Origin: Corylus avellana
Lineage: Eukaryota > Streptophyta > Magnoliopsida > Fagales > Betulaceae
DNA length: 64,000 nucleotides
Direction: 5' to 3'
NCBI RefSeq assembly: GCF_901000735.1
Contig: NC_081546.1
Coordinates: 6,329,001-6,393,000, forward strand
The translations under genes were made by a program, and so were the position numbers. How positions within the stretch are numbered: the first letter of the stretch is position 1; each line of letters opens with the position of its first letter. The notes under the pieces were generated by a model. It did not search any database. It was not told the DNA's origin and saw only the letters and a list, made by a program, of their open reading frames with translations. Positions 1 through 64,000 of this stretch are shown piece after piece.

Positions 1-94
1 ACTTGTTTAAGCACTCGGGCTTTGCCCCTGCTGCAATTGCAAATACTATCACTCCGGCCACCACTATTTGCAAAAGCTTCCTACTCAAGCCCAT
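1..94 (-). CDS. Wall-associated receptor kinase-like gene, first codons only (cut by window edge)
   Basis: The minus strand from the ATG at 92-94 reads MGLSRKLLQIVVAGVIVFAI and continues through a short Ala/Gly stretch to KPEC at the window edge. That is a signal peptide followed by the start of a mature WAK ectodomain. The start matches the first residues of the WAK gene at 20171 (MGLSGKLLQI), and the upstream DNA (about 180-235) matches the upstream DNA of that gene (about 20270-20310), so the two are tandem paralogues. WAK proteins are plasma-membrane receptor kinases whose extracellular part binds pectin or cell-wall fragments. Only about 31 codons are visible, so I cannot tell whether this copy is intact. 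Confidence 0.72.
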   Translation of the reverse strand, partial: MGLSRKLLQIVVAGVIVFAIAAGAKPECLNK

Positions 95-709
95 GGCTAC
101 AACTTTCTTGAGGAGAGTTTTCTCTAAAAATTGTGTTTAATTAGATGTGCTTTGATTGTCCTGCATAGACTCCTTCCTTTAAAGGCATATGGATAATGGA
201 GCGAAGACCAATTCAGAAACTTTCCTTCCATATTCGTAGCAGAAACTTTCAAGGATAAAATTTGTCCTTTCCTGTAATAGATTTGGATTATAAAATAATA
301 ATAAATAAGCGATCAAGAGATCACCACGAAAAAAAAAAATGATAAGTTTTATAAAAATAAGAAATCATTTGAGTTATTTTAGTAATTTAAGTTCAATCCC
401 AGTTAGAGCATATGTGTTCTCACTAAACTAGTGAATATGAATAAGTATTCTATTATGCCTTCCTTCATCCTCATTAATAGCTATTTATTTTCTAGAAGTC
501 CCTTTTGTGTCTCTCTTGAGTCCCTCCAATAATGATGTGGCTATTAAAATCACTATTTAATCAAAATCCAATAATAATCAATTACAAGCCCAATGATGAT
601 TTTAATAGCTATATCATTCTTTGAAGAACTCAAGAGGGGCACAAAATGGACTTGTAGCATTACTCATGCTAATATGACGATTGTTTAATTTGAACTTAAT
701 TTTCCTATT

Positions 710-760
<51 letters not shown>

Positions 761-1160
761 AATTTGGAAAAATGTTAGGTGTTCTTCTAGTGTTTTCCCG
801 GTGTCTTCCAACTGTGATATGACTTTTAAAATTATCGTTGAATTTGAGATTATCATTATTAATTTTTAATTTATTAGTGATTTTAAAAGGCACATCACAG
901 TTAGAAGGATACCAGGAGAATATTATAAAAACACCTAGCATTTCCCATTAATTTGTGAGTAATACTAAATGTCCTTCTTTGTCCTTGTGTTCGCCCAACA
1001 GTGATATAACTTTCAAAATTATTATTAGATCAAAATCTAATAGTGATTTATGACAAATTCAATTAGAATTTTAAATCCACATCAATTTTAGAGGGATATA
1101 GGGAAGATATAAAGATGACATCTAACATTACTCTTAATTTATTGATTACAATTTTGTTGG
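95..1160. other. Upstream region of the partial WAK gene, then AT-rich intergenic DNA
   Basis: About 95-235 is the leader and proximal promoter of the partial WAK gene and resembles 20172-20310. The rest is AT-rich with a (TA)n tract at 712-760. I see no coding potential: the short open frames cross the microsatellite or simple sequence. Confidence 0.5.
712..760. repeat. (TA)n microsatellite
   Basis: A TA dinucleotide run broken once by TG. Comparable TA runs are at 3065-3110, 36842-36890 and 52810-52839. Confidence 0.95.
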
Positions 1161-1415
1161 CCTTTGCCTATATTTAGGACCGGGATCCCCTACAATTGGG
1201 GTCCGGGGATCTCAGCCAATTCCCCATGTCCTTTGTGTAATTGGGTAGGGAGATGTGAACGGGGTTGGTTGGTGGCCTGGGTTCCCTTGCTCGGGCAGGA
1301 GCTTGCGTTCTCCCAACCAAGAAGTCTGCTGCTTAGACACATTGTTCGGGCAAAGAATCCTCTCTCACAAATTTGGTGCAACTCTCCTATGCTTTCCTTT
1401 TTGGGTAGATAATTG
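1160..1415. other. GC-richer island of unknown origin
   Basis: This stretch is clearly GC-richer than its surroundings. It opens with an imperfect palindrome around gggatcccctacaattgggg. Short frames exist on both strands, but none resembles a known protein. It could be part of a transposon or a captured fragment; I cannot assign it. Confidence 0.3.
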
Positions 1416-1524
1416 CAGAAAATCCTCATTCGTATATATATGTAACATTTTGTAACTATTTTTAGGGTTAAGCCAAAAATACCTTTATGCCAAATTAACG
1501 TGTAGTTTGTAGTGCATGCGCTAC

Positions 1525-1612
1525 TAGTGGCTGTGACTCAATGGTACAAAAAATTTTTAAGTAGCCGGACGCGTATTAAAGCGTGAGTTCGAATCTCCAC
1601 AATAAATAATTA
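1525..1612 (+). repeat. Possible tRNA-derived SINE fragment
   Basis: A weak A-box-like stretch (gactcaatggtac) is followed about 50 bases later by a B-box-like gagttcgaatctcc, the spacing and order of an RNA polymerase III promoter in a tRNA-derived SINE. There is no clear tail or target duplication. Confidence 0.3.
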
Positions 1613-1773
1613 CTCAAATATGCTTGATCATTAACTGCTTTGGTTTCCAAATATATCCTAGTTAAGAGCTATCACCCCCAAATAAAATAGTTGGTCGCCT
1701 TCAATGCCTTAAATTTTCTTGAAAAACACAAAGGACAAGCTCATGAAGGCTATGTTTGCGAACAGGCCAGGCC

Positions 1774-1813
1774 GGCACTGTAGCTGGAACGGCACTGTTC
1801 CAGCTACAGTGCC
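1774..1813. repeat. Perfect 17-bp inverted repeat (hairpin)
   Basis: GGCACTGTAGCTGGAAC at 1774-1790 is followed by a 6-base loop (1791-1796) and then its exact reverse complement at 1797-1813. A poly-T tract follows at about 1838-1865. It may be part of a short non-autonomous element; I see no matching outer ends. Confidence 0.85.
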
Positions 1814-1835
1814 AGCAGCAAAAATTGACTTTTTG

Positions 1836-1869
<34 letters not shown>

Positions 1870-1954
1870 AAGCAAAATATTAAAAAAAAAGAAAATGAGG
1901 AGGTGGTGTTCCAGCCAAATGGGTGGCCGAACTTCATCTCTATTTTATTACTAC

Positions 1955-2130
1955 AAGGGGTGGCCTACCACCCCCTGGTCGTGATCTGGGGTGGTTCACT
2001 CGAAGCGGCCAGGCGTCCCGCCACCCCTTGGCCAAACGGATCAGGATTTGGATGGCTGACCACCCCCAAGGGGCTGGGGGTGGTTTCGGCCACCCCATAC
2101 GGCCGGTATGGGGTAAGATTGTCTACGTCC
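1955..2130. repeat. GC-rich dispersed repeat (ggggtggcc / ggccacccc family)
   Basis: A GC-rich segment built from alternating ggggtgg and ccacccc words. The same word structure recurs at about 26430-26555 and 35160-35480. It yields long frames on both strands because it is GC-rich, not because it codes. Confidence 0.6.
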
Positions 2131-2199
2131 ACAAGCAACAATAACAATGTTTCTTCTCCACTAGTATCAAGAAAAATCGAATAAACTCTGGATATGGCA

Positions 2200-3062
2200 T
2201 ATAGCAAAATTACATCAATTCCGCTACTATTTTAATTTCTTTAAAATGTTTCTTTCTCTATTTCTTTTTGAAAGCGGGGACAAGGAATAAAAATGTTTAT
2301 AAAAGTTAATGCATACTTTTGATGAAGTTTGTTTATGATCAAGTGCTGCAGTACTTCTTAGAGAGAAACTTTTCATAATAGTAAAACATTAAATACCATA
2401 ATCTCATACTCAGAGTCATGTCCTAGCTTACACCTTTTGTTTTAGTGCTTCTACGTCTTTATGAGGCCCTTATTGAGAGGATTAGGTAAATTTTTTTTTG
2501 ACTCATTTCTTATTATTTTGTTGTATTTTTTGCACTATATGTTTCGTTTTTGATCTATTGTTGAAGAGCATCTCTTTTTTATGGGTCATGGCCGCATTTG
2601 TGTCTAGTGCATTACACCTTTTTAAATTGACTTAAATGCGATTTCTATTTCACCCACATAAAAAGAAAAATAGAAAACAAATCTAAAAAAAATATATATA
2701 AAAAAAAATTGGCCCCTTGGTTTCTTTTTTTTTTTTTAAAAAAAAAATTAAATTTTCTCCCGTCCCCTCTTAATTGGGACAACCACATGTGTAATTGCCT
2801 TTTATGTTGAAACACTATTTCGTGCAATTATTGAGAGTTCGATCCCCACATTCGTGGATGTCTGCGTATCAACTGAAGAATATCAACCCCATACTCTAAT
2901 TAATCATTATGAAATCCAGGAAAAAAAAAATTATTATTTATCTTTTACTCTTTCCATACCCCAACTTGCGACCTCTAGCTGTTTTATTGTTTTATGTGAT
3001 CTCTATTGAAAGGACCGTGTCAATTTTTGACTAATTTTTTAATATTTTATTGTATTTTCTGC

Positions 3063-3113
<51 letters not shown>

Positions 3114-4919
3114 TTGGTTTGTTATTAGATAATTGACCCTTTTTTCATTGTTTTAATTCATATAACCCTCTCTCAATATTTGCTTGAAAAAAAAAAGGGG
3201 GCGAGGGATTAATTTTTTCAGATGCTCTCCGCCATCCAAGATGACGATTTTTTGTTGGCCATGCTCACATCCGCATCCAATGCGCTACATGTTAAATTGA
3301 TGTAAAGGTGATATTTGCTTGACCCACTGACCAAATAAAAAAAGTAAAAACATAGGGTCTGTTTAGTAATGAGCTTTGGTAAGTAGTTTTTGGTTTTAAA
3401 ATGAAAGTACATAGAAATTTAAAATTTTTTGTATGAAAAAAATGTAAAAATTTTGTTTTGTCGTAAATTTTTTATTTAATAATCATAAAAAGTTATCAAT
3501 GTCGTATAAAAAATAAGAATTTTTGGAAGTTGAGAAAATGTAGGAGATATATATATATATATATATATATAAAAGGTAGAAGAAGTGGGATATCGTGATC
3601 CATGTGATGGCAAATAGTTTTCCCATTTCCAAGACTTCTGTTTTAGTGTTTTTACCGTAGGATTGAAGAGTCTTGCAAAGATTATGCCATTTTCTATGAC
3701 TTCTGTTTAGTGCTTTTACCGTTTTATGTGTTTCCTATCGAGAGGACTGGGTTAATTTTTAACTCATTTTCTATTATTTTTTTATCTTTTTTGAACTAAT
3801 TTTCAGTGTATTAATTCACTCGCCCCTTTCTCAATATTTGTTTTTATTTATTTATTTTTTTTGTTTTAAATCAACTTTTATAAAGTAGCTTTTGTAAGTT
3901 CCAGCTCATTTGCTAGTCTAGAGACTAGAGTATCTTTTATGACTTTAGACCACATAATCCAAGAATCATTAATTTTTCATAGACTCGAGAAACAAACAAT
4001 AATCGTTCCCCGGGCCACTTCTCTCACAAATTCAAGGTAATTAGTATCAGCATTATTTAGCGGGTCAATGGTTCATTTGTCGTTTCCACAACTTGTGTTT
4101 TGAAAATTCTAAGACAATTTATAATTCTTTTGGTTAACCTTTGGACCAAGGTTTCACATGTACGTGATACAAGACAATAGACAATTTCTAAATCCCACTT
4201 TTTTTGTTTTTTGTAAGATTCTAAATCTATCCCACTTTGGTTGCTTTACAATATTACAAATTCATACCTTATATAATGTATGTTCTCCCCAAGTCTTGGC
4301 AATAGGAAAACTGTTGTTTCCCATCATATGGATCACGATGCTCTCACTTCCTTTAATTTGTTTGAGCAAAACTATATATCAAACTATTTATCTTTAATTA
4401 GCTCCAGCATCTTTTCTGTGAGCTTTGTTTTAGTGCTTTTACTTCTTTATGAAGCCCTTATTGAGAGGATAGGGTCAATTTCGTACTATTTTGTTGTGCT
4501 TTTTGTACTCTCATTTTCATTTTAAATTTGTTATTGGAGAGCATACTTTTTTCTTTTTGAGTATTTTAATTCCCATATGTGTCCCTTTCTCAACCATCCA
4601 AGATGACAAATTTTCTATGGGTAATGCTCACATCCGTGTCCACTGCACTACACGTTAAATTGACGTAAATTAAGGTAGAAGAAGAGAAGTGGGGTTACAG
4701 AAGTTGGTGAATTTATTTGTCATAATTAATCTAATAATATATTCGAATTTCTATTAAATGAATTACGGTTTGTCCAGTTTATTTGAACGGAAGAATATAT
4801 ATTCAATTAATTGTAGTGAAGGGTTATTTTTGCCCTTTTTAAAAAATTGGGCGGACAAAAATAACCATATATTACAACTAACTAGATACATCAAGAAGAA
4901 GATGAATGAAATATGGTAG
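2200..4919. other. Degenerate WAK-locus repeat block, left flank of the Mutator-like element
   Basis: AT-rich sequence made of segments that recur at 10.4-15.9, 20.6-25.1 and 27.4-30.1 kb. Shared landmarks are a ttttagtgcttttac segment (about 2440, 3640, 4430), a caccgcatcca-like 'chance of wall' segment near 3240, and a segment beginning near 3900 that runs to about 4400. I see no intact gene. A (TA)n tract lies at 3065-3110. The block ends at the insertion site of the element starting at 4929. Confidence 0.5.
2750..2861 (-). pseudogene. Relic of WAK EGF-like exon (exon 2)
   Basis: Read on the minus strand after an acceptor-like ACGCAG, the frame gives D-I-H-E-C, then N-N-C-T-K, a stop, then CFNIKGNYTCGCPN and a second stop. 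The pattern DI.EC...NC......CFNI.GNYTCGC is the calcium-binding EGF repeat of the intact WAK gene (exon 2, 18952-19098). The stops and the lack of exons 1 and 3 make it a pseudogene fragment. Flanking intron-like sequence is also kept. Confidence 0.75.
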
Positions 4920-4928
4920 CTTTTATAA

Positions 4929-5225
4929 GAAAAATGTTAAAGGCAGAACACAAACCCAACTTAAAACCAATTTCTCTCCTACGTGACATTTTTTTTTTTA
5001 AAAAAAATAAAAGTTGAAATTTTAAACTATTCAGATCTTCTTTTCCCCTTTCAGATCCAAACATCCTCTCTCAGTCTCTCGCTCTCCCTCCCGCGCTCAT
5101 CCTCTTTCTCCTCCGGCGAGTTGTTCGGCCACTGGCGAAGCTGTCCGTACGTCGCTCCTGTCTCTCTCACTCCGGCGCAAGGTTCCGTCTCTGTCTCTCT
5201 CACTCCGGCGACGTCTTCGGCCACC
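4929..5225 (+). repeat. Left terminal inverted repeat of the Mutator-like element
   Basis: Begins GAAAAATGTTAAAGGCAGAA and shares a long AT-rich part with the right end (both contain cacaaacccaacttaaaacc). This is followed by a C/T-rich part with phrases such as ctccggcgagtt and cactccggcgacgtc. It would act as promoter and leader for transcripts reading inward. The SKP1 homology begins directly at its inner edge (5226). Confidence 0.8.
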
Positions 5226-6990
5226 GAGTACTCCAAGAAGCAGGTCGAGGCCCCAAAAGCAGCCGCCGCGTCCGAAGAACGCTCCACCTCCGACGACGAC
5301 GACCTCAAGGCCTGGGACGCCGAGTTCGTCAAGGTCGACCAGGCCACCCTCTTCGATCTCATCCTAGTGTGTCTTCTTCCTTATAAACTCAAATCCCCCT
5401 GTTAGATCTTTTTATTATTGATTTTTTTTCTTCTAATTAGGGTTTTGGTTTTGTTTTCTCGGCTTCAGTGTCTTTGATGTGTTTTTGTTTGGTTGGTGAG
5501 AAATATTCAGGGGGAATAGTAAATAGATTTGAGTGCTTCCGTTGTTTATTGACCAAACAACCTTTAAATATGTTATGGCGTTGAAGTGGCATGAGAAGAA
5601 GTAATTAATCAAATAAGAACAAAGAGAAAGCATGAGAAGAAGTAATCAAATAAGAACAGAGATTGCTGAAGATGTCAAATGAGACGGTTTTGTTTATGAT
5701 CGAAATTTTATTTCTCTTTGATTTATTCATCATACTATTATAATATATGATGACCCAAAAAGGCATGCACATGTATGTATCGGTTGTCCAAGTTTGTTCT
5801 TTTTTAATAATTTTTTTTTTCTTTCAATTTTCTCGTTTATTTGGTCTCTAACAAAGTGAGATTTTCCCGAAAGTACTTATATTTGCAAAGACTATGTATA
5901 GAACTTGGTTTGAATTGGTGAGCGGAGAAAATGATAATGAAATATTCCAGATAATGACCTCTTCATATCTCAATCTTTTAGCATTGTTGGGTTAATATAT
6001 ATATATGTTAGATTGGTGGCTGAAGCAAGGCATGAAGGAATTGCCAATGGCTTCATAAAAGTGTTTGAAGTGTATGGTATAAGTGTGCTTGCAAAAGTGA
6101 AGCATCCAGTATCAAGGAATTGTCTCGAAATAGTTGCTAGTGTTTAAAGTGTTTGGAATGGCTGCAATGCACTGGCAATTGGCAAGTGCTATTATTAAGT
6201 AATGAATCGGAACATGGACTTATGGGTCTTTGAAGTATTAGGGTCATCATCTAGGTGAATTTTTGGCTAAGTGAATATTGCTTTTATCAGGCTTGTTACT
6301 TTTTCCAGTCTTTTATTTAAGGAATTCGTTTGGTAGCTCTATCTGTTTTCTTTTGTGAAGTATTGCTTCTGTAAGCGTAGGCTCTCGTTTGTTTTTTTCT
6401 TTTTCTTTTTTCAATTTTGAATGTTCTTTCCTTCTTCTCCATAAGTGGGTGTTTATCTCATTTACTCTATTTCTATTTAGGTTGTGCCCCTCTACGCCTT
6501 ACCTTCTATGTCTTAATAAGATTGAACTACTTTTCCAAATACAATATGGTTTATGCTTATGAATTGGTTGATGACTAAATTTATCAAATTATGGGATTTC
6601 TCTCCTTGTTGAAGGTCCAGTTAGTAGCACAAGTTTTTTGGACCTGCAATTTGTAGATCATCATGGCGGTAGATTTTTTTTTTTTGGGTGTTCATTGAAA
6701 GGTGTTTGTTCTTGCATTTAACATGCACTAAACTACTATTGCATTATATGAGTAACTTCAACCATATTCACACACCTTAAATTTCAATCTCACTTTGGAG
6801 TATGTCTGATTGGCAGGCTGCAAACTATCTGAACATCAAGAGCTTGCTGGATTTGACTTGCCAGACAGTGGCTGACATGATCAAGGGCAAATCTCCTGAG
6901 GAAATCCGCAAGACATTCAACATTAAGAATGACTTCACACTAGAGGAAGATGAGGAGGTTCGCAGGGAGAATCAATGGGCCTTTGAGTGA
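5226..6990 (+). pseudogene. SKP1: Captured 3' part of an SKP1 (SCF ubiquitin-ligase adaptor) gene
   Basis: SKP1 links cullin-1 to F-box proteins in SCF ubiquitin ligases. Homology starts at 5226 in the middle of the gene (EYSKKQVEAPK). It runs through the acidic linker and DLKAWDAEFVKVDQATLFDL to a donor after 5366 (cta|gtgtgt). It resumes at 6817 (ttggcag|gct) with [20 protein letters not shown], then [19 protein letters not shown] and the terminal NQWAFE, stop at 6988-6990. The 1450-bp intron sits where plant SKP1 genes usually have theirs, so genomic DNA was captured, not mRNA. The N-terminal BTB/POZ half that contacts cullin-1 is missing and replaced by terminal-repeat sequence. The frame is open back to a stop at 4962-4964 but contains no ATG before exon 2, so a normal protein start is absent. 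The C-terminal F-box-binding half has no stop or frameshift. Confidence 0.88.
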
Positions 6991-8095
6991 AGATCCAAAA
7001 TAAAGCACATCTGTTTTTTTGTGGCTTATGTTTCTCTTTTGTGCTGCCAAAAGGGGATGTTGTTTCTACCTATCTAAGACTTCTTAAGATATTAACTTAC
7101 TATTCTGGCTGTTACTATTGTAGACAATGGTTGTTTTGCTCAAACCTTGGCCCCACTTCCCTCCCTCTCCATTTATTTTTCCCATGATGTTCAATGGATC
7201 TTTTTTTTTTCTATGTTAATATGGTATATGCTGTTTTCATTCAGTGCTTTGTCCTTGTGATTCTTTTATCTACAATTTAGTCTTTGTTAGATTAAGGCGA
7301 TTCACCATTGACTTTGCTAGAGGGGATCCAATTGAGCTTTGGTTGCAGAGGTCGTGAGACAGGGGGTTGTCTCATTATGCTATGTCCAAAGAGATTTCTT
7401 CAGTGGGTTGTTTATAATAGCTCTATCTAATGAGCCAGATGTAGAATTTTGTAGGTGCTTCATTTATATTGCTATGTATATGCTCCTTATCTCATCCTAA
7501 CATTTATTTGATATTATCTTCCAATGATAATGTGCTAAAGAGAAATGATCAACCTTAACAGCATCCAAAGTGGTTAAACATCATCATAATCAAATCCGTT
7601 TTTCTGGTTTTAGCCTTCTGCAATCAATCATGCCTTGTATCTATCAATCTTCTTACCATTTGCAGTCAGTGTTTCTCTTTTCTTTTTCTTTTGTTTTTTT
7701 TTGGTGCACACTAATTGTGGTCAGGATTATACTCCAAACTTATTTTGCTCAACAAGATACGTGCACAAAAGACATTAATAAGCACGACAAAATTTAGATC
7801 ACATCATCACATAAAACGCGAAAAAATCAATGAATGGAATTTTCATCATTGAATACAAATTAAACATCGTATGATTAAATACATAAACAAGTCCGGCGGG
7901 TATGATAACAATGACTTCAATGAAGAAGAAGAAATTCTCATGCTTTCTATACCAGATCTTTAGCCAAAAATTGTGTCCTTTCCTATGTAATTGCTACACT
8001 ATAGAGAATTTTTCCCGGAAAATAATCAAACCTGCAGCAAATGCTCCAACATCTTAAAGAAAGAGTTGTCTAAAGGAAATTGTTTTGTTCACACT
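6991..8095. other. 3' flanks of the two captured genes inside the Mutator-like element
   Basis: No coding sequence recognised. The left part, T-rich and beginning aataaagcac just after the SKP1 stop, is probably the captured SKP1 3' UTR. The right part lies downstream of the MFSD12-like stop on the minus strand. The boundary between the two captures lies somewhere in here and cannot be placed by eye. Confidence 0.4.
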
Positions 8096-9062
8096 CTATT
8101 CCAACAGTGGCTCCATCATAGGTTTCGAAAAAGGGGTATGGAGTTTCATGGTGTATGTAACTGCCACCCCAACTAGTGAACAAAATGGTGGTATGAGACC
8201 CAAACCAATCCTTGTAACTGAAATATAGACATGTATTGGACTGGTCAAATGAACTGCTGGAGAGGAACCTGCAGTTGAGCATATATGAAGTTAAATAGAG
8301 TTTAAATTGAGAACTATTATTGGCATTTGAGTAAGAACTCATGAATTTTACACAGAAAAAAAAAGGGAAAAAAAGTGTTAATGTTACTGATTGAGTCTGC
8401 AAATTACAAAGACAACAAATAACAGAGGAATTAATCTGGAGATTAGAAGAAACTACATGTCCGGAAAAACCAGTATCAAACTTCCAAACATTTGATCAAA
8501 CTACATGGCACATATACTGGTTCTTGGTGTTTTCCACCGTTTTGGTTCCAGATTACAGAATCTTTACAGAAAACACCAAGAACTAGTACACAGGAATCAA
8601 AACAGCACTAACATTTGAAACAAAAACAACAGCCCAGCAAACATTTTACAAGCCCAACAAATAGAAGCCTTTATGTTTTCAGTGGTCAACGAAAAACAGT
8701 TTTGGGCTGACCACTATCTTATGCTTCTCCAAACACGCAAAAAAGGAAAAAAAAACAAAAAAAAAGTTTTCCAGACAATCTTTTATGCCGAAATAAATGG
8801 GGCCGTAATACTTGAATAATCATGGGTGTGCAGAATCTGCAGATACACACCCAACAAAGTACCTAGTATCATATGAGAAAATCCTTTATGTTAAAGCTGT
8901 TGCAGAGAATGAAGATTCAGATGACATACTTTGAAACGACTGAAGAACATACAAGGCAAGCCCACATGCGATTTTGTCCAAGAAGCTCAATGATCCACAC
9001 ACAAATGCACAGCCGCCAAGATTCTCACCAATTAGAACACTTTGCATGCTTACTCCAGTCAC
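8096..9062 (-). pseudogene. Captured last two exons of an MFSD12-like major facilitator transporter
   Basis: Exon A (8930-9062, minus) follows an acceptor ATAACAG and reads VTGVSMQSVLIGENLGGCAF, then a short span with GSLSFLDKIACGLALYVLQS, to the donor caaa|gtatgt. Exon B (8096-8268) follows CTGCAG and reads SSSPAVHLTSPIHVYISVTR, then IGLGLIPPFCSLVGVAVTYT, then MKLHTP to a TAG at 8096-8098. The phases agree (133 bp leaves one base; 173 bp completes the frame). The SLSFLDK and VTRIGLGL segments fit the C-terminal membrane helices of plant MFSD12-type transporters as I recall them; a search would confirm. Both exons are open, but the N-terminal helices are absent. The fragment points away from the right terminal repeat, so a transcript begun there would run through it. 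Confidence 0.72.
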
Positions 9063-9954
9063 CTGTTATATTTGAGAAAAAGTTAAAATTTAAAAAAGAA
9101 CCAAGATGAAAGTAATTACAAACGAGATCATATGCAACTAAGATGGTTTTTGTTTCTTTCCTATATATATATATTTGGGTTTTTGGTCATGCTAGGATTT
9201 GAACCGCTCTTCATGTGGTTGTTATTTACCACCTATCATTCTATCTACTGCAAATTGGAATTCAGCTCCCATACTATGCATTATAAATTACATTGACCGA
9301 AACTACAATAAAGTGTCCACACCTCTCTTCTCAATATTGCCAAAAAAAAACATTTGCACAAAAGACCATAACCAACCTAACCGAATGTACTGCAATTGAT
9401 GTAGAATACTCTTACATTGTCATCTAGTAAGTTTCTTTTCCCCTGATAAAAGAAAATATTTTTTTTATAACAAAAATTTTATTTTACTAATGTTAAATCC
9501 AGAAAGCAACAATCAACTTTGAAACAGTCCAAAAAACTGAGATATATAGAAAACCAAAGTAATAACAGAGATATTCATATTGGTACATTTTTATTCACAA
9601 TTCATAGTGTTGTTACTAAAAGAAATAATGCAATACAAGGACTTACATTTGACAAACCGCAGAGAATAATGCAAATGAGAAATCTGACCAAAAACTATCT
9701 TTCTCGGGCATGAACAAACACAGCCTCAACCAACAGAAAAAGAAGTAAAAACCTAAACCCTAAATAATATTCAAAAAAACATAAATCTAAACCCTAAATA
9801 CACATAAATCTAATACACTATTCTAGCACCCACTACACATAAATCAAAAAGCCCTAGATTTTGAATGTGGATGAGAGAGAGGGATTACTTACCACCGGTG
9901 GAGGAGAGAGAGAGAGCCTTCGGCTTCCCCGGAGTGAGAGAGAGACAGGAGCTT
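9063..9954. other. Unassigned interior of the Mutator-like element
   Basis: This would be intron or leader for an inward minus-strand transcript. Two strong donor-like signals lie on the minus strand: GTG|GTAAGTAAT at about 9888 and AAT|GTAAGTCC at about 9647. The first would end a leader exon made of terminal-repeat sequence. I recognise no further MFS exon. Confidence 0.35.
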
Positions 9955-10380
9955 CGCCGGTGGCTGTAGACGTCGCCGGAGTGAGAGAGACAGTGGACGG
10001 AACCTTGCGACAGACGGACAGCTTCGCCGGTGCCGAAGAACTCGCCGAAGGACAGAGAGGGTGAGCGCGGGAGGGAGAGCGATGGAGTGAGAGGATTTCT
10101 GGTGGCCGAAAAACTCGCCGGAGGACAGAGAGGGTGAGCACGGGAGGGAGAGCGAGGGACTGAGAGGGGATTTCCGGTGGCCGATGAACTCGCTGGAGGA
10201 GAGAGGGTGCGCGCGGGAGGGAGAGCGAGGGACTGAGAGAGAACTTTTAGAATTCTGAAAATTTGACTTTTACAGAACTTTGATTTGGTTTTAAAAAAAT
10301 ATATAATAAAAATAAATAAATGCCATGTAGGAGAGAAGTTGGTTTTAAGTTGGGTTTGTGTTGTGTTTATATCAAACCTC
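9955..10380 (-). repeat. Right terminal inverted repeat, with internal 76-bp tandem repeats
   Basis: This is the inverted counterpart of the left end; its reverse complement begins GAGGTTTGATATAAACACAA. It is longer than the left end because a unit of about 76 bp (starting actcgccggagga, containing gggagggagagcg) is repeated almost three times between about 10032 and 10245, against once in the left end. Confidence 0.75.
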
Positions 10381-10785
10381 CTTTTATAAAGAATCTTTTA
10401 TGACTTTAAATCTAATAATTCACGAATCTTTTTTCATAGAGAGAAACAAACCATAATCCTTTCCCCCCACTTCTCTGTCACATTTTAGGTAATCAGTCAC
10501 GTCACAACATTATTTAGTGGGCCAGGGGTTTCTTTGTCTTTCCACAACTTGTATTTTGAAAATTCGATGAGCACATATGCATAAACTTTGTTGACGAGAT
10601 ATTTTTTTAATGATGTGGATAATGAGATCGATCGAGTTCAAAAGAAGAAGCGGATAATGAGAATAAAACTTTTTAAACAAAGAAGAAGCAACCAGAATCA
10701 AGACATATAAATTTAAGAGTAATGATATAAGGAAGACTAGATCATCCTTCTAAATATGATGTGACTTTTAAAAAAAAATATTGAA

Positions 10786-10850
10786 ACACCATCTTTTCTC
10801 CCGTCCCCACTTGGGACAACCACATGTATAATTGCCTTTTATGTTGAAAT
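10786..10850 (-). pseudogene. Partial relic of WAK EGF-like exon
   Basis: The minus strand reads FNIKGNYTCGCPKWGREK, the second half of the WAK EGF repeat. The first half has been lost at a breakpoint near 10850, where unrelated sequence begins. This relic keeps the usual GCPK...GR.K spacing that the intact gene at 18952-19098 has shortened. Confidence 0.65.
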
Positions 10851-11682
10851 AGGGGTGAAACCAGGATTTTGAGTGTGGGGGGACAAATTTCTGGTTATAC
10901 TTAGGGAGCTAAGGAATTTTTTTGGGTCTGCGGTGGTGTCCCTATGGGGAGCCGAACGATCGAAGCTACCAAATACGTGAATGTCATTTTGTAGTTGTAT
11001 GGTGGGGTCCTGAGGCTTGAGTTTTGCCTTGTGAAACGAGGGAAGCTTTGAGAGTTGTAGAGGAGGTGTTTGGACGAAGAGAAACTGAAATGAGAGGGAA
11101 AGATACAGGGGAGAGTAAGTTCTCCCCTCAATGATAAATGGTAAAAGGAATAAAAAAGAGAACTGCTTTAGGTAAGGTTAAAGCACATGTTGAGGGTTAG
11201 CCCATGTCTGCATCCCTTGCATTGTGGTTCGAGTAGGATTGAAGAGTCTTGCAACAATTATACCATTTTCTGTGACCTCTGTTTTAGTGCTTTTACCATT
11301 TTATGTGTTTCCTATAAGGAGGACCGGGTTAATTTTTAACTCATTTTCTACTAATTTTTTTTTTTTATCTTTTTTAATCTTTTTTGAAAAAGATTAAAAA
11401 AGATTTTTAATTTTCAGTGTAATAATTCACGCACCCATTTCTCGATATTTGGTTTTTTTTTTTTAATTTTTTTTTCAAAAAAAGGTAGGGGGTGGAAGTG
11501 AGGCCAAATGATCTTCGTCATCCAAATGACTATTTTCTGTGGGCCATGCCCACGTCCGCATACAGTGACACTACACGTTAAAGTGGCCACTTAAAAAATT
11601 AAAATAAAAAAACTTAAAGAAAGGCGTGATTTCTGGCCCAACCCCGCAAATAGTTAATGAAAGTTAGATTACATGGAAGAGT

Positions 11683-11912
11683 GATAATCATAATACCAGC
11701 ACGAATGATGTTTACTTACGTTGGTGTATTATAATATTATTATATTATTAAAATAAAAATTAAACAGTAATATTAAAAAATATATATATTATAAAAGACA
11801 ATTGTAAGTAAACAGAACAAATTTTGAACAGTAATATTAAAAAAGTTATATTATAAAATACACCAGCATGAGTGGACAATTACTCACGCTGGTGTTATAA
11901 TTATTATTACTC
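11683..11912. mobile_element. MITE-like element with long terminal inverted repeats (copy 1)
   Basis: Left end GAGTGATAATCATAATACCA; the right end reverse-complemented begins GAGTAATAATAATTATAACA. Both continue with a ccagc(g/a)(t/c)ga-type phrase, and the centre is almost pure A/T. A paralogous copy lies at about 22223-22462. Target duplications are not clear by eye. Confidence 0.6.
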
Positions 11913-12852
11913 GACTATAAAAGGTGGAAGTCTACAAGATCGATCAAAATAAATAAATAATTTATTTTTTTTATAAAAAATGAAAAGGGTAGAAGAAGTG
12001 GGATATCGTGATCCATATATGTGATGGGAAACACTTTTCCCATTGCCAAGACTTGAGGTCAATGAATGATCGGCAGAAGCTAGTCAAAGAATGAACGGCA
12101 AAGGTGACCGACGAACTCCGGCTGCCTTCTAACTTCAGTGAAGACAGGGAATAAAACGCAAGAGAGAATGCATACGAGGAGGAGGTGGGATAATGTGAGT
12201 GAAAAAATAATTTACGAAAATAAAAAATAGAAACCATTTTATGTAGCTTAATCGAATCTTTTTTCATAGAGAGCAACAAACAATAATCTTTTCCCCCAAC
12301 TTCTTTCACACATTCAAGGCAATCAGTCGTAGTATTATTTAGTGGGCCAGGGGTTCCTTTGTCATTATACAACTTGTGTTCTGAAAATTCTAAGAGGTAG
12401 CAGACCCGCGCATAAACTTTGTTGACGGAATATTTTTTAAGAATAATATTAGATATCATCTTTTTATCTTCTTAAAATTGATGTACTTTTTAAAATTATT
12501 ATTTAATTAAAATTTAAATATAATTTATTTAAAATTTAATGATAATTTTAGATGTAGGTAATGAGACTCGAAAAGAAGAAGTATGAATTTGATATAAAAC
12601 TTCTCTCATGTGAATGATCATTTCTTGAAAATGGTGGTGCGGGGGAGGGATTAATTTTTTGAAATGCTATTCGTCATCCAAGATGTCGATTTTTTGTGGG
12701 CGTCAGCATCCAGTGTAGTACACGTTAAATTGACGTGAAAGGCCATTTCTGCTTGACCCACTTAGTTTTCCAATTAACAATCATAATTAATCTAATAATA
12801 TATGCGAATTCCCATCTCCTATTAAATCACATCAACTTTTATAAAGTAACTT

Positions 12853-14164
12853 CACTAAAAAAAACAATTTTTTTCTGACGTGAGTTTTCTGACGTGTTGG
12901 GGTGTCTGACACGTCAGAAATTTTTTCTGACGTGGCGCTTCTGACGTGCGTCGATTGTCAGAAGCATAGGTGTCAGGAAAATTTTTTTCCTGACGTGCCA
13001 GTGGGTAAAACGTCAGAATTTTCTGACGTTCCACTGTCCCACACGTCAGGAAATTTAAACTGCCACGTCAGAAAATTGATAAATTAAATAAAAAATTAAT
13101 TTTTCGTTTTTTTAATTTTTTCTGGAATTTCTTTTTTTTTTTAATTAAAATTAATTTTTAATTAAATTATTATTTTTTTTTTTTTGGGAATTTCTCTGCA
13201 CGGTAGTGCAGATCTGCCATGGATCTGCCATGGCCACTCCCTCTCTTCTTTTCTCTTCTTTTCTCTCTCTCTCTAGCTAGCTCTCTTCTTTTCTCCATGA
13301 GCTCTCCCTTTTCTCCATTTTCTCACTATCTCCCTCTTCTTTTCGATCTCCATGGTGCAGTTCTGCAGGTTTGAGTTTTTGAAAATATTTTCAAAAACTC
13401 AAACCGAAAAAATCTTCAAAAAATTAAAACCAACCATCAAAAAATCAATCTAACAAACCCAAAAAATCTTCTTACCGATCTTCGATCTCCTCTTCTTCTT
13501 CTTCTCTTCTCCATTTTTTTTTTTTTTCTTCTTCTTCTTCTTCTCTTCTCCTTTTCTTTTTCTTCTTCTTCTGCTTCGATCTGCTGCATGCTTCTCAATT
13601 TTTTCCCTTCTCACCTTCTGTTTTTCTTCTTCCTTTAGAGGTGCTGTGCAGTCGGTGCTGTGCAGTCAGACATGCAGGAGAGAGAATGCACATGTGTGGG
13701 GAAAATAAATGAAGAGAGAAAAAGTTGAGGGTGGAAATAAAAAGAGGGAAAAAAAGTTTAAAATCCCGCCTATTTTTTGAGTTTTGTTGGGCCACTTTTG
13801 GTGATTTTCTGACGTGCCAGGTGTCGCACGTCAGGAATTTCTGACGTGCCACACATGGCACGTCAGGAATCTACTCAAAAAAATAATAAATAATTATCTA
13901 TATATATATATATATATAAAAATATAATTTTGCTGACGTGGCAAACTACCACGTCAGCAAAATTCTGACGTGGTAGGTCTCACCACGTCAGCAATTATAT
14001 AAATGTTTATCTTTTGAAATCTGAAATATTTTCTTGACGTTCAAATATTTTACACGTCAGAAAAAAATTTCTGACGTTTTAAATTTTAAATGTCAGAAAA
14101 TTGCTGACGTGGCAAAAAATATGATACTGTAGCCACGTCAGAAAATGCCTGTTTTTTTGTAGTG
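12853..14164. mobile_element. Non-autonomous CACTA (CMC/EnSpm-type) transposon
   Basis: The element starts CACTAAAAAAAAC at 12853 and ends GTTTTTTTGTAGTG at 14164, so the ends are inverted CACTA termini. It is flanked by the 3-bp duplication ctt (12850-12852 and 14165-14167). The paralogous block at about 23390 has the empty site gtaactttgataag. The subterminal regions carry 23 copies of TGACGT/ACGTCA, usually as TTTCTGACGTGGC or its complement, in both orientations. Such arrays are typical of CACTA ends, where the element's own DNA-binding protein docks. The centre (13200-13700) is C/T-rich and has no transposase. Confidence 0.92.
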
Positions 14165-14167
14165 CTT

Positions 14168-15955
14168 TGATAAGCGCATGCATAATTCAGAGAATCTTTT
14201 TTCATAGAGAGAAACAAACATTAATAATCGCTCCCCCCACTTTTCTCTCTGACATCCAAGATACGTAATCAGTATGATAAACATTATTTAGCGGGTTAAT
14301 TAAGGGTTCATTTATCTTTTCCACAACTTGTGTGTTGAAAATTCTAAGACAATTTATAATTCTTTTGGTTAACCTTTGGAACAAGGTTTCACATGCACGT
14401 GATACAAGACAATTGACAATTTCTAAATCCCACTTTTTTTGTTTTGTATTTTTTTTTTTTTTTTAAGATTCTAAATCCCACTTTGGTTGCTTTACAATAT
14501 TATTACCAATTCATACCTTATATAATCTATATTCTCCCCAAGTCTTGGCAATAGGAAAACTGTTGTTTCCCATCATATATATGGATCACGATGCTCTCAC
14601 TTCCTTTAATTTGTTTGAGCAAAACTATATATCAAACTATTTATCTGTGGGATTACACTGCACTAGCTACACGTTGTTAAATTGACGTAAAGGTAGAAGA
14701 AGTGGGATTACAGAAGTTGGTTGATCTCGACTCTTCAATAGCAGAATTTACTACAATCATAATTAATCTAATAATATATTCGAATTCCCATCTCCTATTA
14801 AATCACATCGAATATGAATAAAACATAGTAGCTTTTATAAAGAATTTTTTTTTTTTTTTTTTTTTTTTTGACTTTAGAGCTCATAATCCACGAATCTTTT
14901 TTCATAGAGAGAAACATACAATAATCCTTTCCCCCCACTTCTCTGTCATATTTCAGGTAATCGGTCACGTCACAGCATTATTTAGTGGGCCAGGGGTTCC
15001 TTTGTCTTTCCACAACTTGTATTTTGAAAATTTTAAGAGCACATATGGATAAACTTTGTTGACGAGATATTTTTTTAATGATGTGGATAATGAGATCGAT
15101 CGAGTTCAAAAGATGAAGTGGATAATGAGAATAAAACTTTTTAAACAAAGAAGAAGCAACAAGAATCAATACATACGAATTTAAGAGTAATGATATAAGA
15201 AAGACTAGATCATCTTCTCAAATATGATGTGATTTTTAAACGTAATTATTGAAACACCATCTTTTCTCCCATCCCCACTTGGGACAACCACATGTATAAT
15301 TGCCTTTTATGTTGAATTTTGAAACACTATCTCGTTCAATTATTGAGAGTTTGATCCCCACATTCGTCATCAATGTCTGCATATCAACCCCATACTATAA
15401 TCATAATGAAACACGATTAGGAAAAATAAATTATTATTTATCTTCTACTTTTTCGATACGACGATACCCCTTACTTGCAACCCCTCTTTTTACTGCTTTA
15501 TGTGGCCCTTATTGAAAGGACCGTGTCAATTTTTAACTAATTTTCTATTATTTTGTTGTATTTTTTGCACTATAATTTTTGTTTTAAGTTTATTATCGGA
15601 GAGTCGATCTATTTTCCATTGTTTTAATTCATGTTACCTTTTCTCAATATTTGCTTTAAAAAAAAGGGGGGGCAAGGGATTATTTTTTCAGATGCTCTTC
15701 GCTATCCAAGATGACGATTTTTTTGTGAGCTATGCTCGCATCAGCGTCCAATGTGCTACACGTTGTTAATTAAATTGATGTAAAGGCAGTTTTTGCTTGA
15801 CCCACTTACCAAACAAAAGGCAGTGGATTCTCCAATAATTGAAAGGTTCCTGAAACCTGCAAAGATGTACAAGTTTGGACTATCTTCATTTCTTCTCTCT
15901 CTATGGAAAATTATTTCTCGAAAATGACTCAACTTATAAAAGATACTTTGGACTA
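14168..15955. other. Remainder of duplicated block copy 1
   Basis: Matches 23391-25160. It contains two related sub-blocks, each beginning with a cttttttcatagagagaaac phrase (about 14188 and 14896), a poly-T expansion at 14846-14870, and the EGF relic at 15255-15376. No functional gene. Confidence 0.5.
15255..15376 (-). pseudogene. Relic of WAK EGF-like exon
   Basis: After an acceptor-like ATGCAG, the minus strand shows a D-I-D-(D)-E-C start, then a stop in place of the NC motif and another stop before the CF motif. A short extra segment shifts the frame before the KGNYTCGC part. It is followed on the upstream side by intron-1-like sequence, as in the intact gene. Confidence 0.7.
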
Positions 15956-16601
15956 GTTTGAGAAATTTCTTGTTTCTTTATTCTTCGACAAAGATTTGTA
16001 TTCCCTATTGGAAAAGGCTTTCCCTCAATGCTACATGTGATTACCCAACATATTGAGGTTATTTTGACTGATGATATGCTTACTCTTTGATACATCTAAA
16101 TAACATACATGCTACATCTGAGTCCACAATTCCCTAAGTAGTCTTTAAGAAGTTATTTTCTTTCCTTATAGACAATAGCTTTTGTGGAAAGACAACTCTT
16201 TTGTCCGTCCAACGCCTCAGGGTCTCAGCATATACACATCAATCCGAAGTTACTGTTTTACGTGATCAAATTAGATCACCAAGATTCGGTGTAATAGTCT
16301 TTCTCAAAATAGAATGCCACAGTTCTATTTATCGACTGCGAAATTTATTTGTTTAAGGATATAAAGATTATGGACTAAGACATTATGTGATAACCAAGTT
16401 ACTCACACTCATAGTCATATTCAATGTAATCTTAAGACATTTCACATGCATAATAAATATGATGAACTTTTGTAATAAGCATGTAAAAGACATTTTGATA
16501 TGCCAAATTCTCAAATCATTTAACCAGTGAACATTTATTCATTATAAACATTGAATGTTAGCATAGAGATAAAATTAGGATTTACGATATAATCCCCAAC
16601 A
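15956..16601 (-). mobile_element. Probable LTR-retrotransposon terminal repeat fragment (solo LTR-like)
   Basis: Copy 1 departs from copy 2 of the block at about 15953, and what follows has the look of an LTR. Its minus strand starts TGTTGGGGATTATATCG at 16601, like many plant Copia LTRs. The other end is not certain and I find no matching 5-bp target duplication, so it may be a truncated solo LTR. Confidence 0.4.
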
Positions 16602-17434
16602 GTATTTGTAAGATATAGTGATTTAATCTAGACCGAAGGATGCTTTTAAGTGAGATCCAATGATTGGATTTAGTAAATCATTAATAATATCAACAATAAG
16701 ATTAATCAAGTTAGTTCTAACCGTTGAAATAAAATAATTTTTTCTACCAAATATGACTTAACGGTCATAATTAAACAATATTTAATTATAATTATGATAT
16801 GACAATCAAGATTAAGTACAATTTTTTTTTTTTTTTTTGAGAAAAATATTAAGTACAAGTTAGATAAGTGCATGTGATTGAACAATTAATGAGAATTAAA
16901 AGACCAGTAGTAACAATTATTTTTTGTTAATTACAAAAAATAAAAAAATAAAAGCGTGTTTTTTAATGAATAGACACTAAAACTGTTGAGTTGACTGTTC
17001 TCACGCACAAGTTAGGAAGGTTGATTGAAAATGCAATAGCCCACTCATTGTAAGAATTAGGTAATGAAATGTTGCATATTCTCAAATCATTCCACATTCT
17101 CACAAAAAACAAAAAACAAAAACAAAAACAAATCATTCTACACTTTATTGGAAATTTCTTACCTACCACTCCACATTTAAACAAACTACACTTGCCAAAC
17201 ACAAAACAGATATACAATCCCACAGCAGCTATACAAGACAGCATAGTACAACAAAATAATTACTCCAAATAACACCAACTGATTGCTCGATCTTATGACC
17301 ATAACAGAATATACTCAACACATGAAGAATGGTGCAGAATCAGAGAGAAAGTAAACATAAATCCTTTTAGGACCCTAAACCGGAAATTGCATTAGAAAAA
17401 CTGAAAAACAAACGCCATGAAGAGATGATATATG
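16602..17434. other. Downstream region of the WAK gene, no gene seen
   Basis: AT-rich sequence with a poly-T tract at about 16821-16838. The part nearest 17434 should contain the 3' UTR of the minus-strand WAK gene. No coding exon recognised. Confidence 0.4.
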
Positions 17435-20171
17435 TTACATGCCCACATTCGTCGGCCAACACCCAAGGCTAATGTTACATATGCTACTTCCACAGTCTAC
17501 GTCAGCGTGAGGTTTCTGACCACCAAGCAAGTCATGTTCCGCCTGTTTTTCCAGATTTGATTCATGAGCATTAACCGATGAATGCGTCTTTGTCTTGCTT
17601 AATATTCCTTCTAATTCATTTTTCAATTTCTCCATAGTAGGCCTCTCATCCCCTTCCAATCTTAAGCACATCTTTACAAGTTTAACGACTTCCTTGATTT
17701 GCTCCTTATTCCCTTCTTCATCTATATCCTTATTCCCTTCTTCATCCACACCCTTCCCTTCTTCATCCACACCCTTATTCCCTTCTTCATCTATATCCTT
17801 ATTCCCTTCTTCATCCACATCCTTATTCCCTTCTTCATCCACACCCTTCCCTTCTTCATCCACACCCTTATTCCCTTCTTCACCTATATCATAACCAAGA
17901 AGTTCAGACAATAGAATCTCTTTCAATAAAGAAAGAAAATTATTGAAAAGAAAATGCATAACAACATTTCTTCTTTTCTTGGGCCTAGTGGATGGAGACC
18001 TAGTGGATGGAGCTACATCTGTTAGTAGCTCCGCGAGGACCATTCTTCTTTTCTTGGACCTAGTGGATGGAGCTACATCTGTTAGTAGCGCCGCAAGGAC
18101 CACTCCAAAGCTATAAACATCACTTTTCTTCGTCAATTGGTTCGTCAGTAAATATTCAGGATCCAGGTATCCATGAATTCCTTGCACTACAGTATCTACG
18201 TCATTTTGATCATGGGGAACCAATTTTGAAATTCCAAAGTCGGAGATTTTCGCAGTGAAATTATCAACAAGCAGTATGTTTGAGGGCTTGACATCTCCAT
18301 GAATTATATCTAAAGAGTGTAGATACGATAGTGCATCCGCTGTTTCTACAGCTATTCTTAGATAGGTTTCCCATCGTTTGGTGGATGTGTTGTCTTCACC
18401 ATGTATATACTCAAAGAGTGTACGTTCTGAGACAAATTCGTAGACTAGCACAGGAACTTCCGTCTCTAAACAACAGCCCAAGAGTTTGACAACATTCTTA
18501 TGGTCAATTTCAAAGAGTTGAATAATTCCCTTAATGAACTGGTTAGCTTGGTCTGGATCCACTGTCTTGGACTTCTTGATAACAATTGTATTATCTGGTA
18601 AAAATCCTTTGTAACCTCCTTTGCCAATGATCCTACGCTTGTCATAGTTGTTGATAGCCTCCTTCAACTCTTCAGAAGTAAAGATTTTGGCATTTTTAGC
18701 GGTGGATCGTTGGAGATGCTTTTCTAAGTCTGAACCCCCATTTTGGCGAAAGAAGTTTACTTTAAGCTTAATAGATATTCTTGCCTGGAATTCCAAGTAC
18801 AGCCACCAGCTACCCCCAAGTGTAGAAGTTAAGCCAATGCCAATCCCTGAACTTGGAAAAGTCGAAACCTTATGGTCAAGATTTAAAGTTTGTGTAATTA
18901 ATTGCATACATGATATTATCTAAAGTTGTACAAAATGGTAAATTTACTTACCAATGACAACCCCAATAATTGCTGGTGGGACATCGTCTACAGGACAACC
19001 TTCACCATCTTTACAATCACCACATGTATAATTGCCTGGTATGTTGAAACAGTGCTGGTTCGTGCAATTATGAGTCCCTTCCAAACATTCGTCAATGTCT
19101 GCACATCAAGTGAGGAATGCAGGCCAACCACATAGTATAATCATAATTAATGAAATACATGCATACATTGAAACGCGAAGGGGGGAAATAAATGTCATAA
19201 AAATAAAGTGATATTGAATTCAGGAAACAATTATTGATCTTTTACTTTTTTTCGATGTATAAATTACCTTGGCAACCCCCAAGGCCTTGGAGGAGGTATG
19301 GGTTCCCTCGGTAACCTTGCTTGCACTGGCAACGGTACCCGCCCAGGATATTAATGCATTGAGTAGTAGTAATATCCTTACATGCGAAATTCGGTTTGTT
19401 CCGAGCTTCTTCACATGTGAGATTCCCAACTGCCCAATCAAGCACCAATGGAACCGTTTGGTTGGTATAATTTTGGAGATAAGTGGCGGAGAAGTTGAAC
19501 TGGCCTTTCTCGACAACAAAAGCATAGCCGCAAGGATTGAAGTTCCGAACATTTTCGTGATTATTAAAGCTCTGTACTTGAATACTAATATTTTTGAGTC
19601 CATACGGAAACCTTACCTCGCAACACCCAACGCCAGAGCAAAACCCATTCCCCACATTGGTAGGGGTAGGGCATTGGGATGAGCACCCAATCTTGAACTC
19701 TTCTCCATTTTGGTACCCACTGAGGTATGCGATAGTGTCACAGCCGATAACAGTGAACCTATTTTTGCTGTTGGAAATGGTGTACTTGGACAACCTGATC
19801 CTGGGTTTGTTCGTGTAATAACTGTTGTTGGATTGGTAACACTCTCGGCCTACCCAATTCATGACAAGAATCTCATGAGTGTCGGTGGATATATTTCTTA
19901 CACGGATATTACCTATCATTGGTGAATTTGGTGTCGAAGAGTTTTCGCATGTGATACGAAAACTGTCATCCAGATAGCAGCCCTCAGTGAAGCCAAATGG
20001 GAATGGAATTTCTACATCTCCACAGTGCGTGGGGCAGACAGGCTTGGCCTTAGTTGGAATACTTGCTGTTGTTGTTGGTGCTGCTGCTGCCTCCGCCGCC
20101 ACAATTGCAAATATTATGATCACTACTCCAGGCAGTGCTATGATCTGCAAAAGCTTCCCACTCAACCCCAT
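17435..20171 (-). CDS. Wall-associated receptor kinase-like protein with degenerate kinase domain
   Basis: Three exons: 19268-20171, 18952-19098 and 17435-18846. Splice phases agree and give 820 aa. The ATG is at 20169-20171. Order: signal peptide (about 1-28), cysteine-rich galacturonan-binding WAK domain starting CPTHCGDVEIPFPFG (46-60), EGF-like repeat ending GGCQ, calcium-binding EGF repeat DIDECLEGTHNC (302 on), membrane helix about 344-371, kinase domain about 420-760. The family sits in the plasma membrane and senses cell-wall fragments. Oddities: the glycine loop reads GKGGYKG (425-431) with four residues missing against the usual GQGGYGTVYKG; VAIK is shortened to IVIKK; the helix-C Glu position is Gly (FIKGII, 454-459); HRD is HGD (533-535, also found in other WAKs); DFG is kept. 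A 20-aa segment is duplicated (600-639) and a DEEGNK minisatellite fills 673-731. It may be a pseudokinase receptor or a decaying gene without a stop. Confidence 0.85.
17703..17890 (-). repeat. In-frame minisatellite inside the WAK kinase domain
   Basis: Eight tandem units of 21 or 24 bp, each encoding a variant of (V/I)DEEGN K(D/G) or VDEEGKG. The mix of two unit lengths in the order 24-21-24-24-24-21-24 suggests duplication of a multi-unit segment. All units keep the reading frame. The flanking peptide (LLGYDIG...EQIKEVVKLV) matches a single DEGNKEQI segment in ordinary WAKs. Confidence 0.9.
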
Positions 20172-20267
20172 GCCTTGCTGGAACTTTTTTAACGAGTGTT
20201 TTCGATCTTATATTTTGTGTTTAGATCGATAGATGTGCTTTGACAGCCCTAGCTACTACACTCTTCC

Positions 20268-20275
20268 CTTTTATA
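20268..20275 (-). promoter_or_regulatory. TATA box of the WAK gene
   Basis: The minus strand reads TATAAAAG about 100 bases before the ATG at 20171, inside a stretch shared with the promoter of the partial WAK gene near position 180, where it has decayed to tttaaagg. Confidence 0.6.
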
Positions 20276-20309
20276 AACGCATATGGAACGATCCAAGACC
20301 AATTCAGCC

Positions 20310-21663
20310 GGTAACTTTTATGTCATATAGCAAAAATAACAGGTCCAAAGTATCTTTTACGAGTCGAGTCATTTTCCGAGAAATAATGTTCCATAGAGAG
20401 AGAGAGAGAGAAAATGAAGATAGTCCAATGCTCTTTGTATCCCTATATCTCTCAAACTTCTACAAACATGGCAGTATTGGCATATTGAAAATTTCCCACT
20501 TTATCCAAACAGTGAGTGAATGACAAAGATCTTACTAGGGCAGTGTCTGTGCCCTAGTAAAGATTCGTGAAACGTGCAAAGAGTCCCACAATATTGGAAA
20601 AGTAATAGTTAATATATTTTAGTAGATTAAAGTTCATTAGTATAATTAGTTTAGGTTTTTGAGCAAAATTATCAAACTATTTATCTTTAGCTCCAGTATC
20701 TTTTCTGTGAGCTTTGTTTTAGTGCTTTTACTTATTTATGAAGCCACTATAATTGAGAGGATGGGTCAATTTTTGATCCATCTCCTACTATTTTATTGTA
20801 TTTTCTGTATTATAATTTTCATTTTGATTTTGTTATCGTAGAGCATACTTTTTTTTTTTGGTGTTTTAATTCCTGTATATGACCCTTTCTCAACCATCCA
20901 AGATGACGAATTTTCAGTGGGTCATACTCACAGAAAATTCTTGCTATTTTTTTTTTTTTTTTTAGTAATGCTTTGATAATCAGAATTCAAGTTTCATTCT
21001 TGCTATTTTTTTCTCTTTAATTATACTTCTTTTCATTTAAAACTACTCTGATAGGAACAAAGATTTTACCATCTTTTAGTTTATATATATAAATTAAACT
21101 AAATTCAATGGTCCTATGTTTTCGATCATTTGTGTGTGATTGTGTCATTAAGTAAATGTTCAGTACACTTAAAAAAAAAAGTACATGTTCAATAATGTAC
21201 CAGTATATAACATTTAGTATGTCTTTTCGTTAAAGGAAGCATAATATATTTTTTTACATGAAAAATAAGATGGTGATGCGTTTAAATTTTAAAATTAAAT
21301 TATAATGAAGAATTTCACGCCTAGCGCGAATTATGTGCTAATATATATTAATATACATACATCTCAACCTTAACTGTCGCCTCTAGCTTCAGAGACGATA
21401 GCTACTGTTTGTAGGATGATTTTTGTTGTTATTATGCTTTTTCCTTGTTTAACTGACTTTGTATTTTTAATATTTGCTTTTTATTTCTGTTATATTTCTT
21501 GAGTCTTGTGGGTTTTAGTCTTCCTATTTTGTGTTGTTCTTGTCGTGAAAACTTGTAATACCGGATATATATTCTCTCTTTTAACGTTCCTGCTTCGGAT
21601 TTTGTAAATGTTTATCCTATTTTGATTACTTGCCCGTCGTTAATATCAATAGTCTCCTAGTAG
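20310..21663. other. WAK upstream region and degenerate repeat block
   Basis: About 20440-20545 (atatctctcaaacttctac onward) resembles 29270-29370, so that distant segment is a copy of this WAK upstream region. From about 20640 the landmarks of the degenerate WAK block return. About 20940-21650 is AT-rich; no gene seen. Confidence 0.45.
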
Positions 21664-22222
21664 GAAACTGCTTTAGGTAAGGTTAAAGCATATGTTGAGG
21701 GTTAGGCTGGTTAGCCCATGTCCGCATCCCTTGTATTGTGGTTCGAGTAGGATTGAAGAGTCTTGCAACGGTTATACTATTTTCTGTGACCTCTGTTTTA
21801 GTGCTTTTACCATTTTATGTGTTTCCTATAAGGAGGACCGGGTTAATTTTTAACTCATTTTCTACTATATTTTTTTTTTTTTTTTTTTTTTATTTTTTTA
21901 TCTTTTTTGAACTGTAATTTTCAGTGTATTAATTCACGCACCCATTTCTCGATATTTGTTTTTTTATTTTTTTCAAAAAAAAAGGGTAGGGGGTGGAAGT
22001 GAGGAGTGGGGGGCCGGGAAGGGATTAACTTTGTCAAATGCTCTTCGTCATCCAAATGACTATTTTCTGTGGGCCATGCCCACGTCCGCATCCAGCGACA
22101 CTACACGTTAAAGTAGCCACTTACCAACAAAAAATTAAAATAAAAAAAAAAACTTAAAGAAAGGCGTCATTTCTGGCCTGACCCCGCAAATAGTTAATGA
22201 AATTATGAAAGGCTAGATTATA

Positions 22223-22462
22223 GGGAGGAGTTATAATCATAATACTAGCGTGAATGGTGTTCACTCACGCTAATGTATTATAATATTATTATATTATAAA
22301 AAAAAATTAAATAATAATATTAAAAAAATTATATATATTATAAAATATAATTGTGAGTGAAGAAACAAATTTTGAATAGTATTATTAAAAAAGTAATATT
22401 ATAAAATACATCAGTATAAGTGAACAATCATTTACGTTAGTGTTATAATTATTATTACTCGA
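22223..22462. mobile_element. MITE-like element with long terminal inverted repeats (copy 2)
   Basis: Paralogue of 11683-11912, somewhat more diverged at its ends (gagttataatcataatacta at the left). It shares the AT-only centre. Confidence 0.55.
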
Positions 22463-24452
22463 TTATAAAAGGTGGAAGTCTACAAGATCGATCAAAATAA
22501 ATAAATAAATTTAAAAAAAAAAAAAAATGAAAAGGGTAGAATAAGTGGGATATCGTGATCCATATATGTGATGGGAAACACTTTTCCCATTGCAAAGACT
22601 TGAGGTCAATGAATGATCGGCAGAAGCTAGTCAAAGAATGAACGGCAAAGGTGACCGACGAACTGCGGCAGCCTTCTAACTTCAGTGAAGACAGGGAATA
22701 AAACGCTAGAGAGAATGCATACGATCGAGAAGGAGGTAGGATAATGAGTGAAAAAATGATTTACGAAAATAAAAAATAGAAACCATTTTATGTAGCTTAA
22801 TCGAATCTTTTTTCATAGAGAGAAACAAACAATAATATTTTCCCTCAACTTCTCTCACACATTCAAGGCAATCAGTTACAGCATTATTTAGTGGGCTAGG
22901 GGTTCCTTTGTCTGTTTTGAAAATTCTAGGAGCTAGCAGACATGCGCGTATAAACTTTGTTGATGAAATATTTTTTTAAGAGTAAGGTTAGGTATCATCT
23001 TTTTATTATTCTAAATTGATATAACTTTTAAAATTACCATTTTATCAGAATTCAAGTATGATTCATTTAATTATAATTTTAGATGTGGATAATGTGACTT
23101 CAAAAGAAGAAGTATGAATTTGATATAAAACTTCTCTCATGTGAATGATCATTTCTTGAAAAATGGTGGTGCGGGGGAGGGATTAATTTTTTGAAATGCT
23201 CTTCGTCATCCAAGATGACGATTTTCTGTGGGCGTCAGCATCCAGTGTGGTACATGTTGTTAAATTGACGTGGAAGGCCATTTCTGCTTGACCCACTTAG
23301 TTTTTCAAGTAACAATCATAATTAATCTAATAATATATACGAAGTCCCATCTCCTATTAAATCACATCAACTTTTATAAAGTAACTTTGATAAGCATATG
23401 CATAATTCAGGGAATCTTTTTTCATAGAGAGAAACAAACATTAATAATTGTTCCGGTCCCTCACTTTTCTCTTTGACATCCAAGGTACGTAATCAGTACG
23501 ATCAGCATTATTTAGCGGGTTAAGGGTTCATTTATCTTTTCCATAACTTGTGTGTTGAAAATTCTAAGACCATTTATAATTCTTTTGGTTAACCTTTGGA
23601 ACAAGGTTTCAAATGTACGTGATACAAGACAATAGACAATTTCTAAATCCCACTTTTTTTTCTTTTTTTTTTTTTTTTTTTTAAAGATTCTAAATCCCAC
23701 TTTGGTTGCTTTGCAATATTATTACAAATTCATGCCTTACATAATCGATATTCTCCCCAAGTCTTGGCAATAGGAAAACTGTTGTTTCCCATCATGTATA
23801 TGGATCACGATGCTCTCACTTCCTTTAATTTGTTTGAGCAAAACTATATATCAAACTATTTATCTGTGGGATTACACTGCACTACACGTTGTTAAATTGA
23901 CGTAAAGGTAGAAGAAGTGGGATTACAGAAGTTGGTCGATCTTGACTCTTCAATAACAGAATTTACTACAATCATAATTAATCTAATAATATATTCGAAT
24001 TCCCATCTCCTATTAAATCACATCGAACATGAATAAAACATAGTAGCTTTTATAAAGAATCTTTTATGACTTTAGAGCTCATAATCCACGGATCTTTTTT
24101 CATAGAGAGAAACATACAATAATCCTTTTCCCCCACTTCTCTCGTCACATTCTAGGTAATCAGTCACGTCACAGCATTATTTAGTGGGTCAGGGGTTCCT
24201 TTGTCTTTCCACAACTTGTATTTTGAAAATTCAAGAGCACATATGGATAAACTTTGTTGACAGGATATTTTTTTAATGACGTGGATAATGAGATCGATCG
24301 AGTTCAAAAGAAGAAGTGGATAATGAGAATAAAACTTTTTAAACAAAGAAGAAGCAACAAGAATCAATACATATGAATTTAAGAGTAATAATATAAGGAA
24401 GACTAGATCGTCCTTCCAAATATGATATGACTTTTAAAAGAAATTATTGAAA

Positions 24453-24574
24453 TACCATCTTTTCTCCCGTCCCCACTTGGGACAACCTCATGTATAATTG
24501 CCTTTTATGTTGAATTTTGAAACACTATCTCGTTCAATTATTGAGAGTTTGATCCCCACATTCGTCATCAATGT
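24453..24574 (-). pseudogene. Relic of WAK EGF-like exon
   Basis: Nearly identical to the relic at 15255-15376, including the same stops and extra segment, so both descend from one already broken exon. The side facing exon 1 keeps intron-1 sequence and then breaks off where exon 1 should begin. Confidence 0.7.
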
Positions 24575-25189
24575 CTGCATATCAACCTCATACTATAATC
24601 ATAATGAAATACGATCAGGAAAAATAAATTATATATTATTTATCTTCTACTTTTTCGAGACGACGATACCCTTACGTACTTGGGACCTCTGTTTTTACTG
24701 CTTTATGTGGCCCCTATTAAAAGGAACTTGTCAATTTTTAACTAATTTTCTATTATTTTGTTGTATTTTTTGCACTATAATTTTTGTTTTAAGTTTATTA
24801 TCGGATAGTCAATCTATTTTCCATTGTTTTAATTCATGTTACCTTTTCTCAATATTTGCTTTAAAAAAAAGGGGGGGGGAAGGGATTATTTTTTCAGATG
24901 CTCTTCGCTATCCAAGATGACGATTTTTTTGTGAGCTATGCTCGCATCAGCGTCCAATGTGCTACACGTTGTTAATTAAATTGATGTAAAGGCAGTTTTT
25001 GCTTGACCCACTTACCAAACAAAAGGCAGTGGATTTTCCAATAATTGAAAGGTTCGTGAAACCTGCAAAGATGTACAAGTTTGGACTATCTTCATTTCTT
25101 CTCTCTCTATGGAAAATTATTTCTCGAAAATGACTCAACTTATAAAAGATACTTTGGACCTATATGTGTGACATATAAAAGTCAGGGGC

Positions 25190-25604
25190 CTACCGGCTGA
25201 CTAATGCTACGCAGTAGAATTCCGTGCGTAAACAGTCCTCATTTTGGTTGATTAATTTATCTTGAGTTAATTAACCAGCCTTTGCAAAAAAAAAAAAAAA
25301 AAAATCCTTGCGAAAAACTCAAACAGCTGAATCTGTAACCACCAAAACCAGCTCAAGTCAACACAACAGATTAGGGATATGGCTGAGGCTGCTGGGTGGG
25401 AGAGGGTGAAGGGAAGAGTTTTAGGGGTTTGGGAGAGAGAAAATGGGGAAAGGGCCGGTTGTAGTTGCTTTGTAGCTACCCGATGTTTGTTGAATTTGTA
25501 ATTTATGTTTCTTATATATATTTGTTGAATTTGTAATATTGTTGGATGTTAATGTTGGGAAACTCTTCTAATTTGTTTTGATTTAATTTTCTTATATGTT
25601 TTTC

Positions 25605-25635
<31 letters not shown>

Positions 25636-25830
25636 TAATGTTTTTTTTCGTTACCAACTATAGATTAGATAGATGATACATAAAGTTATGTAATACATGA
25701 GATGAATTTTTTTTTTGGCAAACTGATTAGCAAGTGTAATATAAATAATAATGTTCAATTATAAATAATGTCTTTTTTGTGTTTATTAAAAGCAAAAATT
25801 AGTGAACTACAACTTCAAAGTCCAAAATAA
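25190..25830. repeat. Inverted-duplicate segment A (partner at 28600-29230)
   Basis: From gaattccgtgcgtaaacag to gaactacaacttcaaagtcc, the sequence is present in reverse complement at about 28600-29230. It includes an (ATT)n run (about 25608-25634) with a counterpart (AAT)n at about 28795-28823. A 40-codon frame at 25379-25501 is not kept in the partner. Confidence 0.75.
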
Positions 25831-25845
25831 TATACTAGCTAGCGT

Positions 25846-26175
25846 GTCTAAGCTAGAAGCAATAGTTAAGGTTGGGATCAATGAGATGTATATATTAATA
25901 TGTATTAGACCGATGTAAACGATTTAAACGAATATAAGAAACCAAATCATGACTATATATATGCAAGAATTAATAAAATTATTGGATCTGAAATTAGAAT
26001 TAGAAAATTAATGAGGCGAGAGGGCAAAAGATTACATGCATGCAGCTTCATTATCTAAACCAAAGCCCCCTTACGTACTTGTCCTCGTGATAACATCTCT
26101 CTCAGACTCAGTCACTCACTGTCGGATAAAGTAAGACATTTTGAATATGGCAATACAGGTTACCACTGTCCAGAA
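25846..26175. repeat. Inverted-duplicate segment B (partner at about 29330-29580)
   Basis: Contains gcatgcagcttcattatct and cccccttacgtacttgtcct, both found in reverse complement at about 29385-29440. The order of segments A and B differs between the two sites, so a simple inversion does not explain them. Confidence 0.65.
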
Positions 26176-26215
26176 TCTTCGTAAAGGGATAAAATTGGAA
26201 CCACATATATATTTA

Positions 26216-26757
26216 CTCCAAAATTTCTATGGATCCGGATTTGAAGATTCTTTCGATTTTTTCATTTTAGTCCTTCATTTTTTTCCAACAACCTACCCTA
26301 CGTCACGTTAGGTGTTCCACTCAAATATAAATAATAAAATATTAATTAATTTTTAAAAATAAAATAATAAAAAAAATTAAAATTAAATAAAAACAGTTAA
26401 AATCAAATAATTAAGTTGATCAGCCACTCCAACTAAGCTATAGGAGTGGCCGAAAGCCACCCTCAAAGGCCAATTGAGGGTGGCTTCGCCCCAGGGTGGT
26501 TCGGCCATCCCCTATAGGGTCAATCCCAAACTAGGGCCATGGGGGCCACCCTAGTTTTTTAATTATTTGATTTTAATTTTTTATTATTTTAATTTTAATT
26601 TTCTTTTTAAAAGTTAATTAATATTTTATTATTTATATTTGAGTGGAACACGTGGCATGATGTGAACTGTTGGATAAAAATGAACGGCTAAGATGGACAA
26701 TTGAAGAATCTCCAATTTTCCCTCCAATGGGAGGGGATCTGGATCCAATTTCTTTAA
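26216..26757. mobile_element. Foldback (long inverted repeat) element with GC-rich centre
   Basis: The arms read tgttccactcaaatataaat on the left (26310 on) and its reverse complement on the right (about 26632-26651). They continue for about 100 bases of AT-rich matching sequence on each side, with weaker matching out to about 26216 and 26757. The centre (26430-26555) is the ggggtggcc/ggccacccc repeat family. Exact ends and target duplication are not certain. Confidence 0.65.
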
Positions 26758-26806
26758 TCGGTAGGAAACAAGAGATCACAAGCGTATACAGTAGCTTTTA
26801 TAAGTT

Positions 26807-27426
26807 TTTTTTTTTTTTTTTTTGAAAAAATATGAAACTTCCATTGATGAAATTTTACGAGCATAAAGCTCTTACACTACTGAGCATACAGTTCAGAAAA
26901 ATCATAGTCAAAAGCTATGAAGGTTACATTTAAGGGACTTCGTGCAGACTAGATCTTAGACATGGGTAGCCCAAATACAAAAACAAAAATAAAAAACAAC
27001 TAGAAACTAAAAATTCGGCTGTGAGAGTTAAGCCCCCACACCAATCTACTCTATCCTCAACCTGAAGGCTAGGACAACAAATCCATCCTCAACTCAAAGG
27101 CCAGGACAAACAAAAAATAAAAACCCCACAAGAAGCAGCAGAGGAGCATGGCATCGTAGACATCTTTTCGAAAGATACGCCTTGATCGAATAAGACGATT
27201 AGATCTAAGGTTAAAGAGACTAGATCTTGATATAGATTTACAAATTAGATCTAAAACAACCCGCCAAAAATAGAGACCAGAAGAGCCTACAGAAAAGACA
27301 TCGAGCACTGCTACCGTGAAAGGAGAGTCCTACCTAACACTTACCAAATAATCAAAGAGAGTCCTACCTAACACTTACCAAATAATCAAATCAATCATCT
27401 AATATCATATTCAGTGTTTAAAAATT
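26807..27426 (-). mobile_element. 5'-truncated L1-type LINE insertion
   Basis: Flanked by an 18-bp perfect target duplication (cagtagcttttataagtt at 26789-26806 and 27427-27444). It begins with a poly-T tract on the plus strand, i.e. a poly-A tail on the minus strand, followed by the 'ccattgatgaaa' type of sequence seen at plant LINE 3' ends. Only 3'-terminal sequence is present. Near the other end a segment of about 35 bp (gagagtcctacctaacactt...) is tandemly repeated (about 27325-27392). Confidence 0.78.
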
Positions 27427-27469
27427 CAGTAGCTTTTATAAGTTGAGCTGATTTGCTAGTCCAAAGTAT

Positions 27470-28590
27470 CTTTTATGACTTTACAGCTCAATCTACAAAC
27501 CCTTTTTTCATGGAGAAAAGAAACAAACAATAAAAGTACGCATGAAAAGGATAACACGGAACAACTTCTTTTCCCCTACTTCTCTCACGCATTCAAGGTA
27601 ATCAATATCAGCTTTATTTAGCGGGACACACTTAAAAAAAAAAAAAAAAAAATGTATTAGTGACTTGAGGTTTGTGACATGTCAATGGCAAGACACTTCA
27701 CTAAATAGATTGTGACGTGTCATTCATGACGTGGGTCACATGGCAGTAATCTATCAGTCGAGAATTCCATTTAGTGACATGTCCAATTGCAGCACGTCAC
27801 AAATTGGTGACGTGTGGAAATGCACACATACATCACACTCCAAAGGGTGACTAAATTTTTATTATTTTATTGTATTTTTTGCATTATAATTTTTTTTTTT
27901 AGTTTTGTTATTAGATAATTTAGAGAGTCCACCCATTTTTCATTGTTTTAATTCATGTAACCCTCTCTCAATATTTACTTGAAAAAAAGGGGCGAGGGAT
28001 TAATTTTTTCAAATGCTCTTCTCAGTCTTCGCCATCCAAGATGACGATTTTTTGTTGGCCATGCTCACATCCGCGTCCAATGCGCTACACGTTAAATTGA
28101 TGTAAAGGTGATTTTTGCTTGACCCACTTACCAAACAAAACAGTAAAAACATAGGGTTTGTTTAGTAATCAAGTAGTTTTTGGTTTTAATGTGATTGATG
28201 TAATTTAAAGTAGATAGAAATTTAGAATTTTTTTGTATGGAAAAATAAAAAATTTTTGTTTTGTAGTGAATTTTTTATTTAATAGTCATAAAAAGTTATT
28301 AACATCATATGAAAAATAAAAATGTTGGGAAGTTGAAAAAATGTAAGAGATATATAAAAGGTAGAAGAAGTGGGATATTTTGATCCATGTGATGGTAAAT
28401 AGTTTTCCCATTGCCAAGACTTGCAGTCAAAGACCGTGTATAAACTTGTAGGGGTGAAAATGCAGATGCAGATGTAGATATTAGCAATATTTATATCCGT
28501 ATCTGTAAAATGCGAATAATGATTTTTGGTATCCGCATCTGCGTAGTTTATGCAGTTATTACCTAATATTCGCATTTGAAGTAATGGGCA
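27470..28590. other. Degenerate WAK-locus block with an embedded TGACGTG-rich fragment
   Basis: Begins like the other sub-blocks (cttttatgactttacagctc). About 27628-27855 carries repeated gtgacgtg/cacgtcac words after a cacttaaaaa start and may be one end of a decayed CACTA-like element. The rest matches 3000-3600. No gene seen. Confidence 0.4.
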
Positions 28591-28599
28591 TTAATTTTG

Positions 28600-28792
28600 G
28601 ACCTTGAAGTTGTAGTTCACTAATTTTCTTCTTCTAGTAAATGCAAAAAAGACATTATTTATAATTGAACATGATTATTCATTTACACTTGCTAATGATC
28701 AGTTTGCCAAAAAAAATTCATCTCATATATTATTTAACTTCATATATCATCTATCTAATATATAGTTGGTAATGGAAAAAAAAAGAAGTTGA

Positions 28793-28823
<31 letters not shown>

Positions 28824-29230
28824 TATAAGGCAATTAAATTAAAACAAATCAAAAGAGTTTCCTAACAGTAAAATCCAACAAAATATAAAAAAAAAAACAT
28901 AAATTAAAAATCCGACAAACATCCGGTAACCACAAAGCAGACGTGCCGCCGCCTACAACTGGCCCTTTCCCCTTTCTCTCTCTCTCCCAAACCCCTAAAA
29001 CTCTTCCCTCGACCCTCTCCTACCAAGCAGCGTCAGCCATATCCCTAATCTTTTGTGTTGACTTGAGCTGATTTTGGTGGGTTACAGATTCAGCATTTTG
29101 AGTTTTTGGCAATTCTCTGTTTTGTTTTTGTTTTTTTGTTTTTTTTTTTAATTTTTATTAAAAGGCTGATTAATCCAAGTTGAATTAATCAACCAAAATG
29201 CTGACTGTTTACGCACGGAATTCTTTGCAG
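28600..29230. repeat. Inverted-duplicate segment A' (partner at 25190-25830)
   Basis: Reverse complement of segment A with small indels. At its right edge it continues without interruption into tttgcaggtttcacgtacct, whereas the partner has about 140 extra bases at that junction (about 25068-25208). Confidence 0.75.
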
Positions 29231-30122
29231 GTTTCACGTACCTTTCAATTATTGGACAATCCAATGCTTTTTCCTATATCTCTCAAACTTCTACAAACGT
29301 GGCCGTATAGCCTAGCCAGTTTTGCCATTTTCAAAATGTCTTACTTTATCCAGGCAGTGAGTGATTGAGTCTGAGAGAGAGATCTTATCACGAGGACAAC
29401 TACGTAAGGGGGCTTTGGGTTAGATAATGAAGCTGCATGCATGTAATCTTTTGCCTTCTCGCCTCATTAATTTTGTAATTCTAATTTCAGGTCCAATCAT
29501 TTTAATTCTTGCATATAGTCCTTATATGGTTTCTTATATTCATTTAAATCATTTACATCGGTCTAGTATATATTTTAATTTTTCCTATTTTGATTACTCC
29601 CCGTTGTTAATATCGTCTCCTAGTAGGAAATTGCTTTAAATAGAGTTGAAGAATATATATGTTAAGGGTCATGCCCATGAAGAGTATTGTGACAATATGC
29701 CCCTTCCTGCAATATCGTTATCCTTGTGATGGAAACAGTTTTCCCATTGCCAAGACTTGAGGTTAAAGAATGATTGGTCGGTAGAAACTAGTCACAGAAT
29801 GAAGAAATCGAATTTATAACAATCATAATTAATCTAATAATAAATGCGAATTCCCATATGGTATTAAATCACATCAACAATATGAATAAAACATTTAGCA
29901 GCTTTTATAAAGCTGTTACTACATAGTAGCTTTTATATGTTCCAGCTAATTTGCTAGTCCAAAGAATCTTTTATGACTTCAGAGTTCATAACCTTTGTTG
30001 ACGGGATATCATTTTAATGATGTGGATAATGAGAATTCAAAAGAAGAAGTGGATATTTCTTTTTGTTAACCTTTGGATCAAGGTTTCACATGTTATAAAT
30101 CATACAAGACAATTTATAAATC
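29231..30122. other. Copy of the WAK upstream region, then degenerate block
   Basis: About 29265-29380 matches the region upstream of the WAK gene (20440-20545), and about 29385-29580 matches segment B in reverse. No WAK coding exon sits beside it. About 29700-30120 is degenerate block sequence interrupted by the LTR element at 30128. Confidence 0.45.
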
Positions 30123-30127
30123 CCATG

Positions 30128-31108
30128 TGTTGGGTTTTGAATTGCCAAATTCAGTGACAAAATACATTCATCTGCAATCTCGTCAGCAGTGTATACACGA
30201 GATGTTGTGTCAAGAGAAGACCTATAAGATGTGGTTAAGCTTAACCAATCATAATAGAAGACCTATATGATATGGTTAAGTTTAATCAAATCGGAATTCT
30301 TTAATTAGAGTTAAAATAGGATTTGATTAAATTTCGTATTCTGCACATGTATCAGTATTCGGACCATAACTTTCGGCTCAAGAATCGGATTGAGGTGAAA
30401 CCAGCGGCATTGGAAAGCTAACACAAAATTATACAAATATTTGTGAAATAAGATTTTCAAAATTCGAAAGTTAGCTATGCCAAAATCGTCTCGCAAGATA
30501 AGGAAGAAAATTTGGATGAATCCTACTCCAACTAGAACTAGTTTTTCTTCTCATTTCAACTAGTACTAGGTTTTCTTGCAGTCTATATATAGAGAGCTGT
30601 TATGCACGAAATTGTAAGGAATTCCACATAAGAATTCCATGTGCTAAGAGAGCGTTTAAGATATTGAGTGTTAGGGTTAGTCTCTCTTAGAGTTAAATGT
30701 TGTGTCTTAATCACAGATCATATACAACTGAAGTCTACCGGAGTTCCGGTAAAGGAGATCAAGTAGAAGGATTGTGCCAGATGTTCTGGAAAGGGCTATT
30801 GCGGTAGAAGTCAAGTGGGTCGCTTGTCTTATGCAAGGAAGTGTCAATTGCAAAAGTTTTGTAAGTGTGAACTTTTTGTAATCCTTATTCTTTTATAGTT
30901 GATTGATTTCCTGGGTTTGACTACCCCGGAGAGGTTTTACATTTTAGAGAGTTCTCTAAATTGTTTCCTCTTCATAACCAAAATATTTGTGTCTCTGTGA
31001 TCTATTGTTCTACATATTTTGGTTGTATGATTGTTTAATTTTTAATTCTGCATATTATTTGCATACACCTATTCAACCCCCTTATTGGTGTCGTATTTAG
31101 AATTTTCA
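30128..31108 (+). repeat. 5' LTR of the gag-only element
   Basis: 981 bp, with TG...CA ends. A TATA-like tctatatatagagag lies at about 30582. Confidence 0.9.
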
Positions 31109-31175
31109 ATTGGTATCAGAGTGGGTTCACTTTGTTTGGATTAAATTCCTGAGTGAGATCCTTGACTCCTTTGCT

Positions 31176-32030
31176 ATGAATACTCCTCAATCCCTTAACA
31201 TGGATTCTGATGAGGAGATTGACCTTCAGATGGCATATAACAAGCTCTTTAAGAAATTTGTTAAATTACCTCATCATCATCGAATTTCCCTTAAAAAGCT
31301 TAATGATGTTGAGCATGAGAAAGAGTCTTTGGTTATTAAATTGTCTAAATCACATGCCTTAATTGACTCTTTGAAATCTGAAAATACTATGCTTATTGAT
31401 AACTTGGGTGCCTCTACTTCACATGCTTCTAATTCTGAAAGAAAAACTTTGTTTGTTAAGTATGTGAAAGTTGAAGAAGTCAAAGCCAATATAGCTTGCT
31501 TGGATAAGGGCAAAACTTCTTATATGAATACTTGTGTGAAGCCCGAATTCAAGGCTCTTTCAAGGAAACAAACTCATGCAAAGTTTGTTCTTACATGCCA
31601 CCATTTTGGGATTATTGGTCATATTAGACCAAATTGTTCTAAGTTGAAATCCCAAAGACCTTGGAATAAAAAGGCTGCTCCTAAGAAAGAAAAAGGTGGT
31701 GTAGAGTCATGTTTGTCTAGATCTAAGTATATGTATATCCCTTCTCATATGAGACAAGCTTCTCCGAAATTTGTCCATACCTGCCATCATTGTGGCAAAG
31801 TTGGTCATATTCGACCTAATTGTTTTAAGTTGAGACCTCGTGAGCATAAGAGTAAGAATTCATATTCTATGAAAGGTTTTGAGGGGCTATGCATAATGAT
31901 GAAGGGAGTGTTATCTAGGTTAGATGAGTTTGACAAGAGTCACAAATCTGTACCTAAGGTTAAGAAGGTTTGGGTTAGGAAGGTCGATACCATTCACCTT
32001 TTGAGGGGGAGTGGTGGTGAACTCACCTAG
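31176..32030 (+). CDS. Gag-like protein with two CCHC zinc knuckles
   Basis: 284 aa from the ATG at 31176 (MNTPQSLNMDSDEEIDLQ); upstream codons in the same frame have no ATG. A charged, coiled-coil-like N-terminal half is followed by two zinc knuckles, CHHFGIIGHIRPNC and CHHCGKVGHIRPNC, and a basic tail with KKVWVRK. Such knuckles in retrotransposon Gag bind the element's RNA during packaging. The first knuckle keeps all four C-x2-C-x4-H-x4-C ligand positions only if CHHF is read as a variant with the second Cys replaced by Phe, so it is probably defective; the second is complete. No pol frame follows. Confidence 0.85.
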   Translation: MNTPQSLNMDSDEEIDLQMAYNKLFKKFVKLPHHHRISLKKLNDVEHEKESLVIKLSKSHALIDSLKSENTMLIDNLGASTSHASNSERKTLFVKYVKVEEVKANIACLDKGKTSYMNTCVKPEFKALSRKQTHAKFVLTCHHFGIIGHIRPNCSKLKSQRPWNKKAAPKKEKGGVESCLSRSKYMYIPSHMRQASPKFVHTCHHCGKVGHIRPNCFKLRPREHKSKNSYSMKGFEGLCIMMKGVLSRLDEFDKSHKSVPKVKKVWVRKVDTIHLLRGSGGELT

Positions 32031-33626
32031 AGTAAGGTGGTCTATAACATGCTTAGGATTGGTTGTCTTGCATATTTCTTCATATCCTAGAGCATGTAGC
32101 ATTCATTGCATTGCATTTATTTATTTTTTTTGTTTTTGTTTGTTTGTTTTTTTTTTTAAATTTCAGTTTTGCATATATATGCATTGCATTAATTTTGTGC
32201 ATTTTATTTTAAAAAAAAATCAAAAAGACAAAAATATAGTTTTTAGGTTGTCTCCGTATTTTTGTCATATGCACCTTGATAGTCCATAAATTTCTCATGT
32301 ATACTTCATGGATCCAATTCCTTATATCTCAAAATGTGCTTACTATACATGGGATGAATATTTATTAATGGACTGATTTTTTTTGGCCTAAGCTTATGCT
32401 TCTATGGTACATTTTACCTATGCTTGAACTCTTGTGCACATTTAAGCTTAAATTGAGTATGAATTTGGCCTTAAGGGTGAGTTATGTTAGGCAACCATAT
32501 GAAGAAGATTGACTAGTTGTGTCTATCAAATTGACCAAATGCTAGTTGAACCTAAGACCTAAGAATTCCAGCATTCCTCTAATTTGGTTTAAGCACTAAA
32601 TGATTAAAGACACATTCTCAAAGGAAAAAATAGTGAAACAAGAAAACATATGAACATATTCCAAAAGGAATCTATTTCACTATGTCTTATTTGTGCTCAA
32701 CTTGTCCCTATAGAAATAGTCGTGACCATATTCATTGTGGAAAGAGACGGTCACTACCGGACAATGTTTGAGTATGTGCTATTACTACATAGGAAGTGTA
32801 TTGGATGAGGGTGACACGGCCCTAGCAAGGTTTGACTTTTGTTTAGATATACATGTCAATCTTCCCATGAGGTAATTTAAGTTTTTGCTTGCTAGCCTAT
32901 CCCATTACCGTATAAGTTCTTAAACTTACTTGATGGTTAGCTTTCACACACAACACACAAGCATGGGTCGAGTGGAACATGTTGCTTTGCTTGTGTTGAA
33001 AAAACTTTTGTTTCATATTTTTTTATTCTCATGTATATTTTGGACATTTTGAGATATTACCAGATAATCATTGCTTAATACATGAGTCTTTTATGTTTTA
33101 TCATGTGAGTGTATTTGTCATAACAAGTCTTATATTGAGGGGGAGAAAAAAAAAAAAATTATGACTTTTTTTTTCATTTTTTTTTATGTCATTCATTGAG
33201 GGGGAGAATTTTTTTTATCATGCTCTTGCGTTTCACTCATTATGCATTCATAGTTTTGATTTTGTTTATGTTTCTCTGTCTTTCCTTGGGCTTATTGGTA
33301 TTTTACTGCCCTTTGTCCATTCATGACAAAAAAGGGGGAGAGAAAGTTTTAGAGAGTGCAGATTGGGAATAGATAGAACACCATAGATGATTTTGATTTT
33401 GATTTTGATATACTTGTTGCATCTATGAATGATATTTGTTTTGTGTTTTAACTGATTTGGTGAGCTATTCATGATTATATTCTATTCAAATCTGTTATAT
33501 TATTGGTACATTGGGTATTTCTATTCCACATACGTTTAATATGTTTTGTGAGTGATTCAGGAAACAGGAGTTATCTATTCAGATATAACTTGTAAATTTT
33601 GTCACAGAATTGTCAAAGGGGGAGTT
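32031..33626. other. Non-coding interior of the gag-only LTR element
   Basis: AT-rich, no pol domains. Several gagggggaga purine tracts (about 33136, 33196, 33333) lie upstream of the functional polypurine tract at 33616-33626. Confidence 0.7.
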
Positions 33627-34617
33627 TGTTGGGTTTTGAATTGCCAAATTCAATGACAAAATACATTCATCTGCAATCCCGTCAGCAGTGCATACACGAG
33701 GTGTTGTGTCAAGAGAAGACCTATAAGATGTGGTTAAGCGTAACCAATCATAATAGAAGACCTATATGATATGGTTAAGTTTAATCAAATCAGAATTCTT
33801 TAATTAGAGTTAAAATAGGATTTGATTAAATTTCGTATCCTGCACATGTATCAGTATTCGGACCATAACTTTCGGCTCAAGAATCGGATTGAGGTGAAAC
33901 CAGCGGAATTGGAAAGCTAACACAAAATTATACAAATCTTTGTGAAATAAGATTTTCAAAATTCGAAATTTAGCTATGCCAAAATCGTCTCGCAAGATAA
34001 GGAAGAAAATTTGGATGAATCCTATTCCAACTAGAACTAGTTTTTCTTCTCATTTCAACTAGTACTAGGTTTTCTTGTAGTCTATATATAGAGACCTATT
34101 ATGCACGAAATTGTAAGGAATTCCACATAAGAATTCCATGTGCTAAGAGAGCGTTTAAGATATTGAGTGTTAGGGTTAGTCTCTCTTAGAGTTAAAGGTT
34201 GTGTCTTAATCACAGATCATATACAACTGAAGTCTACCGGAGTTCCGGTAAAGGAGATCAAGTAGAAGGATTGTGCCAGATGTTCTAGAAAGGGCTATTG
34301 CGGTAGAAGTCAAGTGGGTCGCTTGTCTTATGTAAGGAAGTGTCAATTGCAAAGGTTTTGTAAGTGTGAACTTCTTGTAATCCTTATTCTTTTATAGTTG
34401 ATTGATTTCTTGGGTTTGACTACCCCGGAGAGGTTTTACATTTTAGAGAGTTCTCTAAATGGTTTCCTCTTCGTAACCAAAATATTTGTGTCTCTGTGAT
34501 CTATTGTTCTACATATTTTGGTTGTATGATTGTTTAATTTTTAATTCTGCGTATTATTTGCATACACCTATTCAACCCCCTTATTGATGTCGTTTAGAGT
34601 CGTATTTAGAATTTTCA
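33627..34617 (+). repeat. 3' LTR of the gag-only element
   Basis: 991 bp; differs from the 5' LTR mainly by substitutions plus a small insertion near the end (gtttagagtc). Confidence 0.9.
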
Positions 34618-34622
34618 CCATG

Positions 34623-36839
34623 CATGCACTTTGGTTGCTTTACAATATTACAATTGATACCTTCAAATAATATAATGTCTATTCTCTCCACAAGTCTTGG
34701 CGAATGGAAAATTGTTGTTTCCCATCATATGGATCACGACGCTCCTACTTCCTTTTGTTTCATCTCTTGCGCAACTTTGCCACTTCTCTGTCTTATTTAT
34801 ATCTCTTTATTTTTGTCGGCTGAAATATTGGCCATTTTGTCTACCCTTTAGGCTCTAAAATGTTTTTCGGAGTTTAAAGGTGGCAGATGAACTCCGGCTG
34901 CTGGCTAGCTCCAGTGGCGACGGAAAATGAAATGCAAGGGAGGGTGTGTGCAAGAAGGAAGTAGGGTACTATAGGTTGAGAATAGGAAGCTCAAACTCAA
35001 AAAATTAGTTTATAAAAATAAAAAATATAAACAATTTGACGCAGCTTAAAAAAGGTTGTCTTGGTAAACTGAAAATGTTTTCGGTTTGATCAAGATTTTC
35101 GTTTATACCAAATATTGAAGAAAAAAAAAAACTCAAGTTCAAAAAAAGGTTTTACATTGAAACCACCCCAGTGGGTTTGGGGGTGGTTTTGGCCACCCCC
35201 TTGGGCTCCTTGGGGGTGGCTGATTCACCCCCATCCAGCCGTGGGGCTGGCTCGCCACCCTCAAACTGGCAAGATGGGGTGACTTGGCCGCCCCCATGGC
35301 CAAAGGGATTGGTCAAAACCATCCCCAGTGGGTTTGGGGGTGGTTTCGGCCACCCTTTGGGCCCCTTGAAGGTGGACCAACCACCTAAACCCCCAAACTA
35401 GCTAGATGGAGGTGGCCTGGCCAAAGGAGGTGGCCAGCCAACCCCCAAATGGCCAAGGGGTGGCTATGGCCAACCCTCAATTTTTTTTTTCTTTTTTTTT
35501 TTTTTGAAAAAATATAATTTTTTAATCTTTTTAATTTTTTTTAAAAAAAATTAATTATTTGACAAGTGGTGAGTTTTTTATTGGAGCTGATATGGCGTTC
35601 CGTTAAGTTTTGGACGGAATTTTAATAGAAGTACTATCTCCGTCTTTATGAAAACCATAAGTACCTCCTGTGATAAAAATGAAACTATAAAGAGGAAAAA
35701 ATAAAGTGTTTAAACCCTATGGGGCAAAAGAGTATTTAACCCTTTTATTTAATACCTTTATTTTGTTTTGTAGCATTAATTAATTGTCTAATGTTGTTAG
35801 TGTACGTTTTTCTCAATAGATTCCCTTGCTATTATTGATTTATGAATCACTCTCGTGATCACATTGATTGCAGTGGTGGTTTTGCATTGACCATAACGGT
35901 TGGGAGATAGGGTTATTAATTTACCTGTCAGTTACTCCTATACTCCGGATCCTTCGCCTATTTGCCATTTCCAGTGCCAGATTATCAACTCTATAAATAG
36001 GTATCGATTATCAAACCTAAGGTACGCAATATATTCGGATTCTTAAGGATCATAAACAAAGGAAGGATCTAATTTAGGCATTAGAGGGAGACCCGCCGGC
36101 ACCCCGCCAACGAGTTCTTTTAATTGGCTATTGTTTTGTAGGAATTAAAGGAGCGCAAAGAACAAAGGAATAGAAGATCAAAGGCACCTCAAAGACTACG
36201 AAGAATGTGCAGACCTCACCAATCGGAGATTGTTAGACCAAAAAATGCTCTAACAAATATGCCAATTTTTCACTTTTAAGTACAGAAACATAGCATTATG
36301 ATATAATAACTCAAATTGTTCTTATCCAATTTGTAGATTATCTATCATGTTTGACACATATATGTTTTTTTGTGGATATATAATTTGTAAACACCTACGC
36401 ATGTGGCAGGTTATAGAGTTTTTTATTGGTGTTTTTGATAAGGGATATGGCGATTTTTTAGTCTACGATGCTGTACATTAATAGTTTTTTTCCTATGTTT
36501 AATGGACATTGTTTATGTGCTTAATTGATGGTTGTCATTGGCTTTAGAGGTTTTATTGGAGCAAAAAAAAAGAAAGTATATAGCGAAGACAACTGTTTTC
36601 TATTATATTAGTATTTTTCATTTTCTGTTTGTTTGTCTTTATATTTTGTGGTCATGTTCTTATGTTTTCGATTTTTGTCATTATCTTCTATTCTAATTTA
36701 TATATTTTGTTTAATTCTAATTGCTTAATTTTCCTTTTTTGTAAATTTTATAATGAATTCAGGGAAACAATGGTGAGAGAGTTTTATATTGTTGTCTTTG
36801 ATATGAGGTATGACGATTTTTTAGTTTACACTATTGTTC

Positions 36840-36840
<1 letters not shown>
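34623..36840. other. Intergenic: end of WAK block, GC-rich repeat, AT-rich DNA
   Basis: To about 34770 the interrupted WAK block continues (tttggttgctttacaatatt). About 34860-35080 resembles other block segments. About 35160-35480 is the GC-rich repeat. About 35480-35760 looks transposon-derived (ggcgttccgttaagttttgg). About 35760-36840 is AT-rich with no gene seen. Confidence 0.4.
35160..35480. repeat. GC-rich dispersed repeat (ggggtggcc / ggccacccc family), longest copy
   Basis: Several rounds of ggggtggttttggccacccc-like inverted units in tandem, with a phrase ccagtgggtttgggggtggt occurring twice (about 35166 and 35325). Its GC content makes open frames on several strands; I do not regard them as genes. 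Confidence 0.65.

Positions 36841-36841
<1 letters not shown>

Positions 36842-36890
<49 letters not shown>
36842..36890. repeat. (TA)n microsatellite
   Basis: About 24 uninterrupted TA units. Confidence 0.95.
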
Positions 36891-36893
<3 letters not shown>

Positions 36894-37246
36894 TACTTGC
36901 TTAATTCATCAAGCACATTGCGGAGGAAAAAATAAAGCATAGAAAAAATAATTGATCAACGACATTGGCTTTTAGAGTTTTATAATAGATTGAGATTTTT
37001 ACCTTCAAAATTTTTATGAGGTTATATCTAAAAAAAAATTGGGTAGCCTAATAGTTAATATATATATATTGTTTACTTGCTTAATTCATCAAGCACATTT
37101 CGTAGGAAAAAATAAAGCATAGAAAAAATAATTGATCAACGACATTGGCTTTTAGAGTTTTATAGTAGATTAAGATTTTTACCTTCAAAATTTTTATGAG
37201 GTTATATAAAAAAAAAAATTTGGGTAGCCTAATAGTTAATATAACA
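36891..37246. repeat. Tandem duplication of a ~178-bp unit
   Basis: Two adjacent copies starting gtttacttgcttaattcatc (36891 and 37070), each ending with ggtagcctaatagttaatat. They differ at only a few positions. Confidence 0.9.
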
Positions 37247-37446
37247 AATATGATGTGTGTGATAAAGTGTTCTTTTGATAGTCATGAATATTTACAAGAC
37301 TCATTTAGGTACTTATAAGATTGTTAAAATTGGGCTTTTGCAGTGGGTATAGTTAAAAAGTTGTTTTTTATCAAAATAAAAAATAAAAGCTTTATGGTTG
37401 TTTTGAATGATTATATAGCCAAAAAATATTTATACTTCCTTTTGGG

Positions 37447-39641
37447 TGTTAAGAATATTATGTTAGGGTTATTTATTTTCTTATGTATTCTAGGTCTACT
37501 AGGTTTACCTTTCCTTAGTCTATTAGGTTACTTGCTTATCACTCATAGCCTCTCTATAAATAGAGGTCTATGTAGTCCTTCATATCAATTAATATCAGTA
37601 CAATGTAATCTATTGTGTGCTTTCGCTCTCCCTATTATTCTTCCGTTTTTTCTATATCTCTCCATTATTCTATTATAGTATTAAAGCATTCTAATATGGT
37701 ATCAGAGCATATTTAACATAGTATCAGAGCCACTTTTCTATTATCTTCAATAAACGTCTTTCCTTTGACGAATTTCAGACTCATCGCCCTACATCAAGCG
37801 CCACCAAAATCTTTGCTACCCATAGTCTCAAAATCGTGCTAGCCTATAGATCTGGAATTGCCATCGGCCTTCCGATGCGCCACCATGCACCTCCACTAGT
37901 TTCTGCCTGCGCCGCCCTTGCCCTTGTAGGAGCTGCATGCTTCTATCGTCGCTGACAATTCAAACTTCGCCAAGTACAGATCCAAAGAGATCTAAAGCAT
38001 CCAGGCTTCCACACGCTCACACACGCCACCAGAAGGTTCTGTTCGTCAGCAAACGCGCCTCCGCTCGCGTCCCAAGAGCAGTTCACGCGCCGGCAAGAAT
38101 CTCCTAAGAATCTTTTCATTCCTTTACACGAAGACAAACAGCGCTGATCACCTCGGTAATAGTGCCAATCGATAGATCAGGGCCAGACGAGTCTAGAGCC
38201 ATCAAGCACAGCCTCATCGAAACTTTCACGCGCCCCCACGCGCCAATGGAAGTTGCTGCCGTTTTGCCCACGCGCCGTTGCAGCTCCTCTACGTGTAGCC
38301 ACGTCGGCCTGATCGGGAAGGTTGCCAGTCGACCTTACAAATCTAGCGCTGCCGGTTAGTTACCTGCCAAGAACGCTGCTATCAGACGCTGGATGCGCCC
38401 CCACGCACCGGTGGAAGCTTCTGCGCGTGGGTTTCATGCGCCTCCGGCCCTTCCGCGAGTGCATCACACGCGCCTGGTCTTCAACCTGCCACTTCAACCT
38501 TAGTCCATGTCAGCCCTAGGCCGTGTCATCCTGCGCCACATCAGCGCCTTTGCCATTTCATCAAATCTACCACGTCAGCACTTTGCTAGAGTTTCCTTTC
38601 CTGAGTTAACTTTTTTTACTTCCTCAATGTTGACTGTTGACCATTGACGTTGACCACTCGAAAAGTTGACCAGGTGTTTCCCACTCAATTTTTCGTCCTG
38701 ATTTCAAATTTGTGGTATATTTTTGCTTTTGGTATCTCTATATGACAGAAAACAAAATTCTTCTCCAGATTCAGGCATTTGTTTTATGCGGTTCAAGTCG
38801 GTTGATGCATTGTTCAATTCGGTTACAAAGCCTTTTTCTTTGGCGCAGTTCAATCCGGTTCGTTTTTCTTACGGTAGGCACTCTCGGGTCAGACCAATCT
38901 TTCCTCAGGTCCCTTTGAACTGGCCCACTTATGCCACCATCACCAGTCATTGCTGCCTCTCCTAGACATTGATCCATTACTAGTGAGAATTTTTTGGGTC
39001 AAACCTTTCAACGGTCCAAGGGTTTCAGGCATGATTAGCCTCTTCAACCGGCCCTTTTTCTCTCTACTTAGCTCAGCCGACCAAGCGAGACAGCTTTCTC
39101 TCCACTAGACCAGACGAGGCCAACTATTTCATTACTAGCATATGATTTTCAAGTCAAATTACCACCAATTGAACAAAGCTCCAGCTTAAATGCATAGCTC
39201 AATTCAAGTAGAATCCACCGGTCTTTAGCAACTTTTATGACGTTACTTCGACAACTCTTTCGGCACAAGCAGCTTTTTCGGCGACTTAAACTCTTTCTTT
39301 CCCTTTCTTTTACCCAAAGTCAAGCTTACACCTTAAGTTTGAGGGGGAATGTTAAGAATATTATGTTAGGGTTATTGATTTCCTTATGTATTCTAGGTCT
39401 ACTAGGTTTACCTTCCTTAGTCTATTAGGTTACTTACTTATCACTCATAGCCTCTCTATAAATAGATGTTTCTATAGTCCTCCATATCAGTTAGTATCAA
39501 TACAATGTAGTTCATTGTGTGCTTCCGGTCTCCCTATTATTCTTCCATTCTTCTATATCTCTCCATTATTCTATCATAGTATTAAAGCATTCTAACATGA
39601 TATCAGAGCTATTCTCACATGGTATTAGAGCATATTTAACA
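37447..39641 (+). mobile_element. Small non-coding LTR retrotransposon (LARD/TRIM-like)
   Basis: LTR-like repeats at 37447-37718 and 39350-39641, both starting TGTTAAGAATATTATGTTAG and ending atatttaaca. A PBS-like tagtatcagagcc follows the left one, and a gagggggaa polypurine tract precedes the right one. The 1.63-kb interior is GC-richer and has no gag or pol. No matching 5-bp target duplication is visible, so the pair may have recombined. The LTRs themselves contain a tggtatcagag-like stretch near their 3' ends. Confidence 0.75.
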
Positions 39642-40699
39642 GTTTTATACTACATCTATAGGTACAACTATTTAATACGTTTCAATTTATAAGAATTAAA
39701 CTTTATGAATTTCTAAATTTAATTCCTATAAATGATATGCAAGTTTATGCTCTTATTATTATTATTATTATTATTATTATTTATTTTTATTTTTTCTAAT
39801 TGAATAAGTAAAGGGTTATAAGAGAGGATCCTTCCCACTCCTGAATCCATGTTCTATCAAACGATAAGTTGCAAAAAAAGATGAGTTATATCAAACGAGG
39901 TTATGAACTGTAGTATTATTTATAATTTTAAATATTTATACAAATAATATTTATAATTAGATTCATCACTTATTTCACTGATTGTCTTATGTTTAAGATG
40001 ACCAGGATAAGTATTAGAATATTATCTTTAAGAATCATGTGTTATCTAGCCTAATGAATTTTGTTTCGATTTATCCATTACAACTGCTCTAACAACTGAT
40101 CGAGAATATATTATGAATATATAAAATTATAATTGAGATTGCAATGCATGTTAATTTAATGTGAATGTAACTTTTCTTTTCTTTTTTTTTGCTTCATTTT
40201 TTTTTAATTTATAATTTTTAGATTTCGTTCATCCATGTTAATGAAGATTTTGTTTATTTTATATTTATTAAAAAATGTTTTGTTTATTTTGCTATGTATT
40301 TTATTTCGAATGTTCAAAATTATATGAGCTTTATTTGTATTAGAATATAATAGGTCTTATATTTTACTTCATTTGAATGTTTTATGGGATTTTTTTTTTT
40401 TGTTCTTTTGTGTGATTTATTCAGATTTTCATGCATTTTTGGAAAAAAAAATTTCTTCTCTTCTTAAGAGCAAAAGAAGGAAAAAATTTATTTGATTGTT
40501 GTATATAAAAGGAACATAAACTCTTTTGAAACACTTAATACATAATGAAGCATTGAACTTGATGTGAGAGAATTTATTTGATTGGCTTAAATGTTGAGCG
40601 AATTGTTTTTGTTTATTTTGCTTTATATTTTTTTTTCCTTCTAAATGTTCAGAATTTATGAATTTTATATGTATTAAGATATAATAGGTATCACACCAT
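39642..40699. other. AT-rich intergenic DNA
   Basis: Contains an (ATT)n run at about 39755-39782 and several poly-T tracts. No gene or clear element seen. Confidence 0.5.
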
Positions 40700-40889
40700 G
40701 AGTTCTTTTTTTCTTTTTCTTTTTTTTGACGAATTTGACGATAACTTTCATTGAGAAAAATCAAGACAGAGCAAAAAGCTCTGTGGGTACAATCAAAAAC
40801 AGAGCATAAGAGCTCTATTGGTACTATCCACATAAAGCCACCATCTCATGGTTTACAATTAATTTGATGTTGGCAGGGATTACTCCTTC

Positions 40890-41375
40890 CTAAGTTCTCT
40901 CCTTAGCATAACTGAGAGCATCCTTTGCAAGTATATGTGCTGTGGTATTTGCCTCTCTGCAGATATGTGAACATTGCCATCGACATAACGCAAGGAGCTC
41001 CGCCCTTATATCCTCTATAAGCAGCCCCACTCTATTATTGTTGGGGGTTCTGGAATTCAGGGCATCACACACCACTTTTGCATCACCCTCCAGCCAAACT
41101 TTATGAAATCCCTTTTCCTTGCAGAGTTTGACCGCATAGAAGGTAGCCATTGCTTCAGCCACTGTAGGTACTACCGTACCCCTACTGTATAAACATTGTG
41201 CTACCCTCACCTTCCCTTCGTGATCTCGCACGACAATGCCCAGTCCAAAGCACCCTTTGGTAATATCCAACGCCGCATCACAATTGACTTTCACCCATCC
41301 CTTAAGAGGTTGTTTCCATACTTTGGTACCCTCCTTCTCTGTTTCATTAATTTGTAATCCCTCCAGTTGGTGCAT
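40890..41375 (-). pseudogene. LINE RNase H domain
   Basis: 161 codons with WVKVNCDAALD, a VVRDHEGKV strand, VAEAMATFYAVKL (catalytic Glu), WLEGDAKVVCDAL (catalytic Asp) and HICREANTTAHILAK. These are the D-E-D motifs of the RNase H found at the C terminus of plant LINE polyproteins. Open as a segment, but the upstream reverse transcriptase is broken. Confidence 0.88.
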
Positions 41376-42103
41376 TGATGATAAGTCTTCTATGGCTCAA
41401 CATCATCCGGGTGGGAAAAAACCCCTTCATGGATGAGCTTGTTCCTTCGAAACCAAATCTTACAAGCAATTGCCACAAAAAGTTTAAAATCAACCTTATT
41501 GCACCGCTGGAAAAAAATCTTCCGCTAGATGGAAAAACTCAGATTCCATGCAACCTTGCTTCTAAAAACTCTTTTTGCTAGCCTCCCACACATCCTTCGC
41601 AGAAGGACATTCCCATAAAATGTGGAAAAGGGTTACAGCTTCCAGATTGCAAACTGGACACCACAGCTCCTTAATAACCTTACGCTTGGCCAGATTCTCT
41701 CTTGTAGGGAGAAGATTTTGGCATCCCCTCCACATAAAATTTTTTCATGCATTTGGAACATTCATAGACCAAATTCCATTCCAAACCTTGCTATCAATTC
41801 CATTCCAAACCTTGCTATCTCTTCCAATCCGAACTTTCAGCCTTTGCTTGATTTTCTACCTCCTTTGCCAAGTGGTAGGCACTGCATACAAAAAATTCTC
41901 CCTTGGCAGTACCCCTCGATATTTGGATGTCCGGCTGATTTGTTAAGCTAATTGGTATGGATTGGATTGCCTGTATCTTTCTTCATTAAAAATCTACTTG
42001 AGAAGGCTTATATTCTACCATTGTAAGTCTTGCTCTAGTAACTCACTTACCCTAGCCTTCTCGTTCAAAACAGCTGTAGGAGATTGGATCTTGTACGTAG
42101 TCG

Positions 42104-42273
42104 TAGGGCTGTCAATTTTGACACGACCCTACAACCCGACACGAAATTAGTGGGTTTGGGTTTACATTAAACAGGTTTGGGTCATAAACGGGTCGACCCA
42201 TTTATGACCCGTTTATGAGTGTCTGGCGGGTCGTGTCACGGGTCGACCCGCCAGACCCGATTAACCTTTTTTC

Positions 42274-42312
<39 letters not shown>

Positions 42313-42941
42313 TTTTAGCCTACAAGAAAAACCAAAAAAGTGAAAAACGCATACTCTCCTCCAAATCCAGATCGACTTCCAGGCACCTCTAGAGTCCAGA
42401 CCCTCTTGCGAGAGTGAAGAGTCCAGACTCCAAATCCAGACTTCCAGAGTCCAGTCCCCGATCGGCCTCACTCCTCAATCCTCACGCAGCCACACCCACA
42501 CCACCGCCACGCCACTGCCGCTCCTCTTTCTTTCTCCAACCTTTTCCATTTTTCCTTTCTTTCTCCACTGCCGCTCTCTCTCTTGCCGCCCCATTTTCTT
42601 TCTCCAGCTCGCCGCTCTCTCTCTCCGCTCACTGCCGCTCTCCCCCTCTCTCTGCTGCGCTGTCGACATTGCACTGCCGCTCTCCCCCTCTCTTTGCTGT
42701 TTGGTTTTTTTTTTTTTATAGCAAAAGCAGTCCAGGCTCCCTCCGGCAAAGCAAAGCAACGGAGCTTTTGACAGGGGTCTCACGGGTCGTGCCGGGTGAC
42801 CCGTGAAAATACCCGTGTCGTGTCGTGTCGGAGGGTCTGACCCGTTTATTAAATGGGTCGTGTTTGGGTATTATGTAAACGGGTCGCGGGTACCCGCTGG
42901 TCATAAACGGGTCGACCTGCGGACCCGTTTTGCTAGCCCTA
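42104..42941. mobile_element. Non-autonomous hAT element nested in the LINE
   Basis: 838 bp flanked by a perfect 8-bp target duplication, cgtagtcg (42096-42103 and 42942-42949). Terminal inverted repeats TAGGGCTGTCAA / TAGGGCTAGCAA. The subterminal parts are full of gggtcg/cgaccc words (acgggtcgacc), and the centre holds a (TA)n tract and a C/T-rich stretch. No transposase. Both 8-bp TSD and TAGGG ends are typical of hAT. Confidence 0.9.
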
Positions 42942-43226
42942 CGTAGTCGGTATTGGTAACCCTTTGTCTCTCCAGATTCAAACATTATTCCCATTTCCAA
43001 TTCGCCATATCAAACCTTCCTTCACAAGATCCCCCTAATTAATTATACTCCGCCAAGCAAATAACGATTTATTACCCAAATTCGCCTCAAGTACCGTACA
43101 ATTCGAGTAATATTTTACTTTCATAATCCGAGCCACCAAACTGTCCCTGTTCTCCTATAATCTTTAATATTGCTTCGCAATCGAAGTTTTGTTGAAGCAG
43201 TGAAGATCTCTAAACCCCATCCCTCC

Positions 43227-44444
43227 TTATGCCTTTGGTGTTCCCAGTCTCTTCCAACTCATCCAATGAATTCGAGATTCATTTGATTGGTGTCCCCACC
43301 AAAACTTTTGCATCAGTGAATTGATTTCCAAACATAGGGTTTTTGGAAGCAAAAAAACGCTCATGCTGTATGTAGAAATGACTTGTATGGCCGCTTTAAG
43401 AAGAATTTCCTTGCCTGCATGGGACAAAAATTTGTGCTTCCAATCTTGTAGCCTTGACCAAACCCAATCCTTTATACTATGGAATGCGCTAATTCTTGAT
43501 TTTCCCACTAGAACAGGCAATCCCAAATACATATCGTACCGTTTGGAAGATGTGATCCCTGCTACTCTCAAAATTTGTTCTTACATTTCGTGGGTGTATT
43601 CCGGCTAAAGAAAATTCCAGTTTTCTCCTTATTCATTCTTTGCCCTGATGCTTGCTCATGTGTTTAAGATTCCTGATAACCGATCCCAATGATTCAAATC
43701 CGCCTTGCAAAATAAAAGGCTATCGTCTGCACAGAATAAGTGATTAATTCAAGGCCCGTATTTAGAAGTTGGAACATCCATTAGATCACCCTCATCATCT
43801 ACTCTTGTCAGTTGAGAACTCAGGGCTTCGGCACATAGAAGGAATAGGTAAGGGGAAATGGGATCCCCTTGCCGAATCCCCCGTGTAGACCAAATTTTAC
43901 CGTTAACCCATACAGAGTAGTTTGCAGTTCGGACACACATCATTATTAGCTTCACCCACTCCCTTGCAAACCTCATCTTGTACATAACCGCCTCCAAAAA
44001 ATTCCACTCTATCTTGTCATAGGCTTTGCTCATATCTAGCTTAATAGCCATGTATCTTTTCTTTCCGTACATGCATGCATGCATTGTGTGGAGGAATTCA
44101 TATGCCGCCAAAATGTTGTCTGTAATTAATCTCCCCAATATGAATGCTCTTTGATTCGGGGAAATAATTTCTGGCAATAGAACTTTCAACCTATTTGCAA
44201 GCACTTTGGAAATAATTTTGTAGAGAGCATTACAAAGGCTTATAGGTCTATAATCAGAAACACAAGCAGCAATTGTTTTCTTCGGTATAAGCGATATGTA
44301 AGTGAAATTCAAATCTGTATTATGAATACTAGAATTAAAAGTAGTAAAGATCGCTTGGCAAACCTCATCTCTTACAATAGGCCAATTCTCTTGGAAGAAT
44401 CTAACTGAATACCCATCCGGCCCTAGGGCCTTCACGGGGGACAT
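43227..44444 (-). pseudogene. LINE reverse transcriptase, broken
   Basis: The right part (43749-44444) has MSPVKALGPDGYSVRFFQ, SLIPKKTIAACVSDYRPISL, KLDMSKAYDKIEW and GIRQGDPISPYLFLLCAEAL, the RT motifs in order. A TGA at about 43757 interrupts just before HLFCADDSLLFC, which carries the catalytic pair of Asp. The left part (43227-43571) has YLGLPVLVGKSR and the HKFLSHAGKEILLKAA segment after the RT. The enzyme cannot be made as one protein. Confidence 0.88.
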
Positions 44445-45119
44445 CTGGAAAATAGCTTCCCGAATTTTGTCAGTAGTGAATGTCTAAGTGAGGTGCTTGT
44501 TTATTGCTTGAATAATTCGGCCTTCTACTCCTTGGAGGCAATGACTCATATCTCCTGTTGGTTCCAAAGAGAACATCTTGCTAAAATATTTTATGAAGGC
44601 TTGTTGGATCTCCTCCTGCTTGTCCCACGAACAGCCCATGCATCCGCAATCTTGTCTATCACATTTCTCCTTCTCCGTTCATTGGCACATGCGTGGTAGT
44701 ATTTTGTGTTCCTATCTCCATTCTTCAGCCACAATTCTTTTGATTTTTGCTGCCACCTTATATTTTCATGCTCTAACAACATATGGATGTCCTCTTTAAG
44801 GAGACCCACTTGTTGCCCATCATAATCGTCCTCTTCCCTTTGCAACAAAACCAACTGTTCAGTTTTCTTCTTTATCTCCAATTCGGCTGATTTTAGTGTG
44901 TTGTTATTCTAGAGGGTCAACTCCTCCTTACGAGCCTTCAATCTTTGGAACAAGAGCTGCCACCTACTCCCTTGAGAAGCCTACACCCGCCATACCTTTC
45001 TAATGATGGCTTTGCACTCCTTATGTAAAGCCCAATGAGCCTCATATTTAAAAGGACGTCTAATTCGCCGCCTTCCAGTTGGCCCATGCAAACTCCATAT
45101 GATTGGAGCATGATCAGAA

Positions 45120-45659
45120 CTAAGGTTTGCTTCCACAGACACTGATATATACCTTCGGATATTCTGCACACCACGAAGCATTGGCCACAACTCGATCAAG
45201 ACGTTCTTGCATGAATTCCGCATCTTCCCTTCCATTATTCCATGTAAATTTTGGCCCCTTGGCTCCTAGATCTGCTAGGCCGCAAAATTCTAAAGTATTT
45301 CTAAAAGCTTCCATCAAGCCCCTTGCGTGTACTGCCCCACCTTTTTTCTCATCAGCTTTAAGTATTTCATTAAAATCTCCAAAGCGTATCCACGGTTCCG
45401 GTGACAAAGAAGCTAGATGTCGCAGTAATCCCCACACCTCTTGCCTCTTATGCGCTTTCGGATGGCCGTAGAAGCCCGCCATCTTCCATGGGACACCACC
45501 GTGAACAGGCTTGATAGTGGCATTTATATGACGCCGGCTAAAATTCTGAATCTCCAGACCCACCTCCTCATTCCAAAGTAATGCAAGACCACTACTCGTC
45601 CCGACATAGTCCACGACAAACATATTGCAAAACCTCGTCTGAGATTTTATTCTCTCCAT
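45120..45659 (-). pseudogene. LINE endonuclease (EEP) domain, N-terminally broken
   Basis: Reads GLALLWNEEV, then MAGFYGHPKAHKRQEVW and WIRFGDFNEILKADEKKGG, the catalytic endonuclease/exonuclease/phosphatase motifs. The expected first motif lies further upstream (about 45700-45765: PRAVKDLC, KPNMVFLMETK) but is separated by an expanded poly-A run and preceded by a stop; a (TG)n tract at 45779-45799 follows, so the true 5' end is lost. Confidence 0.85.
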
Positions 45660-45765
45660 ATTTTTTTGGTTTTTTTTTTTTTTTTTGTTTCCATGAGGAA
45701 AACCATATTGGGCTTCTTGACCTTAATTATTTGGCACAGGTCTTTGACTGCCCGAGGCAATTAGT

Positions 45766-47443
45766 TTATTTGATGAAATGTGTGTGTGTGTGTGTGTGTT
45801 TTTAATATTTGGGTTATGAAAAGTAATTTTGAAGGGGCGTGTTCAAAGAAAATGATAAATAATGTAGCAGAAAAATAAATAGTCTATTTATTTTTATTTT
45901 ATTTTTTGTGGTTGTGCTTTTGATTCCATTTTTTTGTTTCTATTCTCTGTTTTAATTTTTATAATATTTTTTACTTTCATTGTAAAAGTAGTTTTTATTT
46001 ATTTTTTTATATACGAACGATGGTTGAAAGAAAAAATATTTAATTGACATGTATGCTTCCTATACTTATGAATTTCATTGGAATTGAGAAAAGTATATGG
46101 AAAAGTCAATTATATTTTATTATATTAGTATTAACTTTGATTCGGTTTTGGAAATTGTGTTTGCAAGGTCGTATTTAAGGAGAATGGTAAATAATGTAGT
46201 AGAGAATGCTAAATAGTCAATTTATTTGTCTTTTATTTTTTATTTTTAATGTAGTTTTGTGCTTCATATTCCATTTTTGGTCCTTAATTGTTGTTATAAT
46301 TTTTATAAAGAGAAATGATATAATTCATTATATTTTTAACTATATTTTAACCATCTCCATAGTGAATGGATGAATCTACCATTGAATTTGTGTGGAGTCC
46401 GCATGAGTTTACAAATCTAATGATTGATATATTGAATTTGTAGGATGAGATGAGAAAAAGATCGATGGAAAAAATATTAATGTGAATCATTTCTCTATTT
46501 ATTACTTATGTTCTAAAAATAGTTTTATTTTTTTTTATTATTTTTTTTACTTTATAATGCAAAAGTATGGTCGAAAAAAAAAAAAGAAAAAGAAAAAAAG
46601 CTCTATTTGATTGGACTTCCTATACCTTATGCATTTCAATGGTTAGGTTTTTGTTTATGATTTTGAGTAAAGAAGAAAGAGAAATGATAGAATTCATTTA
46701 TTTTTTTCACCATGATTTAATGAAAATTTTTTATTTTGGGTAGCCAATTAGGTAATTGAATGAGGAGAAGGAAATTAATTAGTGTAATTTCTCAAACTTC
46801 TCTCTTTGAAAGTATTTTAAATAAAGTTATTTTGGGAATGCAAAGATAAGGACATGGAAAAATGACTTGAGCATTTGGGTTGTTGTAAATGGTCTCTCAA
46901 TATATGCTTTTCTTTTTTCTTTTAAGCTTTATAGAAGGGTTTATTATTATTATTATTATTTTTTTATTTTTTTATTTTTTATTTTTTATTTTACTTCTGT
47001 CATTTATACATCCACTAACTATTATTTATTTATTTATTTTTTTCCGTTCTATTATTTTTAAAAACAACCAGTGCACTGCACGGGGTATAAGCTCGTTACA
47101 ATAATATATAAGAAGAGAAATTTGTATCTCAAGGAACACTATTTAAAAAGAAATGCTTATTTGCTTTTTGATGTTTATTTCGTGCACACTTCTCTTGAGT
47201 TGACAGACTTTATCTACTATTGACCTTTTTCTTTTTCTTTTTTCCTTTTAATTAATGTTGGATGGAACATGCCATCTCAGCGAAGATGTACGGTACAAAA
47301 AATGAATGTCAGAATATAAAGAAACATTTTTCTTATTTAAATTATCTTAATAGACAACGGCATAATTTCTTCAACAATTGAAAGTTTCTTGAAAGGACTA
47401 ATAATTCAAGTCCTTATTTATTGAAGCCAAACAAGTTCGAAAA
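45766..47443. other. AT-rich intergenic DNA downstream of the laccase gene
   Basis: Starts with (TG)n at 45779-45799. Two diverged copies of a segment of about 300 bp (around 45830-46000 and 46165-46330, sharing aatgataaataatgtagcag-like wording) lie in tandem. The rest is simple sequence. No gene seen. Confidence 0.45.
47417..47422 (-). terminator. Candidate polyadenylation signal of the laccase gene
   Basis: Minus strand AATAAA (within ttcaataaataagg) about 22 bases after the laccase stop codon. Confidence 0.45.
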
Positions 47444-50400
47444 CTAGGTACACGTAGGCAAATTAGGTGGAGGTGGCAACATGCTTGTTTCTGCCGTTGT
47501 CCCATTCCTCACAATGAGGACAGTGTCCATACCCCAGCTAGCGTGCCTTTCCAAATGACAGTGCATAAACCATACCCCTGAAAAATATGCATCATCCATG
47601 TATTAATACACATATATATAATTAGAATATAAATTAAATAATTAAATTTATTTTTGGATTTGACCGCCGGTTAGCGGATATTGAAACCTAAAACGTACGG
47701 CACCGCATAACTGCTTTTCAAATATGGGCCTTTTGGAGATTTTTTTTTTTGGATCTACCTTCCTCTTTTTAGGGCCTATTTTAAATAATATTAAACACCA
47801 AAACCAAGTTATTTTGGTATATTATTATTATTTAGGGTTTAGGGTTTATATATATATAACAGTATGTTGTTAGCATTTTTCCCAAGATGTTAGCTAATGG
47901 TTATTAGACGGTTAATAACTGCTTGCATGTATCCAAAAAAAAAAGAAGAGGGAGATCGAGAAAAAGATTTAAGTACCGGGATTATCGGCAACAAATCTAA
48001 TGGCAGCCCAACCATCTTTAGGAACTCCGATGGTGTTAACCTCCGGGGGATCACTCAAATTGTAACCATCCGGGGAGGTGGTGTTGTCGAAATTGCCATA
48101 ACCAGTCCCGACCAAGTAGAAGCTAAAACCATGAAGATGCATCGGATGGTTTTCTGCATTCCCTATGTTTGTCCCTTGGAAAACTATTTCAATTTTTTTA
48201 CCGTAATCTACCATCTTCACCTTTGTTCCTTGGCTCGGAAGTAGATATGTGTCAGCGGAAACTCCTGTGTAGTTAAAAACAAAAGGAGGATAACCTGGAA
48301 AATCATCGTCATAAACCGACAAATTCCTGCATGCAAAGAGCGAAAAACATTTATATTTAGGCATGTATATGTGAGATTCACTTATTTCTGCTTTACAATA
48401 ATGACAACAATAAAGGGAAATATCTATTATAATGTAAATTAAATGATTAAATTTATTAATTAATCATTAATTTAAGCTTATGAGTTAAGTGGTTATTTTA
48501 TATGGTATTCGAGTAAAGGTCCTGGATTCGAATTTTGATAGAATAAATAGTTATTTAACATGGTATCGGAGTGTTATAGTATAAATTGAAGGCTCTATTT
48601 GTTTTGGCATACAATAATTTTTGAAAAATGTTTCCATATCTTTCGATGTTTGGTGCGACGAAAAATAATGGTCAATGGAAAATATTTTCAGTTTGACCGA
48701 AAAAGCTTTAATTTCAGTAAAATGGTTAATTTCCATTTTTTAAAGCCGTAAACCATTTTTGGAGTTTTACCTTTTCATTCTCAAATCAATGGATACAACT
48801 TGGACGTTATCGAGACCCCGCTAGGACTTCACTGGGCCATCGTCGGGATCCATTCACGACTCCCTAAGACTCGCGCTTGGGAAATAGCCGGTACTCTATT
48901 AGGACTCATTGGTACTCGATTGAGACTCAGTCGAGATATTATCGTAATTTAAAGTTTAATATGAGTGAATGAAAAAATATATATAAAAATATTTGTGATT
49001 TTCAGTATGCGTCAAACACCTAAAAATGTTTTTAAGGAAATCATTTTTCAAATAAATGTTTACCACTAAAACATTTTTGAACAAAAAGTATCTTACGTCA
49101 AAACAAACACTGATTTATAACTAATATTCATTTATAACTATAAGCTAGCTTGAGCTTTTGATATAAGTAGTGATTTAACAATATACCTGTAGTACGCCTG
49201 CAGTATGTCAATCGTCGGGGTCACGAAGCTTACGTTGTTTAAGCTAGCAGCTAGCCTATTACCATTGGGGCCATCACACGAAACTTGATCACAAGGCAAT
49301 TGATTAACAGAAACTGTAATGACAATTCTTTCATCAAATTCTTGTGGAACATCAATCGGGTGCTCGGTACTTGCCAATGATCTTACGCGAGTTGTGAAGT
49401 TGTCTGCAGCATCCTTGTCGGTGACATTAGGAAGAGAAGGATAGGGAGGAGAGGATGGAACTGTATAATTGCCTGTATACTTGAGAATCGCTGAAGTGTT
49501 GGAACTGTCGAATGGGGCGCTGGAGTCGAAGAAAGGAGTGGCAGCCATGTAATAATAACTGGGTGTCTGGTTTGCTGTGAGCAAGACATCCATTGTTTGT
49601 CCTGGTGTTATCATGATGTAATTGGTGGAGATGGGCTTTATGTATGAACCATCTTGTCCGACAACTGTGATGTTGTGTTGTGCGATTCCAAAGAACATTT
49701 CCTCGTTCATCACTGCATTTACTATACGGAGAAGATATGTCTTGCCGAATTCGACTGATAGACTGTATGATGTTTCTGCAACATCAAAAATATGATATGG
49801 TATTGTATAATACTATATTTCATATCAGGAAAAAGAAAAAGGAGGGAGATAAAGGCAACTAATTGACAAAGTAATATACAATAGAAATCTACAGTAAGAA
49901 AATAAGATTTAATAAGCATGGTCCCATGATATTCCATTCTAATAATACCTTGGTAAAATTTGAAACAAGAATAAAATAAAAAGATTGATCGAGAAAGAAA
50001 GCTAAGTTCCACTTTGCCAATCAACGAAGAGCAACGTACTCATTGGTGGCTTGGCATGTCATGTTATGGTGGAATTGTTCTACTCCTACTACTTGTTAAA
50101 GTAAAGATTAAGTAATTAAATTTACCTCTTCCTATTAGCTTAAACTTTTAATATAACTGGTAATTTAACATGGTATCAGAGCTTAACTAATACCATGAAG
50201 AAACTTGTGAGCTCAACACATCTCATAAAACCGGTTCAATATGAAAGGGTTGCCCACTCCTTATAAACATGCACATAATCTTGTCCACAAGCAATGTATA
50301 ATTATTCCTCAACACCCTCTCTCACGTGCATACCAGTATTTTTTCTAATTCTTGTCACATGGTAAGTAGTATGGACCCCATTTATCCTGTGATAGGCTTT

Positions 50401-52037
50401 GATACCATATTAAATTACTAGTTATTCTAAAAGTTTAAGCTGATAAGAAGAAGTAAATTTAATTACTTAATCATTACTTTAACACTATTATATATGTCAT
50501 TTCATGGCAGTCTATGGCAGTATATATAAATTATAATTTAATTATTTTGTTACCATTGGAGCAATTATTTGGAAATCCTGGTTGGCCATTGATGGTGTAG
50601 GCGTCTGAAGGGGTTGGATCACCGCCAGTTGCCGTGGCATTATCAATTAATTCCTTCACATCTCCCAAGAACCATTCCCCTGCAGCAGCAAGGTGAAAGT
50701 TTACATGAATAATGCTCAGCTTTAGAAAACTAGAAACATGACAATTATTGGGTACAAATACGCAATTATACATTTTCTAAGTCGGATTTGGCTTAAGTGC
50801 TCCTAAAAAAAAAACAACGGCTAGCTATCTATAATTTATAATTTGTTACCAGAAATAGAGAATACAATTAATTACCAAGTACGATAACTACTTCTTCATC
50901 AGGTTGTTGATCATATGGATAAGTGGTTCCGTTTTCAGGTAAAATAATAATGGCGCCATGGACTGTGGCACGTGACCAGTCGCTATGAGCATGCCACCAT
51001 AGAGTTCCCTCTTCGTTAGAAAATATGACTTCCTGTGTGAAGTTTTTTCCTGGTTGGATGGGGCATTGTGTGATGTTCTCAGGACCATCTGACCAAGGAT
51101 TTCTAGGTTGCTTCACCCCATGCCTGTATAAATAAATAAAAGTCAAAAAAATATTTATTTTCTTCAGTTCACATAATCTTGTTTCATATATACTGTTAAT
51201 TGGTTCAAAAAACTCACGTATGGGTCATTACTCTAAGTTGGTTTATTGACGTTACTATTTGTTTATTGCTCCAAGATATTTGTTTAATTGAATTTGACTT
51301 TATGTTGAGTAGTTGTAACTGCATGCATTTATAATTGGACTTCTACGTTACAAGTACTTATGCATCTTTAAGACATGCGTTACCAAGAGATGACATCAAA
51401 TTCAATTAAACAAATATCTTGGTCCGGAGCAATAAACAAGTAGTAACGTCAATATGGTTTGATTTTACATAAAAGTTAATTTTTCTCTCCAACTTGGTTT
51501 TTGACTCTGTTCTGTGTGTGTATTTTGTGAATTAGAGAAAGAGAGAGAGGATGAGTCATCACGTACCAATGAATAGTGACACCATAATCTCCATTGTTTT
51601 GGACATTAACAAATGCCCTATCACCTTTACGGACAGTAATATTTGGGCCAGGGAACGTGCCGTTTACTACTAGCATACTCTTGCTGCTACACAGCCTTTC
51701 GAAATTTGTGTTACCCAGCTGCAACCACAATAATGTATATCTTTATTTAAATGAAATACGTACTATGGAAGAAAAAATCAAAAAGGCAAAAAACATAAAC
51801 AATATAAATAATTAATCAACACTTTTTCCACAGATACAGACTTGCAATATTTGCATCCATGCAGGTTGGTCTCTATTTTGAAAAAAAAAAAAATTATATA
51901 TATGGAGGAAGCATAGAGGAAAGCAAACATACGACAAAGGTGTAGTTGTGGACATCATAAGCCATGGAAAGGGACACCCAATCCAGAAACAAAAACCCTA
52001 GGAATCCCAGGATCAAACCCATATTCTTGTTTCCCAT
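47444..52037 (-). CDS. Laccase (multicopper oxidase), seven exons
   Basis: Exons (minus): 51933-52037, 51567-51718, 50876-51123, 50554-50679, 49187-49775, 47977-48326 and 47444-47577. All junctions are GT-AG, phases agree, and they total 1704 bp (567 aa). The ATG at 52037 ([20 protein letters not shown]) starts a signal peptide; an in-frame ATG 13 codons upstream is possible but less typical. The four copper-ligand clusters are present: HWHG (85-88), WWHAHSDW (130, 132), HPMHLH (467-472) and [12 protein letters not shown] (529-540). Laccases oxidise phenols with O2 in the apoplast, in lignin or flavonoid polymerisation. The residue at the axial type-1 copper position is Met (GM, 540) rather than the Leu of many lignin laccases, which points to a LAC14/LAC15-like or LAC7-like subgroup. 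Looks functional. Confidence 0.95.
48585..49112. mobile_element. MITE-like element in laccase intron 5
   Basis: Left end ctctatttgttttggcat and right end, reverse-complemented, agtgtttgttttgacgta match and continue into similar atacaataatttttgaaaaatg-type sequence. The centre is GC-richer (cgagaccccgctaggac). It lies within intron 48327-49186, away from the splice sites. Target duplication unclear. Confidence 0.55.
50094..50484. mobile_element. MITE-like element in laccase intron 4
   Basis: Long terminal inverted repeats of about 85 bp: TGTTAAAGTAAAGATTAAGT at the left, and the right end reverse-complemented TGTTAAAGTAATGATTAAGT. They include a taatttaacatggtatcaga phrase. Related fragments occur at about 48425-48560, 60690-60790 and 61870-61960. 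Target duplication not clean. Confidence 0.7.
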
Positions 52038-52126
52038 ATTGATCTGCAGCACTTCTCGCAAACGAAGAAAGGACACTCTTTTAGTCTTTTTCTTCCTTCT
52101 GTGTCCATCGCCCAGAGTTTCAAGAG

Positions 52127-52137
52127 CTACTTATAGA
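52127..52137 (-). promoter_or_regulatory. TATA-like box of the laccase gene
   Basis: Minus strand CTATAAGTAG, about 95 bases upstream of the ATG, at normal TATA-to-start spacing for plants. Confidence 0.5.
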
Positions 52138-52139
52138 CT

Positions 52140-52806
52140 GAAGTCTGAATGCCTTGCCACCGAAAATATGAAGAAAAAAATAATAAAAAAAGATTTACGA
52201 GATAGAAAATACATACGAAAAACATGGGATAAACATATGTGCCTGCTCCTTTTACGAAAAGACGCGGCATTAGATTCACGCCCTGTACGTAGTGTTGGAC
52301 CACCTAAATTTCATAAAGCACGTTGATTTTCTGGCACTAATTGATACAAGGTTGATGATTGGTTGAGGAAAAGAAAAAAGATATTATACGTGATTGAGAC
52401 GCTTCGCAATTAAAGTAACTCTCATATAAATTAAAGAAAGAAGAAGAAGAAGAAAAAAATAGTTGTGGCTGGCCTGTCCTACAAATTCGACTTTCTGATC
52501 ATTTTACTTTTTCTTCCCCGGACCCCAGCAAAGAAAATATTTCTTAAATATAATAATCAAATTAAAGAAAATATGTGTAATTGAGACAAACGTTTATGTG
52601 ACCCTTTTTCACTAATTACTATACAAGGGGTTTAATTTTAATGTTAGATGTTTTTTTAGTCTTAGGTAGATATTATTTTTTTAAAAAGTAAAAAGTATAA
52701 TTTACTTTTATTTTTCTCACTCGAATTTTAAAAAATAATATTCACCTAAAACGAGGAAAACACCATAGAACACATAGCATTTCACTTTTTTATATTACTG
52801 GTTGCA

Positions 52807-52841
<35 letters not shown>

Positions 52842-53325
52842 GTGGATAGAGCATCATATGTATACCTATAGAATATCCTTTATGTGCTCAAATAATAAGC
52901 CACGTCACCTACTTTTTGAGAGGATATTTAACCCTGTTATTAATGGGAGCAAATTTTCCTTTTTAATTAAGTTTTATTTATTTATTTTTTTTTTTCTTTT
53001 ACCAAAGCTTTTTGCAAATAAATCAATTCAATGATACAGAAATTTTGGTGTGAATATCAGGACAAAGAATTCGAGATCCACCGAATGGGTGGGAGAAGAT
53101 GAGCTAGCTAGGTACTCCAAGGGACAAGGAGACATGATCAGTTAATTCAGAGATCTAGTGTGTTGCAACAAAGCACTATTAACAAATTAAGCAGTGTTGC
53201 AAATTGTTACAAAACCTAGATAGTCTGACAAAAAGGATTATCAAAGCAAAACATTATCCCAAAGGAACCATTCTACAGGTGATGACCTTCCTTAATTTTC
53301 ATGGCAAAGCAAATTGTCGGCGTGC
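52140..53325. other. Laccase promoter region and AT-rich intergenic DNA
   Basis: Contains a (TA)n tract at 52810-52839 and several A/T runs. No coding exon seen. Confidence 0.45.
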
Positions 53326-53329
53326 AAGT

Positions 53330-53600
53330 TGCTAAAAAATGAACTTATTTGGAGAATAGGAGATGGTTCGGAAGTTAAAATTTGGTGCGACAAATGGCTA
53401 CCAACCCCAACAAGACACTAAATGTTGTTGATTAAAGTAGTTTTTCATGAGGATGAGGGTGCGATTATCTCCCAATTACCACTAAGTACCCATATAGACA
53501 GCAAGATTTGTTTATTTGGAGAGGCACCACAACAGGAGAGTTATGTAGCTAGTGCTTCTCATATGGAGGAAGAAAGACAAAACTTGTGGTGTGGAGAGGG
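53330..53600 (+). pseudogene. Small LINE polyprotein fragment
   Basis: The plus strand reads LLKNELIWRIGDGSEVKIW, then CDKWLPTPTRH and a stop, then VVFHEDEGAIISQLPLS and finally ASHMEEERQ. These are segments from the region between RT and RNase H of plant LINEs, with the middle parts deleted. No other LINE parts adjoin it. Confidence 0.7.
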
Positions 53601-53639
53601 ATCAAAACGATCGGGGTATGGAAGAATATGAAGATGTTC

Positions 53640-53900
53640 CTATATGTTAGGTTTTCGATTTGCCGAATCGGTGCTCATAATAAATTCATGAATGTAATTT
53701 TTGGTGGGATAGATTTGTATTTAGGGTTTAGAGTGAAAAATCTTCAAGAATACCAAGTACAACAAAACATGCATTCACAACTCCGTCCGCAGTTGTCTAG
53801 ACGGGATGTTGAGGTAGAATGTTCCATTTGCATATTCGCCAACATATATATGTCTGGATGTAGGCGGATTTGGCTTCTCAATCTTCTAAAAACTAATCGG
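53640..53900 (+). repeat. Possible diverged LTR fragment related to the gag-only element
   Basis: Starts tatgttaggttttcgatttg, reminiscent of the LTR start at 30128, and contains a gacgggatgttgaggtag phrase where that LTR has cacgagatgttgtgtc. Heavily diverged; assignment is tentative. Confidence 0.3.
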
Positions 53901-56900
53901 TTCTAAACACACAGTTGTTTTATAACTAGAAAGATAAAATGTAAATTCACGACTAAGTGAGTTAAGTACATGTGAGTGAACTCAATCCTTATAAAAAGAT
54001 TCTCAATTATATCTTTGAAATTGTATTAATAGCGCAAAAGTCTCTAGTTTCATATGATTATGAACAAAAAATAATTTTTTCACGAAAAAAAAAAAAAATT
54101 ATTGACATTTGCTTTTAAAACATGTGATTCTTAGATGTATTTGTAGTAATGTATATGATAATCACATACTCTATTGATTTTATTATAATTACATATGAGA
54201 ATTGCATGCTTTAAGAATATACGTCAATTTAATAGTTTGAATTGAAAAAAAAAAAAAAAAAAAAATTCTTCAACTCAATTTAATTTGGAGAAAAACTTTA
54301 TTATTTTCACTGAACAGGTATTTAATTCTTATATTTTCTTTTAATTCATATATCCAGTAGATCATCGACAAATGACTCATAATAGTTAAATTTGACCATT
54401 ATGAGCTATTTTTGAGTAATGTTATATACTCATTAATCCTCATACTTCTTTATACTAAATTTTATATATATATAGATGACTTTTATAACCACCATTCGAT
54501 TGTTGATGAATCTTTACTGAATTTTAATCTAATAATAATTGTAAAAGCCACGTATAAAGAAGTATGAGCATATGTAACATTATTATTTAAGAGTAATAGT
54601 AAAATATTATTATAAGTAATTGCATACTGTTGATAGACACACGGAGATTACTCTACGCGTTTAAGGGTACGTTAATTAGTGGTCCCTGGACCCTGACCAT
54701 GCATGTGAACTGCAGATTGACCCACAACCACAAAATATGGAAAGTTTGATCTTGCAATGAAACAAATAATTGAAAAATGTTGTGATATTCGAAATATTCT
54801 TGAAATGACGTAAATTTCCTTCTAATAGGGTGGAGAATTTTATTTTATTTTTTATTTTTTTATTTTTTTGAAAAAGTCTTATTTGTTCTTTAACATGTAG
54901 AAAATATTAATAAAAAATATGTGATTCTCACGTATTTAAAACACAAATAACACTTTCTCGCATACTTGAGCTTTTTGTTTTTTGTTTTTTTACATGTCCA
55001 CACAAGGAAAAGATGATGAAAATTCGAGCTAATTACCTCCACTTCATGAGGTGTGGTTCATAGCCGATTGAGCTACCTATTAAGAGTCAAAATTTTGAAT
55101 GGTACCATAATTAATGTCCATTTTGACATTGCTCGGCAGTGGAAAAGCCAAGCTGTTGGTGACCATGCGACCATCAGGGCATGATGTCCGGGGGATATGA
55201 GGACTTTTAACGTTTATTTTGTTCGCGAAAATATATGCGTAATAAACGCTGCAATGAAAAGAAATTTCTCATTAATTAATTTGTATTTATGATAAAGCTT
55301 GACTTATAAGCTAGTTACCATCCCTATGAAAGTTTGACTAAAGAACGAAGTTTTCTTATTCACATATATATAATAAGAACACATAATGTAAACGGTGATA
55401 CCTCCGATGGAGGTCGGAAATTTTGCTTCCCCGATAGCATGGAAAACATGGCCGGAATAACATATCTTTATTCAAAATTTTGGCAACATATATGGGTAAT
55501 AGGTAAAATAAATGATTGTTTAACTTGTCAAACAAAATTCAAGGGTAATTTTTTAAAAGATAATTAAGATAAATTTAATTTAATCATGTATTAGTAAAAG
55601 AAGTCCCATGCATGATAACATGATCCGCTAATTCTGCTTAGATTATTATTTGTAATGGAGTCAAAATGCAGATGGTGCTTCATCGTTTACTAGCACCGCA
55701 ACCTGAGGGAAGACCTCCGGTAAAACATAGCTTCCATGTCAAAGCTCATAATCATGAGGATCCTTGGAAAGCAATTCTGCAGCTGATTAAGGAAGAAAAC
55801 AAATTGAAGACTGAAAATTTTTTAATTAATATATATAAATTGTACCATTTTATATAATCTTAAGCTTTTAAACTAAACTCTTGTTGTGAGTTTATTTGAG
55901 AGTGTTGTATTTCATATTGAGAAAATATAAAGAAAAATAGTGCATAATATACCTATGTGGTTCTTAACGCATTAGCTTAGGTTTTTGGGCTAGAGTTGTG
56001 TTCAATTATGTATATTAATAAAAAGGCGGTCTCTAACATTAATCGTATATTAATGTACTATTGGTAAAAACTCTATAACCGCTTTATCTTCCAACAACTC
56101 CTTTAATTAATATGAAAAATTACATGATTAGCATGGCACAAAATAGCAGCATTTGATAAGTTTGATTTTTTTTTTTTCTTTTTTTAAAGATAAGTTTGCT
56201 TATGCACACGTGAAAGTTGCTTGTCTTTAGTTATATTTGAAGAGACTAGCTTGTCTTTAGTTATACTGTTAATCACAATTCACATGGCCGGATAAAAAAC
56301 CTTTTTTTTTTTTTCTTTTTTTTTTCCTTTGTTTCCATAGGCATGCATCAGTGTCTGACAGCTTTTGTTTTAATGGGCCAGAGGAAAAAACAATAAAATA
56401 TGTATTTGTCTTAATCCAAATTAAAGGGACATCAAATTCAATTAGGAATCTATAATAGTAAGGTTACATGCATGTGCTGTAATTAGGTTCCTTGTTTGAC
56501 TGCATTACCAAGCGAACCTGGCTGTTCATAAGGATGTAATTCAGTTCACACTACTGTATCTTCAAGTTTTGTTTATGATTATTTATTTTATTTTTTTTCC
56601 TAAATTCATACAAACTAATTATTAGTTAATTATTTATTGTTAAAATTTTATCATTTGAGTTAATTAAACAAATTAACTTGAATTTTTATCAATTTACTTA
56701 AGATGTTCTAATTACGAAATTAAAATAATACTATAAACATTAATAAAAATGAAGTTATATGGGTTGAGAAAAATTTGTCATTTAATAATTAAGCATGATT
56801 TTGTGTTTATGATTGGCTCTTTTAAAAGGTATAACTCATCAAAATTTGAAGAAAAAAAGTAAACACGTGTTTTAAGAGTGATGTTATATACCACATTTTC

Positions 56901-58690
56901 ATCTCACAATGTTTATATAGCAGTTTGAATTCATTCTTTAATTTTTTTTTTTTTTTTTTTTGATAAGGACGGATCGAAGGGAGGGGGTGAGATTGCCACG
57001 TCAACAACTATCTTAAATGTTCACATAGCAACCCCAAGTTGGTCAATCCTCATTAAATAAATAAATAAATAAATTTTTTTAAAAAAAATTAAAAATTAAA
57101 ATTTGATTGAAGCTGGCAAATCAACATTGTGTACATACAAAAAAAAAAAAAAAAAAAAGATAAGCATCGCAACAAAAGGGCACTTTAAAAATTTGCAATA
57201 GTAAAGAGCAATAAATGGACCAGATTCAAATTTTATTGCTCTTTGCAATGGACAAGGATCCTTGTCCCTTTGCAATACTAAAGAGGAATAAACAGTACAT
57301 GCATGCATGTATCCAGCACATAAAACACTCTTGTGGAAAAGACTGATAATTTCTAGCTTTTTATCTTTAGCATCAAAAAAGAAAAAAGGAGAGAATTAAT
57401 TATAATTCATTGGCCTCTCTAAATTCCCAATGTCTACGAGTATGTGCTGTACCCAGCTCTAGCGTGCATGCATGTGATTAGACAGCTATCAAGAATCAAG
57501 ATAATGCCTTTTCGATTAATCAGCCAAAAAGTTAATGAACACTAAAGATTCAAATTAACTATAATCACATCAGAAAGGATTTGTTAGGCACAAGAATTTC
57601 TATTAGAGAGATTAATCAACTTTAATTTGGCATATATATCACCTTTAAAGCATGCACTAACATGTACCTTGACATAACCTTTCTTTTGCGTGTAATCAAA
57701 GTGATCAAAAACAGCCTCTTGCTTTTCTAGAAGATGATGAAATTTGAAGTGATCAATCTCAAGCCCAAAAACAAACGCAAGACGAAAGAGATAATTTGAT
57801 TACTGAAATTACTTGAAAGAGAAAACCAGTAAATTAAAGAGGATATTTGAAAACATATTGAAGTGAGATCGTGGGGTTGGGTGATTTTATAGCATATAAT
57901 CGATCTTCTTGTAGTACCATCAACCATGAAAGTGAAGTACAAAGCATGTACTACAATTCATTTGCCTAGCTAAGAGATGTACATTGGTTACCCCACTTTG
58001 ATTGGGCAATTTCGTCCATATACGATATTAATAAATCTAATTAAGCATAATTCACTCACAAATTAATATGGTTCTTTGTGATGGTGCCAATTATAATTTA
58101 TATGTGAACCATTCAATCCTCAGTTTGGAAGTATATATTCTCATAGGACCAACCATTTTCTCTTCCTTACGGATCAAGAGTGGAAAAGATCCCCTATGTA
58201 ACCTTTTCCCCTTTCAATTAAAAAAATTAAAAATTAAAAATGAAAAGTTTTACAACTTTTACCGGAAGAACCAACTTACACCTTATATATTTTATTTTTC
58301 TGATAGAGAAAACAGGAAATATAAGATTTGATTACACTCTCTTGCTTGTTATAAGAAGACGATCTAAGGAAAATGAAGAGGAGAAAAGACTTTATTTGTT
58401 AATGTGTTTTTTATAGAAGATAGAATGTGGTGCCAGCCAACTCACCGGAAGCTATATCCATACTTCAATCAATTGGGCTTCGAGTATTCAACTCTCAAGT
58501 GATCCGGTTTAAATGCGACCTCTCTGATCGGTAATCATAGTCGGACTTGTCCAATGGACCCTCAATGAACTGATAATAATGAGATGGGCTTGCATATCTG
58601 GCCCAATCCCCAACAATATAAAAGTGATCGAACTAATTTTGTGTTTGGGTTAGTTGCTAATATTTTTGTTTTGAAAAGAAAAAACAAAAG
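53901..58690. other. Gene-poor AT-rich stretch
   Basis: Simple-sequence tracts (poly-A 54245-54264, poly-T 56941-56961, poly-A 57140-57158), a SINE fragment at 55015-55075 and scattered short frames. The frame at 55666-55857 (63 codons, MQMVLHRLLAPQPEGRPPVK at its start) has more even composition than its surroundings, but I recognise no family. Nothing else can be supported. Confidence 0.45.
55015..55078 (-). repeat. tRNA-derived SINE head
   Basis: Minus strand TAGGTAGCTCAATCGGCTAT (A box) and, about 40 bases on, a B-box-like tagctcgaattttc. Same family as 58695-58780, sharing gaaccacacctcat-type sequence between the boxes. Confidence 0.6.
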
Positions 58691-58694
58691 ATAG

Positions 58695-58780
58695 AAAGAT
58701 AGGTCCCCAAATGGTAGCTCAATCGGTTTTGAACCACGTCTCATAAAGCAGAAGTCATTAGTTCGAATCCATTTTTAAAA
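58695..58780 (+). repeat. tRNA-derived SINE head
   Basis: Reads aatggtagctcaatcggttt (A box), gaaccacgtctcat, then agttcgaatcc (B box), the layout of plant tRNA-derived SINEs. The tail is not kept; P450-derived sequence follows directly. Confidence 0.65.
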
Positions 58781-58893
58781 GGACAAGCACGGGGTACCAA
58801 ACATCCTCTCGAAACTAAAAATTTACAATAGAATCCATCTTCTTATTCAACTAGACATATCAGAATTTATTCATCTCCACACAATCAAACATC
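58780..58893 (-). pseudogene. Relic of a P450 3' flank (3' UTR-like)
   Basis: From ggacaagcacggggtaccaa to cacacaatcaaacatct this matches 61978-62095, the sequence immediately downstream of the stop of the P450 gene at 62096. It stops exactly where the coding sequence would begin. With the 5' fragment at 59487-60179 it marks the two ends of one internally deleted P450 copy. Confidence 0.7.
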
Positions 58894-59486
58894 TGGTTTC
58901 AAATGCTGGTTTCGATCGATCAGCCCGAAACAACTGGTTTCAAATGCTGGCATACCATTCTCTGTACTTGTATTAGTGCAACAATTAGTAAAAGTTAATT
59001 ATTTGATGATTAATTAATTTCAACCGAACAATAATTTTGGATATTGTCAAAACAACAATTTGTTTTGCATCACCATATATATATATATAGTTTTGGAAAG
59101 AATCAATTTCTAAAACACCCACCAAATGTTTTCCATTATTCTGTTTTTTTTTTTTTTTTTTTAATATAATGATGGTTATCAATCACTAATTATTTGATGG
59201 GATATATTTCTAATTAGAATTCCATCGAATTGCGATCGATCAATAAGCAGTCATAGTAGTCGGAAAAATGTGAGCTAAGAACAAGGATATATATAGAAAG
59301 AGGGTCATGTCCCTCTTTCTAAGGATTAACATCTGTGATGGGGTGTTAGAATATATAATCTATGATTTAAACAAAAAAAAAAAAAAAAGCAGTTAGAAAG
59401 CGCACAGGGTCAACTACCGAACCCCCCGTAAATCTGTATTTAATTTTTTGGTTGCATTATAAGTTTCTTCTAGCTAGGGTACGTAC

Positions 59487-60179
59487 CTTTTACTTCTCTT
59501 TGTGAAAAGCAGGTGTAATAAGCCTTCTGTGCTTGCTTGGCCCATCGACCTCCTTCCAATTTTGCAACTCCTAGTTGTAGCACACCCGCAAGAGGGTTAA
59601 GTGGTATCTTTACAAAATGACCCTTTTTATCTACTAATATCAACTTTATTAGCTCTGGGTCTCCTACCATCAAACTTGGTCTTGTTCCATTCCAAGATAG
59701 AGATAGTTTTCCTACAGAAGAATTCCCCCCCCCCATACACACACACAGATATATATATAGAACCCTCAAGAAATTTTTTTTAAAAAAAAAAATGATAAAT
59801 TAATTTCCAGTCTTTGAGACAGAAAAATTGTTAAGAATCTGGAATCATTCAACGACCAATTTTCTCTATGAAAGATAGAGTTTCACAGCTTGTTTACCAT
59901 ATTTTTGTAGCATTTGATGAAAGAATGGTGCGACACGTGACTCAATCTGGTGGTTTAGGTGGGTCATCCGTTTGGACCATGCCTCCACGGTGCACTTCTT
60001 AATCTTTTTGATATCACCATGCAAAAGCTTGTAAGAAGTTCCTTTGATCCCCTGCTGCCTCAATTGCTTCTCAAGCCTTTTGGGTCTCCACCAGATGACA
60101 TGAACAACTCTTCTAACGGGATATAAAGAAGTAGCAAAGCAGAAGAGATTGCCACAAGTTTGAAATTGTAATCTGCCAT
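59487..60179 (-). pseudogene. CYP72-clan P450 pseudogene, exons 1 and 2 only
   Basis: Exon 1 (59898-60179) begins with ATG (MADYNFKLVAISSALLLLYI, a membrane anchor), then a frameshift moves to VVHVIWWRPKRLEKQLRQQG and MLQKYG at the donor. Exon 2 (59487-59711) reads LSLSWNGTRPSLMVGDPELI, VDKKGHFVKIPLNPLAG and LEGGRWAK. After RWAK a 4-bp duplication (CAAG) throws the frame, so the expected RRLITPAFHKEK-type sequence is read out of frame for about 13 residues; a 1-bp loss before the donor restores it. Exons 3-5 (helix I, ExxR, haem loop) are missing. CYP72-family enzymes are ER-anchored monooxygenases of specialised or hormone metabolism. It is the tandem neighbour of the P450 at 62096. Confidence 0.85.
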
Positions 60180-60942
60180 CTTCTTTAGCTTCCAAGTTTG
60201 AAACAAAGTATATTTATCAGGCCAGGTTGATCGATGACTTTGTCAGCAATCTACCACCGTACGTCCCAAAAAAAAAGGAAATTAATTATTTAAACCCTTC
60301 GTCCTTTGATTATCTTTCTGCTTTTTTTTCTTTTTTTGCTTAGTGTTTATTGGAACCCCTCACCTACTCAAACTCAAGCTTTTTTAATCGTTTTCGATCT
60401 GATCATATCATTGATCTTTTTTTTTCTTCCTTTTTTTATTATTATTATTTTCTTTTTTATATGAATAAAAAGACTTTGCCCGATTATAATTGATATGACT
60501 TGGTATTTGCTTCTGTATATATGGTAAATAATTTTCTGTGACAACGATTTCTCTTATTTATCAAATAGATCTTCAATCGCTTGACTCTATATATAATCAT
60601 GATTAAGGATTTCAAGAGAGAATCACGATTGAGAAAAGTTGTTAAAATCTTCATTTATCTCAAAAACTTAAATTAATTAATACGAATGAATAAATTTAAC
60701 ACTTTTTTTTAATAGGTGCAAAGCTATAATTATAAGCTAATAGGAATAAATAAATTTCATTATTTAATCAATACTTTAACACTAATTAAACTTTTTTGGT
60801 GAAACAAACTTAGTCTCACATTGTTTTTGGAGTGATTACTTTGTAATGAAAATTTTCCATTATCCAATATGTCACGAACAAAATGATATTTAACAACAAT
60901 TTGCTTTATGTAAATTAACATGGAAGACTGGATTCTAACTTA
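60180..60942. other. AT-rich spacer between P450 copies
   Basis: Poly-T and ATT tracts (60320-60460) and a fragment related to the laccase-intron MITE family (about 60690-60790). No gene seen. Confidence 0.4.
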
Positions 60943-61183
60943 GAGTCTGTTTGGGATTGTGTTTGAGGGGCCTAAAAATACTTTTAACACTTAAAAAGTC
61001 CGTTTGAATAAAAATGCACTCGTTTGGTAAAAAAACTAAAAGTGTTTTTAAGGGTTGAAAAAGCCTAAAAATAGCAAAAAAAAAAAAAAAACACTTTTGG
61101 CAAAAGCTTAAAAATGAAGCTTTGGCCAAAAGCTTTTTTTGACTTAAAAGCTCTATTTTTCAAACACAATCTCAAACAAATTC
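60943..61183. mobile_element. Tourist-like (PIF/Harbinger) MITE
   Basis: 241 bp with TTA target duplications (60940-60942 and 61184-61186). Terminal inverted repeats GAGTCTGTTTGGGATTGTGT / GAATTTGTTTGAGATTGTGT. TTA duplication and the GTTTGG-type end are features of this superfamily. The interior is rich in aaaagctt words. Confidence 0.78.
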
Positions 61184-61186
61184 TTA

Positions 61187-62095
61187 GCAAAATGCATTTT
61201 GGTCACCGCAATTAGATAACAATTTTCTTTTGATAGTCTCTAAGGTCTTCAAATAATCTCCTTAAGTAAGTGGACTGTTTACATGCATGCATATATAATT
61301 TCCACGTGGGATACAGATAATTCTCTCCTCGAAGCTGGACTGAGAAATATTATTTGTATTCTTCTAGTATTCTCGAGCTAGAATAAGAGCTCTTATTATC
61401 TATATTCATCTAGTATTTTCCTATTACAAAAAGGAAAAAAAAAATTAAAAATAGATTGAATGCCACTTTAACCGAGTATACTGATCGAGAATGTTGGAAG
61501 AATGTAAAACTATCAGAATTTCATAGCATTAACGCTAAAAAATGAAATTATATTTTATCTAGCTACCATTATTTTCATGGGTCTCCAAGAACATCACGAC
61601 TTGCAGAAAAATTCGGCCATTAGCTTTTTTTTTCTCGCTTTCGTAATGATTTCTTTTCGCAATCTTACATCCTTCTTCGTAGATACCAAATCACTACTAT
61701 CATCCATTGCTTGATGTTTTCGTAGGAGAAAATACAGATAGAACTATACAGGTGCAAGGTTTGGCAACCCGACGACCGGTAACGTCGATACCTTGCCAAA
61801 CGAGGACAATTGCATGCATGCGAGAGGCGATACATGCTTCTACATTCGAGTTTGAGCTCTTACGCGATGGAGCATGTTAGAATATAAATTAAATGATTAA
61901 ATTCATCTATTCTTATAACATTAAACTTTTGCTTTTGAGATAAATGGTAATTTAACAGAAACAAGACAATTTTAAAAGGACAAGTATTGGGTACCAAACA
62001 TCCTCTATCTCGAAACTAAAAATTTACCTAAGAATCCATCTTCTTATTATGCAATTACATATATCAGAATTTGTTCATCCACACAATCAAACATC
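61187..62095. other. Downstream region of the right-hand P450
   Basis: The last ~120 bases (61978-62095) are the probable 3' UTR, with a copy at 58780-58893. The rest shows no gene. Confidence 0.45.
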
Positions 62096-63897
62096 TTAGA
62101 TTCTGTGGAGTATAATTGGAGCACCATGTTGTGGCTTAAGAGTAACGACAGGATAAGGAGCATGAGCATATGATGGTGAGAGTTGGAAGGAAAAGTGTTG
62201 AAGAATCATAGCAAGAGCCATCTTTGCTTCTACCATGGCGAAATTTTGGCCAATACATATTCTAGGACCCCAACCAAATGGGTAGTAAGCAATTTGATCC
62301 TTTGATGCTTTCAAAATCCCATGAGAAAATCTCTCAGGATTGAATTTCTCAACATCTTCTCCCCAATAATTTGGATCATTATGCAGCAGCAGCACTGGTA
62401 ATGCCAAGTCAACGCCGGCCGGGATGGATAGGCCTCCGATGTTGGTCTTCTGGTGGGTATGTCGATAGAGAGAAACCACAGGAGGGTATAGTCGAAGGAC
62501 TTCATATAATATCGTTGGTACCTGCAAATAAGGCACATGCGATGCATGTAGATTATAAGTTAGAACACCAAATATATTTTATCATAAATTAAGGAAATTT
62601 TGGTCTTTTTTACATGAATGAAAAGAGAGAATTAAGAACAAAAATTTGTTTAAATTATTGTATTAACCTTGTAAAGTCAATTCTTTCATTTAAAGACTTA
62701 ATTGGTAGATATATAGAATTGTTTTAGAAATTTTTAAGGCAGATTGGTGATTATAATTAACTACAATCCCTAAAGTTCATTTTAAGAAAAAACTTCACTT
62801 AATCTCCGAAGTATCATGAATGTTGCAATGTTAACCTCAAATTATTAAAAGAGATCACATTTTTCAATTCTTTTTAATTTCACCACTATAGTAAGGGTTT
62901 TGCGTTAACTTAAACATAAACATGTAAAATGTTTATTATACTTCTGTAAAATTTATAAAAAATACAAAATTACTATCTTAATTTTAAAATTAAAAAATAA
63001 ATGTATAACAGCAAAATAAAAAATAAAATAAAATAAAGAAAGAAAGGAAAAATAAAATAAAAGCTAAACCACCGCTAGCCGTGGGTCGCCAAGGATGTTT
63101 CAATTTTTTTTTATTTAAAAAATATGGGTACTTTAGTCATTTTAGGATCATCATTAGGATTTCACACAAAATTTTAACTGAGGGGTGAAATTAAAAGGGA
63201 GTAAGAAATAAAATAATCCCGATACAACTTTTGATAATTCAAGGTTAACATTGGAATAACCCAAATGCATTGGGAGTGAGTGAAATTTTCCCATCAATTT
63301 ACTAACTGTAGGGGCTCAAGTTCTATTTTTGCCTCTCTTTTCTAGCACCAAATGAATCACTTTTACCAATACTCCAAAAAGAAACAGAAGGAAGCACAAA
63401 AGAAAAAGGAAAAGAAATGACTTTCGAAGACATGCTTCCGTTATTTCTATCCATATTAAAGAATAATTACGTGCTGTTGAGAATTAATCTAACACATGCA
63501 ACATTGAATATGGAAACTTACAATCTTGAGTTGATTTATGGCTTCGAAATTAGGTGTTCTCTTGGCACAAATGTGTAGCACCTCGTCCCTTGCCTTTTGT
63601 TGCCAATCGGGATGCATAGAGAGAACAATCATTGTCCACGTGAGCAAGGTGGCGGTGGTCTCTTGGCCGGCAAAGTAGAACAACTTGCACTCCTCTATAA
63701 CATCTTCAATTGTCAGACCATTATTGTTGGTGTCGGATTCCTCTTTGCATTGCAACAATAAGCCTAGTAAATCATCGTTGCCCGAATCTCCATTAATTCT
63801 CATTGTTTCCTCTTTCCTGCGGATCATATCCCTTAATATTGCATTGATCTCCTTCACTATATTGTATCTCCTTTTGTTCTTCTCAGTGGGAATGAAT
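62096..63897 (-). CDS. CYP72-clan cytochrome P450, last two exons (continues past the right edge)
   Basis: Two exons, 63522-63897 and 62096-62521, with GT-AG junctions in phase. The first reads FIPTEKNKRRYNIVKEINAI, then FYFAGQETTATLLTW, the helix-I oxygen-activation motif (AGxET). The second starts VPTILYEVLRLYPPVV (ExxR), has FNPERFSHG (PERF), and the haem loop YYPFGWGPRICIGQNFAM with the axial Cys, ending in HGAPIILHRI and a TAA at 62096-62098. All C-terminal P450 landmarks are intact. The family resemblance is CYP72A/CYP749A; I cannot choose between them. It would act as an ER monooxygenase. The intron of 1000 bp (62522-63521) holds no recognisable gene. Earlier exons lie beyond 64000. 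Confidence 0.92.
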
Positions 63898-64000
63898 CTG
63901 AGAACAAATAAGCATTAATTTGCATGCAACTATAATTATTTAATTAAGCATTAAAATAAAGATTTAATTGGACACCTTTCATTTCGTTTTTGAATTATTA

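Follow-up and report, generated by a model that had tools for sequence, protein, structure and literature searches.

The window, the whole 64,000-nucleotide stretch of Corylus avellana DNA analysed here (contig NC_081546.1, positions 6,329,001 to 6,393,000; coordinates below count from its first letter), contains at 4929-10380 a Mutator-like element between exact 9-bp copies of CTTTTATAA (4920-4928 and 10381-10389). An exact 9-mer at fixed ends would arise by chance with a probability of ~9e-6 given the composition of the window, or 6e-5 given flanks that are 80% AT. When the two flanks of the element were joined, they aligned on the plus strand at ~24047 (24047-24055), an uninterrupted paralogous target site within the same window that carries only one CTTTTATAA; a second empty paralogous segment, near 14.8 kb, likewise carries one copy. 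Both the exact target duplication and an uninterrupted site at about 24050 had been claimed in the initial annotation, and both were confirmed. Rfam searches at gathering thresholds gave no match within the window.

Mutator-like elements (MULEs) have target site duplications of 9-11 bp and long terminal inverted repeats (TIRs), typically 100-500 bp. The left TIR of the element (4929-5226, plus strand) starts GAAAAATGTTAAAGGC and was shortened by capture of SKP1 sequence. The right TIR with its leader (9893-10380, start approximate, minus strand) ends CAAACCTC and includes a 73-bp tandem repeat at 10027-10239. Long inverted ends are thus present, as first annotated, although the arms are unequal in length (~298 versus ~488 bp) and agree in 228 of 302 aligned columns. 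Inward of the right leader, on the minus strand, lie a family right-arm sequence beginning with a splice-donor-like GGTAAGT (9618-9892) and a stretch common to the right side of another family copy, L026, found in whole or part at a few other places (9231-9617). The next 88 bp (9143-9230) form a gap between matches, for which the best 40 of 72 candidates in the comparison offered no source.

The left half of the element derives from SKP1, as DNA from its parent gene spans 5219-7503. The parent, L024 on contig C8, reaches beyond the captured piece and has its own ATG exon. The first segment (5219-5524, plus strand; 95% identical to L024 4822-5126) holds the end of exon 1, whose remnant begins at ~5227, a splice donor after 5370 and the start of the intron. 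It is followed by a 269-bp insertion (5525-5793) that is missing in the parent and matches a repeat at several places on C2, and then by the rest of the intron, exon 2 (6817-6990) and 3' flank (5794-7503, plus strand; 94% identical to L024 5126-6891). The native stop lies at 6990, and the exon-2 frame matches the Pfam Skp1 dimerisation domain. At ~7503/7504 this piece adjoins the 3' part of a transporter-like gene on the minus strand (7494-9142; 89-96% identical to L048 6435-4227), with exons at 9062-8930 and 8268-8096 and its native stop kept; the stop codons of the two gene tails are 1.1 kb apart. The parent of this piece, L048 on contig C1, extends past the captured part. The exon content, strands, intron and stops initially assigned to the two gene tails stand. 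For the C1 gene, first annotated as MFSD12-like, Pfam returned no match when given 154 or 333 residues concatenated from exons of the parent, and neither Pfam nor a PDB sequence search confirmed a transporter family; the MFSD12-like identity is unconfirmed.

A search of the genome (~370 Mb in 12 contigs) for intact parents and further TIR copies, as the initial annotation had proposed, recovered the parents on C8 and C1 and at least 51 matches to the left TIR (best 40 of 176 candidates scored). Exact 9-bp duplications flank 8 of the 10 elements for which both ends were seen (the window element, L021, L022, L023, L028, L029+L049, L030+L043 and L033+L042) and were not found at the other two, L027 and L034. 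A full second copy on C5 is 98.1% identical to the window element and has its own duplication, TTTTTAAAA; the two-gene unit has therefore moved. A MULE transposase is encoded by some relatives that share these ends. A transposase match of at least 300 residues occurs in 4 of 18 sequences (window included), remnants of 49-76 residues occur in five, and nine have none, the window among these (tblastn with the family transposase). Pfam MULE, FAR1 and SWIM domains were identified in L037, and L029+L049 has both ends, an exact duplication and a transposase frame broken by one stop codon. In four sampled relatives, SKP1 exon 1 faces a FAR1/MULE/SWIM transposase frame, and the TIR-SKP1 junction is present also in transposase-frame copies such as L029 and L032. 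The window element, with host fragments from identifiable parents on two other contigs and no transposase among its convergent genes, is a non-autonomous Pack-MULE, an already known kind of element, in a family some of whose members carry a transposase. This identity had been correctly recognised at the outset, as had the two captures and the retained introns and stops; the unusual convergence, the join as a capture event and the working cassette were not supported.

The distribution of the pieces among family copies bears on the order of events. SKP1 sequence is present in 16 aligned left ends, 12 of which share one identical TIR-SKP1 junction, and the C1 piece was found at no fewer than four places besides its parent (best 40 of 72 candidates scored); we conclude that SKP1 was captured first. 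The remaining four left ends (L023 and L036-L038) have deletions across the junction. At three sites, the copies share a state against the SKP1 parent (15/16, 15/15 and 16/16). A tree built from the SKP1 piece has weak support, insufficient to order the copies, and in it the two structural types do not form clades. L026, on C6, keeps the order SKP1, subtilase tail, 51 bp of filler and C1 gene. Retention of both intervening pieces in this copy means that the tail-to-tail join arose by a later deletion and not, as had been thought, by capture. In L026 the noncoding SKP1 part differs from its parent at 36/1206 sites and the C1 part from its own at 4/824 (Fisher p = 2.7e-5), distances that also contain changes within the parents. 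This inequality points to two capture ages and, with parents on C8 and C1, bears out the claim of two independent captures. The same comparison in the window copy alone (33/1326 versus 12/839) is not significant (p = 0.12).

Taking all steps together, we consider it very probable that the element is a Pack-MULE formed by successive captures, deletion and movement, whose gene tails are passengers. Comparison of the copies shows that the family took up ~2.4 kb of C8, comprising the SKP1 3' half and the neighbouring subtilase tail, most simply once and early, and that the TIR-SKP1 junction then spread, including into copies with the FAR1/MULE/SWIM transposase frame. Some copy also gained ~2.3 kb of C1, the transporter-like 3' end, in its right arm. 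An internal deletion then took out the subtilase tail together with the filler, and movement of the trimmed two-gene unit gave rise to full copies, each between 9-bp duplications, on C5 and here on C6. Capture may have occurred through template switching during repair, and movement may have been in trans by the family transposase.

Alternatively, recombination between nested or neighbouring elements with one capture each could have joined the pieces, rather than a second capture into a SKP1-bearing copy. Family elements do nest, with L022 lying inside the right end of another copy, and the pieces are distributed in a mosaic among the copies. However, no element with the C1 piece and without SKP1 was found among the matches listed, and recombination would leave the first entry of host DNA unexplained; we regard it as unlikely. 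Less probable still is that the gene tails form a functional cassette, in which the TIR leaders would drive inward chimeric transcripts and truncated SKP1 and transporter products, or their antisense overlap, would be selected. Splice sites and native stops are retained, SKP1 exon 2 is open in six of seven copies, and the C1 frame runs uninterrupted through its two exons in the window and L021 (the C1-exon comparison left out the exons of L026). TIR promoters have also been reported for Pack-MULEs (PMC3310237). Nevertheless, neither arm leader contains a usable in-frame ATG: each has a single ATG, whose frame runs for 27 codons (left) or 11 codons (right, by eye), and the first in-frame ATGs of the two units leave 37 and 96 residues. 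Nor is the cassette intact across copies, with stop codons in SKP1 exon 2 of L028 and exon 1 of L035, and the exon 1 start deleted in L036-L038. Counting against a passenger reading, dN in SKP1 exon 2 is lower than dS for every one of the seven pairings of parent and copy and for 18 of the 21 pairs of copies; it is higher in the other three, among them the window and L022 (dN 0.053, dS 0.031). The comparisons contain 2 to 10 differences across 56-57 codons, a number that cannot separate drift from weak constraint. We conclude that the gene tails in the window element are probably passengers that yield no product under selection. That both tails were taken up in a single capture, or as a fusion pre-existing in the host genome, is scarcely credible and was rejected: the fragments directly adjoin in three copies, but the parents lie on separate contigs, the SKP1 piece is in 16 left ends against at least four places for the C1 piece (best 40 of 72 scored), and L026 has filler and a subtilase tail between pieces of unequal divergence.

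Passenger tails might nonetheless be transcribed. The splice-donor-like site that closes the right arm closes the left arm too in two of four SKP1-free copies; each arm leader may start inward transcription, and the right leader donor may splice to the captured acceptor. We tentatively propose, as a possible but doubtful generalisation, that the full form of the TIR is a portable first exon at both ends, with a probable promoter, a non-coding leader and a splice donor. A captured 3' gene half would thereby become a splice-ready inward unit, the element would collect gene tails rather than heads, and transposase-bearing members would hold a captured tail in the place of a second gene, either VANC-like or mudrB, the second gene of MuDR. 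If the leader and donor do act as an exon, this would be a testable reason for captured tails becoming transcripts.

The initial annotation regarded the convergent layout as unusual. We rejected this, since comparable layouts occur in MuDR, which has two convergent TIR-driven genes (PMC3310237), in KI-MULEs, where the captured domain and mudrA read in opposite directions (PMC2528002), and in the four sampled transposase-bearing relatives. Like Pack-MULEs of rice and other plants, the window element has a 9-bp duplication, long TIRs, intron-bearing host fragments of known parentage and no transposase fragment; unlike them, it has convergent 3' gene tails in both arms, and a transposase frame occurs in close relatives that share its captured junction. 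L029 and L037 resemble autonomous maize MuDR in having two inward genes from the TIRs, one a transposase (PMC3310237), but their second gene is a truncated SKP1 and not mudrB. Parents, intermediate, final two-gene unit, sister copy and empty sites are all found in one genome, and capture order and later trimming can therefore be read directly. In PMC4858842, rice relatives are reported to have one MULE-derived gene with several parents, and transposase-bearing elements were removed before captured genes were sought; packFinder classes such elements as autonomous. Gene fragments lie here also inside transposase-bearing MULEs, a class removed by at least this one large survey. Capture with short microhomology or filler followed by amplification is the course described for multicopy Pack-TIRs of animals in the FoSTeST model (PMC8277862), and it may have been followed here. 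In combining transposase with a captured host domain, the family is like KI-MULEs/KIU and like MULEs with ULP1 from melon, rice and grapevine (PMC2528002, PMC13317346). KI-MULEs lack TIRs and carry a ULP1 domain described as old and conserved in eudicots, whereas the SKP1 of this family is truncated and shows ~3% noncoding divergence from its parent.

The element occupies window positions 4929-10380, begins with GAAAAATGTTAAAGGC and ends with CAAACCTC, and is flanked on both sides by CTTTTATAA. When the flanks were joined without the element and with one duplication retained, they aligned across the site to a paralogous segment near 24.05 kb and to a second empty one near 14.8 kb, each with a single CTTTTATAA. 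On these grounds the initial annotation correctly described a Mutator-like element with an exact 9-bp target site duplication (TSD) at this position. By the definitions in excerpts of PMC3310237 and PMC4858842, this copy is a Pack-MULE. The opening 30 kb of the window also contain several large direct duplications, at 10381-10848, 14864-15316 and 24047-24514, and at 11161-12852 and 21666-23387.

We compared the element with the genome, that of a plant judging from its genes (369.9 Mb, 12 contigs; window at C6:6329001-6393000). Its ends are part of a family, with at least 51 genome matches to window positions 4900-5300 (40 of 176 candidates scored). Among the fetched loci, exact 9-bp duplications flank 8 of the 10 elements with both ends visible, and their sequences all differ (CTTTTATAA, TTTTTAAAA, TTTTTTTAA, AATATAAAA, AATGAGAAA, ATTAAACAG, ATTAAAACC and TTTGTATAT); the remaining two-ended elements, L027 and L034, had no 9-bp match, and the duplication of L028 is exact only if the element start is set one base inward of the script's call. 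At locus L022 (7634-4337), a family element with its own TSD, TTTTTTTAA, is nested in the right terminal inverted repeat (TIR) of another copy.

The host gene from which the SKP1 piece was copied (L024, on C8) has an ATG and a complete exon 1, and its two-exon protein contains both Skp1 domains (Pfam). The window matches this parent at 95% over parent positions 4822-5126 and at 94% over 5126-6891. Since the TIR-SKP1 junction is identical in 12 of 16 aligned left ends, and the copies agree against the parent at three sites (15/16, 15/15 and 16/16), the simplest reading is that SKP1 was acquired through one early capture. The other four left ends (L023 and L036-L038) have lost the junction to a deletion across it. 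A tree of the SKP1 piece has 264 columns and weak support, and copy order beyond the single capture cannot be read from it. In the left arms of L028-L038, 11 copies leave the SKP1 intron for other DNA at one common point, near window position 5496, and a short SKP1 3′ piece (7135-7222) returns in six of them (L029, L031, L033, L035, L037 and L038), as if middle exons had been exchanged between kept ends.

The parent of the second gene is L048 on C1. The last two coding exons of this gene lie at window positions 9062-8930 and 8268-8096 and keep the native stop, as described in the initial annotation, whereas its name for them, MFSD12-like, found no backing: the exon joins matched no Pfam family, and a search of solved structures gave no match. 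We presume the C1 gene to be transporter-like from the look of its translation, and MFSD12 is likewise an assumed label.

Besides its parent, at least four places contain the C1 piece, whole or in part (40 of 72 candidates scored): the window, a full second copy on C5 (L021), L022, which holds 156 bp of it, and a C6 copy (L026). In L026 the C8 segment extends, up to parent position 7242, into the 3′ end of SKP1's neighbour, a gene with subtilase and fn3_6 domains (Pfam), and is followed by 51 bp of other DNA and then by the C1 segment, starting at position 6508 of its parent. The join common to the window, L021 and L022, at 7503/7504, is shorter than this, so the tail-to-tail contact most simply arose by internal deletion. 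We regard L026 as a witness to the longer state rather than the ancestor itself, since no left end was found in its fetched stretch and its first C1 exon lacks the beginning. The captured lengths, about 2.4 kb from C8 and 2.3 kb from C1, are composites of several copies. Divergence from the parents, combined with SKP1's wider distribution, puts the SKP1 capture first: L026 differs at 36/1206 noncoding SKP1 sites versus 4/824 C1 sites (p = 2.7e-5), and the window at 33/1326 versus 12/839 (p = 0.12). The two-gene unit has moved at least once since its formation, because L021 has its own duplication and a K2P distance of 0.0115 to the window over 5436 sites.

A splice-donor-like GGTAAG is present in the right arm in all 11 aligned rows. 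Among four SKP1-free left ends, the donor is kept in L005 and L007, has lost its GT in L004, and L008 is different. Together, the right-arm motif and the donors of L005 and L007 suggest that the full TIR, on the left as on the right, includes a leader exon with its donor; SKP1 capture seems to have replaced this part of the left TIR. We infer promoter activity of the TIRs and splicing at the leader donors. The left leader has one ATG, whose 27 codons do not run into SKP1; the first in-frame ATG on the SKP1 side lies inside exon 2 and gives 37 residues, and that on the right side gives 96.

In the related element L037, FAR1, MULE and SWIM domains lie in an open frame 809 codons long. Tested against 18 sequences, window included, from fetched stretches that cover some elements only partly, this frame gave matches that include a run of 300 residues or more in four (L037 joined to L041, L029, L032 and L038, of which the last two are truncated by the limits of the fetched stretch) and remnants of 49 to 76 residues in five; nine, the window among them, gave no transposase match within the fetched stretches. 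L029 with L049 has both ends, the exact duplication ATTAAACAG and one stop codon in the transposase frame; L037 has an open frame and a missing right tip. None of the four long transposase-bearing relatives was seen with both an open frame and both ends. In all four, SKP1 exon 1 sequence lies behind the left TIR and reads toward the transposase; the convergent plan thus also occurs in transposase-bearing members, resembling MuDR, whose two TIR-driven genes converge (excerpt of PMC3310237). Convergence, which the initial annotation considered unusual, is therefore shared with these relatives and with MuDR. Frames resembling that of L037 were also seen in L036 and L038.

In SKP1 exon 2, dN was lower than dS in 7/7 parent-copy comparisons, to which the parent's own branch contributes part of the signal, and in 18/21 copy-copy pairs, with dN higher in window-L022, window-L023 and window-L026; each comparison spans 56-57 codons and involves between 2 and 10 differences, at which drift and weak constraint are not separable. 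One of seven element copies (L028) has an early stop in exon 2, and a stop also interrupts exon 1 of L035. Given these stops, the missing start codons and a precedent in Oryza, where a small minority of the MULE-derived genes showed constraint (excerpt of PMC4858842), we lean towards the captured gene tails being passengers. Related elements that also contain SKP1 exon 1 sequence hold Pfam-matched fragments of PPR-DYW (L023 2682-3377), PPR (L033 435-830) and WD40 (L037 5458-5802); repeated capture is thus habitual in the element's family.

MULEs bearing both transposase and captured host domains, chiefly ULP1, are already known (excerpts of PMC2528002 and PMC13317346). What stands out here is how complete the history is, and that each arm has a gene tail behind a leader-like TIR. 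Among the papers listed as naming both Pack-MULE and SKP1, no title or abstract opening describes such an element, which may nevertheless have been published.

Elsewhere in the window, Pfam matches identified a kinase frame (Pkinase, 17435-18919), in whose kinase domain match a run of ~24-bp repeats (17703-17890) encodes an acidic DEEGNK-type repeat; a reverse transcriptase frame (RVT_1, 43749-44483) that is probably a LINE remnant; and exons of a multicopper oxidase (49138-49812) and of a cytochrome P450 (62096-62578).
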